A program made the position numbers and the translations under genes. From contig SIAQ01000034.1 of the NCBI GenBank assembly GCA_009697105.1, positions 1-44,753 of the forward strand: a stretch of 44,753 nucleotides of DNA, written 5' to 3'. This DNA is from Gemmataceae bacterium (GTDB lineage Bacteria > Planctomycetota > Planctomycetia > Gemmatales > Gemmataceae). Numbering within the stretch: position 1 is the first letter of the stretch; each line of letters starts with the position of its first letter. This document shows, piece after piece, positions 1 to 44,753 of this stretch. The notes beneath the pieces were generated by a model. It worked only from the letters and a program-made list of their open reading frames with translations, was not told where the DNA came from and made no database searches.

Positions 1-127
1 GAAGCTGCTCCAGGACCAACACCAGAACGCCACCGCTCGCCGTTGCCATACCGTGACCCGCCATCAGCGAATCATTGGACTCGGAATCAACCTTGCCGAA
101 CTCCCTTGTTGTATACCAAGATAGAGA

Positions 128-517
128 TCAAGTAGCGCTGTCGTAGTAGAAGGATCGCTGGGGCTGTTGCCCTAAGATCCGGTCGGGGGCGGGATTGAGC
201 ACCTTATCGACGAAATACACGTGGTCCAAATCAGCCCCGAGTGCCCGTAAGCGAGGAATCAGCGTCGTCTCTGCGTCATCCTCAGCATTCAAGATAAGAA
301 CGTTATTTGGTTTCTTGGCCTCAATTCTGCCGTTGGGGGATAGGACCTGACCAAGCGAAATAGCACCGGCCAAATCCAACGTCACGAATGATTTGCCTTG
401 GCCAGGATCACCATCGATGATTGTGAGGTTGCCGAGTGGAATTAGGCCTTCGATCAGCCATTGGACTGTACGTGTCCTGAGGTCTTTGGCTCAGGAGATT
501 TCAAGTTTGGGTGGCAT
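128..517 (-). pseudogene. AAA-type (RepA-like) ATPase remnant with in-frame stop
   Basis: Reading the minus strand from an ATG at 517 gives a short N-terminus, a TGA at 493-491 after eight codons, and then an uninterrupted frame to 128. That frame contains a clear Walker A motif (GDPGQGKSF) around 420-395, followed by TLDLAGAISLG and VLILNAEDD, the layout of AAA_25/RepA-type ATPases found in primase-helicase modules of plasmids and integrated elements. Family members run to 300 or more residues; this one ends at about 130, before the expected Walker B region, so it is both interrupted and truncated. An ATG at 385 could in principle restart translation, but it lies downstream of Walker A. I read it as debris of a mobile or plasmid-derived element. 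The family call rests on Walker A and its following sequence only. Confidence 0.6.
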
Positions 518-555
518 GTTCTTCCCCTAGACACGCGGTTTTCTTGCTTCATTCT

Positions 556-867
556 TCAGGTAGTTAAACACAGAGGGAGGACCCATGCAAACTGAATTTT
601 ATTTCCGATGGTGTCCCTCTGCTTGGCGACCCGGATGACGCCTTCGAGGATCTCGTCAATGTCGGCGTGGGAAAGGGCGAGGTCGTACCTTCCCTTCACG
701 CTGAACATGAGGTCATCGAGATCGTTCAGCAGGCTTTCTAGCCTGCCCCCACGGACGACGGCAGGCTGGAAAGCCTGGCCCCACCTGTCAAATCAAGCTG
801 GTCGGACCACTAGCGCGGCGCTCATGGTGGGGCTTGGCCCTGAAGGTTCGTTCGCATCCTTGGTCAT
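556..867 (-). pseudogene. Small ORF interrupted by a palindromic repeat
   Basis: An ATG at 867 has a GGAG-type ribosome site just upstream and opens with MTKDANEPSGPSPTMSAAL. The frame hits a TGA near 796 and then resumes, in the same frame, after a palindrome at 731-776, with a plausible helical stretch (LNDLDDLMFSVKGRYDLAL, then HADIDEILEGVIRVAKQRD) ending at a TGA at 558-556. The simplest reading is a small accessory gene, probably the partner upstream of the ATPase remnant at 128-517, broken by insertion of a palindromic repeat. The product is not recognised. Confidence 0.4.
731..776. repeat. Palindromic repeat inside broken ORF
   Basis: Two 17-nt arms (AGGCTTTCTAGCCTGCC at 731-747 and its near-perfect complement at 760-776, one mismatch) flank a 12-nt loop. 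It sits in the middle of a minus-strand ORF whose halves are in frame on either side, so it appears to be an insertion. Confidence 0.7.
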
Positions 868-950
868 TCTCTTGGTCTCCGAGAAAACCTGCTTGCCTTT
901 TCCCATGGGAACCGCAATAATTCCAGCTAACCTAATCACTTGGAGAAGCC

Positions 951-1214
951 ATGCTATTCGCTAAATCGATTCTGGTCGCGCAGCAACCCGTGCATTGGGT
1001 TCCCGAATCCTTTGAGATGGCCGTCGCCTCGACCATTGTGTTCGGCGGCATTGGGATTGTGCTGGCGATCCTCGGCTTCAAGCTGTTTGATCTATTGACG
1101 CCGGGCAAGTTGGATGTCGAAATTCTTGAGAAGCAGAACGTGGCGGCATCGATTCTCGGTGCGGCGATCATCCTGGGCATTTGTCTGGTGGTCTCGGCGG
1201 CGATTCGCGGTTGA
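951..1214 (+). CDS. DUF350 family inner-membrane protein (YjfL-like)
   Basis: 87-residue protein with two hydrophobic helices, about residues 24-45 and 65-85, separated by a short loop containing FDLLTPGKLDVEILEKQNVA. The Asn-Ala pair just before the second helix (QNVAASILGAAI) is the pattern of DUF350/UPF0719 proteins such as E. coli YjfL, although those usually carry two copies of this unit and this is a single unit. ATG at 951 is preceded by GGAG at 943-946. It is the first gene of a tight three-gene operon (spacing 9 and 4 nt) ending in a glutathionylspermidine-synthase-like ATP-grasp enzyme, mirroring E. coli yjfL-yjfM-yjfC. The molecular function of DUF350 proteins is not established. 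Confidence 0.8.
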   Translation: MLFAKSILVAQQPVHWVPESFEMAVASTIVFGGIGIVLAILGFKLFDLLTPGKLDVEILEKQNVAASILGAAIILGICLVVSAAIRG

Positions 1215-1223
1215 GGTAATTCG

Positions 1224-1514
1224 ATGATTAGGAAATCGCAGTACGTCGTGCTGGGGTTGCTCGGCGTTGTCGCTGCCCTTGGCACATGTGCTTGCTGCAT
1301 CGCATATAACGAACGGGTGCCTCACGGTGGCGGCCACGGCGGGGTTCGGCATTCACGCCGCAGTCCGTTCCTGTGGTTCGTCGGCGGTGGTGGGCATTCC
1401 GCGGTCGGCGGGGCGCGGCCGGGCACTAACACTGGAACTTCCCGCGGCACCACAGGCACGTCGCGCGGCGGATTCGGGTCCACCAGCGGATCTCACGGCG
1501 GCATCGGAGCCTGA
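1224..1514 (+). CDS. Small Gly/Ser/Thr-rich exported or membrane protein
   Basis: 96 residues: a hydrophobic N-terminus (YVVLGLLGVVAALGTCACC, residues 7-25) followed by a tail of low complexity rich in Gly, Ser, Thr, His and Arg with repeated TSRG/TSGS units. The Cys residues at the end of the hydrophobic segment could be a weak lipobox (LGTC), but a simple membrane anchor is equally possible. By position it corresponds to E. coli yjfM, between a DUF350 protein and an ATP-grasp ligase; E. coli YjfM is likewise a small protein with a low-complexity tail. I see no direct sequence homology and infer equivalence from context only. Confidence 0.7.
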   Translation: MIRKSQYVVLGLLGVVAALGTCACCIAYNERVPHGGGHGGVRHSRRSPFLWFVGGGGHSAVGGARPGTNTGTSRGTTGTSRGGFGSTSGSHGGIGA

Positions 1515-1518
1515 TCCC

Positions 1519-2652
1519 ATGCAACGCGTCGCCGTCACTCCCCGGCCCGATTGGCAGAAACGCGTCGAGGCCATCGGGTTCGCCCATCACACCAGTGACG
1601 ACGGCTCACCCTACTGGAACGAGTCGGCTTGTTACCTCTTCACCTCCGCTGAAATCAACGTCCTCGAAGCCGCCACGCTCGAACTCGATAAACTTTGCAT
1701 ACAGGCCGTCGAGCACATCATTCAACACGATCTGTGGGACGAATTTCAGATACCGCCGGCCTACCGCGCCTGGATTCGCCGAAGCTGGGACGAGGAATCG
1801 ATCAGCATCGTCGGGCGGTTCGATCTTCTCTATGACGGCGTGAACCCGCCCAAGCTCGCGGAGTACAATGCCGACACGCCGACGGCACTCATCGAGGCCG
1901 CCATCGCCCAGTGGTTTTGGCTGCAAGATGTGTCGCCCGAATCGGACCAATTCAACTCCCTGCACGAACGGCTGATCGAAGCGTGGAAAGTAGTGAAACG
2001 CGAAATCGATACGCCGGTGGCGTTCCTGGCGACACAGAACCACCTCGAGGATTTCGCGACCGTCACCTACCTGCGCGACGTTGCCGAACAGGCGGGGATA
2101 CGCACGCAGTATCTGCCAATCCAGGCAGTCGGCTGGAACGAAGGCCTCGGTGCGTTTATGGACACACAGGACGAACCGCTCGGATGCGTGTTCAAGTTGT
2201 ATCCGTGGGAATGGATGCTGCGCGAGGAGTTCGGGTCGCACCTGCCGAACGCCGCGACTCGCTGGTTGGAACCGCCGTGGAAGATGCTTATAAGCAACAA
2301 GGCGATTCTGCCGCTGTTGTGGATGCTGAACCCTGGCCATCCGAATCTGCTGCCGGCGTCGTTCGAGTTGATGTCGGGGCGTTGTGTGCGTAAGCCGAAG
2401 CAAGGCCGCGAAGGCGCGAACATGGCAATCCTCGACGGCGGCGGCGTGATTGAATCGACCGATGGCGAGTACACGGATGAACCGGTGATTTATCAACAGT
2501 TCATGCCGCTGCCGCGCTTCGAGGGACAGACGGCGGTGCTGGGAAGCTGGATGATTAACGGCGAAGCGTGCGGCCTGGGCGTGCGCGAAGACGCCGCCAC
2601 GATTACGACGAACCTAAGCCGATTCGTGCCGCATCGGATGCTTCCGTCTTAG
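1519..2652 (+). CDS. Glutathionylspermidine synthase-like ATP-grasp ligase (YgiC/YjfC family)
   Basis: 377 residues from ATG 1519, four bases after the preceding stop; the open frame extends upstream, but that part overlaps the previous gene and is rejected. The N-terminal half carries the pre-ATP-grasp signature (YWNESACYLF, GRFDLLYDG, KLAEYNADTPTALIE) and the C-terminal half the ATP-grasp signature (KPKQGREGANM, YQQFMPLP, and a final ITTNLSRFVPH). This matches the C-terminal synthetase domain of E. coli GspS and the stand-alone YgiC/YjfC proteins, and the amidase domain of GspS is absent. The family forms an amide bond between a peptide or carboxylate and an amine using ATP; the substrates of YgiC/YjfC are not firmly known. 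Its operon partners are two membrane proteins, which suggests work at the envelope. Confidence 0.9.
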   Translation: MQRVAVTPRPDWQKRVEAIGFAHHTSDDGSPYWNESACYLFTSAEINVLEAATLELDKLCIQAVEHIIQHDLWDEFQIPPAYRAWIRRSWDEESISIVGRFDLLYDGVNPPKLAEYNADTPTALIEAAIAQWFWLQDVSPESDQFNSLHERLIEAWKVVKREIDTPVAFLATQNHLEDFATVTYLRDVAEQAGIRTQYLPIQAVGWNEGLGAFMDTQDEPLGCVFKLYPWEWMLREEFGSHLPNAATRWLEPPWKMLISNKAILPLLWMLNPGHPNLLPASFELMSGRCVRKPKQGREGANMAILDGGGVIESTDGEYTDEPVIYQQFMPLPRFEGQTAVLGSWMINGEACGLGVREDAATITTNLSRFVPHRMLPS

Positions 2653-2879
2653 CCCTTGGTCCTTCGTTGTTAGCGCTTCGTTTACTCGGGACGGAGTCTC
2701 ATCGCTATGGCGATTGCCACCGACCACGGACAAAATCAAGATGGCCAAGGTGCAGAGCCAGCGCACACTTTCAGCGGTCCTTCACTCGAGTGCGAGCGTG
2801 GCGGATGCGCGCAAGCAAAATATGCTGCAATGTGGTAAAATTGGCTCAGGCGTTGAAAAACTCGACGGGGATTACGCAC

Positions 2880-3170
2880 ATGTATCGACCGCTGGGCATA
2901 TTCTGGTTCGCCGTCGGCGTCGGGTTGCTGACGTTGCAGTGGACGATGCCGACGATGGCCGAATATCCAATGATGGTGAATCGTGTGCCACTCGGCGCGC
3001 TCGCACTGACGTTGTCGTTTTACAATACGATCCGGTGGCGCATGTTAGCCGCACGAATCGCGGCACGCGAGCAGGAACACGCCGAGCAGGTGAAGCAGCG
3101 ATTCGGCCACGGACCGATCGACCCGAACTTCGATTTCTCTGAACCGCCGAAGGATACGAAACCGAAATAA
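2880..3170 (+). CDS. Small two-helix membrane protein, hypothetical
   Basis: 96 residues from ATG 2880. Two hydrophobic stretches, about residues 5-22 (LGIFWFAVGVGLLTLQW) and 36-50 (RVPLGALALTLSFYN), are followed by a charged cytosolic tail (AREQEHAEQVKQRF) ending in a Pro/Asp-rich segment. The frame is open for a further 100 codons upstream, but that part has no protein-like character, so the ATG immediately before the hydrophobic region is preferred. No family recognised. It lies between the ATP-grasp operon and the LOG-family gene. Confidence 0.55.
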   Translation: MYRPLGIFWFAVGVGLLTLQWTMPTMAEYPMMVNRVPLGALALTLSFYNTIRWRMLAARIAAREQEHAEQVKQRFGHGPIDPNFDFSEPPKDTKPK

Positions 3171-3260
3171 TATCGCTATTCCGCATCTGCCGCTTGGGGC
3201 TGGATCACTAGACCATCCGACGCGAACGCTAAGCCGCAAGCGGGAATCAGGAACGCTCTC

Positions 3261-4292
3261 ATGGACCAAACACCGAACAAGTCGTTTCACCCGATTCACG
3301 ATTATACGCCACAAACGCCAGAGGAAGACGCACGCAGTTATAGCATCGAGCACTACGTGCAACAGATCCACGAAACCACCAACAAACTGCTGCAAGATAA
3401 CGCTAACCGTGGCGATGTCAAGTTGCTCAGCGTCGCCTTGCGTGAATTACGTTATTGTTTCAAAATCTTCGCGAATTACCGCCACCGGCCTCAGGTGACG
3501 GTGTTCGGCTCGGCGCGGACGCCGCCGGAGGATCCATCGTTTCAGCAGTGCGTCGAATTCTCTCGCCGAATGGCCGAGGCGGGATACATGGTAATTACGG
3601 GCGGGGGCAACGGGATCATGGAAGCCGGCCACATCGGCGCAGGCCGCGAGAATAGCATCGGCCTCAATATCCTCCTGCCGTTCGAGCAGCACGCCAACAC
3701 CGTCATCCGCGATGATCCGAAGTTGATGCACCTGCGCTACTTCTTCACGCGTAAACTTCTCTTCGTCAAAGAGTGCGAGGCCGTTGCCCTTTTCCCCGGC
3801 GGGTTCGGCACACTCGACGAAGGCTTCGAGGTGCTCACGCTAATCCAGACCGGCAAGAGCCATCTCTTCCCGATCGTCATGGTCGATGCGCCCGGCAGCG
3901 ACTATTGGCATCACTTCCTGCGCTTCACCAAGGAAGTGCTACTAAGCCGAAAGCTCATCGCCGAGGCCGACCTGCATCTGTTCAAGGTGACGTATTCGGT
4001 CGATGAAGCCGTGGCTGAGGTGCTGAATTTTTACCGCGTGTATCACAGCATGCGTTACGTTCGTGGTGATCTGGTGTTTCGTCTGCATCGCGCGATTAGC
4101 GAGGCGACCTTGGAGCGAGTTCGCGTTGACTTCGCCGACATCATCAAGGGCGGCACGTTCGAGTTGACCAACGCGCTGCCTGAGGAATTCGAGGAGGTGG
4201 CGCTGGCGGTGCTGCCAAGGCTCAAGTTTCGCTTCGATCGGCACAAGCTTGGGCGGCTGCGGCAGCTGATCGACGCCGTGAATCAGGACTGA
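3261..4292 (+). CDS. LOG family protein (TIGR00730-like nucleotide hydrolase)
   Basis: 343 residues. The Rossmann core contains VTVFGSAR (about 73-80), GGGNGIMEAGHIGA and PGGFGTLDEGFE (about residue 179), the PGGxGTxxE signature of the LOG (Lonely Guy) family, whose members release adenine or cytokinin-type bases from nucleoside 5'-monophosphates, and of related nucleotide hydrolases. It is longer than the minimal enzyme (about 190 residues): about 70 residues lie ahead of the core and about 90 follow it, as in the long PpnN-like and planctomycete versions. The Arg and Glu of the active site are present. A half copy of a dispersed palindrome (3222-3245) sits directly upstream. Confidence 0.85.
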   Translation: MDQTPNKSFHPIHDYTPQTPEEDARSYSIEHYVQQIHETTNKLLQDNANRGDVKLLSVALRELRYCFKIFANYRHRPQVTVFGSARTPPEDPSFQQCVEFSRRMAEAGYMVITGGGNGIMEAGHIGAGRENSIGLNILLPFEQHANTVIRDDPKLMHLRYFFTRKLLFVKECEAVALFPGGFGTLDEGFEVLTLIQTGKSHLFPIVMVDAPGSDYWHHFLRFTKEVLLSRKLIAEADLHLFKVTYSVDEAVAEVLNFYRVYHSMRYVRGDLVFRLHRAISEATLERVRVDFADIIKGGTFELTNALPEEFEEVALAVLPRLKFRFDRHKLGRLRQLIDAVNQD

Positions 4293-4335
4293 AATTGAAG
4301 ATGTAACGGTTTGACTGAGAGCTGAGAGCTGATAA

Positions 4336-5232
4336 CTAAGCCTGCATCAGCCGATGCAGATACAAATGCACCGGGCCGAGGTTGCCGCCGTAGTTGCCTG
4401 CGGTGATGGCGACGACGCCGGGTTGGCAAGCGGCGCGGATGCCGACGCGTGTTGCTTGTTCCACCGCTGGCTGATCGATGCCATCGATGACGAGTTCGTA
4501 GACGGCATTGACGTTGTCGGGCAGCTTGGATGCGACCGAGCCACGCAGAGTCGGGCAGTAGGCGTCGTTGGTGCTGGCGCGGAGTTTCTTGTACTTGCTG
4601 CCGACTTTGCTGCCGCTGCGCACGATCCCGCCGGGGAACGGCAAGATGACGCCAGGCACCCCGCCGATGGCGAGCACGGCGGCCTCGGCGGCGGCGAGAC
4701 CAGCCTTCTGCGTCTCGGCGAGAATCAAAAAGTTCCCGCCGCCGACGCCTTTGACTGTACCAAACACGTCCTCGCAGACAAATTCACCGTCCATCACGGG
4801 CAAACGCCAATAGCGCCGATCGTTGAGTTTTTTGCTGATCTGATGACCATCGCCGAAGAAACGCAGGTTTCCACCGACGCGAATCGTTTTGCCTTTGACG
4901 AGGGATAAGCCGTTATAGCACGCCGTTGTCGGGCAGGTGAGGACGCACTGTCCCACTCGGCTAATGACCGCTTTTTGCAGGGCGTCGCGGTTGAAGGCGA
5001 ACATTAGGACGCTGACGCCTGGCCGATCGTCGATCGTCTCGTCGGGCCTGAGCGTGCGTTCGATGGCCGCCTCGACATCGCAGCCGATGACCGACGACGC
5101 ATACCCGGTGACGACTTGCCCAGTCGTGCGCGCCCAACCAGGCGTTTCCGCCGTGATGACGAGCCGAGCGGCGGTCATCGGGAACGCCTCGGCGAAGGTG
5201 TCTTCGATCAGAACGTTGTTGATGGTTAGCAA
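4336..5232 (-). CDS. fhcD: Formylmethanofuran--tetrahydromethanopterin N-formyltransferase (FhcD/Ftr)
   Basis: 298 residues, the usual length of Ftr (about 297-300). It transfers a formyl group between methanofuran and tetrahydromethanopterin (H4MPT), a cytosolic C1 step used by methanogens, methylotrophs and many Planctomycetes for formaldehyde oxidation. Sequence support: the opening INNVLIEDTFAEAFPM, TAETPGWARTT, VIGCDVEA, NRDALQKAVISRVGQCVLTC, GNLRFFGDGHQ, DVFGTVKGVGGGNF, LPFPGGIVRSGSKVGS, and the C-terminal AGNYGGNLGPVHLYLH, all typical of the family. It stands alone here: no fhcA/B/C, mch or mtdB gene is in the window. ribF follows it on the same strand. Confidence 0.93.
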   Translation of the reverse strand: MLTINNVLIEDTFAEAFPMTAARLVITAETPGWARTTGQVVTGYASSVIGCDVEAAIERTLRPDETIDDRPGVSVLMFAFNRDALQKAVISRVGQCVLTCPTTACYNGLSLVKGKTIRVGGNLRFFGDGHQISKKLNDRRYWRLPVMDGEFVCEDVFGTVKGVGGGNFLILAETQKAGLAAAEAAVLAIGGVPGVILPFPGGIVRSGSKVGSKYKKLRASTNDAYCPTLRGSVASKLPDNVNAVYELVIDGIDQPAVEQATRVGIRAACQPGVVAITAGNYGGNLGPVHLYLHRLMQA

Positions 5233-5289
5233 GGCTGGACTCGTCAGTGGTCAGTGGTCAGTAGCACTTTGTACTTTGTATTTGGCAGA

Positions 5290-6216
5290 TCAAGACAACG
5301 CCATGCGAACCGATTCGAGGTCGTGGCTTATCTGTTCCTTGAGTGTATCGATGCTTGCGAACGTTTTCGTATCGCGAATTTTCTTAACGAAAGTCGCTGA
5401 CAGTAATTTTCCGTACAGGTCGCCGGTAAAGCCTAGCAGGTGCACCTCGGTTTTGCGGGCGATTTCGCCGAAGGTCGGGTTCGGGCCGACGTTGGCGGCG
5501 GCGGGCCAGGTTGTGCCGTCTACGGTCGCACGCAGTGCATAAACGCCATCGCCTGGCAGCAGCGTCGGCACGTCGTGCAGGTTCGCAGTGGGGAAGCCGA
5601 TCGTCGTGCCGCGCTTTTGGCCAGCCTCAACCGTCCCGGTAATAACGTATTCCCGACCCAGCAGGGCGGCGACCACGTCCACGCGCCCCGCCAAAAGTTC
5701 CGTGCGTACACGACTGCTCGAAACGACGAGGCCTTGCACCTCGCGTGGAGGCAGCAGCGTTAGTCGTAGTTTCGCCTCCGTGCACAATTGCTTGAGTACA
5801 TCGATGGTGCCCTCGCGGTTTCGACCGAAACCGAAGTTGAACCCTTCGACAAGAGCGGCGGCTCGCAGCTGCGTTAGAATGATTCGCTGGAAGAACTCTC
5901 GTGCACTTAGTTGCAACAGCTCGGGGCTTGTACGAAGGATCAGCACATGATCCGCGCCGTGGCGTTGTAATAATGACGCGCGGTCGACTAGCGTGTTGAG
6001 CGATGGCCCGACTTTGTCCGGTCGCAACAGGAGCGACGGGTGCGGATCGAGCGTGACGGCGACTGCGGGGCCAGGGATGGCTTGGGCCTGGCGCGACGCT
6101 TCTGCCAATAGCGCCTGGTGGCCGAGATGAACGCCATCGAAGTTGCCGATGGTCAGCACCCCGCCCAGGCAGGTATCGGGGAAGGCATCATCAATGGAAC
6201 AGGTGAAGGTGGCCAT
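5290..6216 (-). CDS. ribF: Bifunctional riboflavin kinase / FAD synthetase
   Basis: 308 residues from the ATG at 6216; a start 19 codons upstream is possible, but that extension lies in a dispersed repeat (6230-6306) and is not protein-like. The N-terminal adenylyltransferase domain carries TIGNFDGVHLGHQALL (about residues 21-36), and the C-terminal flavokinase domain carries GTTIGFPTANL and the motif VGPNPTFG. The enzyme phosphorylates riboflavin to FMN and adenylates it to FAD. Length and domain order match the standard bacterial protein (about 300-315 residues). Confidence 0.93.
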   Translation of the reverse strand: MATFTCSIDDAFPDTCLGGVLTIGNFDGVHLGHQALLAEASRQAQAIPGPAVAVTLDPHPSLLLRPDKVGPSLNTLVDRASLLQRHGADHVLILRTSPELLQLSAREFFQRIILTQLRAAALVEGFNFGFGRNREGTIDVLKQLCTEAKLRLTLLPPREVQGLVVSSSRVRTELLAGRVDVVAALLGREYVITGTVEAGQKRGTTIGFPTANLHDVPTLLPGDGVYALRATVDGTTWPAAANVGPNPTFGEIARKTEVHLLGFTGDLYGKLLSATFVKKIRDTKTFASIDTLKEQISHDLESVRMALS

Positions 6217-6229
6217 GGTGACGAGAGGA

Positions 6230-6306
6230 TTAACCACAGAGGCACAGAGAAAACAATCTGTTAATACCGCCAAACTTGTCTCTATTCTCCGTGTCTCTGC
6301 GGTTAA
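6230..6306. repeat. Inverted repeat of the ACCACAGAGGCACAGAG type (copy 1)
   Basis: Left arm TTAACCACAGAGGCACAGAG at 6230-6249 and an imperfect complement at 6286-6306 (CCGTGTCTCTGCGGTTAA). It lies between the ribF start and the tpx stop. Related copies occur at 39370-39469 and 43320-43430, plus a half copy at 39085-39102. Confidence 0.7.
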
Positions 6307-6317
6307 GTTGTTATTGT

Positions 6318-6836
6318 TCAGCCTGCGACAGCTTTGAGGGCGGCGATGGCGTTGTCGTAGTTCGGGTGGATGCCGACTTCGGGGACGTATTCGCAGTAGG
6401 TGATCTTGTTGTTTGCATCGACGACGAAGATCGCGCGCGACAGCAGCGGAATCACCAGGCCCTGAATGAGCACGCCGAAGTTTTTGCCAAACGATCCATT
6501 GTGCAGGTCGGAGAGGTTCTGCAGGTTCGTCACGTTCTCAGCCGTGCAGAATCGCTTCTGCGCGAACGGCATGTCGAGGCTGACCGTATAACATGCGACC
6601 TTGTCCTTCATGCCGGCGACGGCTTCGTCGAACTTCTTCGTCTGCGCGCTGCAGACGCCGGTATCGAGCGATGGCACAACGCTGAACAGACGCGCCTTCT
6701 TCGGCGTGCCGGCGAGCGTGATGGCTTCAAGCGTCGGGGCGGCGCAGGCGAAATCGGGGGCGGCGTCGCCAGCTTTGAGTTGCGGGCCGACCAACGGAAA
6801 CATCTTGTCTTTGAACTTCACTTGGCGTTCGGACAT
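6318..6836 (-). CDS. tpx: Thiol peroxidase (atypical 2-Cys peroxiredoxin)
   Basis: 172 residues, typical of Tpx. The peroxidatic Cys is in VVPSLDTGVC (C62), and the resolving Cys is C97 in FAQKRFCTAENV, the Tpx-specific spacing. The enzyme reduces H2O2 and organic peroxides using thioredoxin in the cytosol. The start at 6836 is supported by AGGAG eight bases upstream. It is divergently transcribed from ahpC-ahpD, with 236 bp between the starts, so a shared oxidative-stress control region is plausible, though I could not pick out a defined operator. Confidence 0.95.
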   Translation of the reverse strand: MSERQVKFKDKMFPLVGPQLKAGDAAPDFACAAPTLEAITLAGTPKKARLFSVVPSLDTGVCSAQTKKFDEAVAGMKDKVACYTVSLDMPFAQKRFCTAENVTNLQNLSDLHNGSFGKNFGVLIQGLVIPLLSRAIFVVDANNKITYCEYVPEVGIHPNYDNAIAALKAVAG

Positions 6837-7072
6837 TGTCTCGTACTCCTATTATTTGCTCGGTATTTTCCAAATCTTCGTAGTAACATTTTTCCGTTCG
6901 CGAGGGTAGCCGCGAACGCTAAACGAAGAAACATAAGGCTTAAACTACGGCCATGTCCCTTTATCGTCCAACCTTAACAAACCGGCGACTTGATCTAACG
7001 TTGCCCGTGTCTAAAATAGCACAGAAGAACAACCATTACGAAACCACGTTTTTCCACGAAAGGGCTATTTTC

Positions 7073-7597
7073 ATGTTGACCGTTGGCGATCGATTCCCGC
7101 AATTCAACGTCGCGGCTTGCACCGGTTTGGACAAGAGCGGCTTGACTAAAGTCAGCAACGACACCTACAAAGGCAAATGGGTCTGCTATTTCTTTTACCC
7201 CAAAGACTTCACCTTTGTCTGCCCGACGGAGTTGGTGGAGTTTGGCAAAAAGATCAAGGAATTCAAGGACCGCGACTGCGAACTCGTGTCCGGCAGCACC
7301 GACAATGAATACTGCCATCAGGCCTGGCGCAACGCCCATGCCGAACTGAAGACGCTACCCTACGCCATGATCAACGCCTCGAAGCTGGCGTTCGACCTTG
7401 GCATCGTGCATCCCGTCGCTAATGCTTGCTTGCGTGCGACGTTCCTCGTTGATCCGGACGGCATGATCCAATGGGCCAGCGCGAACCCGCTGCCCGTAGG
7501 CCGTAGCGTCGCTGAGGTGCTGCGCATGCTCGACGCGATCCAGTCGAAGGAACTGTGCCCGTGCGATTGGCAGCCCGGCCAGCCGACGTTGAAGTAA
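7073..7597 (+). CDS. ahpC: AhpC/TSA-type peroxiredoxin
   Basis: 174 residues from ATG 7073, with AAAGGG eight bases upstream. The upstream open frame to 6953 is not protein-like. The peroxidatic Cys is C50 in DFTFVCPTELVEF, and a Cys pair sits in the tail (CPCDWQPG), where AhpC-type enzymes carry their resolving residues. It lies directly upstream of ahpD, the arrangement known from mycobacteria and many other bacteria, where AhpD serves as the thiol adaptor reducing AhpC. A palindrome (7607-7669) separates the two genes. Confidence 0.93.
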   Translation: MLTVGDRFPQFNVAACTGLDKSGLTKVSNDTYKGKWVCYFFYPKDFTFVCPTELVEFGKKIKEFKDRDCELVSGSTDNEYCHQAWRNAHAELKTLPYAMINASKLAFDLGIVHPVANACLRATFLVDPDGMIQWASANPLPVGRSVAEVLRMLDAIQSKELCPCDWQPGQPTLK

Positions 7598-7606
7598 TCG
7601 AATTCG

Positions 7607-7669
7607 GTTTGCGTTTAGCGCCCGTGGGATCATGCGAAGGCAAGGCACCCGCGAGCGCTAAACGTAAAC
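7607..7669. repeat. Palindrome, GTTTACGTTTAGCG family (copy 1)
   Basis: Arms GTTTGCGTTTAGCG and CGCTAAACGTAAAC bracket about 35 nt between ahpC and ahpD. Same family as the perfect palindrome at 14244-14291 and the variant at 18784-18836. It could modulate the ahpC/ahpD transcript, but no T-tract follows. Confidence 0.7.
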
Positions 7670-7700
7670 AATGCATATTTATTTTTTTCGAGGCACCGCC

Positions 7701-8240
7701 ATGGCACAAGTCAACATGCCGCAGATCGACGCATTGCGCGAAATATTCGGCGAATCGGCGAAGGACATGAAGCTCAATCTCGGCTCGATCGCGTCGAGCG
7801 ATTTTCTCGATGAGGAGCAAATCTGGGGCGTGTCGCTAGCGTCGGCCTATTTCCTCGACAACCCGAAACTCATCGCAACGCTACTCGCCGACGCCAAGGC
7901 GGGCGGTGCGTCCGAAGCACTGATCGAAGACGCCAAGGCGGCAGCGGTATTGATGGCGATGAACACGGTCTATTACCGCTTCCGCCATCTCGTCGGCAAG
8001 GAGTCGTACGCGCATCGGCCGGCCCGATTACGCATGTCCTACATGGCCAGGCCGAAAACAAGCAAGGCGACCTACGAACTGATGAGTGTCGCCATCGCCG
8101 CCCTGGCCGGTTGTGAGGCGTGCATGAAGAACCACGATGCGAGCATCCTGCAACATGGCCTGTCCGAGGATCACGTTCACGACGCTGTGCGCATCGCCGC
8201 TGTCCTGCGCGGTTCCGTCACGGCGCTGGCGACGGTATAA
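7701..8240 (+). CDS. ahpD: Alkylhydroperoxidase AhpD
   Basis: 179 residues from ATG 7701. The helical carboxymuconolactone-decarboxylase-like fold shows the AhpD active site: Glu126, Cys138-x-x-Cys141 and His145 in ALAGCEACMKNHDASI, the E-x11-C-x2-C-x3-H proton-relay arrangement. In mycobacteria AhpD uses this CxxC, reduced via lipoamide, to recharge AhpC. The position immediately after ahpC supports the same pairing here. Length agrees with the family (about 175-180). Confidence 0.95.
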   Translation: MAQVNMPQIDALREIFGESAKDMKLNLGSIASSDFLDEEQIWGVSLASAYFLDNPKLIATLLADAKAGGASEALIEDAKAAAVLMAMNTVYYRFRHLVGKESYAHRPARLRMSYMARPKTSKATYELMSVAIAALAGCEACMKNHDASILQHGLSEDHVHDAVRIAAVLRGSVTALATV

Positions 8241-8262
8241 TTCTTTCGACGGGGCGACGTTC

Positions 8263-8347
8263 TTTCCGAGCCGCGACCGTCAGGGAGCGGCCGACTTTGC
8301 GCCGTGAGCATCTTGTCGGCCGCTCCCTGACGGTCGCGGCTCGGAAA
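8263..8347. repeat. Long perfect hairpin, 33-bp stem
   Basis: The 33-nt arms at 8263-8295 and 8315-8347 are exact complements (starting TTTCCGAGCCGCGACCGTCA) around a 19-nt loop. It falls in the 158-bp gap between ahpD and the SWIM-finger gene. Strong enough to form a stable RNA hairpin, but no U-tract follows, so it is a dispersed-type palindrome rather than a classical terminator. No second copy is in the window. Confidence 0.9.
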
Positions 8348-8398
8348 AGTGCGACATCTCCCTTCGCACATTGTTCGGTAACAACCCCAAGGCGCGCC

Positions 8399-8695
8399 AT
8401 GCCGACTGATCGTCCGCCGCGGTTGATTCGGCTGGTTCGACAACCCGACGACCGTGGCGTGGGCGTTTTCGCGATTACCAAGGACGCACGCACGCAATAT
8501 TATGTCTACTGCGAAATCCGCTGCGACATCGGTGGTCGCGGCTTTGCGGTGCATCGGCTGGGCCTGGCGGAGTTGTATTACGTCCGCATTGGCTCGCCGA
8601 TTGAATCGTCATGCGAGTGCTTGGGGTTTCTACGCCATGGATACTGCAAACATGTGCAGGGGTTGTCGGCGTTGATCGGTCACGGGTTGTTGTGA
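8399..8695 (+). CDS. Small SWIM zinc-finger protein
   Basis: 98 residues from ATG 8399. The C-terminal part contains CECLGFLRHGYCKHVQGL, which fits the CxCx(n)CxH pattern of SWIM zinc fingers (Cys-x-Cys, then Cys-x-His). The rest is a compact basic protein (MPTDRPPRLIRLVRQP at the start) with no other recognisable domain. SWIM domains bind DNA or proteins and usually occur in transposases, SWI/SNF helicases and ubiquitin-ligase-like proteins; a stand-alone finger of this size has no assigned role. Its end overlaps the convergent gene at 8680-9000 by 16 bp. Confidence 0.7.
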   Translation: MPTDRPPRLIRLVRQPDDRGVGVFAITKDARTQYYVYCEIRCDIGGRGFAVHRLGLAELYYVRIGSPIESSCECLGFLRHGYCKHVQGLSALIGHGLL

Positions 8696-9000
8696 GGGTC
8701 CTTGGAGATTTCCGTCGGCGCGATCGATTCCGCTTCTTTCTGATGCCGGCGCCAGCGGTCCAGGCCCATGCTCGCCAAGCCCAGCACGACGAGGATTGCG
8801 ACTTCGATGAGCACCCATAACCAGCCGTCTTGCCGAAGCGAATCGCGAAACGGCGACGGCGGCGGCATTTGACCCGCGTCTTTCGCCTTCTCCTCAAGCA
8901 CTGGAATCACCGCATAGGCGAGCACCGTGACGATAAACACCAATCCGAAGGCGAGCAACAATAGGTAGATTGGATTGCGAGGTTCCGATTGCTGTGCCAT
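8680..9000 (-). CDS. Two-TM hypothetical membrane protein
   Basis: 106 residues. Two hydrophobic helices, about 11-32 (IYLLLLAFGLVFIVTVLAYAV) and 61-80 (LWVLIEVAILVVLGLASMGL), are joined by a charged, Pro-rich loop, with a charged tail. No family recognised. It ends 16 bp inside the convergent SWIM gene. Its start is backed by the short hairpin at 9029-9054 and the AT-rich stretch up to the divergent DUF2330 gene. Confidence 0.65.
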   Translation of the reverse strand: MAQQSEPRNPIYLLLLAFGLVFIVTVLAYAVIPVLEEKAKDAGQMPPPSPFRDSLRQDGWLWVLIEVAILVVLGLASMGLDRWRRHQKEAESIAPTEISKDPHNNP

Positions 9001-9028
9001 TTGCCGTCACCCTTTGCCGATGTTTCCT

Positions 9029-9054
9029 ATAGCCCGCCATTTATGGCGGGCTAT
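9029..9054. repeat. Short GC hairpin (ATAGCCCGCCAT arms)
   Basis: Arms of 12 nt, ATAGCCCGCCAT and ATGGCGGGCTAT, with a 2-nt loop, followed by TATATAT. It lies between two divergent starts, so it is unlikely to be a terminator for either gene; it resembles the CCCGCCATT repeats at 23146-23208. Confidence 0.6.
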
Positions 9055-9148
9055 ATATATTTCTCTTTACCTAAACCGCAATCTCTGGTAACTTCTCATT
9101 CGTCATAATAGAGAAAATAGACAACCACATACTTTCTGGAGATTCACC

Positions 9149-10636
9149 ATGCGCGGCTCCACTGCTGCTCGCTTCGCACTTCTGGGGATGGCGCTGCTCG
9201 CGTTCGCGCCATTCGCCCAGGCGATGTGCGGCTACTTCTCACGGCCCATAATCAGCAACATCAAGCAACCGGCGGTACTGCAACCGTCGCAAATCGCGTT
9301 TATCACCTGGGATCCGATGACGCAGACCGAGACCGTCACCGTGCAGCCGCGCTTTGAAGGCAGTGCCGAGGACTTCGGCATGGTCATCCCGACGCCCAGC
9401 CAGCCGAAGCTGCATGAAATGCCGCGTGACTTTTTCAAGGCTCTCGGCCTGGTTACGCAACCGAAACGGCGGGCCTTTGCTGAGTCGAAGCTGATGCCGC
9501 AAATGTTCCAGCGGTTTGGCGGGGAACGAGCGATGCCTGCGATGGCGGGCGGGGCCAAGAACGTCGCGCCCGAGCCGGAGCGCCCGAATACCGTTACCGT
9601 GCTCGAAGTCGGCCAGGTTGGTAATCTTGACTACAAAATCATCAAGGCGGGCCGAGCGGACGACCTCTTCCAATGGCTCAAGGACAACAAATACAGCTTC
9701 TCCGGCGATGAAGCGACGCTCAACTTCTACGTGCAGAAAAATTACGTCTTCACGGTCATGAAGATCGACACGTTGCAGATGAAGCGAAATAAGGATGGCA
9801 CGTTCACGGGCGACATCACGCCGACGCGCTTCACGTTCAACTCCGAAAAACTTGTTTACCCGCTCAAGATCACGCAGGTCTCGGTGAAGGACAAGACGGA
9901 CGCGATGTTCTACGTGCAGGCACCGTATAAAGTCGATCTATCGGGCGACTTCACCTACCAGTACCACTGGGCGTCGACGCTTCAGCAAGTCGCACAAACG
10001 ATCGGCGAGAACGACCTGATCGAGCCGAATCGCAAATGGCTGCGAACCGCACAGCAGGCCCAGGCACAGCTTTTTGGCCGCCCGAATACGCTGGGCTTCT
10101 CGTTCCCGCTCGGCCAGGAGCCGCCCGCCAACAATAAGGGCCATATGCCGTCGCGTCTCGAATGGGCGAAACGATTGACGGCGGACGACATCGCGATTCT
10201 GAGCGGCGACCAGCCGTACAGCGAGGCGATCCCGGACCCGGATTTCGGCTTCACGCGGCAAGACTTGAACGACCCGCGCCGCGCCGCCGCCGTGATGAAA
10301 GTGATCCAACACCGCCTCGCCAAATACCGCCAGGATCGGCCTCGTGGCTATCTGGTGCGTGAAGGGCCGAAGGAAGACCTCAAGACGCTAGGCGTGTTGA
10401 AGGGCCATCTGCAACAGGGACAGATGCTGACGAAGTTCTATCACACGTTCACTCGCGACGAGATGAACGACGACCTGGTGCTCACGCAAGCGAAAATCGG
10501 CGACGCAGAAGACACCTCGGAGCATGAGGAACTGCTGCGAACGGTGACGTTTGGCGGCGGTCGTGGCCGTCCCTTCGGCGGGTTGCCCGTTCGGCCCGAT
10601 CTGCCCGTGCCGCCGATTCCTGGGCGGATTGAGTGA
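9149..10636 (+). CDS. DUF2330 domain exported protein
   Basis: 495 residues with an N-terminal signal peptide (residues 1-25, LLGMALLAFAPFAQAMC, cleavage after AQA). The mature N-terminus (CGYFSRPI, then QIAFITWDP, ETVTVQPRFEGSAEDFGMVI and PTPSQPKL) is the pattern of DUF2330 proteins, which have a conserved Cys-Gly start and the sequence PxP after a beta-rich opening. The C-terminal part (about 290-495) is charged and lacks a recognised domain; it ends in a Gly/Arg/Pro-rich tail. Function unknown; probably periplasmic or outer-envelope. GGAG lies nine bases before the ATG. Confidence 0.85.
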   Translation: MRGSTAARFALLGMALLAFAPFAQAMCGYFSRPIISNIKQPAVLQPSQIAFITWDPMTQTETVTVQPRFEGSAEDFGMVIPTPSQPKLHEMPRDFFKALGLVTQPKRRAFAESKLMPQMFQRFGGERAMPAMAGGAKNVAPEPERPNTVTVLEVGQVGNLDYKIIKAGRADDLFQWLKDNKYSFSGDEATLNFYVQKNYVFTVMKIDTLQMKRNKDGTFTGDITPTRFTFNSEKLVYPLKITQVSVKDKTDAMFYVQAPYKVDLSGDFTYQYHWASTLQQVAQTIGENDLIEPNRKWLRTAQQAQAQLFGRPNTLGFSFPLGQEPPANNKGHMPSRLEWAKRLTADDIAILSGDQPYSEAIPDPDFGFTRQDLNDPRRAAAVMKVIQHRLAKYRQDRPRGYLVREGPKEDLKTLGVLKGHLQQGQMLTKFYHTFTRDEMNDDLVLTQAKIGDAEDTSEHEELLRTVTFGGGRGRPFGGLPVRPDLPVPPIPGRIE

Positions 10637-10644
10637 GTATTGCC

Positions 10645-10725
10645 GTTTAGCCGCTCGCCTTTGGCGAGCGCGAACTTAGTGTTGTCCAGCACCAGTTCCC
10701 GCTCGCCAAAGGCGAGCGGCTAAAT
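10645..10725. repeat. Palindrome, GTTTAGCCGCTCGCC family (copy 1)
   Basis: The left part GTTTAGCCGCTCGCC...GGCGAGCG is itself a small hairpin, and the right part is its complement ending CGGCTAAA, around a variable spacer of about 25 nt. Five copies of this composite hairpin occur in the window (15232, 29918, 33481, 37616). Confidence 0.85.
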
Positions 10726-10791
10726 GGGGCTGTTGTTTGTTGAAACTATCGGTGTTAACGTCAAGATTCAAATTCGCCTGGAGCCGCCGGC

Positions 10792-12369
10792 ATGGATGCC
10801 TGTCTCGCCGAACCGCTGCATGTCCGACCACCGTCCGCGTCATCGAGCATTGCGCCAGGTGCGAATTTCGAGCGTTGGTTGACGATCGCCTTCATCGGTG
10901 TTATCGTCATTGGGTTGTGTTGGCGGGTCGTTCGCTACCTCGGGCATTTCCCGATCTGGGGCGACGAGGCGATGTTGCTGCTCAATATCCTCGATCGCGA
11001 TTACGCCGGGCTTACACAACACCTCCGATTTGCCCAGGTCGCACCGCTGTTCTTTCTTTGGCTCGAGCGCACGGCAATTCTGCTCTTCGGGACTTCCGAG
11101 GCATCGCTGCACCTGTTTCCATTCCTGGCCGGCATTGCCACTCTGGTGGTCTTCGGGCTATCGATGCGCAAAACGTTTCGACCCGTGATCGCCGGGCTGG
11201 CGGTGGCGATTTTGGCCGTGTCGTATTACCCGGTTCGGCATAGCGCGGAAGTTAAGCCATATGCGTTCGACCTGTTCTTCGCCGTCGCATTCGCCGCGCT
11301 GACGCTAGGCCGACTGCGCTCGCCGGATCAATCGCGCTGGCTGGCGGGCCTTCTGGCGATGACGCCGATTGCGGTGTTTTCGTCGTATCCATCGGCGTTC
11401 GTGGGCGGGGCAGTCAGCCTCGTGCTGCTGCCGTCGATGCTCCGCACGTCGTGGCGAGATCGAATTCTCTTTGCCATGTTCAATATCGCCTTGCTCGGAT
11501 CGTTCCTGGTTCACTACGCTCTCGTGGGGCAGCAACAGATCGATGTCGAAGAGGCTGTGCGGACGCGCGAATTTCTTCGCACCTACTGGAAGGACGCTTT
11601 TCCGCCGGACTCCGTGCTGCATTGGCCTGGCTGGCTTGTCAAAGTCTTCACGGGAAACATGCTCGCCCACCCGATTGGCGGCAACCACTTTGGCAGCAGC
11701 GGAGCGTTCGTTCTCGTTCTCCTTGGTTCCTTCGCGCTGGTGCAAACGCGAAATTGGTCGGTGCTCGGACTCTGCTGGCTGCCGTTCGCGTTCAACTTGG
11801 TTGCAGCGATTCTTTACAAATATCCCTTCGGCGACAGCGCTCGCATTACACTGCACCTCACGCCGTTCATCTGCATCCTGATGGCGCACGGCATGTGGCA
11901 GGCGATCTCGTGGATCCGCTCCGACGATTGGCGCGACCGCCTGCATATCGTGTTCTTCGTGTTCTTCGCGATCTTCGGTGTCGTCGGACTCGTGCGCGAT
12001 GTCGTGAAGCCGTTCAAGACCGAGCACGACCGCCAAGTCCGTATCCTCGCCAACGATATCGCCGCTGCCACTTCCGCTTCCGAACCGACGTATCTTATGC
12101 ATGACCGTGATGAGGAATTGCTTGCCGAGTTCCTGTGGTACCTGCGAGTGCGCCCGATCGATCTGCGATGGCGGCGACAGTTCGGCGAGTTGGATCTGAG
12201 CGTGAAGTCATGCCGGCTGATACAGTGTGCGCCCGCGCAACCGCCGACCGATCCTGGCATGCCGCTCGCCGGCTGGCGCGTTATCGAAGACACGCTGCGT
12301 GACGTCCCGCCGGAGAACCACGAAATGCCGACGATGTATTGCCGTGTGGTGCGATTGGTGCGCGATTGA
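10792..12369 (+). CDS. Polytopic membrane glycosyltransferase (ArnT/PMT-like, GT-C fold)
   Basis: 525 residues from ATG 10792, with GGAG nine bases upstream. About eleven hydrophobic helices follow a cytosolic N-terminus. The first loop carries FPIWGDEAMLLLNIL, the acidic D-E motif that holds the catalytic Asp in GT-C enzymes acting on lipid-linked sugars, and later VAPLFFLWLER and SAEVKPYAFDLFFAVAFA. The C-terminal 110 residues are soluble. It is paralogous to the protein at 34803-36086, sharing the W-x-DE, PLFLW-ER and EVKPY-D-FFA blocks in the same order. The sugar donor and acceptor cannot be predicted. Confidence 0.8.
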   Translation: MDACLAEPLHVRPPSASSSIAPGANFERWLTIAFIGVIVIGLCWRVVRYLGHFPIWGDEAMLLLNILDRDYAGLTQHLRFAQVAPLFFLWLERTAILLFGTSEASLHLFPFLAGIATLVVFGLSMRKTFRPVIAGLAVAILAVSYYPVRHSAEVKPYAFDLFFAVAFAALTLGRLRSPDQSRWLAGLLAMTPIAVFSSYPSAFVGGAVSLVLLPSMLRTSWRDRILFAMFNIALLGSFLVHYALVGQQQIDVEEAVRTREFLRTYWKDAFPPDSVLHWPGWLVKVFTGNMLAHPIGGNHFGSSGAFVLVLLGSFALVQTRNWSVLGLCWLPFAFNLVAAILYKYPFGDSARITLHLTPFICILMAHGMWQAISWIRSDDWRDRLHIVFFVFFAIFGVVGLVRDVVKPFKTEHDRQVRILANDIAAATSASEPTYLMHDRDEELLAEFLWYLRVRPIDLRWRRQFGELDLSVKSCRLIQCAPAQPPTDPGMPLAGWRVIEDTLRDVPPENHEMPTMYCRVVRLVRD

Positions 12370-12376
12370 GGCTGGT

Positions 12377-12434
12377 TTCCGCTTGCGGCTTAGCGTTCGC
12401 AAGGCCATGCGCGAGCGCTAAGCCGCAAGCGGAA
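12377..12434. repeat. Palindrome, TTCCGCTTGCGGCTTAGCG family (copy 1)
   Basis: Exact 19-nt arms (12377-12395 and 12416-12434) with a 20-nt loop. Other copies: 22069-22122, 36120-36177 and 40530-40590; half copies at 3222-3245 and 29324-29349. Confidence 0.85.
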
Positions 12435-12480
12435 TACAATACTTGTCGATGCGCTAGGCTCGTTTCCCACGGAGTTTTTC

Positions 12481-13698
12481 ATGTTACGATTCGGCTTTAC
12501 CATTGCGTCCATTCTCCTTGCACAAAGCACCATTCACGCTCAGCCGCTCTCAAGTGTGCTCATCAGCGCGAGCAAGAACATCAACGTTGGCGAAGGCCAA
12601 CTCTTTGGCAAAACGCTCACGCCCGATTGCCCCACGCCGTGGTCGATCACCCTCAAGAAACTGCACGGTGGCAAGCAAGAAGGCGTCCAGCTGCTCACGC
12701 TCGATAACGGTAAAATGAAGATCACCCTCGTCCCCACGCGCGGCATGGGCGTCCTCAACGTCGTCATGGGCGACCTTCAACTCGGCTGGAAATCGCCCGT
12801 CACCGAGATCGTCCATCCCAAGTACGTCAACCTCCAACTTCGCGGCGGACTCGGCTGGCTGGAAGGCTTCAACGAATGGCTCGCCCGCTGCGGCCTCGAA
12901 AACACCGGCCAAGCGGGTCAAGACGAAATCGTCAACAACGTCGGCGATAAAGCAACCGTTGATCTCACGCTGCATGGCAAGATCGCCAACATTCCCGCCT
13001 CCGAAGTCGTCGTGCTCGTCGATGCCAAGCCGCCGCATCGCATCACCATCCGCGGTATCGTTCACGAAAAGATGCTGTTCGGCCCGAAGCTGGAACTTAT
13101 CACCGAGTTGTCCACCGAACCTGGCTCGAGAGCTTTTCGCATCGAGGACAAGGTGACAAACAAAAGCTCGCAGCCGCAAGAGTATCAGGTGCTGTATCAC
13201 TACAACTTCGGCCGACCGCTGTTGGGTGATGGGGCGAAGCTGCATGTGCCCGTGGAGAGCGTGAAGCCCTACAACGCGAATGCGGCCCGAGATGTGAAAA
13301 CGTGGAACCGCTTCGCCGCTCCGAAACCCGGCTATGTCGAGCAGGTCTACCTGATTCACCCACTGGCGGACGAGGCAGGCACCGTCTCGGTGTTGCTGCA
13401 TGACCCGAAAGCCGAACGCGGCGTGTTGTTGGAGTACGCGAAGAAACAGTTGCCGTACTTGACCCTGTGGAAGAATACCGGCGCCGATGAAGACGGCTAC
13501 GTCATCGGCATCGAGCCCGGCGTGAGTTTTCCGAACGCCCGGAAGGTCGAGCGAAAAGCCGGGCGTGTGCCGACGCTCGCCGGTGGCGCGAGCCATACGA
13601 TGCGGATGGACTTCACGGTATTGACCGGGGACGGTGACGTGAGTCATGCGATTGATCGCATCCGTGACGTGACGACGCGACGAGATGAAAAGGAGTGA
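12481..13698 (+). CDS. DUF4432 family exported protein (aldose-1-epimerase-like fold)
   Basis: 405 residues with a signal peptide (residues 1-20, FTIASILLAQSTIHA). The body matches DUF4432 proteins: LLTLDNGKMKITLVPTRGMG, a GWLEGFNEWLARCGLENTG block, then QEYQVLYHYNFGRPLLGDGA and FPNARKVERKAGRVPTL. The family adopts a galactose-mutarotase-like beta-supersandwich and is thought to bind or isomerise carbohydrates; no activity is proven for this branch. GGAG lies seven bases upstream of the ATG. It is followed at 12 nt by a NUDIX gene, probably co-transcribed. Confidence 0.85.
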   Translation: MLRFGFTIASILLAQSTIHAQPLSSVLISASKNINVGEGQLFGKTLTPDCPTPWSITLKKLHGGKQEGVQLLTLDNGKMKITLVPTRGMGVLNVVMGDLQLGWKSPVTEIVHPKYVNLQLRGGLGWLEGFNEWLARCGLENTGQAGQDEIVNNVGDKATVDLTLHGKIANIPASEVVVLVDAKPPHRITIRGIVHEKMLFGPKLELITELSTEPGSRAFRIEDKVTNKSSQPQEYQVLYHYNFGRPLLGDGAKLHVPVESVKPYNANAARDVKTWNRFAAPKPGYVEQVYLIHPLADEAGTVSVLLHDPKAERGVLLEYAKKQLPYLTLWKNTGADEDGYVIGIEPGVSFPNARKVERKAGRVPTLAGGASHTMRMDFTVLTGDGDVSHAIDRIRDVTTRRDEKE

Positions 13699-13709
13699 CC
13701 ATCAAGACC

Positions 13710-14282
13710 ATGACCAAACGAGGCCCCTGGAAGGTGATCGATTCGCGCGAGGTCTACCGTGACCCCTGGATCGCGGTGCAGATCGACGATGTGATACGCC
13801 CCGACGGCAAGCCAGGCACGCATAGCATCATCCACCTCAAGCCGGGCGTTTGCGTCATTGTGCTCGATGGCGACGGACATGTTCATCTCACTGAGGAGTT
13901 TCACTACGCTGTGGGCCGTGTGACGCTCGAAGGCGTGTCGGGTGGCATCGATGCGGGCGAAACCGCGTTAGAAGCGGCGAAACGCGAGTTGCGTGAGGAA
14001 CTCGGCATCGTCGCAAGCCGCTGGACCGAGCTTGGCTGCGTCGATCCGTTCACGGCAATTGTGCTGTCGCCGACGCGATTGTTTCTCGCCGAGGATTTGG
14101 CGTTTGGCGAAACGAGTCACGAGGGAACGGAACAAATCCGGCGAGCGCGGATGTCACTGGAGGACGCGATCACGAAACTGCTGGCAAGCGAAATCACGCA
14201 CGGCCCGACATGCGTGGCATTGTTGCGAGTTTATCATTCGCGGTTTACGTTTAGCGCTCGCATGGCGCCATGCGAGCGCTAA
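13710..14282 (+). CDS. NUDIX hydrolase (ADP-ribose pyrophosphatase type)
   Basis: 190 residues from ATG 13710; a GTG at 13695 is in frame but falls within the AAGGAG ribosome site, so the ATG is preferred despite a 14-nt spacing. The Nudix box reads GGIDAGETALEAAKRELREE, followed by LGI, and matches Gx5Ex7REUxEExGU exactly. The preceding strands (HSIIHLKPGVCVIVLDGDG) and overall length fit ADP-ribose pyrophosphatase-like members, which hydrolyse nucleoside diphosphate derivatives. Its last 14 residues (RFTFSARMAPCER, then TAA at 14280-14282) are encoded by a perfect palindrome at 14244-14291, so the original C-terminus has probably been replaced. Confidence 0.85.
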   Translation: MTKRGPWKVIDSREVYRDPWIAVQIDDVIRPDGKPGTHSIIHLKPGVCVIVLDGDGHVHLTEEFHYAVGRVTLEGVSGGIDAGETALEAAKRELREELGIVASRWTELGCVDPFTAIVLSPTRLFLAEDLAFGETSHEGTEQIRRARMSLEDAITKLLASEITHGPTCVALLRVYHSRFTFSARMAPCER

Positions 14283-14291
14283 ACGTAAACA
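14244..14291. repeat. Perfect 48-bp palindrome, GTTTACGTTTAGCG family (copy 2)
   Basis: Two 24-nt arms meet with no spacer (GTTTACGTTTAGCGCTCGCA... at 14244-14267, complement at 14268-14291). It overlaps the 3' end of the NUDIX gene, supplying its last codons and stop, and stops three bases short of the convergent ftsY stop codon. Confidence 0.9.
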
Positions 14292-14294
14292 CAA

Positions 14295-15209
14295 TCAATC
14301 CTCAAATAGCTTCTCGACATACTCGGTGGGATTGAACACTTCGAGGTCGTCGAGGCCTTCACCGAGACCGACGAATTTCACGGGCATGTCGAGCTTCTGT
14401 TTGATGCCAAAGATCGCGCCGCCCTTGGCCGTGCCATCGAGTTTTGCCAAGATGATGCCGGTGCAGGCGATCGTTTTCTTGAAGTTCTCCGCTTGCAGAA
14501 TCGCGTTTTGACCCGCCGTGGCGTCGAGCACGAGCAGCACCTCGTGCGGAGCACCGGGGATTTGCTTGATGACGATTCGGCGAATCTTGTCCAACTCTTT
14601 CATCAGATGCGTCTGCGTATGCAGTCGCCCGGCGGTGTCCACGATCAGCACGTCGAAATTGCGTGCCTTGGTTCTTTCACAGGCGTCATGTGCGACGCTG
14701 GCCGGGTCGCTGCCTTGCTGATTCTTGACGATCTCGCAACCGAGCCGTTGACTCCAGATGGTGAGTTGTTCGACCGCCGCGGCGCGAAAGGTATCGCAGG
14801 CGGCAACGCAGACGGTCTTGCCCTGGCCCTGACAGTATTTCGCGAGTTTGGCGATCGATGTCGTTTTGCCCGCGCCGTTGACGCCCGCGACCAGGATGAC
14901 GGTCGGGCCGCTCGGCGCGAACGCGATGCCTTGCGATTCGGCGGTCAGCAACGATCTGAGCTGATCCTTGACAAACGCGACCATCTCGCCGGTGACCTCC
15001 TTGTCGAGATAGGCCTGCTTCACGCGCGTCACGATCTCTTGCGTGGCGTAGGTGCCGACATCCGCGAGGTAGAGGCGCTTCTCGAGTTCGTCGAGAAACT
15101 TCTGATCGACTCGACCCTTGAAGCTAAAGAGCTGCGCGATGCTGCTAAACAGGCTCCGCGTTTTGGCGAGGCCTTGTTTGATTTTGCTGAAGAGTGCGCC
15201 GAAAACCAT
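14295..15209 (-). CDS. ftsY: Signal recognition particle receptor FtsY
   Basis: 304 residues. NG domain only, with a short N-terminus rather than the long acidic A domain of E. coli. GTPase motifs: GVNGAGKT (109-116), DTFRAAA (139-145), DTAGR (191-195) and AKLDGTAKGG (255-264). Together with Ffh and 4.5S RNA it delivers nascent membrane proteins to SecYEG at the inner membrane. Downstream, on the same strand, only the palindrome and the convergent NUDIX gene follow; upstream is the PHP gene behind a palindrome. Confidence 0.96.
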   Translation of the reverse strand: MVFGALFSKIKQGLAKTRSLFSSIAQLFSFKGRVDQKFLDELEKRLYLADVGTYATQEIVTRVKQAYLDKEVTGEMVAFVKDQLRSLLTAESQGIAFAPSGPTVILVAGVNGAGKTTSIAKLAKYCQGQGKTVCVAACDTFRAAAVEQLTIWSQRLGCEIVKNQQGSDPASVAHDACERTKARNFDVLIVDTAGRLHTQTHLMKELDKIRRIVIKQIPGAPHEVLLVLDATAGQNAILQAENFKKTIACTGIILAKLDGTAKGGAIFGIKQKLDMPVKFVGLGEGLDDLEVFNPTEYVEKLFED

Positions 15210-15231
15210 AGGTGTCTCATCATGCGTTGTT

Positions 15232-15313
15232 GTTTAGCCGCTCGCCTTGGGCGAGCGCGTCGTGTGCTTCGTTTCAACCAGGTTCCGCGCTCGCCAAAGT
15301 CGAGCGGCTAAAC
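15232..15313. repeat. Palindrome, GTTTAGCCGCTCGCC family (copy 2)
   Basis: Left part GTTTAGCCGCTCGCC at 15232-15246, right part ending GAGCGGCTAAAC at 15313. The right half forms the last 14 codons and the stop of the PHP gene (15274-15315) on the minus strand. Confidence 0.85.
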
Positions 15314-16167
15314 GCCCGCAGGCGTTCGAGTTCATCGCGATGGATGGTGCTCGCGCCGACAGCGCGATGGGGTTCGTCGGGGCCATGGCAGTCGCTGCCG
15401 CCGGAAATGGCCAGACCCAGTTCGTCGGCCCATTGCCGCAATTGCTTGGCACGGCTTGCCTTGATCGTCGGATATTCGACTTCCACTGCGCCGAGTCCAA
15501 GACTGTGCAAATTAGCCAATTGCTCCCTCGTAGAATCATGCGGCGGATGCGCCCACGACGCAACACCTCCCGCGTCACGGACTCGCATGATAGCGTCCGC
15601 GACGGGAAGTCGCGTCTTTGGCACCGCCGCCCGGCAATTGTCGCCCAGCCAGCGCTGGAATGCTTCGCGTATCGTGCTCGCCCGTTTGGCACGCACAATC
15701 AAGTCGGCAAGATGGCGTCGCCCTAATGCCGTATCGGTAGGCAATGCCGCAACATCCGCCTCGGAGATAGGGACGCCGAGGGCCCGAAGTCTCGCAATCA
15801 TTTCGTGGAATCGCCCAATGCGATCGATTCGCAGCCGATCCAGCGATTGCGTAAGGGCCTCGTTGTCCACGTCGAAAAAGTAACCGAGCAGATGCAGTTC
15901 CTTCCCGCGATACTCCGCCGTGATCTCAACGCCCGAAATGATTTCCAATTCCGACGTCGTCATCAGCCGAGCGCCCGCGATCGCGCCGAGCGTGTCATGG
16001 TCGGTGATGGCGATGGCGGATAACCCGCTGCGCTGGGCGAGGCTGACGATTTGCGCCGGCGTATAGCGTCCGTCGCTAAATGTCGTGTGCATGTGCAAAT
16101 CGACTCGCCCAAAATATCGCGGGCGATGCAGCGCTGCACAAAGTTGCGTGAAGGGTTGATTGGTCAT
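15274..16167 (-). CDS. PHP-domain phosphoesterase (YciV/RNase AM-like)
   Basis: 297 residues from ATG 16167; the open frame runs further upstream into a degenerate repeat and is rejected. The metal-binding motifs of the PHP fold are in order: DLHMHTTFSDG, ITDHDT, GVEITAEY, HLLGYFFD, WAHPPHDS and GGSDCHGPDEPH. This matches the YciV group, which hydrolyses 3',5'-nucleotide bisphosphates and trims RNA 5' ends. The C-terminus LRAFSRSTLASAEPG derives from a palindrome (15274-15313), a late replacement that probably leaves the catalytic core intact. It follows nusB on the same strand. Confidence 0.88.
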   Translation of the reverse strand: MTNQPFTQLCAALHRPRYFGRVDLHMHTTFSDGRYTPAQIVSLAQRSGLSAIAITDHDTLGAIAGARLMTTSELEIISGVEITAEYRGKELHLLGYFFDVDNEALTQSLDRLRIDRIGRFHEMIARLRALGVPISEADVAALPTDTALGRRHLADLIVRAKRASTIREAFQRWLGDNCRAAVPKTRLPVADAIMRVRDAGGVASWAHPPHDSTREQLANLHSLGLGAVEVEYPTIKASRAKQLRQWADELGLAISGGSDCHGPDEPHRAVGASTIHRDELERLRAFSRSTLASAEPG

Positions 16168-16168
16168 C

Positions 16169-16257
16169 GGTCCGTGGTCCGTGGTCCGTAGTCCGTAGTC
16201 AGTAGTTTCAAAATACCCTCCAATGCCTTCCAACGGACTACCGACCACGGACCACTG
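16169..16257. repeat. GTGGTCC-type inverted repeat between nusB and the PHP gene
   Basis: A run of short direct repeats (GTCCGTGGTCC, GTCCGTAGTC) at 16169-16204 and an inverted counterpart GGACTACCGACCACGGACCA at 16235-16254. Similar tracts occur at 5243-5263 (half) and 31789-31866. Confidence 0.6.
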
Positions 16258-16258
16258 C

Positions 16259-16672
16259 CTACGAAACCAATGACGCTTCGCGTTTTAGCCGATCGAGTAC
16301 GCCGTTGACAAACGCGGACGAATCCGCCGTGCCGTAGCGGCGGGCGAGTTCAATCGCCTCGTCAAAGGCGACGGCGGCCGGCGTGTCATTCATGTGAAGC
16401 AATTCGAACGCGCCCATCCGCAGCACGTTGCGATCCACCGTCGTCATGCGCGAGATTCGCCAATTTTCGGCGGCGGCGGCAAGCTTCGTATCGATGTCTT
16501 TGAGATGCGCGTCTACGCCATCGTAGAGTGCCAAACAAAATGCGCGTATTGTCGGCTCAGCCAGGCGATCCCCTACGAACTGCTCCAACGCAGTCCGGCT
16601 GATCTTCGCATTGTGGTCACGCTGAAATAGCAACTGCAACGCAACTTCTCGTCCCCGCGATCGCCGAGCCAT
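16259..16672 (-). CDS. nusB: Transcription antitermination factor NusB
   Basis: 137 residues, the usual size. Opens RRSRGREVALQLLFQRD, then a helix-rich body with RISRMTTVDRNVLRMGAFEL and DTPAAVAFDEAIELARRYG, and the NusB C-terminal signature SSAFVNGVLDRL. With NusA, NusE and NusG it forms the rRNA antitermination complex. First gene of a minus-strand unit with the PHP gene; the region upstream (16673-16844) holds no further ORF and could contain its promoter. Confidence 0.95.
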   Translation of the reverse strand: MARRSRGREVALQLLFQRDHNAKISRTALEQFVGDRLAEPTIRAFCLALYDGVDAHLKDIDTKLAAAAENWRISRMTTVDRNVLRMGAFELLHMNDTPAAVAFDEAIELARRYGTADSSAFVNGVLDRLKREASLVS

Positions 16673-16844
16673 GAATCACCCTTCCCAAAAATGTCTCACA
16701 CTCCATCTTAGCAAGGTATGCCCACGCGGACGAGACAATCCGGCACGGAACCTCGAATGCGGCCTCGAGCTAACTCCTGGGCGACCTGTCCAAAATCGCC
16801 CAGGTGACGAAGCCGGCGGCAGCCGATCCATCGAATCACTCAAT
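16673..16844. other. Intergenic region upstream of nusB
   Basis: About 170 bp between nusB and the hairpin elements. No convincing ORF, RNA gene or sharp promoter motif was seen. Confidence 0.4.
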
Positions 16845-16962
16845 AATTGACGTGCCCCTCAAAAGTCGATTTCCGAGACTGAAGCGTAAGCGAGGCGGCC
16901 TGAATGCCTCGCTTACGCTTCAGTCTCCGACGGAAATTCGACTTTTGAGGGGCGGGTTAATT
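16845..16962. mobile_element. Hairpin element 1 with AATT-CCCCTCAAAA termini (MITE-like)
   Basis: Starts AATTGACGTGCCCCTCAAAA (16845-16864) and ends TTTTGAGGGGCGGGTTAATT (16943-16962). Between the ends, GATTTCCGAGACTGAAGCGT... (from 16868) is followed by its near-complement, so almost the whole element folds into one stem with a 9-nt loop (GGCCTGAAT, about 16897-16905). No coding capacity. The outermost bases are shared with element 2. Confidence 0.7.
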
Positions 16963-17175
16963 GTGATGTGCCCCTCAAAAATCACAACACTCGCGTTCCC
17001 AGGCTTCTGCCTGGGAACGCACGACTCGCAAGGCTCCGACTTGCTTAGACAGCTCGTTTCCTGGATATTGCTCAGGAATGATCGAGGCAGAGCCTCGATG
17101 GTAGTGCGTTCCCAGGCAGGAGCCTGGGAACGAGGGAGAAATGTGATTATTTGTTTTTTGAGGGGTGCGTCAATT
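16959..17175. mobile_element. Hairpin element 2 with AATT-CCCCTCAAAA termini (MITE-like)
   Basis: Starts AATTGTGATGTGCCCCTCAA (16959-16978) and ends TTTTGAGGGGTGCGTCAATT (17156-17175). The inside carries a second nested inverted pair: GCGTTCCCAGGCTTCTGCCT near 17003 and GCGTTCCCAGGCAGGAGCCT near 17105, each a hairpin itself. The AATT at 16959-16962 is the junction with element 1. No coding capacity. Confidence 0.65.
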
Positions 17176-17324
17176 GCGGTTGAATTGGTTGTTGATTGAA
17201 CGGTATTGGGCTTTTGTCCGTTGTGCTCCAGCACGGGCTGACGGTGAAAAACATTCTGAGCGTATACAATGCCCGCAGATCATTTGTTCGCCGAGAAACC
17301 TGTCGCACCGAAGGAGCCTCCGCC

Positions 17325-18770
17325 GTGTCTGCGCATTCCACAGAGAGCAACATTCGCCCTGAACCCGATCGTGAGCTGGTCGCCGTCGCGGATTACGTTT
17401 GTCATACGCCGATCTCCAGCGACGAGGCTTACGATACCGCTCGTTACTGCCTGATGGACAGCCTGGGCTGTGCGATGCTGGCGCTGCAGTATCCTGCCTG
17501 TCGCAAACATCTCGGGACAATCGTGCCCGGGACGATCGTCCCGGGCGGCGTTCGTGTACCGGGGACGAGCTATCAGCTGGATCCGATCAATGCGGCCTTC
17601 GACATCGGTTGTACGATCCGCTGGCTGGACTACAACGACACCTGGCTGGCGGCCGAGTGGGGGCATCCCTCCGACAACCTCGGCGCCATCCTCAGTGTCG
17701 CCGACTATCTCTGCCGACGGCCCCGCGATGCCCGACGGCTGACGATTCGAAACGTGCTGACGGCGATGATCCAGGCCCACGAGATTCAAGGCGTGCTGGC
17801 GCTGGAGAATAGCTTCAACCGCGTTGGACTCGATCACGTGATCCTCGTCAAAGTCGCCTCGACTGCGGTGGCGACAAAGCTGCTCGGCGGATCCCAACGC
17901 CAGATCGTTGACGCCCTGTCGCATGCGTTCATCGATGGCCAGAGCTTGCGCACCTATCGGCACGCGCCTAACGCCGGGCAGCGCAAATCCTGGGCCGCCG
18001 GCGATGCGACGAGCCGAGCGGTGCGGCTCGCGCTCTTGGCGTTGCAAGGCGAACCTGGTCTGCCCAGTGCGTTGACGGTTCCGAAGTGGGGCTTTCACGA
18101 TGTGCTGTTCAAGGGCAACCCGCTGAAGCGTTCGAGGCCGTATGGCTCATACGTCATGGAAAACGTGCTCTTCAAGATCTCGTTCCCGGCTGAGTTTCAC
18201 GCTCAGACCGCGGCAGAATGCGCGATGACACTACATCCGCTCGTTAAGGATCGGCTCGACGAGATCGACCACGTCGTGCTGACGACGCAGGAGTCGGCGG
18301 TGCGGATCATCAGCAAAACGGGACCGTTGCACAACCCAGCCGACCGCGATCATAGCTTGCAGTACATCGTGGCGATCCCATTGATTTTTGGCCGGCTGAC
18401 AGCGGACGATTACGAAGACGCCGTTGCGAAAGACCCCCGAATCGATGTGCTGCGTGCGAAGATGCAGGTCGTGGAAGATGCCCGCTACACCCGCGAATAT
18501 CTGGAATCCGACAAACGTTCGATCGCCAACGCGGTGCAGGTGTTCTTTAAGGACGGCACATCAACGGAGAAGGTCGAGGTCGAGTATCCCGTGGGCCATC
18601 GCCGCCGTCGAACCGAGGGCACCCCGCTGTTAATGCAAAAGTTCGCCGCGAACCTGGCGACGCAATTGAAGCCCGAGAAAGCGAAGGCGATCCTCGACCT
18701 GTGCGCGGACCGGCAGCGACTGGAAGCGACGCCGGTGGATGGGTTCATGGCGATGTGGGTGCGGGAGTGA
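17325..18770 (+). CDS. prpD: MmgE/PrpD family protein (2-methylcitrate dehydratase-like)
   Basis: 481 residues from GTG 17325, chosen because AAGGAG sits eight bases upstream (17311-17316); the upstream open frame is not protein-like. PrpD dehydrates 2-methylcitrate to 2-methyl-cis-aconitate in propionate catabolism. Sequence support: [81 protein letters not shown] and the tail [17 protein letters not shown]. Length suits the PrpD subfamily (about 480). No prpB or prpC lies nearby, so a role outside the methylcitrate cycle is possible. Confidence 0.88.
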
Positions 18771-18783
18771 GATTCATTTCCTC

Positions 18784-18836
18784 GTTTAGCGCCCGCACGA
18801 TGCCTCGCTTGCAACGGTATCGTGCGGGCGCTAACA
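18784..18836. repeat. Palindrome, GTTTAGCGCCCGC variant (copy 3)
   Basis: Arms TTTAGCGCCCGCACGAT and ATCGTGCGGGCGCTAAC around a spacer of about 17 nt, immediately after the prpD stop. Confidence 0.65.
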
Positions 18837-19042
18837 ACCGATCCCCATCCTGCCCCGCCCGCTTATCTTTTCCGCAAAACCACCCAGGTTCCGCGGTCAT
18901 CTCCAGCTTGTTTGTAATCCGTCCATTTTGGTAGAATCCGCGCAGTGTGTTCATCTCGCGCAGATGTTGCGCGACCGGAACACGTTGGGATGGAACCCAG
19001 GGTCGGTCTCTGGCCGATCCGCTTGTGTGCGAGTGTACGGAT

Positions 19043-22000
19043 ATGACTCGGCCCTCTTTTCGCTTGCCGGTTTCGGAATTCCTTACCGTGCTCGGTCTGT
19101 TGCTCGGCGTTTGGCTGATTAACAGTACCTTCCAGCACGGTATCGATACGCCGAATTACATTCTGCTTTTCATCGGCGTGCTGGACATTCTGCTTTGCTT
19201 CGCGATCTTCAGCCAAATGCTGCGGAAAGAGCTGCGCAAAAGCGATGGCCTGCCGCGTGGTTATATCATCGGCGCGGCGGTGCTCTTGGCGAGCTTCCTT
19301 GGCTGGAACTTCGCTGTCTTGCTGGACGCCGATCGGCTGCGGGCTGAGCAAGTTGAACTGCGCGAACACGATCAACAACTCGTCAAGCTCGAAGAGTCGC
19401 TACGGCACTTCGTGGGCGTCGTGCCAGCGCTGAACGGCGCGGGGGATCGCAACGCTTGGCAGATCAATTACGACAATTACGCTCGACTTAACGATCAACT
19501 TAAGGCGTCATTCCGCGAACGCGCTGCGTGGGACAAGGAGCTTTCGCGCATCAACGATCAGGTGGGGATGATGCATAAATCGTTCAATCTGCTGCTCGGA
19601 CAACCGACGTTGGACCAGCGTATCAAATGGCGCGACGACTTCCTGCAAGCCCGCGAGCGCGCCGACCAACAGGTGGACGCTTTGCGTGCGGAGCTTGGGA
19701 CGACGTTGCGTGATCTGGATCGGCTGTATCGCGCCCGTTGGCATTCTGTCGCTGCCTCCGCACTGGTCGGCGTGGCGCTGTTGCTGGGCGGCGTGCTGTT
19801 GTGGCTGTTGTTCGATCGCGAATTGCGTCGCTCAAGCATAAAGCTCGCCGAGGTGACCCAAAGCGAGGCCCGCTTCCGCTCGATGGCGGAGTACCACTCA
19901 AACGCCGTCGCCGTGCTCGATCGCGCGGGCATCATTCAGTACGGCAACGGCGTCTGGTCGTCGGCGTTCAACTACGATCAGGATGAATTGCTGGGCCGCC
20001 CGCTGCTCGAATTGATTCATGACGAGGATCGCGCACGTGTCCAGCGCGTACTGGAGACCGATACGGTCGAGCCGCCGTTGGCCTGCCGACTCAGCACTGA
20101 CTATGGCGTGTGGCATGACGTGGAGTTGGTGTGCCATGATCGCGACGGTGTGAACGCGTATGTCGTGGAGCTGCGCAACCTGCGTCAGTCGCATGACGTG
20201 CCGATGCCGACGCATGACGCCAAGCAGTCCGAGCCGATGACGCTCGAACATCTGCCAACGCTGGCGTATTTGGTTGATCCCACGACGAAGCAGTTTGCAT
20301 CCGTCAACAACCTTCCGGCCACAGTGTTTGGGTCCAGTGCGGACGGCAAACAGGCGGTCGAGCGGTTTCAAGCTGCGCTGCATCCGGACGATGTCGCGCT
20401 CTTCACGAGCCTACCGACTCGATGCACGAACGGCAGCAGCACCGACGAATTCCGCCTTCGTGATGCCGACGGACAGGAGCAATGGTTCCAGGCCCATCAC
20501 CGCCTGATGCCGAAACAACAGGACGGCTCGCAGTTAATCGTCGGCGTGGCGTTTCCGATCGACACGCGTAAATCCTCGGAACGGCGGATCGTTGAACTTG
20601 AGCGCGAGTTGGCCAAGGTGCGCGATCGCGAATCGGTCGCTCAGGATCAGCTGCGCCGCAATTCCTGGCTGCTCAACACCCATCAACAGGCCAACAGCGA
20701 GGGTCTTCTCGTTCTCTCCCGTCGCGGCGAGGCGCTGTCGTGGAACCCAGCATTCGTACGCCTGTGGAAGCTGTCCGAAGAAATTCTCACAGGGCATACT
20801 TGGGAAACGATCTCGGCACATATGGAATCGCAAGTCGAGACCGGCTGGTACGACTTCCGCAGGACGGCGCAAGGTCGCGGCTCTTCCGACGCGGACTCGA
20901 CCTGGGAGATGCAACTCGAAGGCGGCCGCGTGCTCGAAGTCTATGCCCAGGCGTTACGCGATGCCGATCATCCCAGTGGCGCGCTGCAGTTTCACTTCCG
21001 CGATGTCACGAATCACCGCGATCTTGAAACGAAACTGCGCGATCATCAGGATCAATCACGCAGTTGGCAGAAGCGAGCCGACGATTACGAAACCGAGAAA
21101 AGCACGTGGGAAACCAGCCAATGCGAAGCCGAGAAAAAGCACAAACAACTCGAGAGGCAACTTCGCGAACACGAGAGAAAACACGCTGAATTCGAGGCCG
21201 CCTTGCGCGATCGCAATAATGATCGGGATGAATTGGAAGCGTCGCTGCGCGATCATCAGGAACGGTTGCATCAGTTTCACCGAGAGCACGAGGCTGACTC
21301 CGCCACGCTGCAAGCTGGCAAGCAGACCGCTCGCCGATTGGCCACCGGCGTCGCCCATGAGATCAATGGCATCCTCTCTGTCGTTCTCGGCAATACCGAG
21401 GTACTGCGTGAGAACCTGCCGAAGGATCACATGGCTCAGAATTATGTCTCAGAAATTCGCGGCGCCGCCGGTCGTGGCGCGGAACTGACGCAATCGCTGC
21501 TCGGCTTCAGCCGCAACCACCTGATGCAGATGAAGCCGCTCGATATTAACGAACATCTGATCGGGATAGAGGACAAGCTGCGGGACGCGCTTGGCTACAA
21601 CGTGCAGTTGAGTCTTGAGCCGGCAAGCGAATCGCTCTGGGTAAAGACCGATATCGATCCCATGGAGCAAGCAATACTGAACCTGGTTGCCAGCCAACGA
21701 CACAACCTGCCGACGGGCGGCGGCGTCATCATTGAGACCGAACGTGTGAACTTGGACCGCGATCAGCTCACGCATTCCGACATGGCTCCAGGCTATTACG
21801 TCCGCATCCGTCTGACCGACACCGGCAAGGCGATGGAGGATGACGTTCGCGCCAATGTCTTCGAGCCGTACCATTCGCTGTGCGAGGGCCACAAGGGCGA
21901 TCTGTCCTTGGCGACCGCTTACGGGACGATCCGGCAGAACGGCGGCTGCGTCGAGATCGAACGCGACCCCAACAACGGCAACTCGTGGAGCCTGCTCCTG

Positions 22001-22057
22001 CCCGAAACCCGCGAACGCCCACAGAACGATGCCCAACCGCTTCGGGCGAGTGCGTGA
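19043..22057 (+). CDS. Multi-PAS membrane sensor histidine kinase with degenerate ATP-binding domain
   Basis: 1004 residues from ATG 19043; the earlier in-frame ATG at 18947 gives a Cys-rich leader unlike a kinase. Predicted layout: TM 11-28, 39-58, 73-92 and 236-257, with a helical, probably periplasmic sensor loop between TM3 and TM4; PAS at about 273-380, 400-510 and 545-655; coiled coil 660-755; HisKA with H772 in GVAHEINGIL; HATPase_c about 865-990. The phospho-acceptor box is intact, but the ATP-binding motifs are eroded: the N box reads ILNLVASQRHNLP, lacking the second Asn of the usual NLxxNAxDA; G1 reads DTGKAM; and the G2 lid reads KGDLSLA instead of GxGLGLA. It may be a weak kinase, a phosphatase or a pseudokinase. 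No response regulator is adjacent. Confidence 0.85.
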   Translation: MTRPSFRLPVSEFLTVLGLLLGVWLINSTFQHGIDTPNYILLFIGVLDILLCFAIFSQMLRKELRKSDGLPRGYIIGAAVLLASFLGWNFAVLLDADRLRAEQVELREHDQQLVKLEESLRHFVGVVPALNGAGDRNAWQINYDNYARLNDQLKASFRERAAWDKELSRINDQVGMMHKSFNLLLGQPTLDQRIKWRDDFLQARERADQQVDALRAELGTTLRDLDRLYRARWHSVAASALVGVALLLGGVLLWLLFDRELRRSSIKLAEVTQSEARFRSMAEYHSNAVAVLDRAGIIQYGNGVWSSAFNYDQDELLGRPLLELIHDEDRARVQRVLETDTVEPPLACRLSTDYGVWHDVELVCHDRDGVNAYVVELRNLRQSHDVPMPTHDAKQSEPMTLEHLPTLAYLVDPTTKQFASVNNLPATVFGSSADGKQAVERFQAALHPDDVALFTSLPTRCTNGSSTDEFRLRDADGQEQWFQAHHRLMPKQQDGSQLIVGVAFPIDTRKSSERRIVELERELAKVRDRESVAQDQLRRNSWLLNTHQQANSEGLLVLSRRGEALSWNPAFVRLWKLSEEILTGHTWETISAHMESQVETGWYDFRRTAQGRGSSDADSTWEMQLEGGRVLEVYAQALRDADHPSGALQFHFRDVTNHRDLETKLRDHQDQSRSWQKRADDYETEKSTWETSQCEAEKKHKQLERQLREHERKHAEFEAALRDRNNDRDELEASLRDHQERLHQFHREHEADSATLQAGKQTARRLATGVAHEINGILSVVLGNTEVLRENLPKDHMAQNYVSEIRGAAGRGAELTQSLLGFSRNHLMQMKPLDINEHLIGIEDKLRDALGYNVQLSLEPASESLWVKTDIDPMEQAILNLVASQRHNLPTGGGVIIETERVNLDRDQLTHSDMAPGYYVRIRLTDTGKAMEDDVRANVFEPYHSLCEGHKGDLSLATAYGTIRQNGGCVEIERDPNNGNSWSLLLPETRERPQNDAQPLRASA

Positions 22058-22068
22058 TTCCCGCAGCA

Positions 22069-22122
22069 CCGCTTGCGGCTTAGCGCCCGAAATATCCCTC
22101 GTGAGCGCTAAGCCGCAAGCGG
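22069..22122. repeat. Palindrome, CCGCTTGCGGCTTAGCG family (copy 2)
   Basis: Arms CCGCTTGCGGCTTAGCGC and GCGCTAAGCCGCAAGCGG separated by about 18 nt, between the convergent kinase and UDP-glucuronate decarboxylase genes, where it might act as a bidirectional transcription end. Confidence 0.8.
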
Positions 22123-22127
22123 CAATT

Positions 22128-23066
22128 TCACCCCTTCATCACCAGCCCGCGGAAATATTCCATCGTTCGCCGCATGCCTTCCTTGCGATCGACCTTCGGC
22201 TCCCAGCTCAACAGCGATCGCGCACGTCCGATGTCCGGTTTGCGCACTTTCGGATCGTCCTGAGGCAATGGGCGGAATTCGATCGCGTTTTTGCCCGCTG
22301 ATAATGCTACGATCTCCTTGGCGAAATCCAGAATGCTCACTTCGTTCGGATTGCCCAGATTCACCGGTTCGTGAAACTCGCTCATCAGCAAGCGAAAAAT
22401 GCCATCGACGAGATCCGAGACGAAGCAAAAGCTGCGCGTCTGCGAGCCGTCGCCGTAGACGGTCAATGGTTCGCCGCGTAACGCCTGGCCCATCAAGTTG
22501 GGCACGACTCGGCCATCGTCCAGTCGCATGCGCGGGCCGTAGGTATTGAAGATGCGGACGATGTGCGTGTTGAGTCCGTGCGTGCGGTGATAGGCCATGG
22601 TCATGGCCTCGGCGAAGCGTTTGGCCTCGTCGTAGACGCCACGGATGCCGATCGGGTTGACGTTGCCCCAGTAGTCTTCACGTTGCGGATGGCGTTCGGG
22701 ATCGCCGTAAACTTCGCTGGTGCTGGCGAGGAGATAGCGTGAGCCTTTCGCTTTGGCCAAGCCGAGCGAGTTGTGCGTGCCGAGCGACCCGACCTTGAGC
22801 GTGGCGATCGGGTGTCGCAGATAATCGACCGGGCTGGCGGGCGAAGCGAAGTGGAGGATGCAGTCGATTGGGCCGTCAATCTCGATATGGTTCGAGATGT
22901 TGTGCCGAAGAAACGAGAACTTGGGGTTCGCCTGTAAGTGTTCGATGTTGACCGGATTGCCGGTGATGAAGTTGTCCATGCAGACGACTTCGTGCCCTTC
23001 GGCAAGAAAGCGTTCGCAGAGGTGAGAGCCGATGAAGCCGGCGCCGCCGGTGATGAGAGTTCGCAT
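22128..23066 (-). CDS. UDP-glucuronate decarboxylase / UDP-xylose synthase-like SDR
   Basis: 312 residues from ATG 23066, supported by AAAGGA eight bases upstream. Extended SDR fold: NAD-binding [16 protein letters not shown] at the N-terminus, [16 protein letters not shown], the active-site Ser-Tyr-Lys as TSEVYGDP and [19 protein letters not shown], and [18 protein letters not shown]. The [11 protein letters not shown] block and the [15 protein letters not shown] block are characteristic of UXS, which oxidises and decarboxylates UDP-glucuronate to UDP-xylose. Supplies pentose for surface polysaccharides; the two membrane glycosyltransferases in this window could be users, though no link is shown. 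Confidence 0.9.
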
Positions 23067-23145
23067 CGAGTGATTCCTTTCGTCGGAAGAAGTTTCAGTA
23101 CATTGTATATCTGCGCGAGGCCACAATTTCCAATTGTCTATTCTC

Positions 23146-23208
23146 CGAATTCACCCGCCATTGAAGGCGGGTGACCCGTGAACCCGTTGTCAATGGCGGG
23201 CGAATTGG
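23146..23208. repeat. CCCGCCATTGA inverted repeat
   Basis: Left arm CGAATTCACCCGCCATTGA (23146-23164) and right arm TCAATGGCGGGCGAATTGG (23190-23208), 17 of 19 positions complementary, between divergent genes. The core CCCGCCATT is shared with 9029-9054. Confidence 0.65.
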
Positions 23209-23287
23209 AAGCGATTGCCGTTCCGGTTGGGCAGGATATGCTGAGGGTAAGGAATTATCCGTTCAATGAGTGGAGAGGTGAAATCTA

Positions 23288-25879
23288 ATGGCGACACGAC
23301 CCTTACGGACATTCACGGTGTTGCCCAACCTACCCAGCGAGCTACAAGGCCTCCAGCACATATCCTACAACCTGTGGTGGTGTTGGGATCACGACGCGAT
23401 CTCCCTATTCCGGCGGATCGACGAAGCGAAGTTCGAGCAAGTCGAGCATAGCCCCGTCAAACTGCTCGCAACCATCGGTCAAGATCGGCTTGACCAGTTG
23501 CGCGATGACGAAGGCTTCATGGCCCATCTCAATCGTGTCTCGGAATCGCTGAAGCGCTATCTCACGGCGTCGACCTGGTTTCACGAAACCTACATCAAAA
23601 AAGACGAACAGCCGGAAGTCGCCCTTGATCGCTATCGCATCGCCTATTTCTCTGCGGAATTTGGGCTGCATGAGAGCGTGCCGATTTACTCCGGCGGTCT
23701 CGGGCTGTTGGCGGGCGATCATCTGAAATCCGCGTCGGACCTTGGCTTGCCGTTGACGGGCGTTGGGTTGATGTACCGCGAGGGTTATTTCCGCCAATAC
23801 CTCAACGTCGATGGTTGGCAGCAAGAACGTTATCCGGAGAACGACTTCTTCAACCTGCCGCTCGTCGCTCAATGCAAGCCTGATGGCTCGCCGTTGTTGG
23901 TGAGCGTCGCACTGCCTGGGCGGGACGTTTGGATTCGCATTTGGCATTTACAGGTCGGTCGTGTGCCGTTGTATCTGCTGGATACGAACATTTCGCAGAA
24001 CAACCCAGATGATCGTCAGATCACCGCGCGGCTGTACGGCGGCGACCACGATATGCGCATCCGCCAAGAGATGGTGCTCGGCGTCGGCGGCATCCGCGCG
24101 TTGCGTGCGCTGGGCAAGATGCCGTCCGTCTGCCATATGAACGAAGGTCACTCGGCGTTTAGCGGCCTGGAGCGCATTCGGCTGATGATGGAAGAGCACG
24201 GCCTGGATTTCGCCGCCGCCCGCGAGGCCGTCGCTGCGGGAACGTGCTTTACGACACATACGCCCGTGCCCGCGGGTAACGACGTGTTTGCCCCTCAACT
24301 TCTGCAGCATTACTTCTCAAGTTATTTGGCGAGCCTGCAGATAAGCTGGGATGACTTCATCGGTTTGGGTCGCCAGAATTCCCGCGATCAGAACGAGCCG
24401 TTCTGCATGACCGTGCTCGCTATCCGCCTTTCCAACATCAGCAACGGCGTGAGCAAGCTGCATGGCCGGGTCTCACGCAATATGTGGAATGCGATCTACC
24501 CGAACCTGCCCGAGAACGAAATCCCAATCACCTCCATCACAAACGGCGTGCATACGCGCACCTGGATGGCGGCGGATTTTTCACTGCTCTATGACCGCTA
24601 CCTCGGCACGAACTGGGAACAACGTCCGACCGATCACTCGATCTGGAAAAAAGTCGACAACATCCCCAACGCCGAGCTCTGGCGCACCCACGAACGCCGC
24701 CGCGAACGGCTCGTCGTCTTCGCGAGGCAGCGCCTGCACGCCCAGCTCGAACGTCGCGGCGCCACGCCGTCTGAAATCGCGAGGGCCGACGAGGTGCTCG
24801 ATCCCGAAGCGCTGACCATCGGCTTCGCCCGCCGATTCGCCACCTACAAGCGCGGTACGCTGATCTTCCGCAACATCGAACGCCTGGCGGCGATTCTCAA
24901 CAACAAAGATCGCCCGGTGCAGATTATTTTCGCCGGCAAAGCGCATCCGCGTGATCACGGCGGCAAAGAGCTAATCGCCGAAATCGTCCACGTCTGCCGA
25001 CGCCCCGAGTTCCGCCGACGCATGGTCTTCCTCGAAGATTATGACATCAACGTCGCCCGATTCCTTGTCCAGGGCGTTGACGTTTGGCTCAACAACCCGC
25101 GTCGGCCTCTCGAAGCCTCCGGCACGAGCGGCATGAAAGTCTGCGTCAACGGCGGCCTTAACCTTTCCGTCCTCGACGGCTGGTGGTGCGAAGCCTACAC
25201 CGGCGACAACGGCTGGGCCATCGGCGCCGGCGAAGAATATTCCGACAACGACCGCACCTATCAAGACGATGTCGAAAGCCGAGCGATCTACGACATCCTC
25301 GAACAGGAGATCGTGCCGCTGTACTACAATCGAACCGCCGACGGTTTGCCGCGCGGTTGGATCAATTACATGAAGAACACGATCAAGACGGTCTGCCCGA
25401 TGTTCAACACGCATCGTATGGTGGAGGAATACACCAAGGTCAGCTACGTCCCGTCCGCGCTGCGGTTTTCGCATCTCGCCGGTGCGAATCTCAAGTCAGC
25501 GACCGATCTGTCGAATTGGCGGCGGAAGCTGGTGCGCGAATGGCCTCAAGTTCGCGTCGAGAATATCGACGCCAACGGCAAAGACGCGATGCACGTCGGT
25601 GCTGAGTTCGACATTACCGCCCGTATTCATCTTGGCGGTCTCAGCCCAGACAACGTCGAAGTGCAACTCTTCCACGGCATCATCGACAATGCCGGCGAGA
25701 TTCCGCAGCCCGCCACCATCGCCATGATCGCCAATGCCGACCGTACCGGCGCGACCTGGAGCTACAAAGGCAAAATCCGCTGCCAATCGAGCGGCCAATA
25801 CGGCTACACGGTGCGTGTCTTGCCGTTCCACACGAACCTCGGTAACGCCTTTGAACCGGGCCTAGTCTGTTGGGGATAG
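23288..25879 (+). CDS. glgP: Alpha-glucan (glycogen/maltodextrin) phosphorylase
   Basis: 863 residues, matching the short-form glucan phosphorylase group (TIGR02094, N-terminal DUF3417) rather than the E. coli GlgP/MalP form. N-terminal LQHISYNLWWCWDHDA, then IAYFSAEFGLHESVPIYSGG, LGLLAGDHLKSASDLG, CHMNEGHSAFSGLERI, ITNGVHTRTWMA, and FARRFATYKRGTL. The pyridoxal-phosphate lysine is near residue 616 in SGTSGMKVCVNGGLNLSVLD. It releases glucose-1-phosphate from storage glucan in the cytosol. Residues 760-863 form a beta-rich C-terminal extension typical of this group. The ATG is preceded by GGAGAGG at 23271-23277. Confidence 0.94.
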   Translation: MATRPLRTFTVLPNLPSELQGLQHISYNLWWCWDHDAISLFRRIDEAKFEQVEHSPVKLLATIGQDRLDQLRDDEGFMAHLNRVSESLKRYLTASTWFHETYIKKDEQPEVALDRYRIAYFSAEFGLHESVPIYSGGLGLLAGDHLKSASDLGLPLTGVGLMYREGYFRQYLNVDGWQQERYPENDFFNLPLVAQCKPDGSPLLVSVALPGRDVWIRIWHLQVGRVPLYLLDTNISQNNPDDRQITARLYGGDHDMRIRQEMVLGVGGIRALRALGKMPSVCHMNEGHSAFSGLERIRLMMEEHGLDFAAAREAVAAGTCFTTHTPVPAGNDVFAPQLLQHYFSSYLASLQISWDDFIGLGRQNSRDQNEPFCMTVLAIRLSNISNGVSKLHGRVSRNMWNAIYPNLPENEIPITSITNGVHTRTWMAADFSLLYDRYLGTNWEQRPTDHSIWKKVDNIPNAELWRTHERRRERLVVFARQRLHAQLERRGATPSEIARADEVLDPEALTIGFARRFATYKRGTLIFRNIERLAAILNNKDRPVQIIFAGKAHPRDHGGKELIAEIVHVCRRPEFRRRMVFLEDYDINVARFLVQGVDVWLNNPRRPLEASGTSGMKVCVNGGLNLSVLDGWWCEAYTGDNGWAIGAGEEYSDNDRTYQDDVESRAIYDILEQEIVPLYYNRTADGLPRGWINYMKNTIKTVCPMFNTHRMVEEYTKVSYVPSALRFSHLAGANLKSATDLSNWRRKLVREWPQVRVENIDANGKDAMHVGAEFDITARIHLGGLSPDNVEVQLFHGIIDNAGEIPQPATIAMIANADRTGATWSYKGKIRCQSSGQYGYTVRVLPFHTNLGNAFEPGLVCWG

Positions 25880-25884
25880 GCGTA

Positions 25885-25937
25885 TGCATCGTCCGAGCCT
25901 GAGCGCCCTTCGCCGGCGCTCAGGCTCGGACGATGCA
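25885..25937. terminator. Hairpin after glgP (possible terminator)
   Basis: Exact 23-nt arms (TGCATCGTCCGAGCCTGAGC... at 25885-25907 and its complement at 25915-25937) with a 7-nt loop, six bases after the glgP stop. The position and strength suit a transcription terminator, but no U-tract follows, so it could equally be another palindromic repeat. Confidence 0.55.
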
Positions 25938-25970
25938 AGTTATTGCTGACAATCTCGAAAGGAATCAACC

Positions 25971-26255
25971 ATGAGCGAAACAAAAGGTAAGGGCAATTAC
26001 AGCACTTACCAGCAAAAAATCATCAAGCGCTACTACGACAATGCCGACTCGATCGGCTTGCAGCGTCTTTCCGAACTCGTCGGCGAGATCTATCTCGCCG
26101 AAGGCAAGAAGAAGCAAGACAAAGCCTGGGAAGCCGCCGACAACGCCATGCAGAAGCTAGGAGTTGCGGCGTCGCGCATCGAGCATCTGTTGCAGAAGCG
26201 CGACCCGACCCTCGTCGCAGAGCTGGTGCGCGAGCTGACAGGAAAGCAGGACTGA
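25971..26255 (+). CDS. Small conserved helical protein, hypothetical
   Basis: 94 residues, almost wholly alpha-helical and charged: GNYSTYQQKIIKRYYDNADS, then IGLQRLSELVGEIYLAEGKK, KKQDKAWEAADNAMQKLGV and RIEHLLQKRDPTLVAELV. It resembles a small protein I associate with planctomycete genomes, but I cannot name a domain. Ribosome site GAAAGGA at 25957-25963. It lies behind glgP, separated by the hairpin. Nothing in the sequence indicates a function. Confidence 0.65.
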   Translation: MSETKGKGNYSTYQQKIIKRYYDNADSIGLQRLSELVGEIYLAEGKKKQDKAWEAADNAMQKLGVAASRIEHLLQKRDPTLVAELVRELTGKQD

Positions 26256-26381
26256 AAGCGCGTGATTGATGCGGGGTAATGCCCAGGTCTCCGAGATTTT
26301 CACGCTCGAAGGGCGCGACAAAGCCAATTCGCAGGGGAGCGCTGTCGTTTCGCGCTCCGCTGCGAGTCGCGGTAGAACACG

Positions 26382-27668
26382 TCACACTCGCGGTTCCCAA
26401 CCCTTTTGATATTCGCGCGACCAGAATTGCGTCGCCGGTTTGTCGTTGACGATGCTGCCGTCTTTGGCGTTGCACTGAATGACGCGGCCGGTGCGCTGAG
26501 CGATGTTGCCGAGGTGGCAGAGTAGGGTGCTCTTGTGGCCGTCTTCGATTTCGCTGTTGAGTCGGCCGCCGTTGCGGATGGTGCCGAGGAAGTTGGTGAA
26601 GTGCGGGCCGTCGCCGCCTTGTACCTTTTCGCGGCGGACTTCCTTGCCAGCGGGGTCGTAGATCGTGTAGCTGGTATCGGACAAAGCTAGCGTGCCGCGT
26701 TCGCCGTGGAAGAGCACGTGGTACGGTCGATTGGCCTGTCGGCTACAGCTGAGGCCTTCCCAGGTAATCTGCTTACGCCCCTCGAACTCGTAGCTGACCA
26801 TATGCGTATCGGGCGTCTCCTGGTCGTCTTCGAAGCGATAACGGCCGCCGGAGGAATGGACGCGCGTTGGATAGTTGACGTCGAGGCCCCAACGGCAGAG
26901 GTCGAGCATGTGGATGCCGTTGTTGCCCAGTTCGCCGTTGCCCCAATGCCAGAACCAGTGCCAATTGTAATGGAGATAGTTGGTGCGGAACGGGCGATGC
27001 GGCGCCGGGCCTTCCCAGAGTTCGTAGTTGAGGTCCTTCGGCACGCCGGCCTCTTTACCTCGGCCAATGGTCGGGCGATTGGATTGATACCAGCTTTGGG
27101 CCAGATAGACGCGGCCGATGGCACCCTTGTGCAACTCATCCATGCAGGCGATGACGCCGGCGTAGCTGCGGCGCTGATTGCCCATCTGCACGCGGCGGTT
27201 GTGTTTGCGTGCGGATTGCACCATCAACTCGCCTTCGCGCGGATTGTGGCTACACGGCTTTTCGACGTAAACGTGTTTGCCCGCCGCACAGCCGAGGATG
27301 GCCGCCGGGGCATGCCAATGATTGCAGGTGGCGACGACGAGGATGTCAACGGTCTTTTCGTCGAGGATGCGGCGGAAATCGGTCACGGAGCGAGGAGCGG
27401 CCCGACCAGTCGCCTTGGCGACCGCCGCCGCGGCGCGTTCGGCGCGGCCTTGATCCGCGTCGCAGACGATCGACACTTCGACGTTCGGTTGGCCGGCGAA
27501 CGCCGTTGCCAAATAGGTTCCGCGGCCGCCAGTGCCCATAACGCCGACGACGAGCCGGGTGTTGGCGCCGTTGGGTTGAGCCGCGGCACTGGTTTGGTTC
27601 AGCGCGAGCGCGCCAGTCGCAGTCGCCGCGACCGTCACCATTTCACGGCGATTGAGTAGGATGGTCAT
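26382..27668 (-). CDS. Tat-exported Gfo/Idh/MocA family oxidoreductase
   Basis: 428 residues with a twin-arginine signal (LNRREMVTVAATATGALAL, residues 5-23, likely cut after AAA near 30). The Rossmann domain starts VVGVMGTGGRGTYLA; the catalytic EKP motif is in KHVYVEKPCSHNP, and the alpha/beta domain carries WHWFWHWGNGELGNNGIHML with the conserved His. Planctomycetes hold dozens of such secreted oxidoreductases, thought to act on sugars, glycosides or polyols with bound NAD(P). Substrate not predictable. It is minus-strand, with cobA-hemD upstream on the same strand, 32 bp apart. Confidence 0.9.
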   Translation of the reverse strand: MTILLNRREMVTVAATATGALALNQTSAAAQPNGANTRLVVGVMGTGGRGTYLATAFAGQPNVEVSIVCDADQGRAERAAAAVAKATGRAAPRSVTDFRRILDEKTVDILVVATCNHWHAPAAILGCAAGKHVYVEKPCSHNPREGELMVQSARKHNRRVQMGNQRRSYAGVIACMDELHKGAIGRVYLAQSWYQSNRPTIGRGKEAGVPKDLNYELWEGPAPHRPFRTNYLHYNWHWFWHWGNGELGNNGIHMLDLCRWGLDVNYPTRVHSSGGRYRFEDDQETPDTHMVSYEFEGRKQITWEGLSCSRQANRPYHVLFHGERGTLALSDTSYTIYDPAGKEVRREKVQGGDGPHFTNFLGTIRNGGRLNSEIEDGHKSTLLCHLGNIAQRTGRVIQCNAKDGSIVNDKPATQFWSREYQKGWEPRV

Positions 27669-27700
27669 TGCGAATTCTCCGAGGAGAGGTTGTAATTGAG

Positions 27701-29284
27701 TTACGTCATCCTATCCGATTGTTTGCGGAACGGGGAGGAAAATGTGCTGGTATTTTCTGATTGCGTTGAAACAAGTCCGACCACGGCATCGATGACCCCG
27801 TCGCTCGTCGCCTCTGTCGCTTCGGCGGTGATTGGAAAACCGAGCGTGCGGATGTCGGCCGATGTCACGCTGCTGATACTGACGAGCTTGATCTCGCCCA
27901 AATGTATGCGCTGCTGACAGGTTTCATCGAGCTGACTCAGGAATCCCTTGGCGATGTTGGAACTCGTCAGTGTGACGAACTCGATCTCGCCGCGGCGTAG
28001 GGCGTTCATCACCTCTTCGTCGGTTTCGATGACATCGATCTGCGAATAAACCGCGATTTGCTCGACCGTACAAACCACGCTAAGTTGCTGCCTCAGTACG
28101 TCACGACCACGATCCGCGCGGGCCAAGAGCACGCGCTGGCCTGGCCGGATTTTCGTGAGCAGTGCGGCGGCCAAATCCTCCGACTGATACCGCGTCGGCA
28201 CGAGGTCCGGTGTCAAGCGGTACTCGCGCAACGTGTCCGCTGTGCGCGGGCCGATCGTCGCAAGCTGCAAATGGCCCAGGGCACGCAGATCTCTGCCGGT
28301 TTGCTGAAGGCGGCCGAGAAACGCATGCACCCCATTAGCGCTGGTAAACACTAGCCAATCGTAGGCGAGCAGATTGTGAATGGCGTCATCGACGGGTTTC
28401 CAGTTGGCTGGCTCGCGCACCTCGACGATGGGTAAGAGGAACGGCACGGCGCCGAGATCGATCAAACGGTCGATCATGCCGCGCGCCTGATGCCTTGGCC
28501 GAGTGACCAAGACTCGACGGCCGAACAGCGGGCGACGTTCAAACCAGGCGAGGTCGTCGCGCCGGGCGACGACGGGACCGACGATGATGAGCGCCGGCGC
28601 GGTGAATCCTTCCTCGCGCGTCCGGCGCGGCAGGTCGGCGAGCGTCGTCACGAGCGTCCGCTGGATGCCGAGCGTGGCGTTCTGCACGACGGCTGTCGGT
28701 GTCGCGGGATCCTTGCCTTCGGAAAGAAGTGAGGCGACGATTCTTTCGATGCGTGACATACCCATGTAAAGCACGAGCGTACCGGGAAAACGCGCCAGGG
28801 CATGCCAATCGAGCATGCTTTCGGGTTTGTTGGGATTTTCATGACCGGTAACAAAGGCGACAGCGCTGGCACAGGCGCGATGCGTTAGCGAGATACCTGC
28901 GAACGCGGCAGCGCCGAGCGCGGCGGTGACGCCCGGCACGATCTCGAATGGGATGCCGGCTTTCGCCAAAACCTCGGCCTCTTCCGCACCGCGACCGAAG
29001 ATACACGGATCGCCGCCTTTGAGCCTCACGACGCGTTTGCCCGCCAGGGCGGCGGCGATCATCGTCTCGTGAATCGGCACAATACGTTCGTCATGGCTTG
29101 GCCCCAGTTCCGCGACGCAGCGTCTCTCGGCACGCGCCGGCGCGAAATCCAACAACCACGGCGAAACGAGCTTGTCGTACAGCACCAAGTCAGCCTGGCG
29201 TAGACACTCCGCAGCGCGCAGCGTCAACAACCCCGGATAACCAGGGCCGGCGCCGACCAAATATACTGTTGGGATCTTTGGCAT
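27701..29284 (-). CDS. cobA-hemD: Fused uroporphyrinogen-III C-methyltransferase / uroporphyrinogen-III synthase (CobA-HemD)
   Basis: 527 residues. The N-terminal 240 residues are SUMT: VYLVGAGPGYPGLLTLRAAE, ADLVLYDKLVSP, VRLKGGDPCIFGRGAEEAE, GIPFEIVPGVTAALGAAAFA, PGTLVLYMGM and a QNATLGIQRT block. From about residue 255 a HemD domain follows (FGRRVLVTRPRHQARGM, YDWLVFTSANGVHAFL, ATIGPRTADTL, VTLTSSNIAKGF). HemD closes hydroxymethylbilane to uroporphyrinogen III, and SUMT methylates it towards precorrin-2 for siroheme or B12. Such fusions are known in Firmicutes and Planctomycetes. No other haem gene is in the window. Confidence 0.95.
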   Translation of the reverse strand: MPKIPTVYLVGAGPGYPGLLTLRAAECLRQADLVLYDKLVSPWLLDFAPARAERRCVAELGPSHDERIVPIHETMIAAALAGKRVVRLKGGDPCIFGRGAEEAEVLAKAGIPFEIVPGVTAALGAAAFAGISLTHRACASAVAFVTGHENPNKPESMLDWHALARFPGTLVLYMGMSRIERIVASLLSEGKDPATPTAVVQNATLGIQRTLVTTLADLPRRTREEGFTAPALIIVGPVVARRDDLAWFERRPLFGRRVLVTRPRHQARGMIDRLIDLGAVPFLLPIVEVREPANWKPVDDAIHNLLAYDWLVFTSANGVHAFLGRLQQTGRDLRALGHLQLATIGPRTADTLREYRLTPDLVPTRYQSEDLAAALLTKIRPGQRVLLARADRGRDVLRQQLSVVCTVEQIAVYSQIDVIETDEEVMNALRRGEIEFVTLTSSNIAKGFLSQLDETCQQRIHLGEIKLVSISSVTSADIRTLGFPITAEATEATSDGVIDAVVGLVSTQSENTSTFSSPFRKQSDRMT

Positions 29285-29533
29285 GATATTATGGTTGAAC
29301 GAATGATGCCTCGTTTTGTTGTGTTCCGCTTGCGGCTTAGTGCTCGGAATATCTCATTCGGTTCATTGTACAATACCATGAGCCCAGAGGTTCGGAGTAC
29401 CTCACCGCTGGGCTTACAGATCTCTTTTTTTGTTTCTTTGAATTTGATTCGTATTTCGAGTTTCGGTTTTTGGATTTACTTTCATATGATTTTGGGAAAG
29501 GATAATCGACACGTCTATCGTCGAAGGATCGTC
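29285..29533. promoter_or_regulatory. AT-rich divergent region upstream of the thioesterase/TolQR-like operon
   Basis: About 250 bp between the divergent cobA-hemD and thioesterase starts. It contains a half copy of the TTCCGCTTGCGGCTTAG repeat (29324-29349) and a possible hairpin with arms AGCCCAG (29381-29387) and CTGGGCT (29408-29414), followed by a T-rich stretch (CTCTTTTTTTG at about 29422). The low GC of 29415-29510 stands out and suits a promoter region, but I cannot fix -35/-10 boxes. Confidence 0.4.
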
Positions 29534-29923
29534 ATGGTCAGCGGTGAGATTCAAATTCGCGTTCGCTATGCCGAGACGGATCGCATGGGGCTACTGCACC
29601 ATGCCAACTATCTGGTATACTTTGAACAGGGGCGCACCGAGTTGCTCCGCGACCAGGGCTTTACGTATCGCGATATCGAGGACCAGGGGTTCTACCTCGT
29701 TCTGACGAAAATCCAAGTCCGCTACAAAAGCCCCGCGTACTACGACGACCTCCTGACTCTGCGAACGACCGTCGTGCGGACGACGCTGGTCAAGATCGAA
29801 CACAGCTATGAATTGATGCGCGACGGCGTCGTCCTTGCCGATGGCGAATCGACGCTCGGGTGCGTCGATGCCAATGGGAAAATTCAAGTGTTGCCGGAAA
29901 GCCTCGGCGGCAAGCCCGTTTAG
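29534..29923 (+). CDS. ybgC: YbgC-like acyl-CoA thioesterase (4HBT fold)
   Basis: 129 residues from ATG 29534, with AAGGA five bases upstream; the longer upstream frame is not protein-like. Hot-dog fold 4HBT: VRYAETDRMGLLHHANYLVY contains the catalytic Asp16 of the D-x-x-G-x-x-H-x-x-xY motif, followed by FEQGRTELLRDQG, VRYKSPAYYDD and VKIEHSYEL. In Proteobacteria ybgC is the first gene of the tol-pal operon; here it also precedes a TolQ/TolR-like pair. The enzyme hydrolyses acyl-CoA thioesters and is linked to phospholipid metabolism. Its TAG stop lies inside a palindrome (29918-30006). Confidence 0.9.
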   Translation: MVSGEIQIRVRYAETDRMGLLHHANYLVYFEQGRTELLRDQGFTYRDIEDQGFYLVLTKIQVRYKSPAYYDDLLTLRTTVVRTTLVKIEHSYELMRDGVVLADGESTLGCVDANGKIQVLPESLGGKPV

Positions 29924-30006
29924 CCGTTCGCTTTTGGCGAGCGCGGACGTGGCGTTTCGATGGAATGGGCATTGCGTTCGCGCTCGCCAAAGGCGACCGG
30001 CTAAAC
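29918..30006. repeat. Palindrome, GTTTAGCCGCTCGCC family (copy 3)
   Basis: Starts GTTTAGCCGTTCGCTTTTGG at 29918 (containing the ybgC stop codon) and ends GGCGACCGGCTAAAC at 30006; more diverged than other copies, with a spacer of about 37 nt. It lies within what seems to be an operon. Confidence 0.8.
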
Positions 30007-30033
30007 CAAAACTTTGGAACAGGAAGCAATATC

Positions 30034-30543
30034 GTGCGTCCACTACTGATTCGCCTGTTCATGCCGATATTACTCTGTTCGCTGCCGAACTTGGCGGCGG
30101 CGCTGGTGCTCATCTGCGTGCCGCGCACCGCTCTCGAATATTTCGCGAAAAATTTCTCGCTGATGGACGCCCTGATCGTTGGCGGTGGGAGCTGTCTGTA
30201 CAGCATGCAAATGGTGCTCTGCTTCAAATCGCTGCGCTGGAACGGCACGAGCTTCGACGACGGGGCGGACCGCTGGCTTATGAACCTCGCTCAGGCAGCG
30301 GAATGGTTCCCGATGCTCGGCCTCATCGGCACGGTCACGGGCATCCTCGAGGCGTTCTCCAAACACGGCGGCACCGGCTCGATCCAGCCTGCTGTCATCG
30401 CCCCGGCCATCACTGCGACTGGCGCCGGGCTGTTCATGGCCCTCATCAATATTCTGCCGAGCTGGGTCGTCATGCTCGGCCGCGACCTGATCCTCCTGAT
30501 GAGCGGCGTCAAACCGCAGCTGCCGGGAGAGCATCACCCATGA
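30034..30543 (+). CDS. TolQ/ExbB/MotA-like proton channel subunit
   Basis: 169 residues from GTG 30034, chosen because AGGAAG lies seven bases upstream; an ATG at 30061 is the alternative. Hydrophobic helices at about 8-28, 43-63, 92-108 and 120-148. The channel-forming motifs are present: WFPMLGLIGTVTGILEAF (91-108) and AVIAPAITATGAGLFMALIN (120-139), the two transmembrane segments that surround the TolR/ExbD helix in Tol, Exb and Mot complexes. It is shorter than TolQ/ExbB (about 220-240) and has little cytosolic loop. The stop overlaps the ATG of the next gene (ATGA). Confidence 0.82.
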   Translation: MRPLLIRLFMPILLCSLPNLAAALVLICVPRTALEYFAKNFSLMDALIVGGGSCLYSMQMVLCFKSLRWNGTSFDDGADRWLMNLAQAAEWFPMLGLIGTVTGILEAFSKHGGTGSIQPAVIAPAITATGAGLFMALINILPSWVVMLGRDLILLMSGVKPQLPGEHHP

Positions 30544-31112
30544 TGCATATGCCTCGCCGAAACGTGACGCGGTTTTTTATCCCGTTGATCGACGTGCTGA
30601 TCCTGCTGTTCTGCATCTTCCTGTTGATGGAGTTCAACAGCGGCGCGGAAGCCGACATGCAGACCGAGAAAGTCGCCGAGCAAACGGAGACGATGGAAGA
30701 CCTGAGCGGGCAGCTCAATCGCCGAATCAAGGAGCTGCAAAAGTTCGAGGAGCTTCGCCCACAGCTTGTGGAACTGGAGAAGCTGCGCGAGGAGGTCGAT
30801 CGCCTGCGTAATCAGGCCCAGCGGAATATGCAGCAGCAAGCGTACGTTCGGATCATCGATATCAACCCGAAAGACGGATCGATATCGTTTTTCGACGATA
30901 GAAACCCGAAGAATTCGATCGTGCAGGTCGCGAATATCAAATCCGCTCAGGGCCTGATCGATCGGCACAAAGCGGAAGCGGGCAAGCGCGAAATGTACTA
31001 CTACTTCATGTACCCACGCCAGCGCACGATCTATCCGCTGTTCGGGCAGGAGCAGGAATACAAGGTCTGGTTCAAGAACGTCGCGAATTCGCTGGTAAAG
31101 GTGACGCCATGA
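30540..31112 (+). CDS. TolR/ExbD-like protein with coiled coil
   Basis: 190 residues from ATG 30540, overlapping the preceding stop. A single TM (residues 12-30, FFIPLIDVLILLFCIFLLM) contains PLIDV, and the Asp (D18) is the proton-carrying residue conserved in TolR/ExbD. Residues 40-95 form a coiled coil (RIKELQKFEELRPQLVELEK, then LREEVDRLRNQAQRN), which replaces the short linker of TolR. The C-terminal periplasmic part (about 100-190) is beta-rich (YVRIIDINPKDGSISFFDD, YYYFMYPRQRTIYPLFG). Together with the upstream gene it should form a proton-motive-force-driven motor in the inner membrane. Confidence 0.8.
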   Translation: MMHMPRRNVTRFFIPLIDVLILLFCIFLLMEFNSGAEADMQTEKVAEQTETMEDLSGQLNRRIKELQKFEELRPQLVELEKLREEVDRLRNQAQRNMQQQAYVRIIDINPKDGSISFFDDRNPKNSIVQVANIKSAQGLIDRHKAEAGKREMYYYFMYPRQRTIYPLFGQEQEYKVWFKNVANSLVKVTP

Positions 31113-31771
31113 TCTTCGCGCAATCGCTGTTCGATTTCGGTTTGCAGGAAGGAATGCTGTCGATCGTGCGCGCCATCGCGGCGATCGGCGGGGCCATCGT
31201 CGGGTGGTTCGCCGGCGACTTGCTGACACGTCTACTCTACCGTATCTCATTCAAAGGCGCGACGCCCGGATCGCTGCTGCTCGTGGCGAAACTCGGCACC
31301 GCCGCCACGCTTGCCGCCTTGATCTGGGCGTTTCTTCCCATTGGCGGCGGCGGCGGACTCGGCTGGGGACCAGGCAAGGGCGGGCAGCCAGGCAAAGGCT
31401 CAGGCGATGGCGGAGGCAAAGGAACCGGCGCCACCAACGCCGTCAAAACCGATGTCGCCACCAAGGACGAAAAAAAATCCCCTGTCGGTTCCATCAAACT
31501 CGAAGCGATCGAAATCGAAATCATCGACGCCAAACGCTACCAGGACGACGGCAAAGAACGTGTATTTCTCGTCAAACGTACCGAACCCGCATTCGACGAA
31601 GCCGGCCTCGACGACTATCTCAAAACCAACCACACCAAGATCGAAGTCACCCCCGTCCTCACCAGAAACAGCATCGGCATCGGCCGCGACGACAACCCGC
31701 TTAGCAAACTCCTCGCGCTGACCAAGAAATACAACGTGAAAACCCTGCAAACCAAAACGCCAGGAGAGTGA
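31109..31771 (+). CDS. Two-TM membrane protein with Gly-rich linker, unknown family
   Basis: 220 residues; its ATG at 31109 overlaps the previous stop, so it is translationally coupled. TM helices about 16-38 and 53-75 are followed by a Gly/Lys linker (GGGGGLGWGPGKGGQPGKGS at 78-97) and a C-terminal domain (about 120-220) with alternating strands and helices (IEIEIIDAKRYQ, ERVFLVKRTEPAF, NPLSKLLALTKKYNVKTL). The size and topology of that domain recall a second TolR/ExbD periplasmic fold, but I see no diagnostic motif. Not recognised otherwise. Its context gives it a role in the adjoining proton-motor complex. Confidence 0.65.
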   Translation: MIFAQSLFDFGLQEGMLSIVRAIAAIGGAIVGWFAGDLLTRLLYRISFKGATPGSLLLVAKLGTAATLAALIWAFLPIGGGGGLGWGPGKGGQPGKGSGDGGGKGTGATNAVKTDVATKDEKKSPVGSIKLEAIEIEIIDAKRYQDDGKERVFLVKRTEPAFDEAGLDDYLKTNHTKIEVTPVLTRNSIGIGRDDNPLSKLLALTKKYNVKTLQTKTPGE

Positions 31772-31788
31772 CAAGGGACGAGGGCGTC

Positions 31789-31866
31789 GGAGAGTGGCTA
31801 GTGGCTAGCGAAAAAAATCACTGCTCACTCGTCGCTCATCCTTCACCACTAGCCACTAACCACTGA
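31789..31866. repeat. GTGGCTAGTGGCTAG-type inverted repeat
   Basis: AGTGGCTAGTGGCTAG at 31793-31808 and its near-complement CTAGCCACTAACCACTGAC at 31848-31866, in the 102-bp gap between the Gly-linker gene and the GTPase gene. Related in style to 16169-16257. Confidence 0.6.
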
Positions 31867-31873
31867 CAAAGCT

Positions 31874-33472
31874 ATGGCTCTCCCCCGCTTACTTCTGTTT
31901 GGCACGCCCGGCGCGGGTAAAACATCGCTGCTTGGCGCGCTTGCGCAGTCGGCATCCTCCCAGTCGCCAGGATTGAAGGGTGAACTGATCGCGGAAAAAG
32001 GCGATCTCGATGATCTGCGAATAAATACCTATGAGCGCGTGCCGGACGCCACCGACGCTCTCGAAACCTATGACCTTCGGCTTCAGCCGGCCGACCCGAA
32101 GATCGACGCCCTGGCGCGCGCCACTGTAATCGATTGCGGCGGCAGTGAAGCGCTGGAGATGCTGCGCGAGAAAGAGCCGTTCGCCAACGCCCGTGACATG
32201 CGAAAGAGCGTGCTCAATGCCGACGGCGTCGTCGTTGTTGTCGATTCGTCGTTGCCCAGCAAACAGCTGACTGAGGAGCTCCAGCATGTCGCTCGCTGGC
32301 TGACGCAGTTGCGCGCTGTGCGAGGCAAACGCCTGGAAATCGGCGCGTTTCCCGTTTACCTCGTTCTCTCGAAATGTGATCTGTTGGCCAAGAAAGACGA
32401 CACACTCGTCAAATGGCAGCAGCGCGTCGATGAAGGAAAAAAACGCATCGAGGACAAGGTTCGCAAAATGCTCGAACAGCAAGGCGACGCGTTCGGCTCG
32501 CTCAAGCTGGTCATGTTCGCGACGGCGATCCGCAAGCCCTCACTATCCGACCGCCCGGCAAAGACGCCCGAGCCAGTGGGCGTCGCGGAACTATTTCACT
32601 CCAGCCTCAACGCCGCCGTCGATTTCCAGGCACGCCGTCGCGTGTCTGCGGGAAGGTTGCAGAACGTGACGGTCGGCCTGATTGCCGTGGTCGCCGTCTT
32701 TGTGCTCACGCTTGCGGGGTTGTTTGAGTTTCAACCGCCCGAGCGCGACGCCGACTTCGAGCAGCGCATCGCGAAGGTCATGCCCAAGCCAGACGCCACG
32801 CCGGCCCTTCGCCTGCGTGGCACCGCCAAGACGCTTGCCGACAAGCACAAGCGGCTCGAAGAGATCATCGACCGGGCCGAGTTCGAGAAACTGCCGAGCG
32901 GGACGCGCGACGAGGTTCAGAAATATCGCAAGGAATTGGCGGAGTATGCTCACCTCTACAACGACGCGCTGACGCTGCTGAAACCGCCGCACGTTGCGAA
33001 GAATCAGAAGGAACTCGACGAGCAGCTCGCAGATCTGAACAAATTTGCGATACCCAAGGAGCGGGTTCAAGAATGGGACGAAACCGCGCTCGCTCATCGA
33101 GTGAAGCAGTTTCGTTCGGAATACGAATCGCTCGACAAGGCTCTGAAGGCGGAAGAGGGCTGGATACGCGAACGTATCAAGGACAACGAAATACTACGCA
33201 AGCAGGGCATCGCTCTTTTTAGCCGATTGGCTAATGGCGAGAAGGATGCGCCGAAGGAAGTCGAAGCGTGGAACCGCGAATTTCAGAAGCGCATGTCACT
33301 GCCGCCGACGACGATTCGCGACGCGATCGTCAAGGGCGTGGCACGCATGACCTACGAAGACCTCGCTCGTTTTGCGGCCGTGCAAAAGGCGAGCCGCGAT
33401 TGGGAACTGTCGCTGTCGGGCCTACGCAAGACGGCAACGAATTTGGACGACGAGTTGCGCAGGGGGTCGTGA
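31874..33472 (+). CDS. Membrane-anchored GTPase with long periplasmic helical tail
   Basis: 532 residues. An N-terminal P-loop GTPase domain (about 1-250): G1 GTPGAGKT (10-17), G3 DCGG (87-90) and G4 SKCD (166-169, in place of NKxD). One TM segment at 265-284 (VTVGLIAVVAVFVLTLAGLF), then about 245 residues of mostly alpha-helical, charged sequence (EIIDRAEFEKLPSGTRDEVQ, KNQKELDEQLADLNK, FRSEYESLDKALKAEEGWIR). With the GTPase in the cytosol, the tail would be periplasmic. The layout is loosely like TssM/IcmF but far shorter, and no other type VI gene is present. It follows the TolQ/TolR-like operon on the same strand 102 bp on. The function is not known; I infer a GTP-controlled partner of that motor. 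Confidence 0.72.
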   Translation: MALPRLLLFGTPGAGKTSLLGALAQSASSQSPGLKGELIAEKGDLDDLRINTYERVPDATDALETYDLRLQPADPKIDALARATVIDCGGSEALEMLREKEPFANARDMRKSVLNADGVVVVVDSSLPSKQLTEELQHVARWLTQLRAVRGKRLEIGAFPVYLVLSKCDLLAKKDDTLVKWQQRVDEGKKRIEDKVRKMLEQQGDAFGSLKLVMFATAIRKPSLSDRPAKTPEPVGVAELFHSSLNAAVDFQARRRVSAGRLQNVTVGLIAVVAVFVLTLAGLFEFQPPERDADFEQRIAKVMPKPDATPALRLRGTAKTLADKHKRLEEIIDRAEFEKLPSGTRDEVQKYRKELAEYAHLYNDALTLLKPPHVAKNQKELDEQLADLNKFAIPKERVQEWDETALAHRVKQFRSEYESLDKALKAEEGWIRERIKDNEILRKQGIALFSRLANGEKDAPKEVEAWNREFQKRMSLPPTTIRDAIVKGVARMTYEDLARFAAVQKASRDWELSLSGLRKTATNLDDELRRGS

Positions 33473-33480
33473 GATTCCTT

Positions 33481-33564
33481 GTTTAGCCGCTCGCCTTTGG
33501 CGAGCGCGTGTGTGTACGTCGAGTTGCGCCACGTCCGCGCTCGCCAAAGGCGAGCGGCTAAACG
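33481..33564. repeat. Palindrome, GTTTAGCCGCTCGCC family (copy 4)
   Basis: Arms starting GTTTAGCCGCTCGCC (33481) and ending GAGCGGCTAAAC (33564), between two convergent genes; the strand-neutral position suits a bidirectional terminator-like role. Confidence 0.85.
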
Positions 33565-33574
33565 AAACGCGCGA

Positions 33575-34708
33575 TCACTTCCCCGCCAGCACACCCTTCC
33601 CCGTCGCATCGACGACGCGCAAGAAGAACTCCCAGTTCGGCTCGGTGTTCGGGGGGGCGGATTGGCTAACCTTAACGAGTACGCTGTTTTTGCCCGCACG
33701 CAGCTCAACCGGAAAACGATGCCGATCGTGGCGAACGCCGTTACGCCATTCCTCAAACGAGAAGGCCTTGGCGCCATTGACGAATACCGCGAAGTTGTCG
33801 TCGGCGGAGCCACGCATCTCGGCTTTCATCGCCTGGTCCACGTGGAACTCCGCATAGGCGAATGCGACGGCGTCGTCGGCGTTGCCCAGAGCGGCTTTGT
33901 CGCGCAGACTCACCAGCGCTTGATGGCGATCGGTCGACGTGTTCGTCGGCTCTTTTACTTGAAACAGCTTCCAGCGGACTTTGCCATTTTGTCCATCTAG
34001 TTCCTCGGCGAGATCGACCTTCGCTTCGGGCGGATACGCGGTTTGCAGGCCTTTCTGTCCTTTACCATCGAACGGGCCAATGAGATGCCAAGCGGTGATG
34101 AAACCCATCTGCTGAGCGATGCTGACTTTGATCTTCGCCTTCTCCAACCCCAGGGCGGCTTCGCGCAATTGCACCAAATCGCGGCCTTTATCAAACGCCT
34201 GGCGAGAAAGATTACTGGCAATGAGCGAGTTGCCCCCGACATCCGCACGCTTCGCCTTCGTCAGTACGAGCGCGACGGCCTCATAGCGAAATTCGGGGTC
34301 GTCGAGGCTGTCGAGGTACATCGTCTCCGCGGCACCAGGCGTCAGGCGATCGACAAGTTCGAGCGCCAGCCGGCGAGGCCGACCCTGATTGGCGGCGTTC
34401 CTGGCAAATGCGAGGAGTTTGGCTTGGTCGATCTTGCGATTGGCTTTGAGCGTATTATCGACGACGTGATCGAAGGCAAGTCGCAACCAGTTGACGGCGG
34501 ACGTGTCGCCGACGTTCATCGCGGTGAGGATGGCGGGCAGCAGATCGGCGTCGGCCTGGCTGAGCCGATCCCATGCCGAGCGCCCCTCGGGCGTGCCTCG
34601 CCCCTGCTTGGCAAGCGTGGCCAGGTCCTGCTGAAATGGGATCCCGCCGCCCGCGAAAAGGGTGCCGCCGGCGAGTGTGAAAACGGAGATAAGAATGACG
34701 AAACGCAT
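33575..34708 (-). CDS. Secreted helical-repeat protein with beta-rich C-terminus, hypothetical
   Basis: 377 residues from ATG 34708, backed by GAGG eight bases upstream. Signal peptide residues 1-18 (MRFVILISVFTLAGGTLFA). Residues about 25-190 are helical with HEAT-like character (WDRLSQADADLLPAILTAMN, AVNWLRLAFDHVVDNTLK, RRLALELVDRLTP). Residues about 200-377 are beta-rich: GFITAWHLIGPFDGKGQKG, then DDNFAVFVNGAKAFSFEEW and LRAGKNSVLVKVSQSA, the features of a galactose-binding or PA14-like domain common in planctomycete secreted proteins. Ligand unknown. Confidence 0.7.
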   Translation of the reverse strand: MRFVILISVFTLAGGTLFAGGGIPFQQDLATLAKQGRGTPEGRSAWDRLSQADADLLPAILTAMNVGDTSAVNWLRLAFDHVVDNTLKANRKIDQAKLLAFARNAANQGRPRRLALELVDRLTPGAAETMYLDSLDDPEFRYEAVALVLTKAKRADVGGNSLIASNLSRQAFDKGRDLVQLREAALGLEKAKIKVSIAQQMGFITAWHLIGPFDGKGQKGLQTAYPPEAKVDLAEELDGQNGKVRWKLFQVKEPTNTSTDRHQALVSLRDKAALGNADDAVAFAYAEFHVDQAMKAEMRGSADDNFAVFVNGAKAFSFEEWRNGVRHDRHRFPVELRAGKNSVLVKVSQSAPPNTEPNWEFFLRVVDATGKGVLAGK

Positions 34709-34802
34709 AAACAACCTCGGTGAAAGGGCGACGGGGTTGATTGTGCGAGTGCGAGGTGATTGCGTCAAGGATTACTTTCCTCGCTCAACAAAACGCGAGT
34801 CT

Positions 34803-36086
34803 CTAAGGTCCGGGACGTGCGCTTGCTGCCAGCTGCGGCGTAGCAGTACCCGCAGGGATTTCTGCTCGGACCGGAGGCCATTCCTCAATCCACAGGCGTT
34901 TGACCGGCACGACCAGGTGGTAGGCGGTTTTGCCAAATGGCACGATGAGCGCCACGTTAAACGCACACGCCAGCGCCACCATCACAGTTCGGTGTCGTGC
35001 GGCATTGCCGATTTTTGCGGACCAGATTCGGTCGTGTATCCAGCGCGTCAAATCCGCCATGCCCGCACCGATCAAGAGGCATAGGCCCGGCAAGACAAAT
35101 AGTATCACCCGCGACTCGAAGGGATATTTTTCCAGGTACGTTGCAAAAAGTACCAGACATGCTGGCCCCGCCAACAGAGCCAGTTCCGCCCATGACGAGG
35201 TTCGCCGGTGCGTCCAGATGCCGATCGCCATGGGAATCACGAGGACAACCCCGGTGGGACGCCAAAAATGCTCGAACAATCGGAACACGGCGCCCGCTGT
35301 CCAAAACGGGACCATCCAGGGTTCACGCCAGTTCGGGTAGTCGTCCCAAACGGAGTCCAATATCTCCGTTCGCTGCGCGCGAATGGGGCCGAAATAGATC
35401 AAGGCAAACGCGCCGAAGACCACCAGAGTGAGTAGGCCATAGGATGCCAACGTTTGCCAGGATCGACGCTCCTGCCAAACCGAAGGCAGCAGCGCGGTAA
35501 GCAAACTGCCACAGATAAAACAGCCGGGGTAGGACGAAAAAATTACCAACGGCGTTATTGCGGCGAAAAGCAACATGCGTGATCGCAGTCGCCAGGCACG
35601 CGTTTCAAGAAAAAGCCAGGTGATCGCCAGGGCGAAAAACGCGTCGATGACGTAGGGCTTCACCTCGCAGGTGTAATCGACGAGATTATTGGAGAAGCCA
35701 AAAATAAACACCGTCCAGGGAATCGCCGCACTCGTCAGGATCAGGCGCCCGACGCGGTATAGCAGCAGTAGCCCCAAGCAACTGGCGAGCAAAGGCAACG
35801 AACGCAAGGCGAAAATATTGTCGCCGAACAACAACCAGAGCGATCGCTCGCCCCAAAGGAACAACGGCGGCGCGGCCTGAATGTCGAACAGCGGCCCGAG
35901 TTGCTCGATGTAGGTCTTGTCCGTGATATTCCGCAAGATCCACTTCTCGTCGCACCAAACCGGCAGATTGCGGACGAAATGAAATACGCGCAGGCCAACG
36001 GCGGCAATCGTCAGCCACCATGCGAGCTGGATCCAGCGATCGGACGACTCGTGCCGTGGTTCCTCGATCTGGGTAGTCGCATCCAT
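34803..36086 (-). CDS. Polytopic membrane glycosyltransferase (GT-C), paralogue of 10792-12369
   Basis: 427 residues from ATG 36086; further upstream the frame enters a palindrome (36120-36177) and is not protein-like. Around ten TM helices. The first loop carries LPVWCDEKWILRNI with the Asp-Glu pair of GT-C enzymes, then AAPPLFLWGERSLWLLFGDN and CEVKPYVIDAFFALAITW. The same blocks occur in the same order in the protein at 10792-12369, so these are paralogues; this one lacks most of its partner's soluble C-terminal tail. Probably transfers a sugar from a polyprenyl-phosphate carrier to an extracytoplasmic acceptor. Confidence 0.8.
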   Translation of the reverse strand: MDATTQIEEPRHESSDRWIQLAWWLTIAAVGLRVFHFVRNLPVWCDEKWILRNITDKTYIEQLGPLFDIQAAPPLFLWGERSLWLLFGDNIFALRSLPLLASCLGLLLLYRVGRLILTSAAIPWTVFIFGFSNNLVDYTCEVKPYVIDAFFALAITWLFLETRAWRLRSRMLLFAAITPLVIFSSYPGCFICGSLLTALLPSVWQERRSWQTLASYGLLTLVVFGAFALIYFGPIRAQRTEILDSVWDDYPNWREPWMVPFWTAGAVFRLFEHFWRPTGVVLVIPMAIGIWTHRRTSSWAELALLAGPACLVLFATYLEKYPFESRVILFVLPGLCLLIGAGMADLTRWIHDRIWSAKIGNAARHRTVMVALACAFNVALIVPFGKTAYHLVVPVKRLWIEEWPPVRAEIPAGTATPQLAASARPGP

Positions 36087-36119
36087 GCGTGACGTTTCTC
36101 TTGGGCCAAGCGCCATGTG

Positions 36120-36177
36120 TTCCGTTTGCGGCTTGGCGCTCGCATCGGATATTCCATACGCTACGCCACAAGCGGAA
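36120..36177. repeat. Palindrome, TTCCGCTTGCGGCTTAGCG family (copy 3, diverged)
   Basis: TTCCGTTTGCGGCTTGGCG at 36120 and CGCTACGCCACAAGCGGAAA ending about 36177; several mismatches suggest an old copy. Confidence 0.65.
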
Positions 36178-36301
36178 AAAGATATCCGTACATGATAGAT
36201 CGGAATAAACGGGTCGGGAAAAAAAAACAACCGAGGATTGACGGAACGCACCAAATAAGAAACATTCGCCTATCACGCACTTTCGGTACAGACTGCGCAC
36301 T

Positions 36302-37558
36302 TTACCGCGGTCCGCCGAGGAGCGATTCCATGCCGGTTACAAGTTCGGCGCCCTCGGTCAGGTCGCTCGTCATGATCTCGGCGAATTGATGCTCGATGAG
36401 GCCCAGTGTCACCGGCCTGGCGCGCAGCCAATCGTCTTCGCGCATCCAGACGACGCGCTGGCGGCGCTTCTGCGCTTGCTCGACTTTTTCGCTCGCGCGC
36501 CGTTGGCTTCCGCTGGGGGCGGCGGTCGTGTTGTCGAGATAGTGCCGATCGTCCTCATGCACCTGCCCCGCCAGCGGCACGAATCGCAAAGCCGACATCG
36601 GTACGCGTAGCACGTTTTCCTTCGTCTCAATGTGAAACGTGATGTTCGCCGTCATACCAGGCATCAGCTTCATGTCGGGGTTTTCCTTGGTCAAGATGAC
36701 GACAGGATAGGTCACCACGTTCTGATTGGTCGTCGAATTCTTGCGGATATGATCGATTTCGCCTTTGAACAAGTCATCAGGATAAGCGTCGATGGTAAAG
36801 GTTACCTTCTTCTTGTTCTTATGCGCTGTCTGAATCATGCCAATGTCCGCCTCGTCCACAGTGGCGAAGATGTGCATGCTGTTTTCCATGTCCTCGCCGA
36901 CGACAAACAACTCAGGCGTCTGAAACGACGATGCGACGGTCTGCCCGCGATCGACCTTGCGTTCGATGACAACGCCATCGACGGGTGAGACGATGGTCGT
37001 GTAACCGAGATTGGCCTTGGAGTTGCTCAACGTCGCTTCGGCTTGTTTGATCGACGCCTCGGCGAGCTTGACCTGCGCCTCCAGGCATTCTCGCGAGAAA
37101 CGGTACTGGTCCATCTCGATCGCGGAAATGTAATCGATGCTGACTTTGTACAGGCTCTTGGCTCGCTCCTCGTTGTTGCGCGACTGCTGAAGCAACGCCT
37201 TGACGCGATCGCGCTCGGCAAACTGCGTGTCGAGTAATGCCTCGTCGCGCTTGACCGAGGCGGTCAGCAGCTTCGGATCGATCCGTGCCAACACCTGGTC
37301 TATGGTTACCCGACTATTGAAATCGACAAGCACCTCCGCCAAGGGCCCCGAGGTAAACGCTCCGACCGAGACCGTGCGAACCGGCTTGACCGTGCCCGTC
37401 GAGTTGACCGTAGTCTCGACTCGGCCACGAGTCAGCTTGGTGGTGATATAGGTCGGCTGCCGGCGTTTCTGCCACCATTCGAAAACCGGATTGACGGCCA
37501 GCGCGACGCCGCCGGCGATGACAAGGAGTACAAGAGTCCAAACGATGAAGCGGCGCAT
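36302..37558 (-). CDS. HlyD/MacA-like periplasmic efflux adaptor
   Basis: 418 residues from ATG 37558; the open frame upstream runs into palindrome copy 5 and is rejected. An N-terminal TM anchor (residues 5-23, IVWTLVLLVIAGGVALAV) is followed by a membrane-fusion-protein architecture: first lipoyl half (VSVGAFTSGPLAEVLVDFNS), a helical hairpin (about 100-190), second lipoyl half (GYTTIVSPVDGVVIERKVDR), then a beta-barrel and C-terminal region (KLMPGMTANITFHIETKENV, LRVPMSALRF). It resembles MacA-type adaptors that join ABC transporters to outer-membrane channels. No MacB-like permease/ATPase lies in the window, so its transporter must be elsewhere. Confidence 0.88.
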   Translation of the reverse strand: MRRFIVWTLVLLVIAGGVALAVNPVFEWWQKRRQPTYITTKLTRGRVETTVNSTGTVKPVRTVSVGAFTSGPLAEVLVDFNSRVTIDQVLARIDPKLLTASVKRDEALLDTQFAERDRVKALLQQSRNNEERAKSLYKVSIDYISAIEMDQYRFSRECLEAQVKLAEASIKQAEATLSNSKANLGYTTIVSPVDGVVIERKVDRGQTVASSFQTPELFVVGEDMENSMHIFATVDEADIGMIQTAHKNKKKVTFTIDAYPDDLFKGEIDHIRKNSTTNQNVVTYPVVILTKENPDMKLMPGMTANITFHIETKENVLRVPMSALRFVPLAGQVHEDDRHYLDNTTAAPSGSQRRASEKVEQAQKRRQRVVWMREDDWLRARPVTLGLIEHQFAEIMTSDLTEGAELVTGMESLLGGPR

Positions 37559-37615
37559 TGTGTGAATGGTCCCAGGTGAGGGTATTGGCGCTATGTTGGC
37601 ATTATACCCGATTTT

Positions 37616-37695
37616 GTTTAGCCGCTCGCCTTTGGCGAGCGCGAAATTGGGACGCGCGACACACCGCGAGCGCGCCAGAGGCGAGCGGCTAAACG
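37616..37695. repeat. Palindrome, GTTTAGCCGCTCGCC family (copy 5)
   Basis: GTTTAGCCGCTCGCC at 37616 and GAGGCGAGCGGCTAAACG ending at 37695, between the divergent adaptor and enolase genes. Confidence 0.85.
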
Positions 37696-37786
37696 TGGAA
37701 TGCCGCGCAACACGAGCCAATTCCGTGGGCAGGCACTATATCAACTTCAGTGTTTTTTCCCCCGATTTTACTGATGTGAGTTTTGA

Positions 37787-39073
<1,287 letters not shown>

Positions 39074-39084
39074 CACTCAATACT

Positions 39085-39469
39085 AACCACAGAGGCACAG
39101 CGCGGCCAAGCCGCAACAAATACAGAATCACGAAAGTACGAAATCACGAAAGGAATCCTTAACAAACCACGATAGATCACCGGGCGGAAACAATAGGCGA
39201 ATTTCGATAAGGAAAGCAGAAAGGCATGAAGCAGAGGGTAAATTCAATTCCTGCCTTCCTCATAATCCCTGCCTTTTTTCGTGGCTTTCGTACTTTCGGG
39301 CTTTCGTGATTCGCATTCTGAATTTGCGCAAAGTAAATCTTCGCGGCTCGCAAAGATTTTGGAGGTAGGTAACACAGAGGACACAGAGGAAATGCACAGA
39401 AGCGAAAAATGCAAAACGTGGAATCAAATTCTTTGAATTTCTCTCTGTGTCCTCTGTGACTCTGTGGTT
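39085..39469. repeat. Nested intergenic inverted repeats downstream of eno
   Basis: The roughly 420-bp gap after enolase is filled with repeats and holds no gene: a half copy ACCACAGAGGCACAG (39088-39102); a long-armed pair GAATCACGAAAGTACGAAAT (39124) with CGTGGCTTTCGTACTTTCGG near 39281 plus CTTTCGTGATTC ending at 39312; and a pair AACACAGAGGACACAGAGGA (39370) with CCTCTGTGACTCTGTGGTT ending at 39469. The last is copy 2 of the family at 6230 and 43320. Confidence 0.7.
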
Positions 39470-39496
39470 CAAATTGGATTTGAGAAACCGCACGCC

Positions 39497-39793
39497 ATGT
39501 GGCAAGAACTGCGCGACTACTGGCTGCCGTTGATGCTGTTCATCGGCGCGCTATTGGTTGGCGTGCTGTTGATCGGCACGGTTGTCGCGCTGCCCTATGT
39601 GAAGGAATACTTGCCGGTGGAGCATGAATTGCTCGACTTGTTGGCAGAGGATGCCGTGGTGCGGCGTTCGTCGATCGCCGGTGCGATTGGGCTGATCGTG
39701 ACGGCTTTCGTCTTCTTCCGTCCAAATGCATCCGTGCTGACCCGCAAGGATGCGACCCGCAAACCGCCCGGCGATACGATGGCGGGAGCGTAA
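39497..39793 (+). CDS. Small two-TM membrane protein, hypothetical
   Basis: 98 residues from ATG 39497; the frame's upstream part is repeat-derived. TM helices at about 8-34 (WLPLMLFIGALLVGVLLIGT and on to VVALPYV) and 58-74 (SIAGAIGLIVTAFVFF), then a short basic tail. Not a recognised family. Neighbouring gene 39963-40523 is also a two-TM protein, so these may form a small unit, though a large palindrome separates them. Confidence 0.6.
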   Translation: MWQELRDYWLPLMLFIGALLVGVLLIGTVVALPYVKEYLPVEHELLDLLAEDAVVRRSSIAGAIGLIVTAFVFFRPNASVLTRKDATRKPPGDTMAGA

Positions 39794-39817
39794 CGGATTG
39801 GCGGATTTCCGATTTCC

Positions 39818-39937
39818 CGTTCCCAAACTCCTGTTTGGGAACGGGTATTCAGGAAACTCTGTTTCGCCTTATGGAGAGCTACGTTTCGCGAAACGGAGTT
39901 TCAAAGACGTGGGTTCCCAAACAGGAGTTTGGGAACC
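39818..39937. repeat. Nested palindrome (CGTTCCCAAACTCCTGTTTG type)
   Basis: A self-complementary 26-mer at 39818-39843 (outer part GTTCCCAAAC...GTTTGGGAAC) reappears inverted at 39912-39937. In between, GAAACTCTGTTTCGC (39852-39866) pairs with GCGAAACGGAGTTTC (39888-39902). The whole 120 bp can fold as one long hairpin or as several small ones. Confidence 0.75.
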
Positions 39938-39962
39938 AGGTAGCGGCAGACAGGGTTATTCC

Positions 39963-40523
39963 ATGAATTGGCTCGTCCAAAACGCCGGCGTGCTCTACAC
40001 TCTGCTCGCGATCATCGCAGTCGGCTTCGTCGTCGCCTGGCGGTTTAATTCTCGCGTCATCTACCTCGGCTATGCGGCAGGAACGCTTTGCGTGCTGGCG
40101 GCGCTTTGGCTGGCGATTCGCTTCGTACCATCGGATCGTTTGCAGATCGAAACCAACGTCCACGCCATGTCCAACGCAATCGTCGCCGGCAAGGTAGACG
40201 ATCTGTTCAAGCATGTCGCCAACGACTTCAACTACAAAGGCCTGACGCGCGACGGGCTGTATGAAGTCGCCCGTCAATCGATCCAGGCGAACAAGGTTCG
40301 CGAAATCCGCATCACGGCATTTAGCATCGAGGATGTGTCACACGCCAACAAGTTCGCCAAGGCACGCTTCCGCGTTTCCGTCTGGGCTGAAGGTTACGAG
40401 CAACCCTATGTGTTCGTGACGCAAGCCGATTTCAAACTCGAGGCCGATGGCAGTGCATGGAAGCTGAAGACGATGCGGTTCTACAATCCATTTGTGGACC
40501 TCGACTTGCCCGGGATTCGGTGA
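39963..40523 (+). CDS. Two-TM protein with C-terminal NTF2-like domain
   Basis: 186 residues from ATG 39963. TM helices about 9-27 (GVLYTLLAIIAVGFVVAW) and 33-52 (IYLGYAAGTLCVLAALWLAI). The remaining 130 residues look like an NTF2/SnoaL-type cone: a helix with HAMSNAIVAGKVDDLFKHVA, a second (RDGLYEVARQSIQ), then long strands (RFRVSVWAEGYEQPYVFVTQ, KLEADGSAWKLKTMRFYNPF). Such membrane-tethered NTF2-like domains are common in planctomycetes and usually bind small ligands or act as scaffolds. No catalytic residues identified. Confidence 0.65.
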   Translation: MNWLVQNAGVLYTLLAIIAVGFVVAWRFNSRVIYLGYAAGTLCVLAALWLAIRFVPSDRLQIETNVHAMSNAIVAGKVDDLFKHVANDFNYKGLTRDGLYEVARQSIQANKVREIRITAFSIEDVSHANKFAKARFRVSVWAEGYEQPYVFVTQADFKLEADGSAWKLKTMRFYNPFVDLDLPGIR

Positions 40524-40529
40524 ACAGGG

Positions 40530-40590
40530 TTGCCTCTTGCGGCTTAGCGTTCGCGCGGTGCCTTGCGAGCGCTGAGCCGCAAGAGGCAAA
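40530..40590. repeat. Palindrome, CTTGCGGCTTAGCG family (copy 4)
   Basis: TGCCTCTTGCGGCTTAGCG at 40531 and its near-complement CGCTGAGCCGCAAGAGGCA ending at 40588. It sits seven bases after the preceding stop codon. Confidence 0.75.
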
Positions 40591-40622
40591 TTTCCTTCCC
40601 ATTTTTCAAACGAGGTGCCTTT

Positions 40623-43301
40623 ATGTTGCGCGTGGCTTTGCTTGCGTTCTCACTTCTCCTCGCCGTCACACTCTTGGCTCAGGATGTCGGCAAGACGCCC
40701 GCCAAGAAGCCGATCACGCTGCCTGGCGTCGAGGCCGACGGCGCGGTGCGCCTTCCCAATAGCTGGTCGATCAAGCCAGCGGGCAAGCAGGTCGAACTCG
40801 GCGATTTTCCCGTCGCCATCGCGCTGCATCCGTCGGGTAAGTGGGCGGCGGTGTTGCATGCGGGTTACGGCGATCACGAAATCAGCATCGTCGATTTGAC
40901 GGCGACGAAGGAACGCATCCTATCGCGCGTCATCCTCGAACAATCATTCGGCGGCCTGACCTTCTCGCCCAATGGCGCGCACCTCTACGCCGGCGGCGGG
41001 GAGTTCGATGTCGTTCATCAATTCCAGTTCGACGACGGCCTACTCTTCAAACAACGCAAGTTGCCCATCGCCGACGAGAAGTTCATCCCCGGCTCGCTCG
41101 CCATTCATCCCGACGGCAAGACGCTGTACGTCCCCGGCGCTTTCGGGCATGCCGTCGCCATCGTGCCTGTCGATGATCCGAAGAGCCGCGTTACCATCCC
41201 GCTTGGCAAGGACAGCTACCCGATCAACTGCCTGGTCGATGCCAAGGCGAATCGGCTCTACGTCAGCCTGTGGAGCAAGGCATCGGTCGCCGTCATCGAT
41301 CTGACTACGAAGAAAGTCGTAACGCACTTCAGCACCGAAAAACACCCGACCGAGATGGTCCTGACCCCCGACGGCAAGACGCTGTTCGTCGCTTGCTCCA
41401 ACTCCACGCGCGTCAGCGTCATCAACTTGAGCGATTTCAAAGGTTTGGAGACGATCAACTGCGCCCTCTACGCCACCGCGCCGAATGGCAACACACCCAA
41501 TTCGCTCAGCCTGACGCCCGACGGCAAGATCCTCTTCGTCGCCAATGCCGACAATAACAACCTCGCCCTATTCAACGTCGAAAAACCCGGCGAAACCAAG
41601 CCGCTCGGCTTCATCCCCGTCGGCATGTACCCGACCTCGGTGCGCTACAATCCCGCCGACAAACGCATCTACGTCGCCAACGGCCGCGGCACGAGCGTCA
41701 AGGCGAATCCCAAAGGCCCCGACCCAACGCTGCCGAAGAATCCCACCATCCGCGAGTACATCGCCGGCCTCTATCGCGGCACCCTTGGCATCATCGACAT
41801 GCCCAACGAAGACGACATGGCGAAGTACAGCAAACAAGCATATGCGTGCAGCCCGTTGCGCCAGAACCTCGGCGTTCAAGGACGCCCCGATGGTAGCCCC
41901 GTCCCCAATGACTTGTTGACGCAAAGCGCTGCGAGTGTTCAGGGGAAGGATGATCTCTTCGCATTGCTCGCCAAAGGAAGATCGTACTTTCTCGTCTCGG
42001 AAACCCGAGCTCTGCGAGAACCGCTCATCGAATTCGCCAAACTCAACGGGGTTAAAGATGGAAAGATCGATCGGGATCGCTTTGACCAGTTCCATAACTG
42101 GGTAGTTAGGAAGGCGGGCGTAGCACCATCTCCCATTAAATACTGCATTTACGTCGTCCGTGAGAACCGCACCTACGATCAGGTCTTCGGCGACATCAAG
42201 GAAGGCAACGGGGATCCCAATCTCTGCATCTTCCCGGAGAAGATCACGCCGAACGCCCATCGGCTCGCACGCCAATTCGTGCTGCTCGACAACTTCTACT
42301 GCGACGGCGAAGTCTCGGCGGAGGGACATGAGTGGTCGATGGGCGCTTATTGCACCGACTTCGTCAAACGCGTTTGGCCTTTGACGTATCGCGGCAGCCC
42401 GACGAAGAAGCTGAGCGTCTACCCGGCTGAAGGCAACTTCGACGAAGTCGCCCGCCCCGCCGGCGGCTATCTCTGGGACCGCTGTGCCGAGGCCAAGGTG
42501 TCGTATCGCAGCTACGGCGAGTGGGTCAATAACGGCAAGACACTCAAGGATCCCATGACCGCCCGCGTCAAAGCCCTCGAAGGCCATATCGACCCGTGGT
42601 ATCGCGGCTACGATCTCGACTATCTCGATGTCAAACGAACCGAACGCTTCCTCGATGAGCTTAAACGCTTCGAGAAGGATGGTGATATGCCCAAGATGCA
42701 GATCGTACGCCTCGGCAACGATCATACCTATGGCACGAAAGCCGGCAAGCCGACGCCGACCGCGATGGTGGCCGACAACGATCTCGCTCTGGGGCAGTTG
42801 GTCGAGGGAATTTCCAAGAGCAAATTCTGGAAGGAAACCGCGATTTTCGTCATCGAAGACGATGCGCAGAATGGCTCCGATCACGTCGACGCTCATCGCA
42901 CGGTCGCGCTGTGCATCAGCCCCTACACGCAGACGGGCAAAGTCGATTCGACGATGTACTCGACGGCGAGCATGCTGCGAACGATGGAGCTGATCCTCGG
43001 CTTGCGTCCGATGAGCCAATTCGACGCCGCCGCCACGCCGATGTACAACGCGTTCGCCAATAACGCAAACCTCGCACCGTACAACCACCTAGTACCCAAT
43101 GTGGACAGGAAAGCCGTGAACCTGGCGACGGCGTATGGCGCCAAATGGGCGGAGACGTGGGATTTCTCGAAGGAGGACGCGATCGACGATTTGATCTTCA
43201 ACGACGTGATTTGGCGTTCGGTGCGAGGCCCCGATTCGCCGATGCCGCCACCGGTGCGAGCCGCGTTCGTGTTCCCGCATTTGCCGAAGGGCGAGAAGTA
43301 G
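40623..43301 (+). CDS. Secreted beta-propeller (YVTN-type) plus phosphoesterase fusion protein
   Basis: 892 residues from ATG 40623 with a signal peptide (residues 1-19, LLAFSLLLAVTLLAQ). The N-terminal half is a YVTN/cytochrome-d1-like beta-propeller with repeated LTPDGKTLFVACSNS, LTPDGKILFVANADN and NPADKRIYVANGRG units. From about residue 505 comes a phosphoesterase of the phospholipase-C/acid-phosphatase group within the alkaline-phosphatase superfamily (CIYVVRENRTYDQVFGD, EGHEWSMGAYCTDFVKR, RLGNDHTYG, AIFVIEDDAQNGSDHVDAHR). The family hydrolyses phosphate esters outside the cytoplasm. Residues about 430-500 form an inserted segment of different composition between the two halves. Confidence 0.87.
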   Translation: MLRVALLAFSLLLAVTLLAQDVGKTPAKKPITLPGVEADGAVRLPNSWSIKPAGKQVELGDFPVAIALHPSGKWAAVLHAGYGDHEISIVDLTATKERILSRVILEQSFGGLTFSPNGAHLYAGGGEFDVVHQFQFDDGLLFKQRKLPIADEKFIPGSLAIHPDGKTLYVPGAFGHAVAIVPVDDPKSRVTIPLGKDSYPINCLVDAKANRLYVSLWSKASVAVIDLTTKKVVTHFSTEKHPTEMVLTPDGKTLFVACSNSTRVSVINLSDFKGLETINCALYATAPNGNTPNSLSLTPDGKILFVANADNNNLALFNVEKPGETKPLGFIPVGMYPTSVRYNPADKRIYVANGRGTSVKANPKGPDPTLPKNPTIREYIAGLYRGTLGIIDMPNEDDMAKYSKQAYACSPLRQNLGVQGRPDGSPVPNDLLTQSAASVQGKDDLFALLAKGRSYFLVSETRALREPLIEFAKLNGVKDGKIDRDRFDQFHNWVVRKAGVAPSPIKYCIYVVRENRTYDQVFGDIKEGNGDPNLCIFPEKITPNAHRLARQFVLLDNFYCDGEVSAEGHEWSMGAYCTDFVKRVWPLTYRGSPTKKLSVYPAEGNFDEVARPAGGYLWDRCAEAKVSYRSYGEWVNNGKTLKDPMTARVKALEGHIDPWYRGYDLDYLDVKRTERFLDELKRFEKDGDMPKMQIVRLGNDHTYGTKAGKPTPTAMVADNDLALGQLVEGISKSKFWKETAIFVIEDDAQNGSDHVDAHRTVALCISPYTQTGKVDSTMYSTASMLRTMELILGLRPMSQFDAAATPMYNAFANNANLAPYNHLVPNVDRKAVNLATAYGAKWAETWDFSKEDAIDDLIFNDVIWRSVRGPDSPMPPPVRAAFVFPHLPKGEK

Positions 43302-43319
43302 ATCGGTCGAAAAAAATTG

Positions 43320-43430
43320 AACCACAGAGACACCGAGGACACAGAGGAAATGCGAGGAATAGGAAATCGGCCTGATGACTTTTCCTTATTCTTTGTATTT
43401 TCTCTGTGTTCTCTGTGCCTCTGTGGTTAG
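43320..43430. repeat. Inverted repeat of the ACCACAGAG type (copy 3)
   Basis: ACCACAGAGACACCGAGGAC at 43321 pairs with GTTCTCTGTGCCTCTGTGGT ending at 43430. It occupies the gap between two convergent genes. Confidence 0.75.
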
Positions 43431-43437
43431 TTAGGCA

Positions 43438-44508
43438 TTAGCCGCGAGCCGGTGCTTGCAGGCCGATGTTGACGAAGCAGTGCACGTGTGGCAGGACGCG
43501 GAAGTTCCACACGAAGCCGGGGCCTTCGATGCGCCAGTAGTCCCAGCTGCCGGCGGCGGTGCCGGCGTTCTTGAAGAAGCCCAGGCTGAGCCGATCCAGC
43601 CCGCCATTACGGCGAACCAGTTCCATGACTTCATCGCCGTCTTCACGACGATATGGCGACAGCAGATCGCGCATGACCTGTTCGACAAGACGACGTTGGT
43701 CGGCAGTCAGGTCGCGGATTGCGATGCCGGGGTACGCTTGACCCAGAGCGCGGAAGCGAACCGAGCCTTCCTGTTCGTGCGGCGTCGGGTACATCTGGAT
43801 CGTTGCCGTGCGGCGTTGCGCTTCGGACAGGGCATCCCATACCGCGATTGCCGAGCGGGTTTGGAAGTTGAACACGTTGCGAGCGCTCATGCCGTCGGGC
43901 GAGTGGCCGTAGTACATGGGGCCGCCGAAGCCGGCGTTGGCTTCGGAGTTGCCGTCGCAACGAACAGTGAGGTGATGGCCGGTGAAGACCCAGGCGAACT
44001 GGTTGTCGCCGGTCGGATCGCCGAAGATGTAGGCACCGCAACGGTCGAATGCTCCGCTGCCGTCAAAGGTATTTCCGCGGCTCAGCTGGCGGTAGCCTTC
44101 TTCGCCGGAACCGATAGCGCGAAGAATTCGTTGGTTGAGTTCACGTTGCGCCGGGGTATAGGCGGCGGCGATGTTATGCGCGGAGAAAATCGCGGCGTTG
44201 TACATGCGTTTGCGAGTCGGTGCCGCGGTGGCGGTCGCGCCGTGGTTCCACGGATAGACCACGCGCTGGCGTTGCTCGGCGGTCAGGCCCTGGTAGAGTT
44301 CGCGAATTAGCGCTTCGGCCGGCTTGGCGGCGCGGGGGGCCTGAGCCGCCGGCTGCACTGTCGTGGCTTGAGCCTTGAGAATTTGTGGGACGGCTTCCAG
44401 CGCCGCCAGCGTGGCGACCGTGCCGCCCGCCGCCAGGATGAATTCACGTCGGCCGAGACCGTCCGGCGTTTCGCATTCCGGGCAGGCGATTTTGTTCTGC
44501 TCGTTCAT
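43438..44508 (-). CDS. DUF3500 domain protein with Tat-type signal
   Basis: 356 residues from ATG 44508, supported by AGGAG seven bases upstream. N-terminus: a CPECET motif (residues 9-14), then a twin-arginine signal GRREFILAAGGTVATLAALE. The body carries the DUF3500 pattern: LTAEQRQRVVYPWNH, SGEEGYRQLSRGNTF, FTGHHLTVRCDGN, FGGPMYYGHSP, and the C-terminal WDYWRIEGPGFVWNFRVLPH with HVHCFVNIG. Residues of the GHH and HVH motifs could bind a metal, but the function of DUF3500 is unknown. Exported to the periplasm. Confidence 0.88.
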   Translation of the reverse strand: MNEQNKIACPECETPDGLGRREFILAAGGTVATLAALEAVPQILKAQATTVQPAAQAPRAAKPAEALIRELYQGLTAEQRQRVVYPWNHGATATAAPTRKRMYNAAIFSAHNIAAAYTPAQRELNQRILRAIGSGEEGYRQLSRGNTFDGSGAFDRCGAYIFGDPTGDNQFAWVFTGHHLTVRCDGNSEANAGFGGPMYYGHSPDGMSARNVFNFQTRSAIAVWDALSEAQRRTATIQMYPTPHEQEGSVRFRALGQAYPGIAIRDLTADQRRLVEQVMRDLLSPYRREDGDEVMELVRRNGGLDRLSLGFFKNAGTAAGSWDYWRIEGPGFVWNFRVLPHVHCFVNIGLQAPARG

Positions 44509-44610
44509 TCCATCGCTCCTATGGGAAAAGGACAAAGGGGGGAATTTCTCTACTATCTTTGTCGAAATGTGGCCAACTGTCAAGCCGCAAGTTTATTTTG
44601 TGTGGCACCG

Positions 44611-44753
44611 CAATAGAAATGTCCCCATTTTCGTTGCATTAGAAATGTCCGCATACATTTCTCTATGCTTTCTTCTTGAACCCTTTTCGCCAGGGGTGAT
44701 TCGTGGCTGGGCGCCATGGGCTTTTTTGGGTAGTCTCGCCCTTGCCAACGGGA
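44611..44753 (-). mobile_element. End of an insertion sequence (partial)
   Basis: Two direct copies of TAGAAATGTCC-N at about 44612-44623 and 44640-44651, on the edge of a region that continues past the window. Seen from the minus strand these are GGACATTTCTA repeats directly after a coding end, the placement of terminal transposase-binding repeats. A transposase C-terminus is encoded just inward. The IS family cannot be fixed from this stub. Confidence 0.5.
44663..44752 (-). CDS. Transposase C-terminus (partial)
   Basis: The minus strand from the window edge reads PVGKGETTQKSPWRPATNHP, then WRKGFKKKA and a TAG at 44665-44663. A basic, Pro/Trp-rich C-terminus of the type PxxNHPWR is common at the ends of rve/DDE-type IS transposases, and the direct repeats just downstream support that. 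Only 29 residues are available, so the family call is tentative. Confidence 0.45.
   Translation of the reverse strand, partial: PVGKGETTQKSPWRPATNHPWRKGFKKKA

What the first reader, a model, noticed from the sequence alone, without database searches (positions are those of the whole stretch)
29534..33472. Candidate undescribed envelope machine: YbgC, TolQ/ExbB-like, TolR/ExbD-like, Gly-linker membrane protein and membrane-anchored GTPase
Directly visible: GLIGTVTGI and the AITATGAGL helix in the channel subunit; PLIDV with its TM Asp in the partner; ATGA overlaps coupling three genes; and a following GTPase (GTPGAGKT, DCGG, SKCD) with one TM and a tail of about 245 residues on the other side. 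Known: TolQ/TolR, ExbB/ExbD and MotA/MotB use the proton-motive force, and ybgC starts the classical tol operon. What is unusual is the very short TolQ-like subunit, the coiled coil in the TolR-like partner, the two-TM Gly-linker protein where tolA/tolB/pal would be expected, and a membrane GTPase next door. A proton motor gated by a GTPase switch is an inference.
Basis: partly seen in the sequence, partly recalled or inferred. Interest (0 to 1): 0.8.

Follow-up and report, generated by a model that had tools for sequence, protein, structure and literature searches.

The report
GTPase-linked Tol-type motor of Gemmatales
A five-gene cluster kept in fixed order across one order of bacteria encodes TolQ- and TolR-like membrane proteins that likely form a proton-driven motor pulling on the cell envelope, next to a membrane-anchored GTPase that would switch it, in a bacterial family where the usual Tol partner TolB was not found.

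Summary
Five genes stand in order at 29534-33472: ybgC, a 169-residue TolQ-like channel, a TolR-like partner with the pore Asp, a two-TM Gly-linker protein and a one-TM GTPase. The cluster belongs to one planctomycete order (Gemmatales): 71 of 102 genomes hold all four membrane genes, 14 none, and gene order is constant in 74 named loci. It is not Tol-Pal or ExbBD-TonB: TolB was found in 0 and TonB in 5 of 41 family genomes. New here: the Gly-linker protein ends in a predicted TolR/ExbD-type domain, as does the TolR-like partner, so the likely motor carries two such domains, one on a coiled-coil stalk, one on a Gly tether. Verdict: a real variant of the 5:2 proton-motor kind, not found in print in seven searches.

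The parts
29534..29923 (+). ybgC-type acyl-CoA thioesterase, first gene of the cluster
   Evidence: TIGR00051 93.9 bits against cut-off 68.7; 4HBT_2 60.9 bits; found upstream of tolQ on the same strand in 64 of 74 named loci
30034..30543 (+). TolQ-like channel subunit, 169 aa, GTG start; predicted four TM helices and a cytoplasmic loop of about 23 residues between the second and the third
   Evidence: MotA_ExbB 39.6 bits against 22.9; Thr100, Thr127, Thr129, Glu90 and Pro93 in 73 of 73 rows (window plus 72 of 74 named loci); hydropathy alone reports three TMs, the pore helix at about 88-108 is read from the alignment
30540..31112 (+). TolR-like rotor subunit: one TM with Asp18, coiled-coil stalk, C-terminal domain of predicted TolR fold; overlaps tolQ by ATGA
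31109..31771 (+). Gly-linker protein: two TM helices, Gly-rich tether, C-terminal domain (residues 127-220) of predicted TolR/ExbD fold; overlaps tolR by ATGA
31874..33472 (+). Membrane-anchored GTPase: N-terminal GTPase domain, one TM (265-283), 249-residue tail predicted periplasmic; a C-terminally shorter form of a family whose other members mostly have over 800 residues
   Evidence: MMR_HSR1 24.3 bits against 21.9; G1 at 10, G3 at 87, G4 at 166; TM by hydropathy; family alignment and lengths
30540..30543 (+). ATGA start/stop overlap tolQ/tolR
   Evidence: sequence
31109..31112 (+). ATGA start/stop overlap tolR/gly
   Evidence: sequence

Best explanation
The cluster encodes a TolQ/TolR-type membrane complex of the order Gemmatales that likely runs as a proton-driven motor, in a family where TolB was not found, with a second predicted TolR-type domain on a Gly-linker protein and a membrane-anchored GTPase that would switch or place the motor from the cytoplasm. 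Shown: the genes, their fixed order, the conserved Thr and Asp residues, the co-occurrence, and no TolB match in 41 family genomes. Predicted: the TolR-like subunits form the axle of a 5:2 complex, each lifting a TolR-type domain off the membrane on a coiled-coil stalk of about 70 residues; the Gly-linker protein sits beside the pore through its two TM helices and, through its flexible tether, pairs its own TolR-type domain with that of the axle or takes force from it, the place that TolA or TonB holds elsewhere. Inferred: GTP-dependent contact of the GTPase with the nearly loop-free cytoplasmic face of the channel lets protons flow or recruits the complex, and its tail acts in the periplasm; the work done is envelope constriction or outer-membrane upkeep in cells that divide without FtsZ.
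For: Order in 74 named loci, counting genes on tolQ's strand: ybgC-tolQ-tolR-gly-gtp 37, tolQ-tolR-gly-gtp 9, ybgC-tolQ-tolR-gly 17, ybgC-tolQ-tolR 8, ybgC-tolQ 2, tolQ-tolR 1. Gly follows tolR directly in 59 of 67 loci with room for it. All four membrane genes in 71 of 102 order genomes, none in 14, some in 17. Kept in one genome even when split: in G362, one contig of 9.4 Mb, tolQ and GTPase lie 6.2 Mb apart along the record (about 3.2 Mb the other way if circular); the break falls at different joints, gly-gtp apart from tolQR or gtp apart from tolQR-gly. Channel Thr residues 73 of 73, rotor Asp 72 of 73 plus one gap. Both C-domains have TolR 5by4 as best match of that domain, and the two profiles match each other over 80 columns. 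TolB_N 0 of 41, TonB_C 5 of 41 and not the window's genome, Tubulin/FtsZ 1 of 41, with E. coli among the positive controls.
Confidence: 0.6

Rival explanations
1. The motor is a stripped-down, lineage-specific Tol-type motor, and the GTPase is an operon passenger with a separate job (for example membrane protein targeting) that does not touch it.
For: GTPase is the least tightly held gene: 75 of 102 genomes against 81 to 86 for the others, on another contig or far away in 23 of 73, separated by 102 nt in the window; the closest solved GTPases are named putative signal recognition particle protein, E 7e-4.
Against: 73 of 75 genomes with a GTPase match also have the TolQ-like gene; the other two, G335 and G355, are 86% and 69% complete. 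TM and tail stay directly after gly even where the GTP site is lost.
Confidence: 0.27
2. The GTPase-tail protein is mainly structural: its TM and periplasmic tail are the working parts, and the GTPase domain is a dispensable assembly switch.
For: 9 of 46 profile-matched relatives (11 of 48 with L082 and L106) keep TM and tail but no P-loop.
Against: 37 of those 48 and the window keep an intact P-loop, and P-loop and G4 positions are among the invariant columns of alignment A1, which however was made mostly of P-loop-bearing members. The C-terminal part of the tail was itself lost once, in the window's clade.
Confidence: 0.3
3. An anti-phage device of Zorya type (ZorAB proton motor plus effector).
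For: A weak ZorB match of the TolR-like protein, 15.9 bits, and a mads_8 match of the GTPase, 30.9 bits.
Against: No ZorA, ZorC, ZorD or ZorE match in the five proteins; kept in constant gene order across an order.
Confidence: 0.03
4. The Gly-linker protein does not have a TolR/ExbD domain; the match is a common small a/b arrangement.
Confidence: 0.22

Closest known systems
Tol-Pal system (YbgC-TolQ-TolR-TolA-TolB-Pal)
   Same: ybgC, tolQ-like and tolR-like in the same order; conserved Thr and Asp; predicted TolR-type periplasmic domain
   Different: no TolB match in 41 of 41 family genomes and no TonB-type C-domain in 36 of 41; a second predicted TolR-type domain on a Gly tether; a GTPase in the cluster; channel with almost no cytoplasmic loop
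vWA force-transducer motors of the PVC group (PMC12204202, section 8 read)
   Same: TolQ-like channel, two different TolR-like partners, a proposed transducer with TM, disordered linker and globular end
   Different: no vWA domain; no SHLS motif noticed by eye in the Gly-linker alignment; the second TolR-type protein has two TMs and no conserved pore Asp; GTPase present, a word that paper does not use (0 occurrences)
AglRQS motor with MglA GTPase in Myxococcus gliding (PMC13104615, passages seen; the role of MglA is recalled)
   Same: a TolQR/MotAB-class motor working with a GTPase
   Different: MglA is a soluble Ras-like protein (recalled); here the GTPase carries its own TM and tail and is encoded beside the motor genes
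MotA/MotB flagellar stator
   Same: four predicted channel TMs and a Glu-x-x-Pro at the start of the pore helix (PMC12505986, section 16 read, calls an E-P motif typical of flagellar stators; whether it is the same feature is not tested)
   Different: loop of about 23 residues where MotA has its torque-generating domain; partner ends in a predicted TolR-type domain
TssM/IcmF of type VI secretion
   Same: cytoplasmic NTPase domain, TM, periplasmic part (TssM layout recalled); weak Pfam match 21.0 bits below cut-off 25
   Different: only 1 of 26 members matches; no other T6SS gene among the five

Membership tests
MotA/TolQ/ExbB proton channel superfamily (PF01618) | Pfam model over gathering score | tested here: met
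   39.6 bits against 22.9
MotA/TolQ/ExbB proton channel superfamily (PF01618) | conserved Thr residues lining the pore | tested here: met
   Thr100, Thr127, Thr129 in 73 of 73 rows; that these positions line the pore is taken from TolQ/ExbB, recalled
TolQ (TIGR02796) or ExbB (TIGR02797, TIGR02805) proper | equivalog score | tested here: not met
   30 against 221; 18.1 against 206.2; 20.9 against 135.35
ExbD/TolR (PF02472) | Pfam model over gathering score | tested here: not met
   TolR-like 18.3 against 25.4; 25 of 61 aligned members match at E 0.1 or better
ExbD/TolR (PF02472) | single TM with the proton-carrying Asp | tested here: met
   one TM at 12-30; Asp18 in 72 of 73 rows, one gap
ExbD/TolR (PF02472) | periplasmic TolR/ExbD fold | tested here: inconclusive
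Tol-Pal system | ybgC-tolQ-tolR gene order | tested here: met
   62 of 74 named loci, and the window
Tol-Pal system | TolB | tested here: not met
   TolB_N 0 of 41 family genomes; E. coli, Caulobacter and Bacteroides controls positive
Tol-Pal or Ton system | TonB-type C-domain | tested here: not met
   TonB_C 0 in the window's genome (92% complete), 5 of 41 in the family; TolA's own model PF06519 was not run
Tol-Pal system | Pal lipoprotein | not tested
P-loop GTPase | G1, G3 and G4 motifs | tested here: met
   GTPGAGKT, DCGG, SKCD; MMR_HSR1 24.3 against 21.9; GTP binding itself not tested
Double-GTPase DO-GTPase2 (PF19993) | Pfam model over gathering score | tested here: not met
   20.9 against 27 for the window; 15 of 26 members match at E 0.01
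IcmF/TssM | Pfam IcmF-related_N over gathering score | tested here: not met
   21.0 against 25; 1 of 26 members
Zorya defence | ZorA with ZorB and effector genes | tested here: not met
   only ZorB, 15.9 bits; no other Zor model in the five proteins at E 0.01
vWA transducer motor (PMC12204202) | vWA domain on the transducer | tested here: not met
   no vWA model among matches of the Gly-linker protein or the GTPase

The most novel reading that the evidence does not exclude
Gemmatales have replaced Tol-Pal, and perhaps part of what FtsZ does elsewhere, by a GTP-switched proton motor: a membrane GTPase marks the bud neck or another envelope site, opens a TolQ5-TolR2 motor with almost no cytoplasmic domain, and the motor works through a pair of unlike TolR domains, one on a rotating stalk and one on a Gly tether, to pull the outer membrane inwards.
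Probability: 0.17. Interest if true: 0.92.

Novelty: new variant of a known kind. Interest (0 to 1): 0.72.

Why it matters
5:2 proton motors power flagella, iron uptake, outer-membrane constriction, gliding and phage defence. A 2025 study of their force transducers ends its section on new ones by saying that further envelope systems driven by such motors remain to be discovered (PMC12204202, section 8 read). This would be one with a GTPase in the gene cluster, two unlike predicted TolR-type domains and almost no cytoplasmic channel loop, in bacteria whose relatives divide by budding without FtsZ (PMC5147048, passages; Tubulin 1 of 41 family genomes). Carriers include named strains (Limnoglobus roseus PX52, Zavarzinella formosa DSM 19928, Gemmata sp. 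IIL30) in which deletions could test what works on the outer membrane when FtsZ and TolB are missing.

Tried and rejected
Ordinary ExbBD with TonB elsewhere: rejected, no TonB_C in the window's genome and a separate ExbB-ExbD-ExbD set exists. Zorya-type defence and phage origin: rejected. Type VI (IcmF) kinship: a weak match only. "Split TolR" (pore helix in one protein, periplasmic domain in the other) was my working idea; two searches gave a TolR-type domain on the TolR-like protein too, so it was dropped for "two TolR-type domains". Pal was not tested.

Searches that led nowhere: solved-structure search with the TolQ-like profile, 0 matches at E 0.001; with the Gly profile, best E 0.011, no TolR or ExbD; with the TolR-like profile, MotB at E 0.008; locus scan with A1, no usable stretch, with a single GTPase, no locus. 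Foldseek alone gave nothing at E 0.001 for either model.

Literature: seven searches for this combination listed no paper describing it: TolQ+GTPase+planctomycete, Gemmata+TolQ, planctomycetes+ExbD+TolR+outer membrane, MotA+TolQ+ExbB+ZorA+rotary, three of Gemmataceae/TolQ/ExbD/GTPase, three of proton channel/TolQ/membrane-anchored GTPase/operon, 10 of 56 listed, four of planctomycetal/Tol-Pal/TonB/Gemmata/absence. Open-licence papers only; of the papers listed I looked into PMC12204202, PMC12505986, PMC12583513, PMC13104615 and PMC5147048.

Cautions on counts: the phylum search scored only 3 candidates per genome. The four order searches used different E limits: 1e-5, 1e-10, 1e-5, 1e-3, and count partial matches. 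The 23 "split" genomes may include contig breaks. Of ten loci scored as gly without adjacent GTPase, L082 and L106 hold a P-loop-less protein there that the profile did not match and that I took as a homologue by position and a TM; L086 and L110 hold a GTPase whose ORF starts upstream; six remain. The P-loop count (36 of 46) becomes 37 of 46 with L110. The tree is a quick search with several long branches; loci without tolR (2 of 74) were left out.
Full report
What is there. The window is contig C97 of a 5.4 Mb, 92% complete genome. On the plus strand lie ybgC (29534-29923), a TolQ-like gene (GTG 30034-30543), a TolR-like gene (30540-31112), a Gly-linker gene (31109-31771) and a GTPase gene (31874-33472). 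Pfam and NCBIfam place the first as a YbgC/FadM thioesterase, the second in MotA_ExbB (39.6 bits, cut-off 22.9), the third below the ExbD cut-off (18.3, cut-off 25.4), the fourth nowhere, the fifth in MMR_HSR1 (24.3, cut-off 21.9). ATGA overlaps tie tolQ to tolR and tolR to gly.

How widely and how tightly it is kept. A GTPase search over 41 genomes of the family matched 30. With alignment profiles over the 102 held genomes of the order, the GTPase is in 75, the TolQ-like in 86, the TolR-like in 83, the Gly-linker in 81. 71 genomes hold all four, 14 none, 17 some; all-or-none in 85 against a mean of 41 and a maximum of 53 in 2000 shuffles, which ignore kinship. Some of the 14 are incomplete, but G029 is 100% complete. 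Beyond the order, a sample of 294 phylum genomes had the GTPase only in the window's own (3 candidates scored per genome), and of 198 class genomes 50 had the TolQ-like gene, of which one, G502, lies outside the order, at E 1.5e-18 over part of the length. The 74 named loci are titled Gemmataceae, Gemmatales, Zavarzinella, Gemmata, Limnoglobus, Fimbriiglobus or loosely as planctomycete MAGs, a few as Singulisphaera, Isosphaera, Candidatus Kuenenia or Bacteroidales. Counting genes on tolQ's strand, none departs from the order ybgC-tolQ-tolR-gly-gtp; they differ in which end genes are present, in part because contigs end.

Linkage of the GTPase. Of 73 genomes with both, 50 have GTPase and TolQ-like gene within 6 kb on one strand and 23 do not; Fisher test of co-occurrence p 3e-8, ignoring kinship. 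In one-contig genome G362 they lie 6.2 Mb apart along the record. The break falls at different joints: L047, L048 and L051 hold gly-gtp without tolQR nearby, while L064, L072, L074 and L076 hold tolQR-gly without gtp. Genes that stay in one genome after leaving one operon are likely to work together; this is inference.

The channel. The TolQ-like protein has hydrophobic stretches at 11-29 and 46-64, then a loop of about 23 residues, then the pore helices around GLIGTVTGI and AITATGAGL. Hydropathy at the threshold used reports three TMs; the helix at about 88-108 is read from the alignment. Non-flagellar relatives have cytoplasmic domains of two (ExbB) or three (TolQ) helices (PMC12505986, passages); here there is hardly room for one. 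Thr100, Thr127, Thr129, Glu90 and Pro93 are invariant in 73 rows. That paper calls a Glu-Pro motif in this helix typical of flagellar stators (section 16 read); whether the EWFP here is the same feature is not tested.

The GTPase. G1, G3 and G4 are present in the window; the nearest solved proteins are named putative signal recognition particle protein, E 7e-4 (SR-beta kinship recalled). Most relatives have over 800 residues; the shorter form of the window's clade needs one change on the tree. In 9 of 46 profile-matched relatives the P-loop is missing while TM and tail stay; with L082 and L106, placed by position only, 11 of 48, needing 3 to 4 changes on a quick tree. Public names among the 120 listed homologues are generic GTPase or NTPase names or hypothetical.

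What is missing. TolB_N is in 0 of 41 family genomes, TonB_C in 5 of 41 and not in the window's, Tubulin in 1 of 41 (23 bits, over the cut-off only with neighbouring matches in a 1157-residue frame); controls ring. The window's genome has its own ExbB-ExbD-ExbD set at C55, which resembles the PVC sets with paired TolR-like genes described with vWA transducers (PMC12204202, section 8). So this is a second, different set.

Mechanism. Most likely a proton-driven TolQ5-TolR2-type motor. In E. coli TolQRA the TolR periplasmic dimer is described as pairing with a TolA loop and changing to a form that couples with peptidoglycan (PMC12583513, passages). Here the Gly-linker protein could be the partner of the stalk's domain, and its tether the reach. 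The GTPase, inside by the Arg-rich stretch before its TM, could touch the short cytoplasmic face. Shown: genes, order, residues, co-occurrence, absences within the samples named. Predicted: folds, topology. Inferred: proton flow, 5:2 make-up, force, GTP control, envelope work. Confidence 0.6 for the motor with two TolR-type domains and a functionally tied GTPase; about 0.45 that GTP state controls it in the window's lineage.

Novelty. Closest kinds are Tol-Pal, the vWA motors and the Agl motor with MglA. None of the seven searches listed under Tried and rejected showed this combination in print. It is a new variant of a known kind.

Noticed in passing
window 10645-10725, 15232-15313, 29918-30006, 33481-33563, 37616-37694: Five copies of a paired palindromic repeat around CGCTCGCCAAAGGCGAGCGGCTAAAC, each as two inverted halves 27 to 37 bases apart; 10 matches against 0 expected. 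REP-like; two copies flank tolQ to GTPase.
   Followed up: partly
window 31772-31873: The gap between the Gly-linker and GTPase genes (folded as 31768-31876) folds better than most shuffles (z -2.08, 7 of 200 as good); it holds GTGGCTAGTGGCTAG and CCACTAGCCACTAACCACT.
   Followed up: partly
L117:1605-7071, L060, L084 and others: In 26 of 37 complete loci a signal peptidase I-type gene lies within 6 kb upstream of ybgC (Pfam-confirmed in L117 and L060), with LepA before it in L117 and by eye in L084; in the window a cobA-hemD fusion gene on the other strand stands there instead.
   Followed up: partly
L063, L068, L082, L092, L097, L106, L107, L108, L114, L127, L128: Proteins at the GTPase position with a TM and tail but no P-loop beside an intact motor; L082 and L106 by position only.
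   Followed up: partly
   Followed up: no
window 27701-29284, minus strand: Fusion of uroporphyrinogen methyltransferase and uroporphyrinogen-III synthase (TP_methylase plus HEM4).
   Followed up: no
L055: The nearest named record (97% in the TolQ-like protein) is titled Singulisphaera sp. GP187, although it groups with Gemmataceae records on the tree; likely a loosely named MAG.
   Followed up: no
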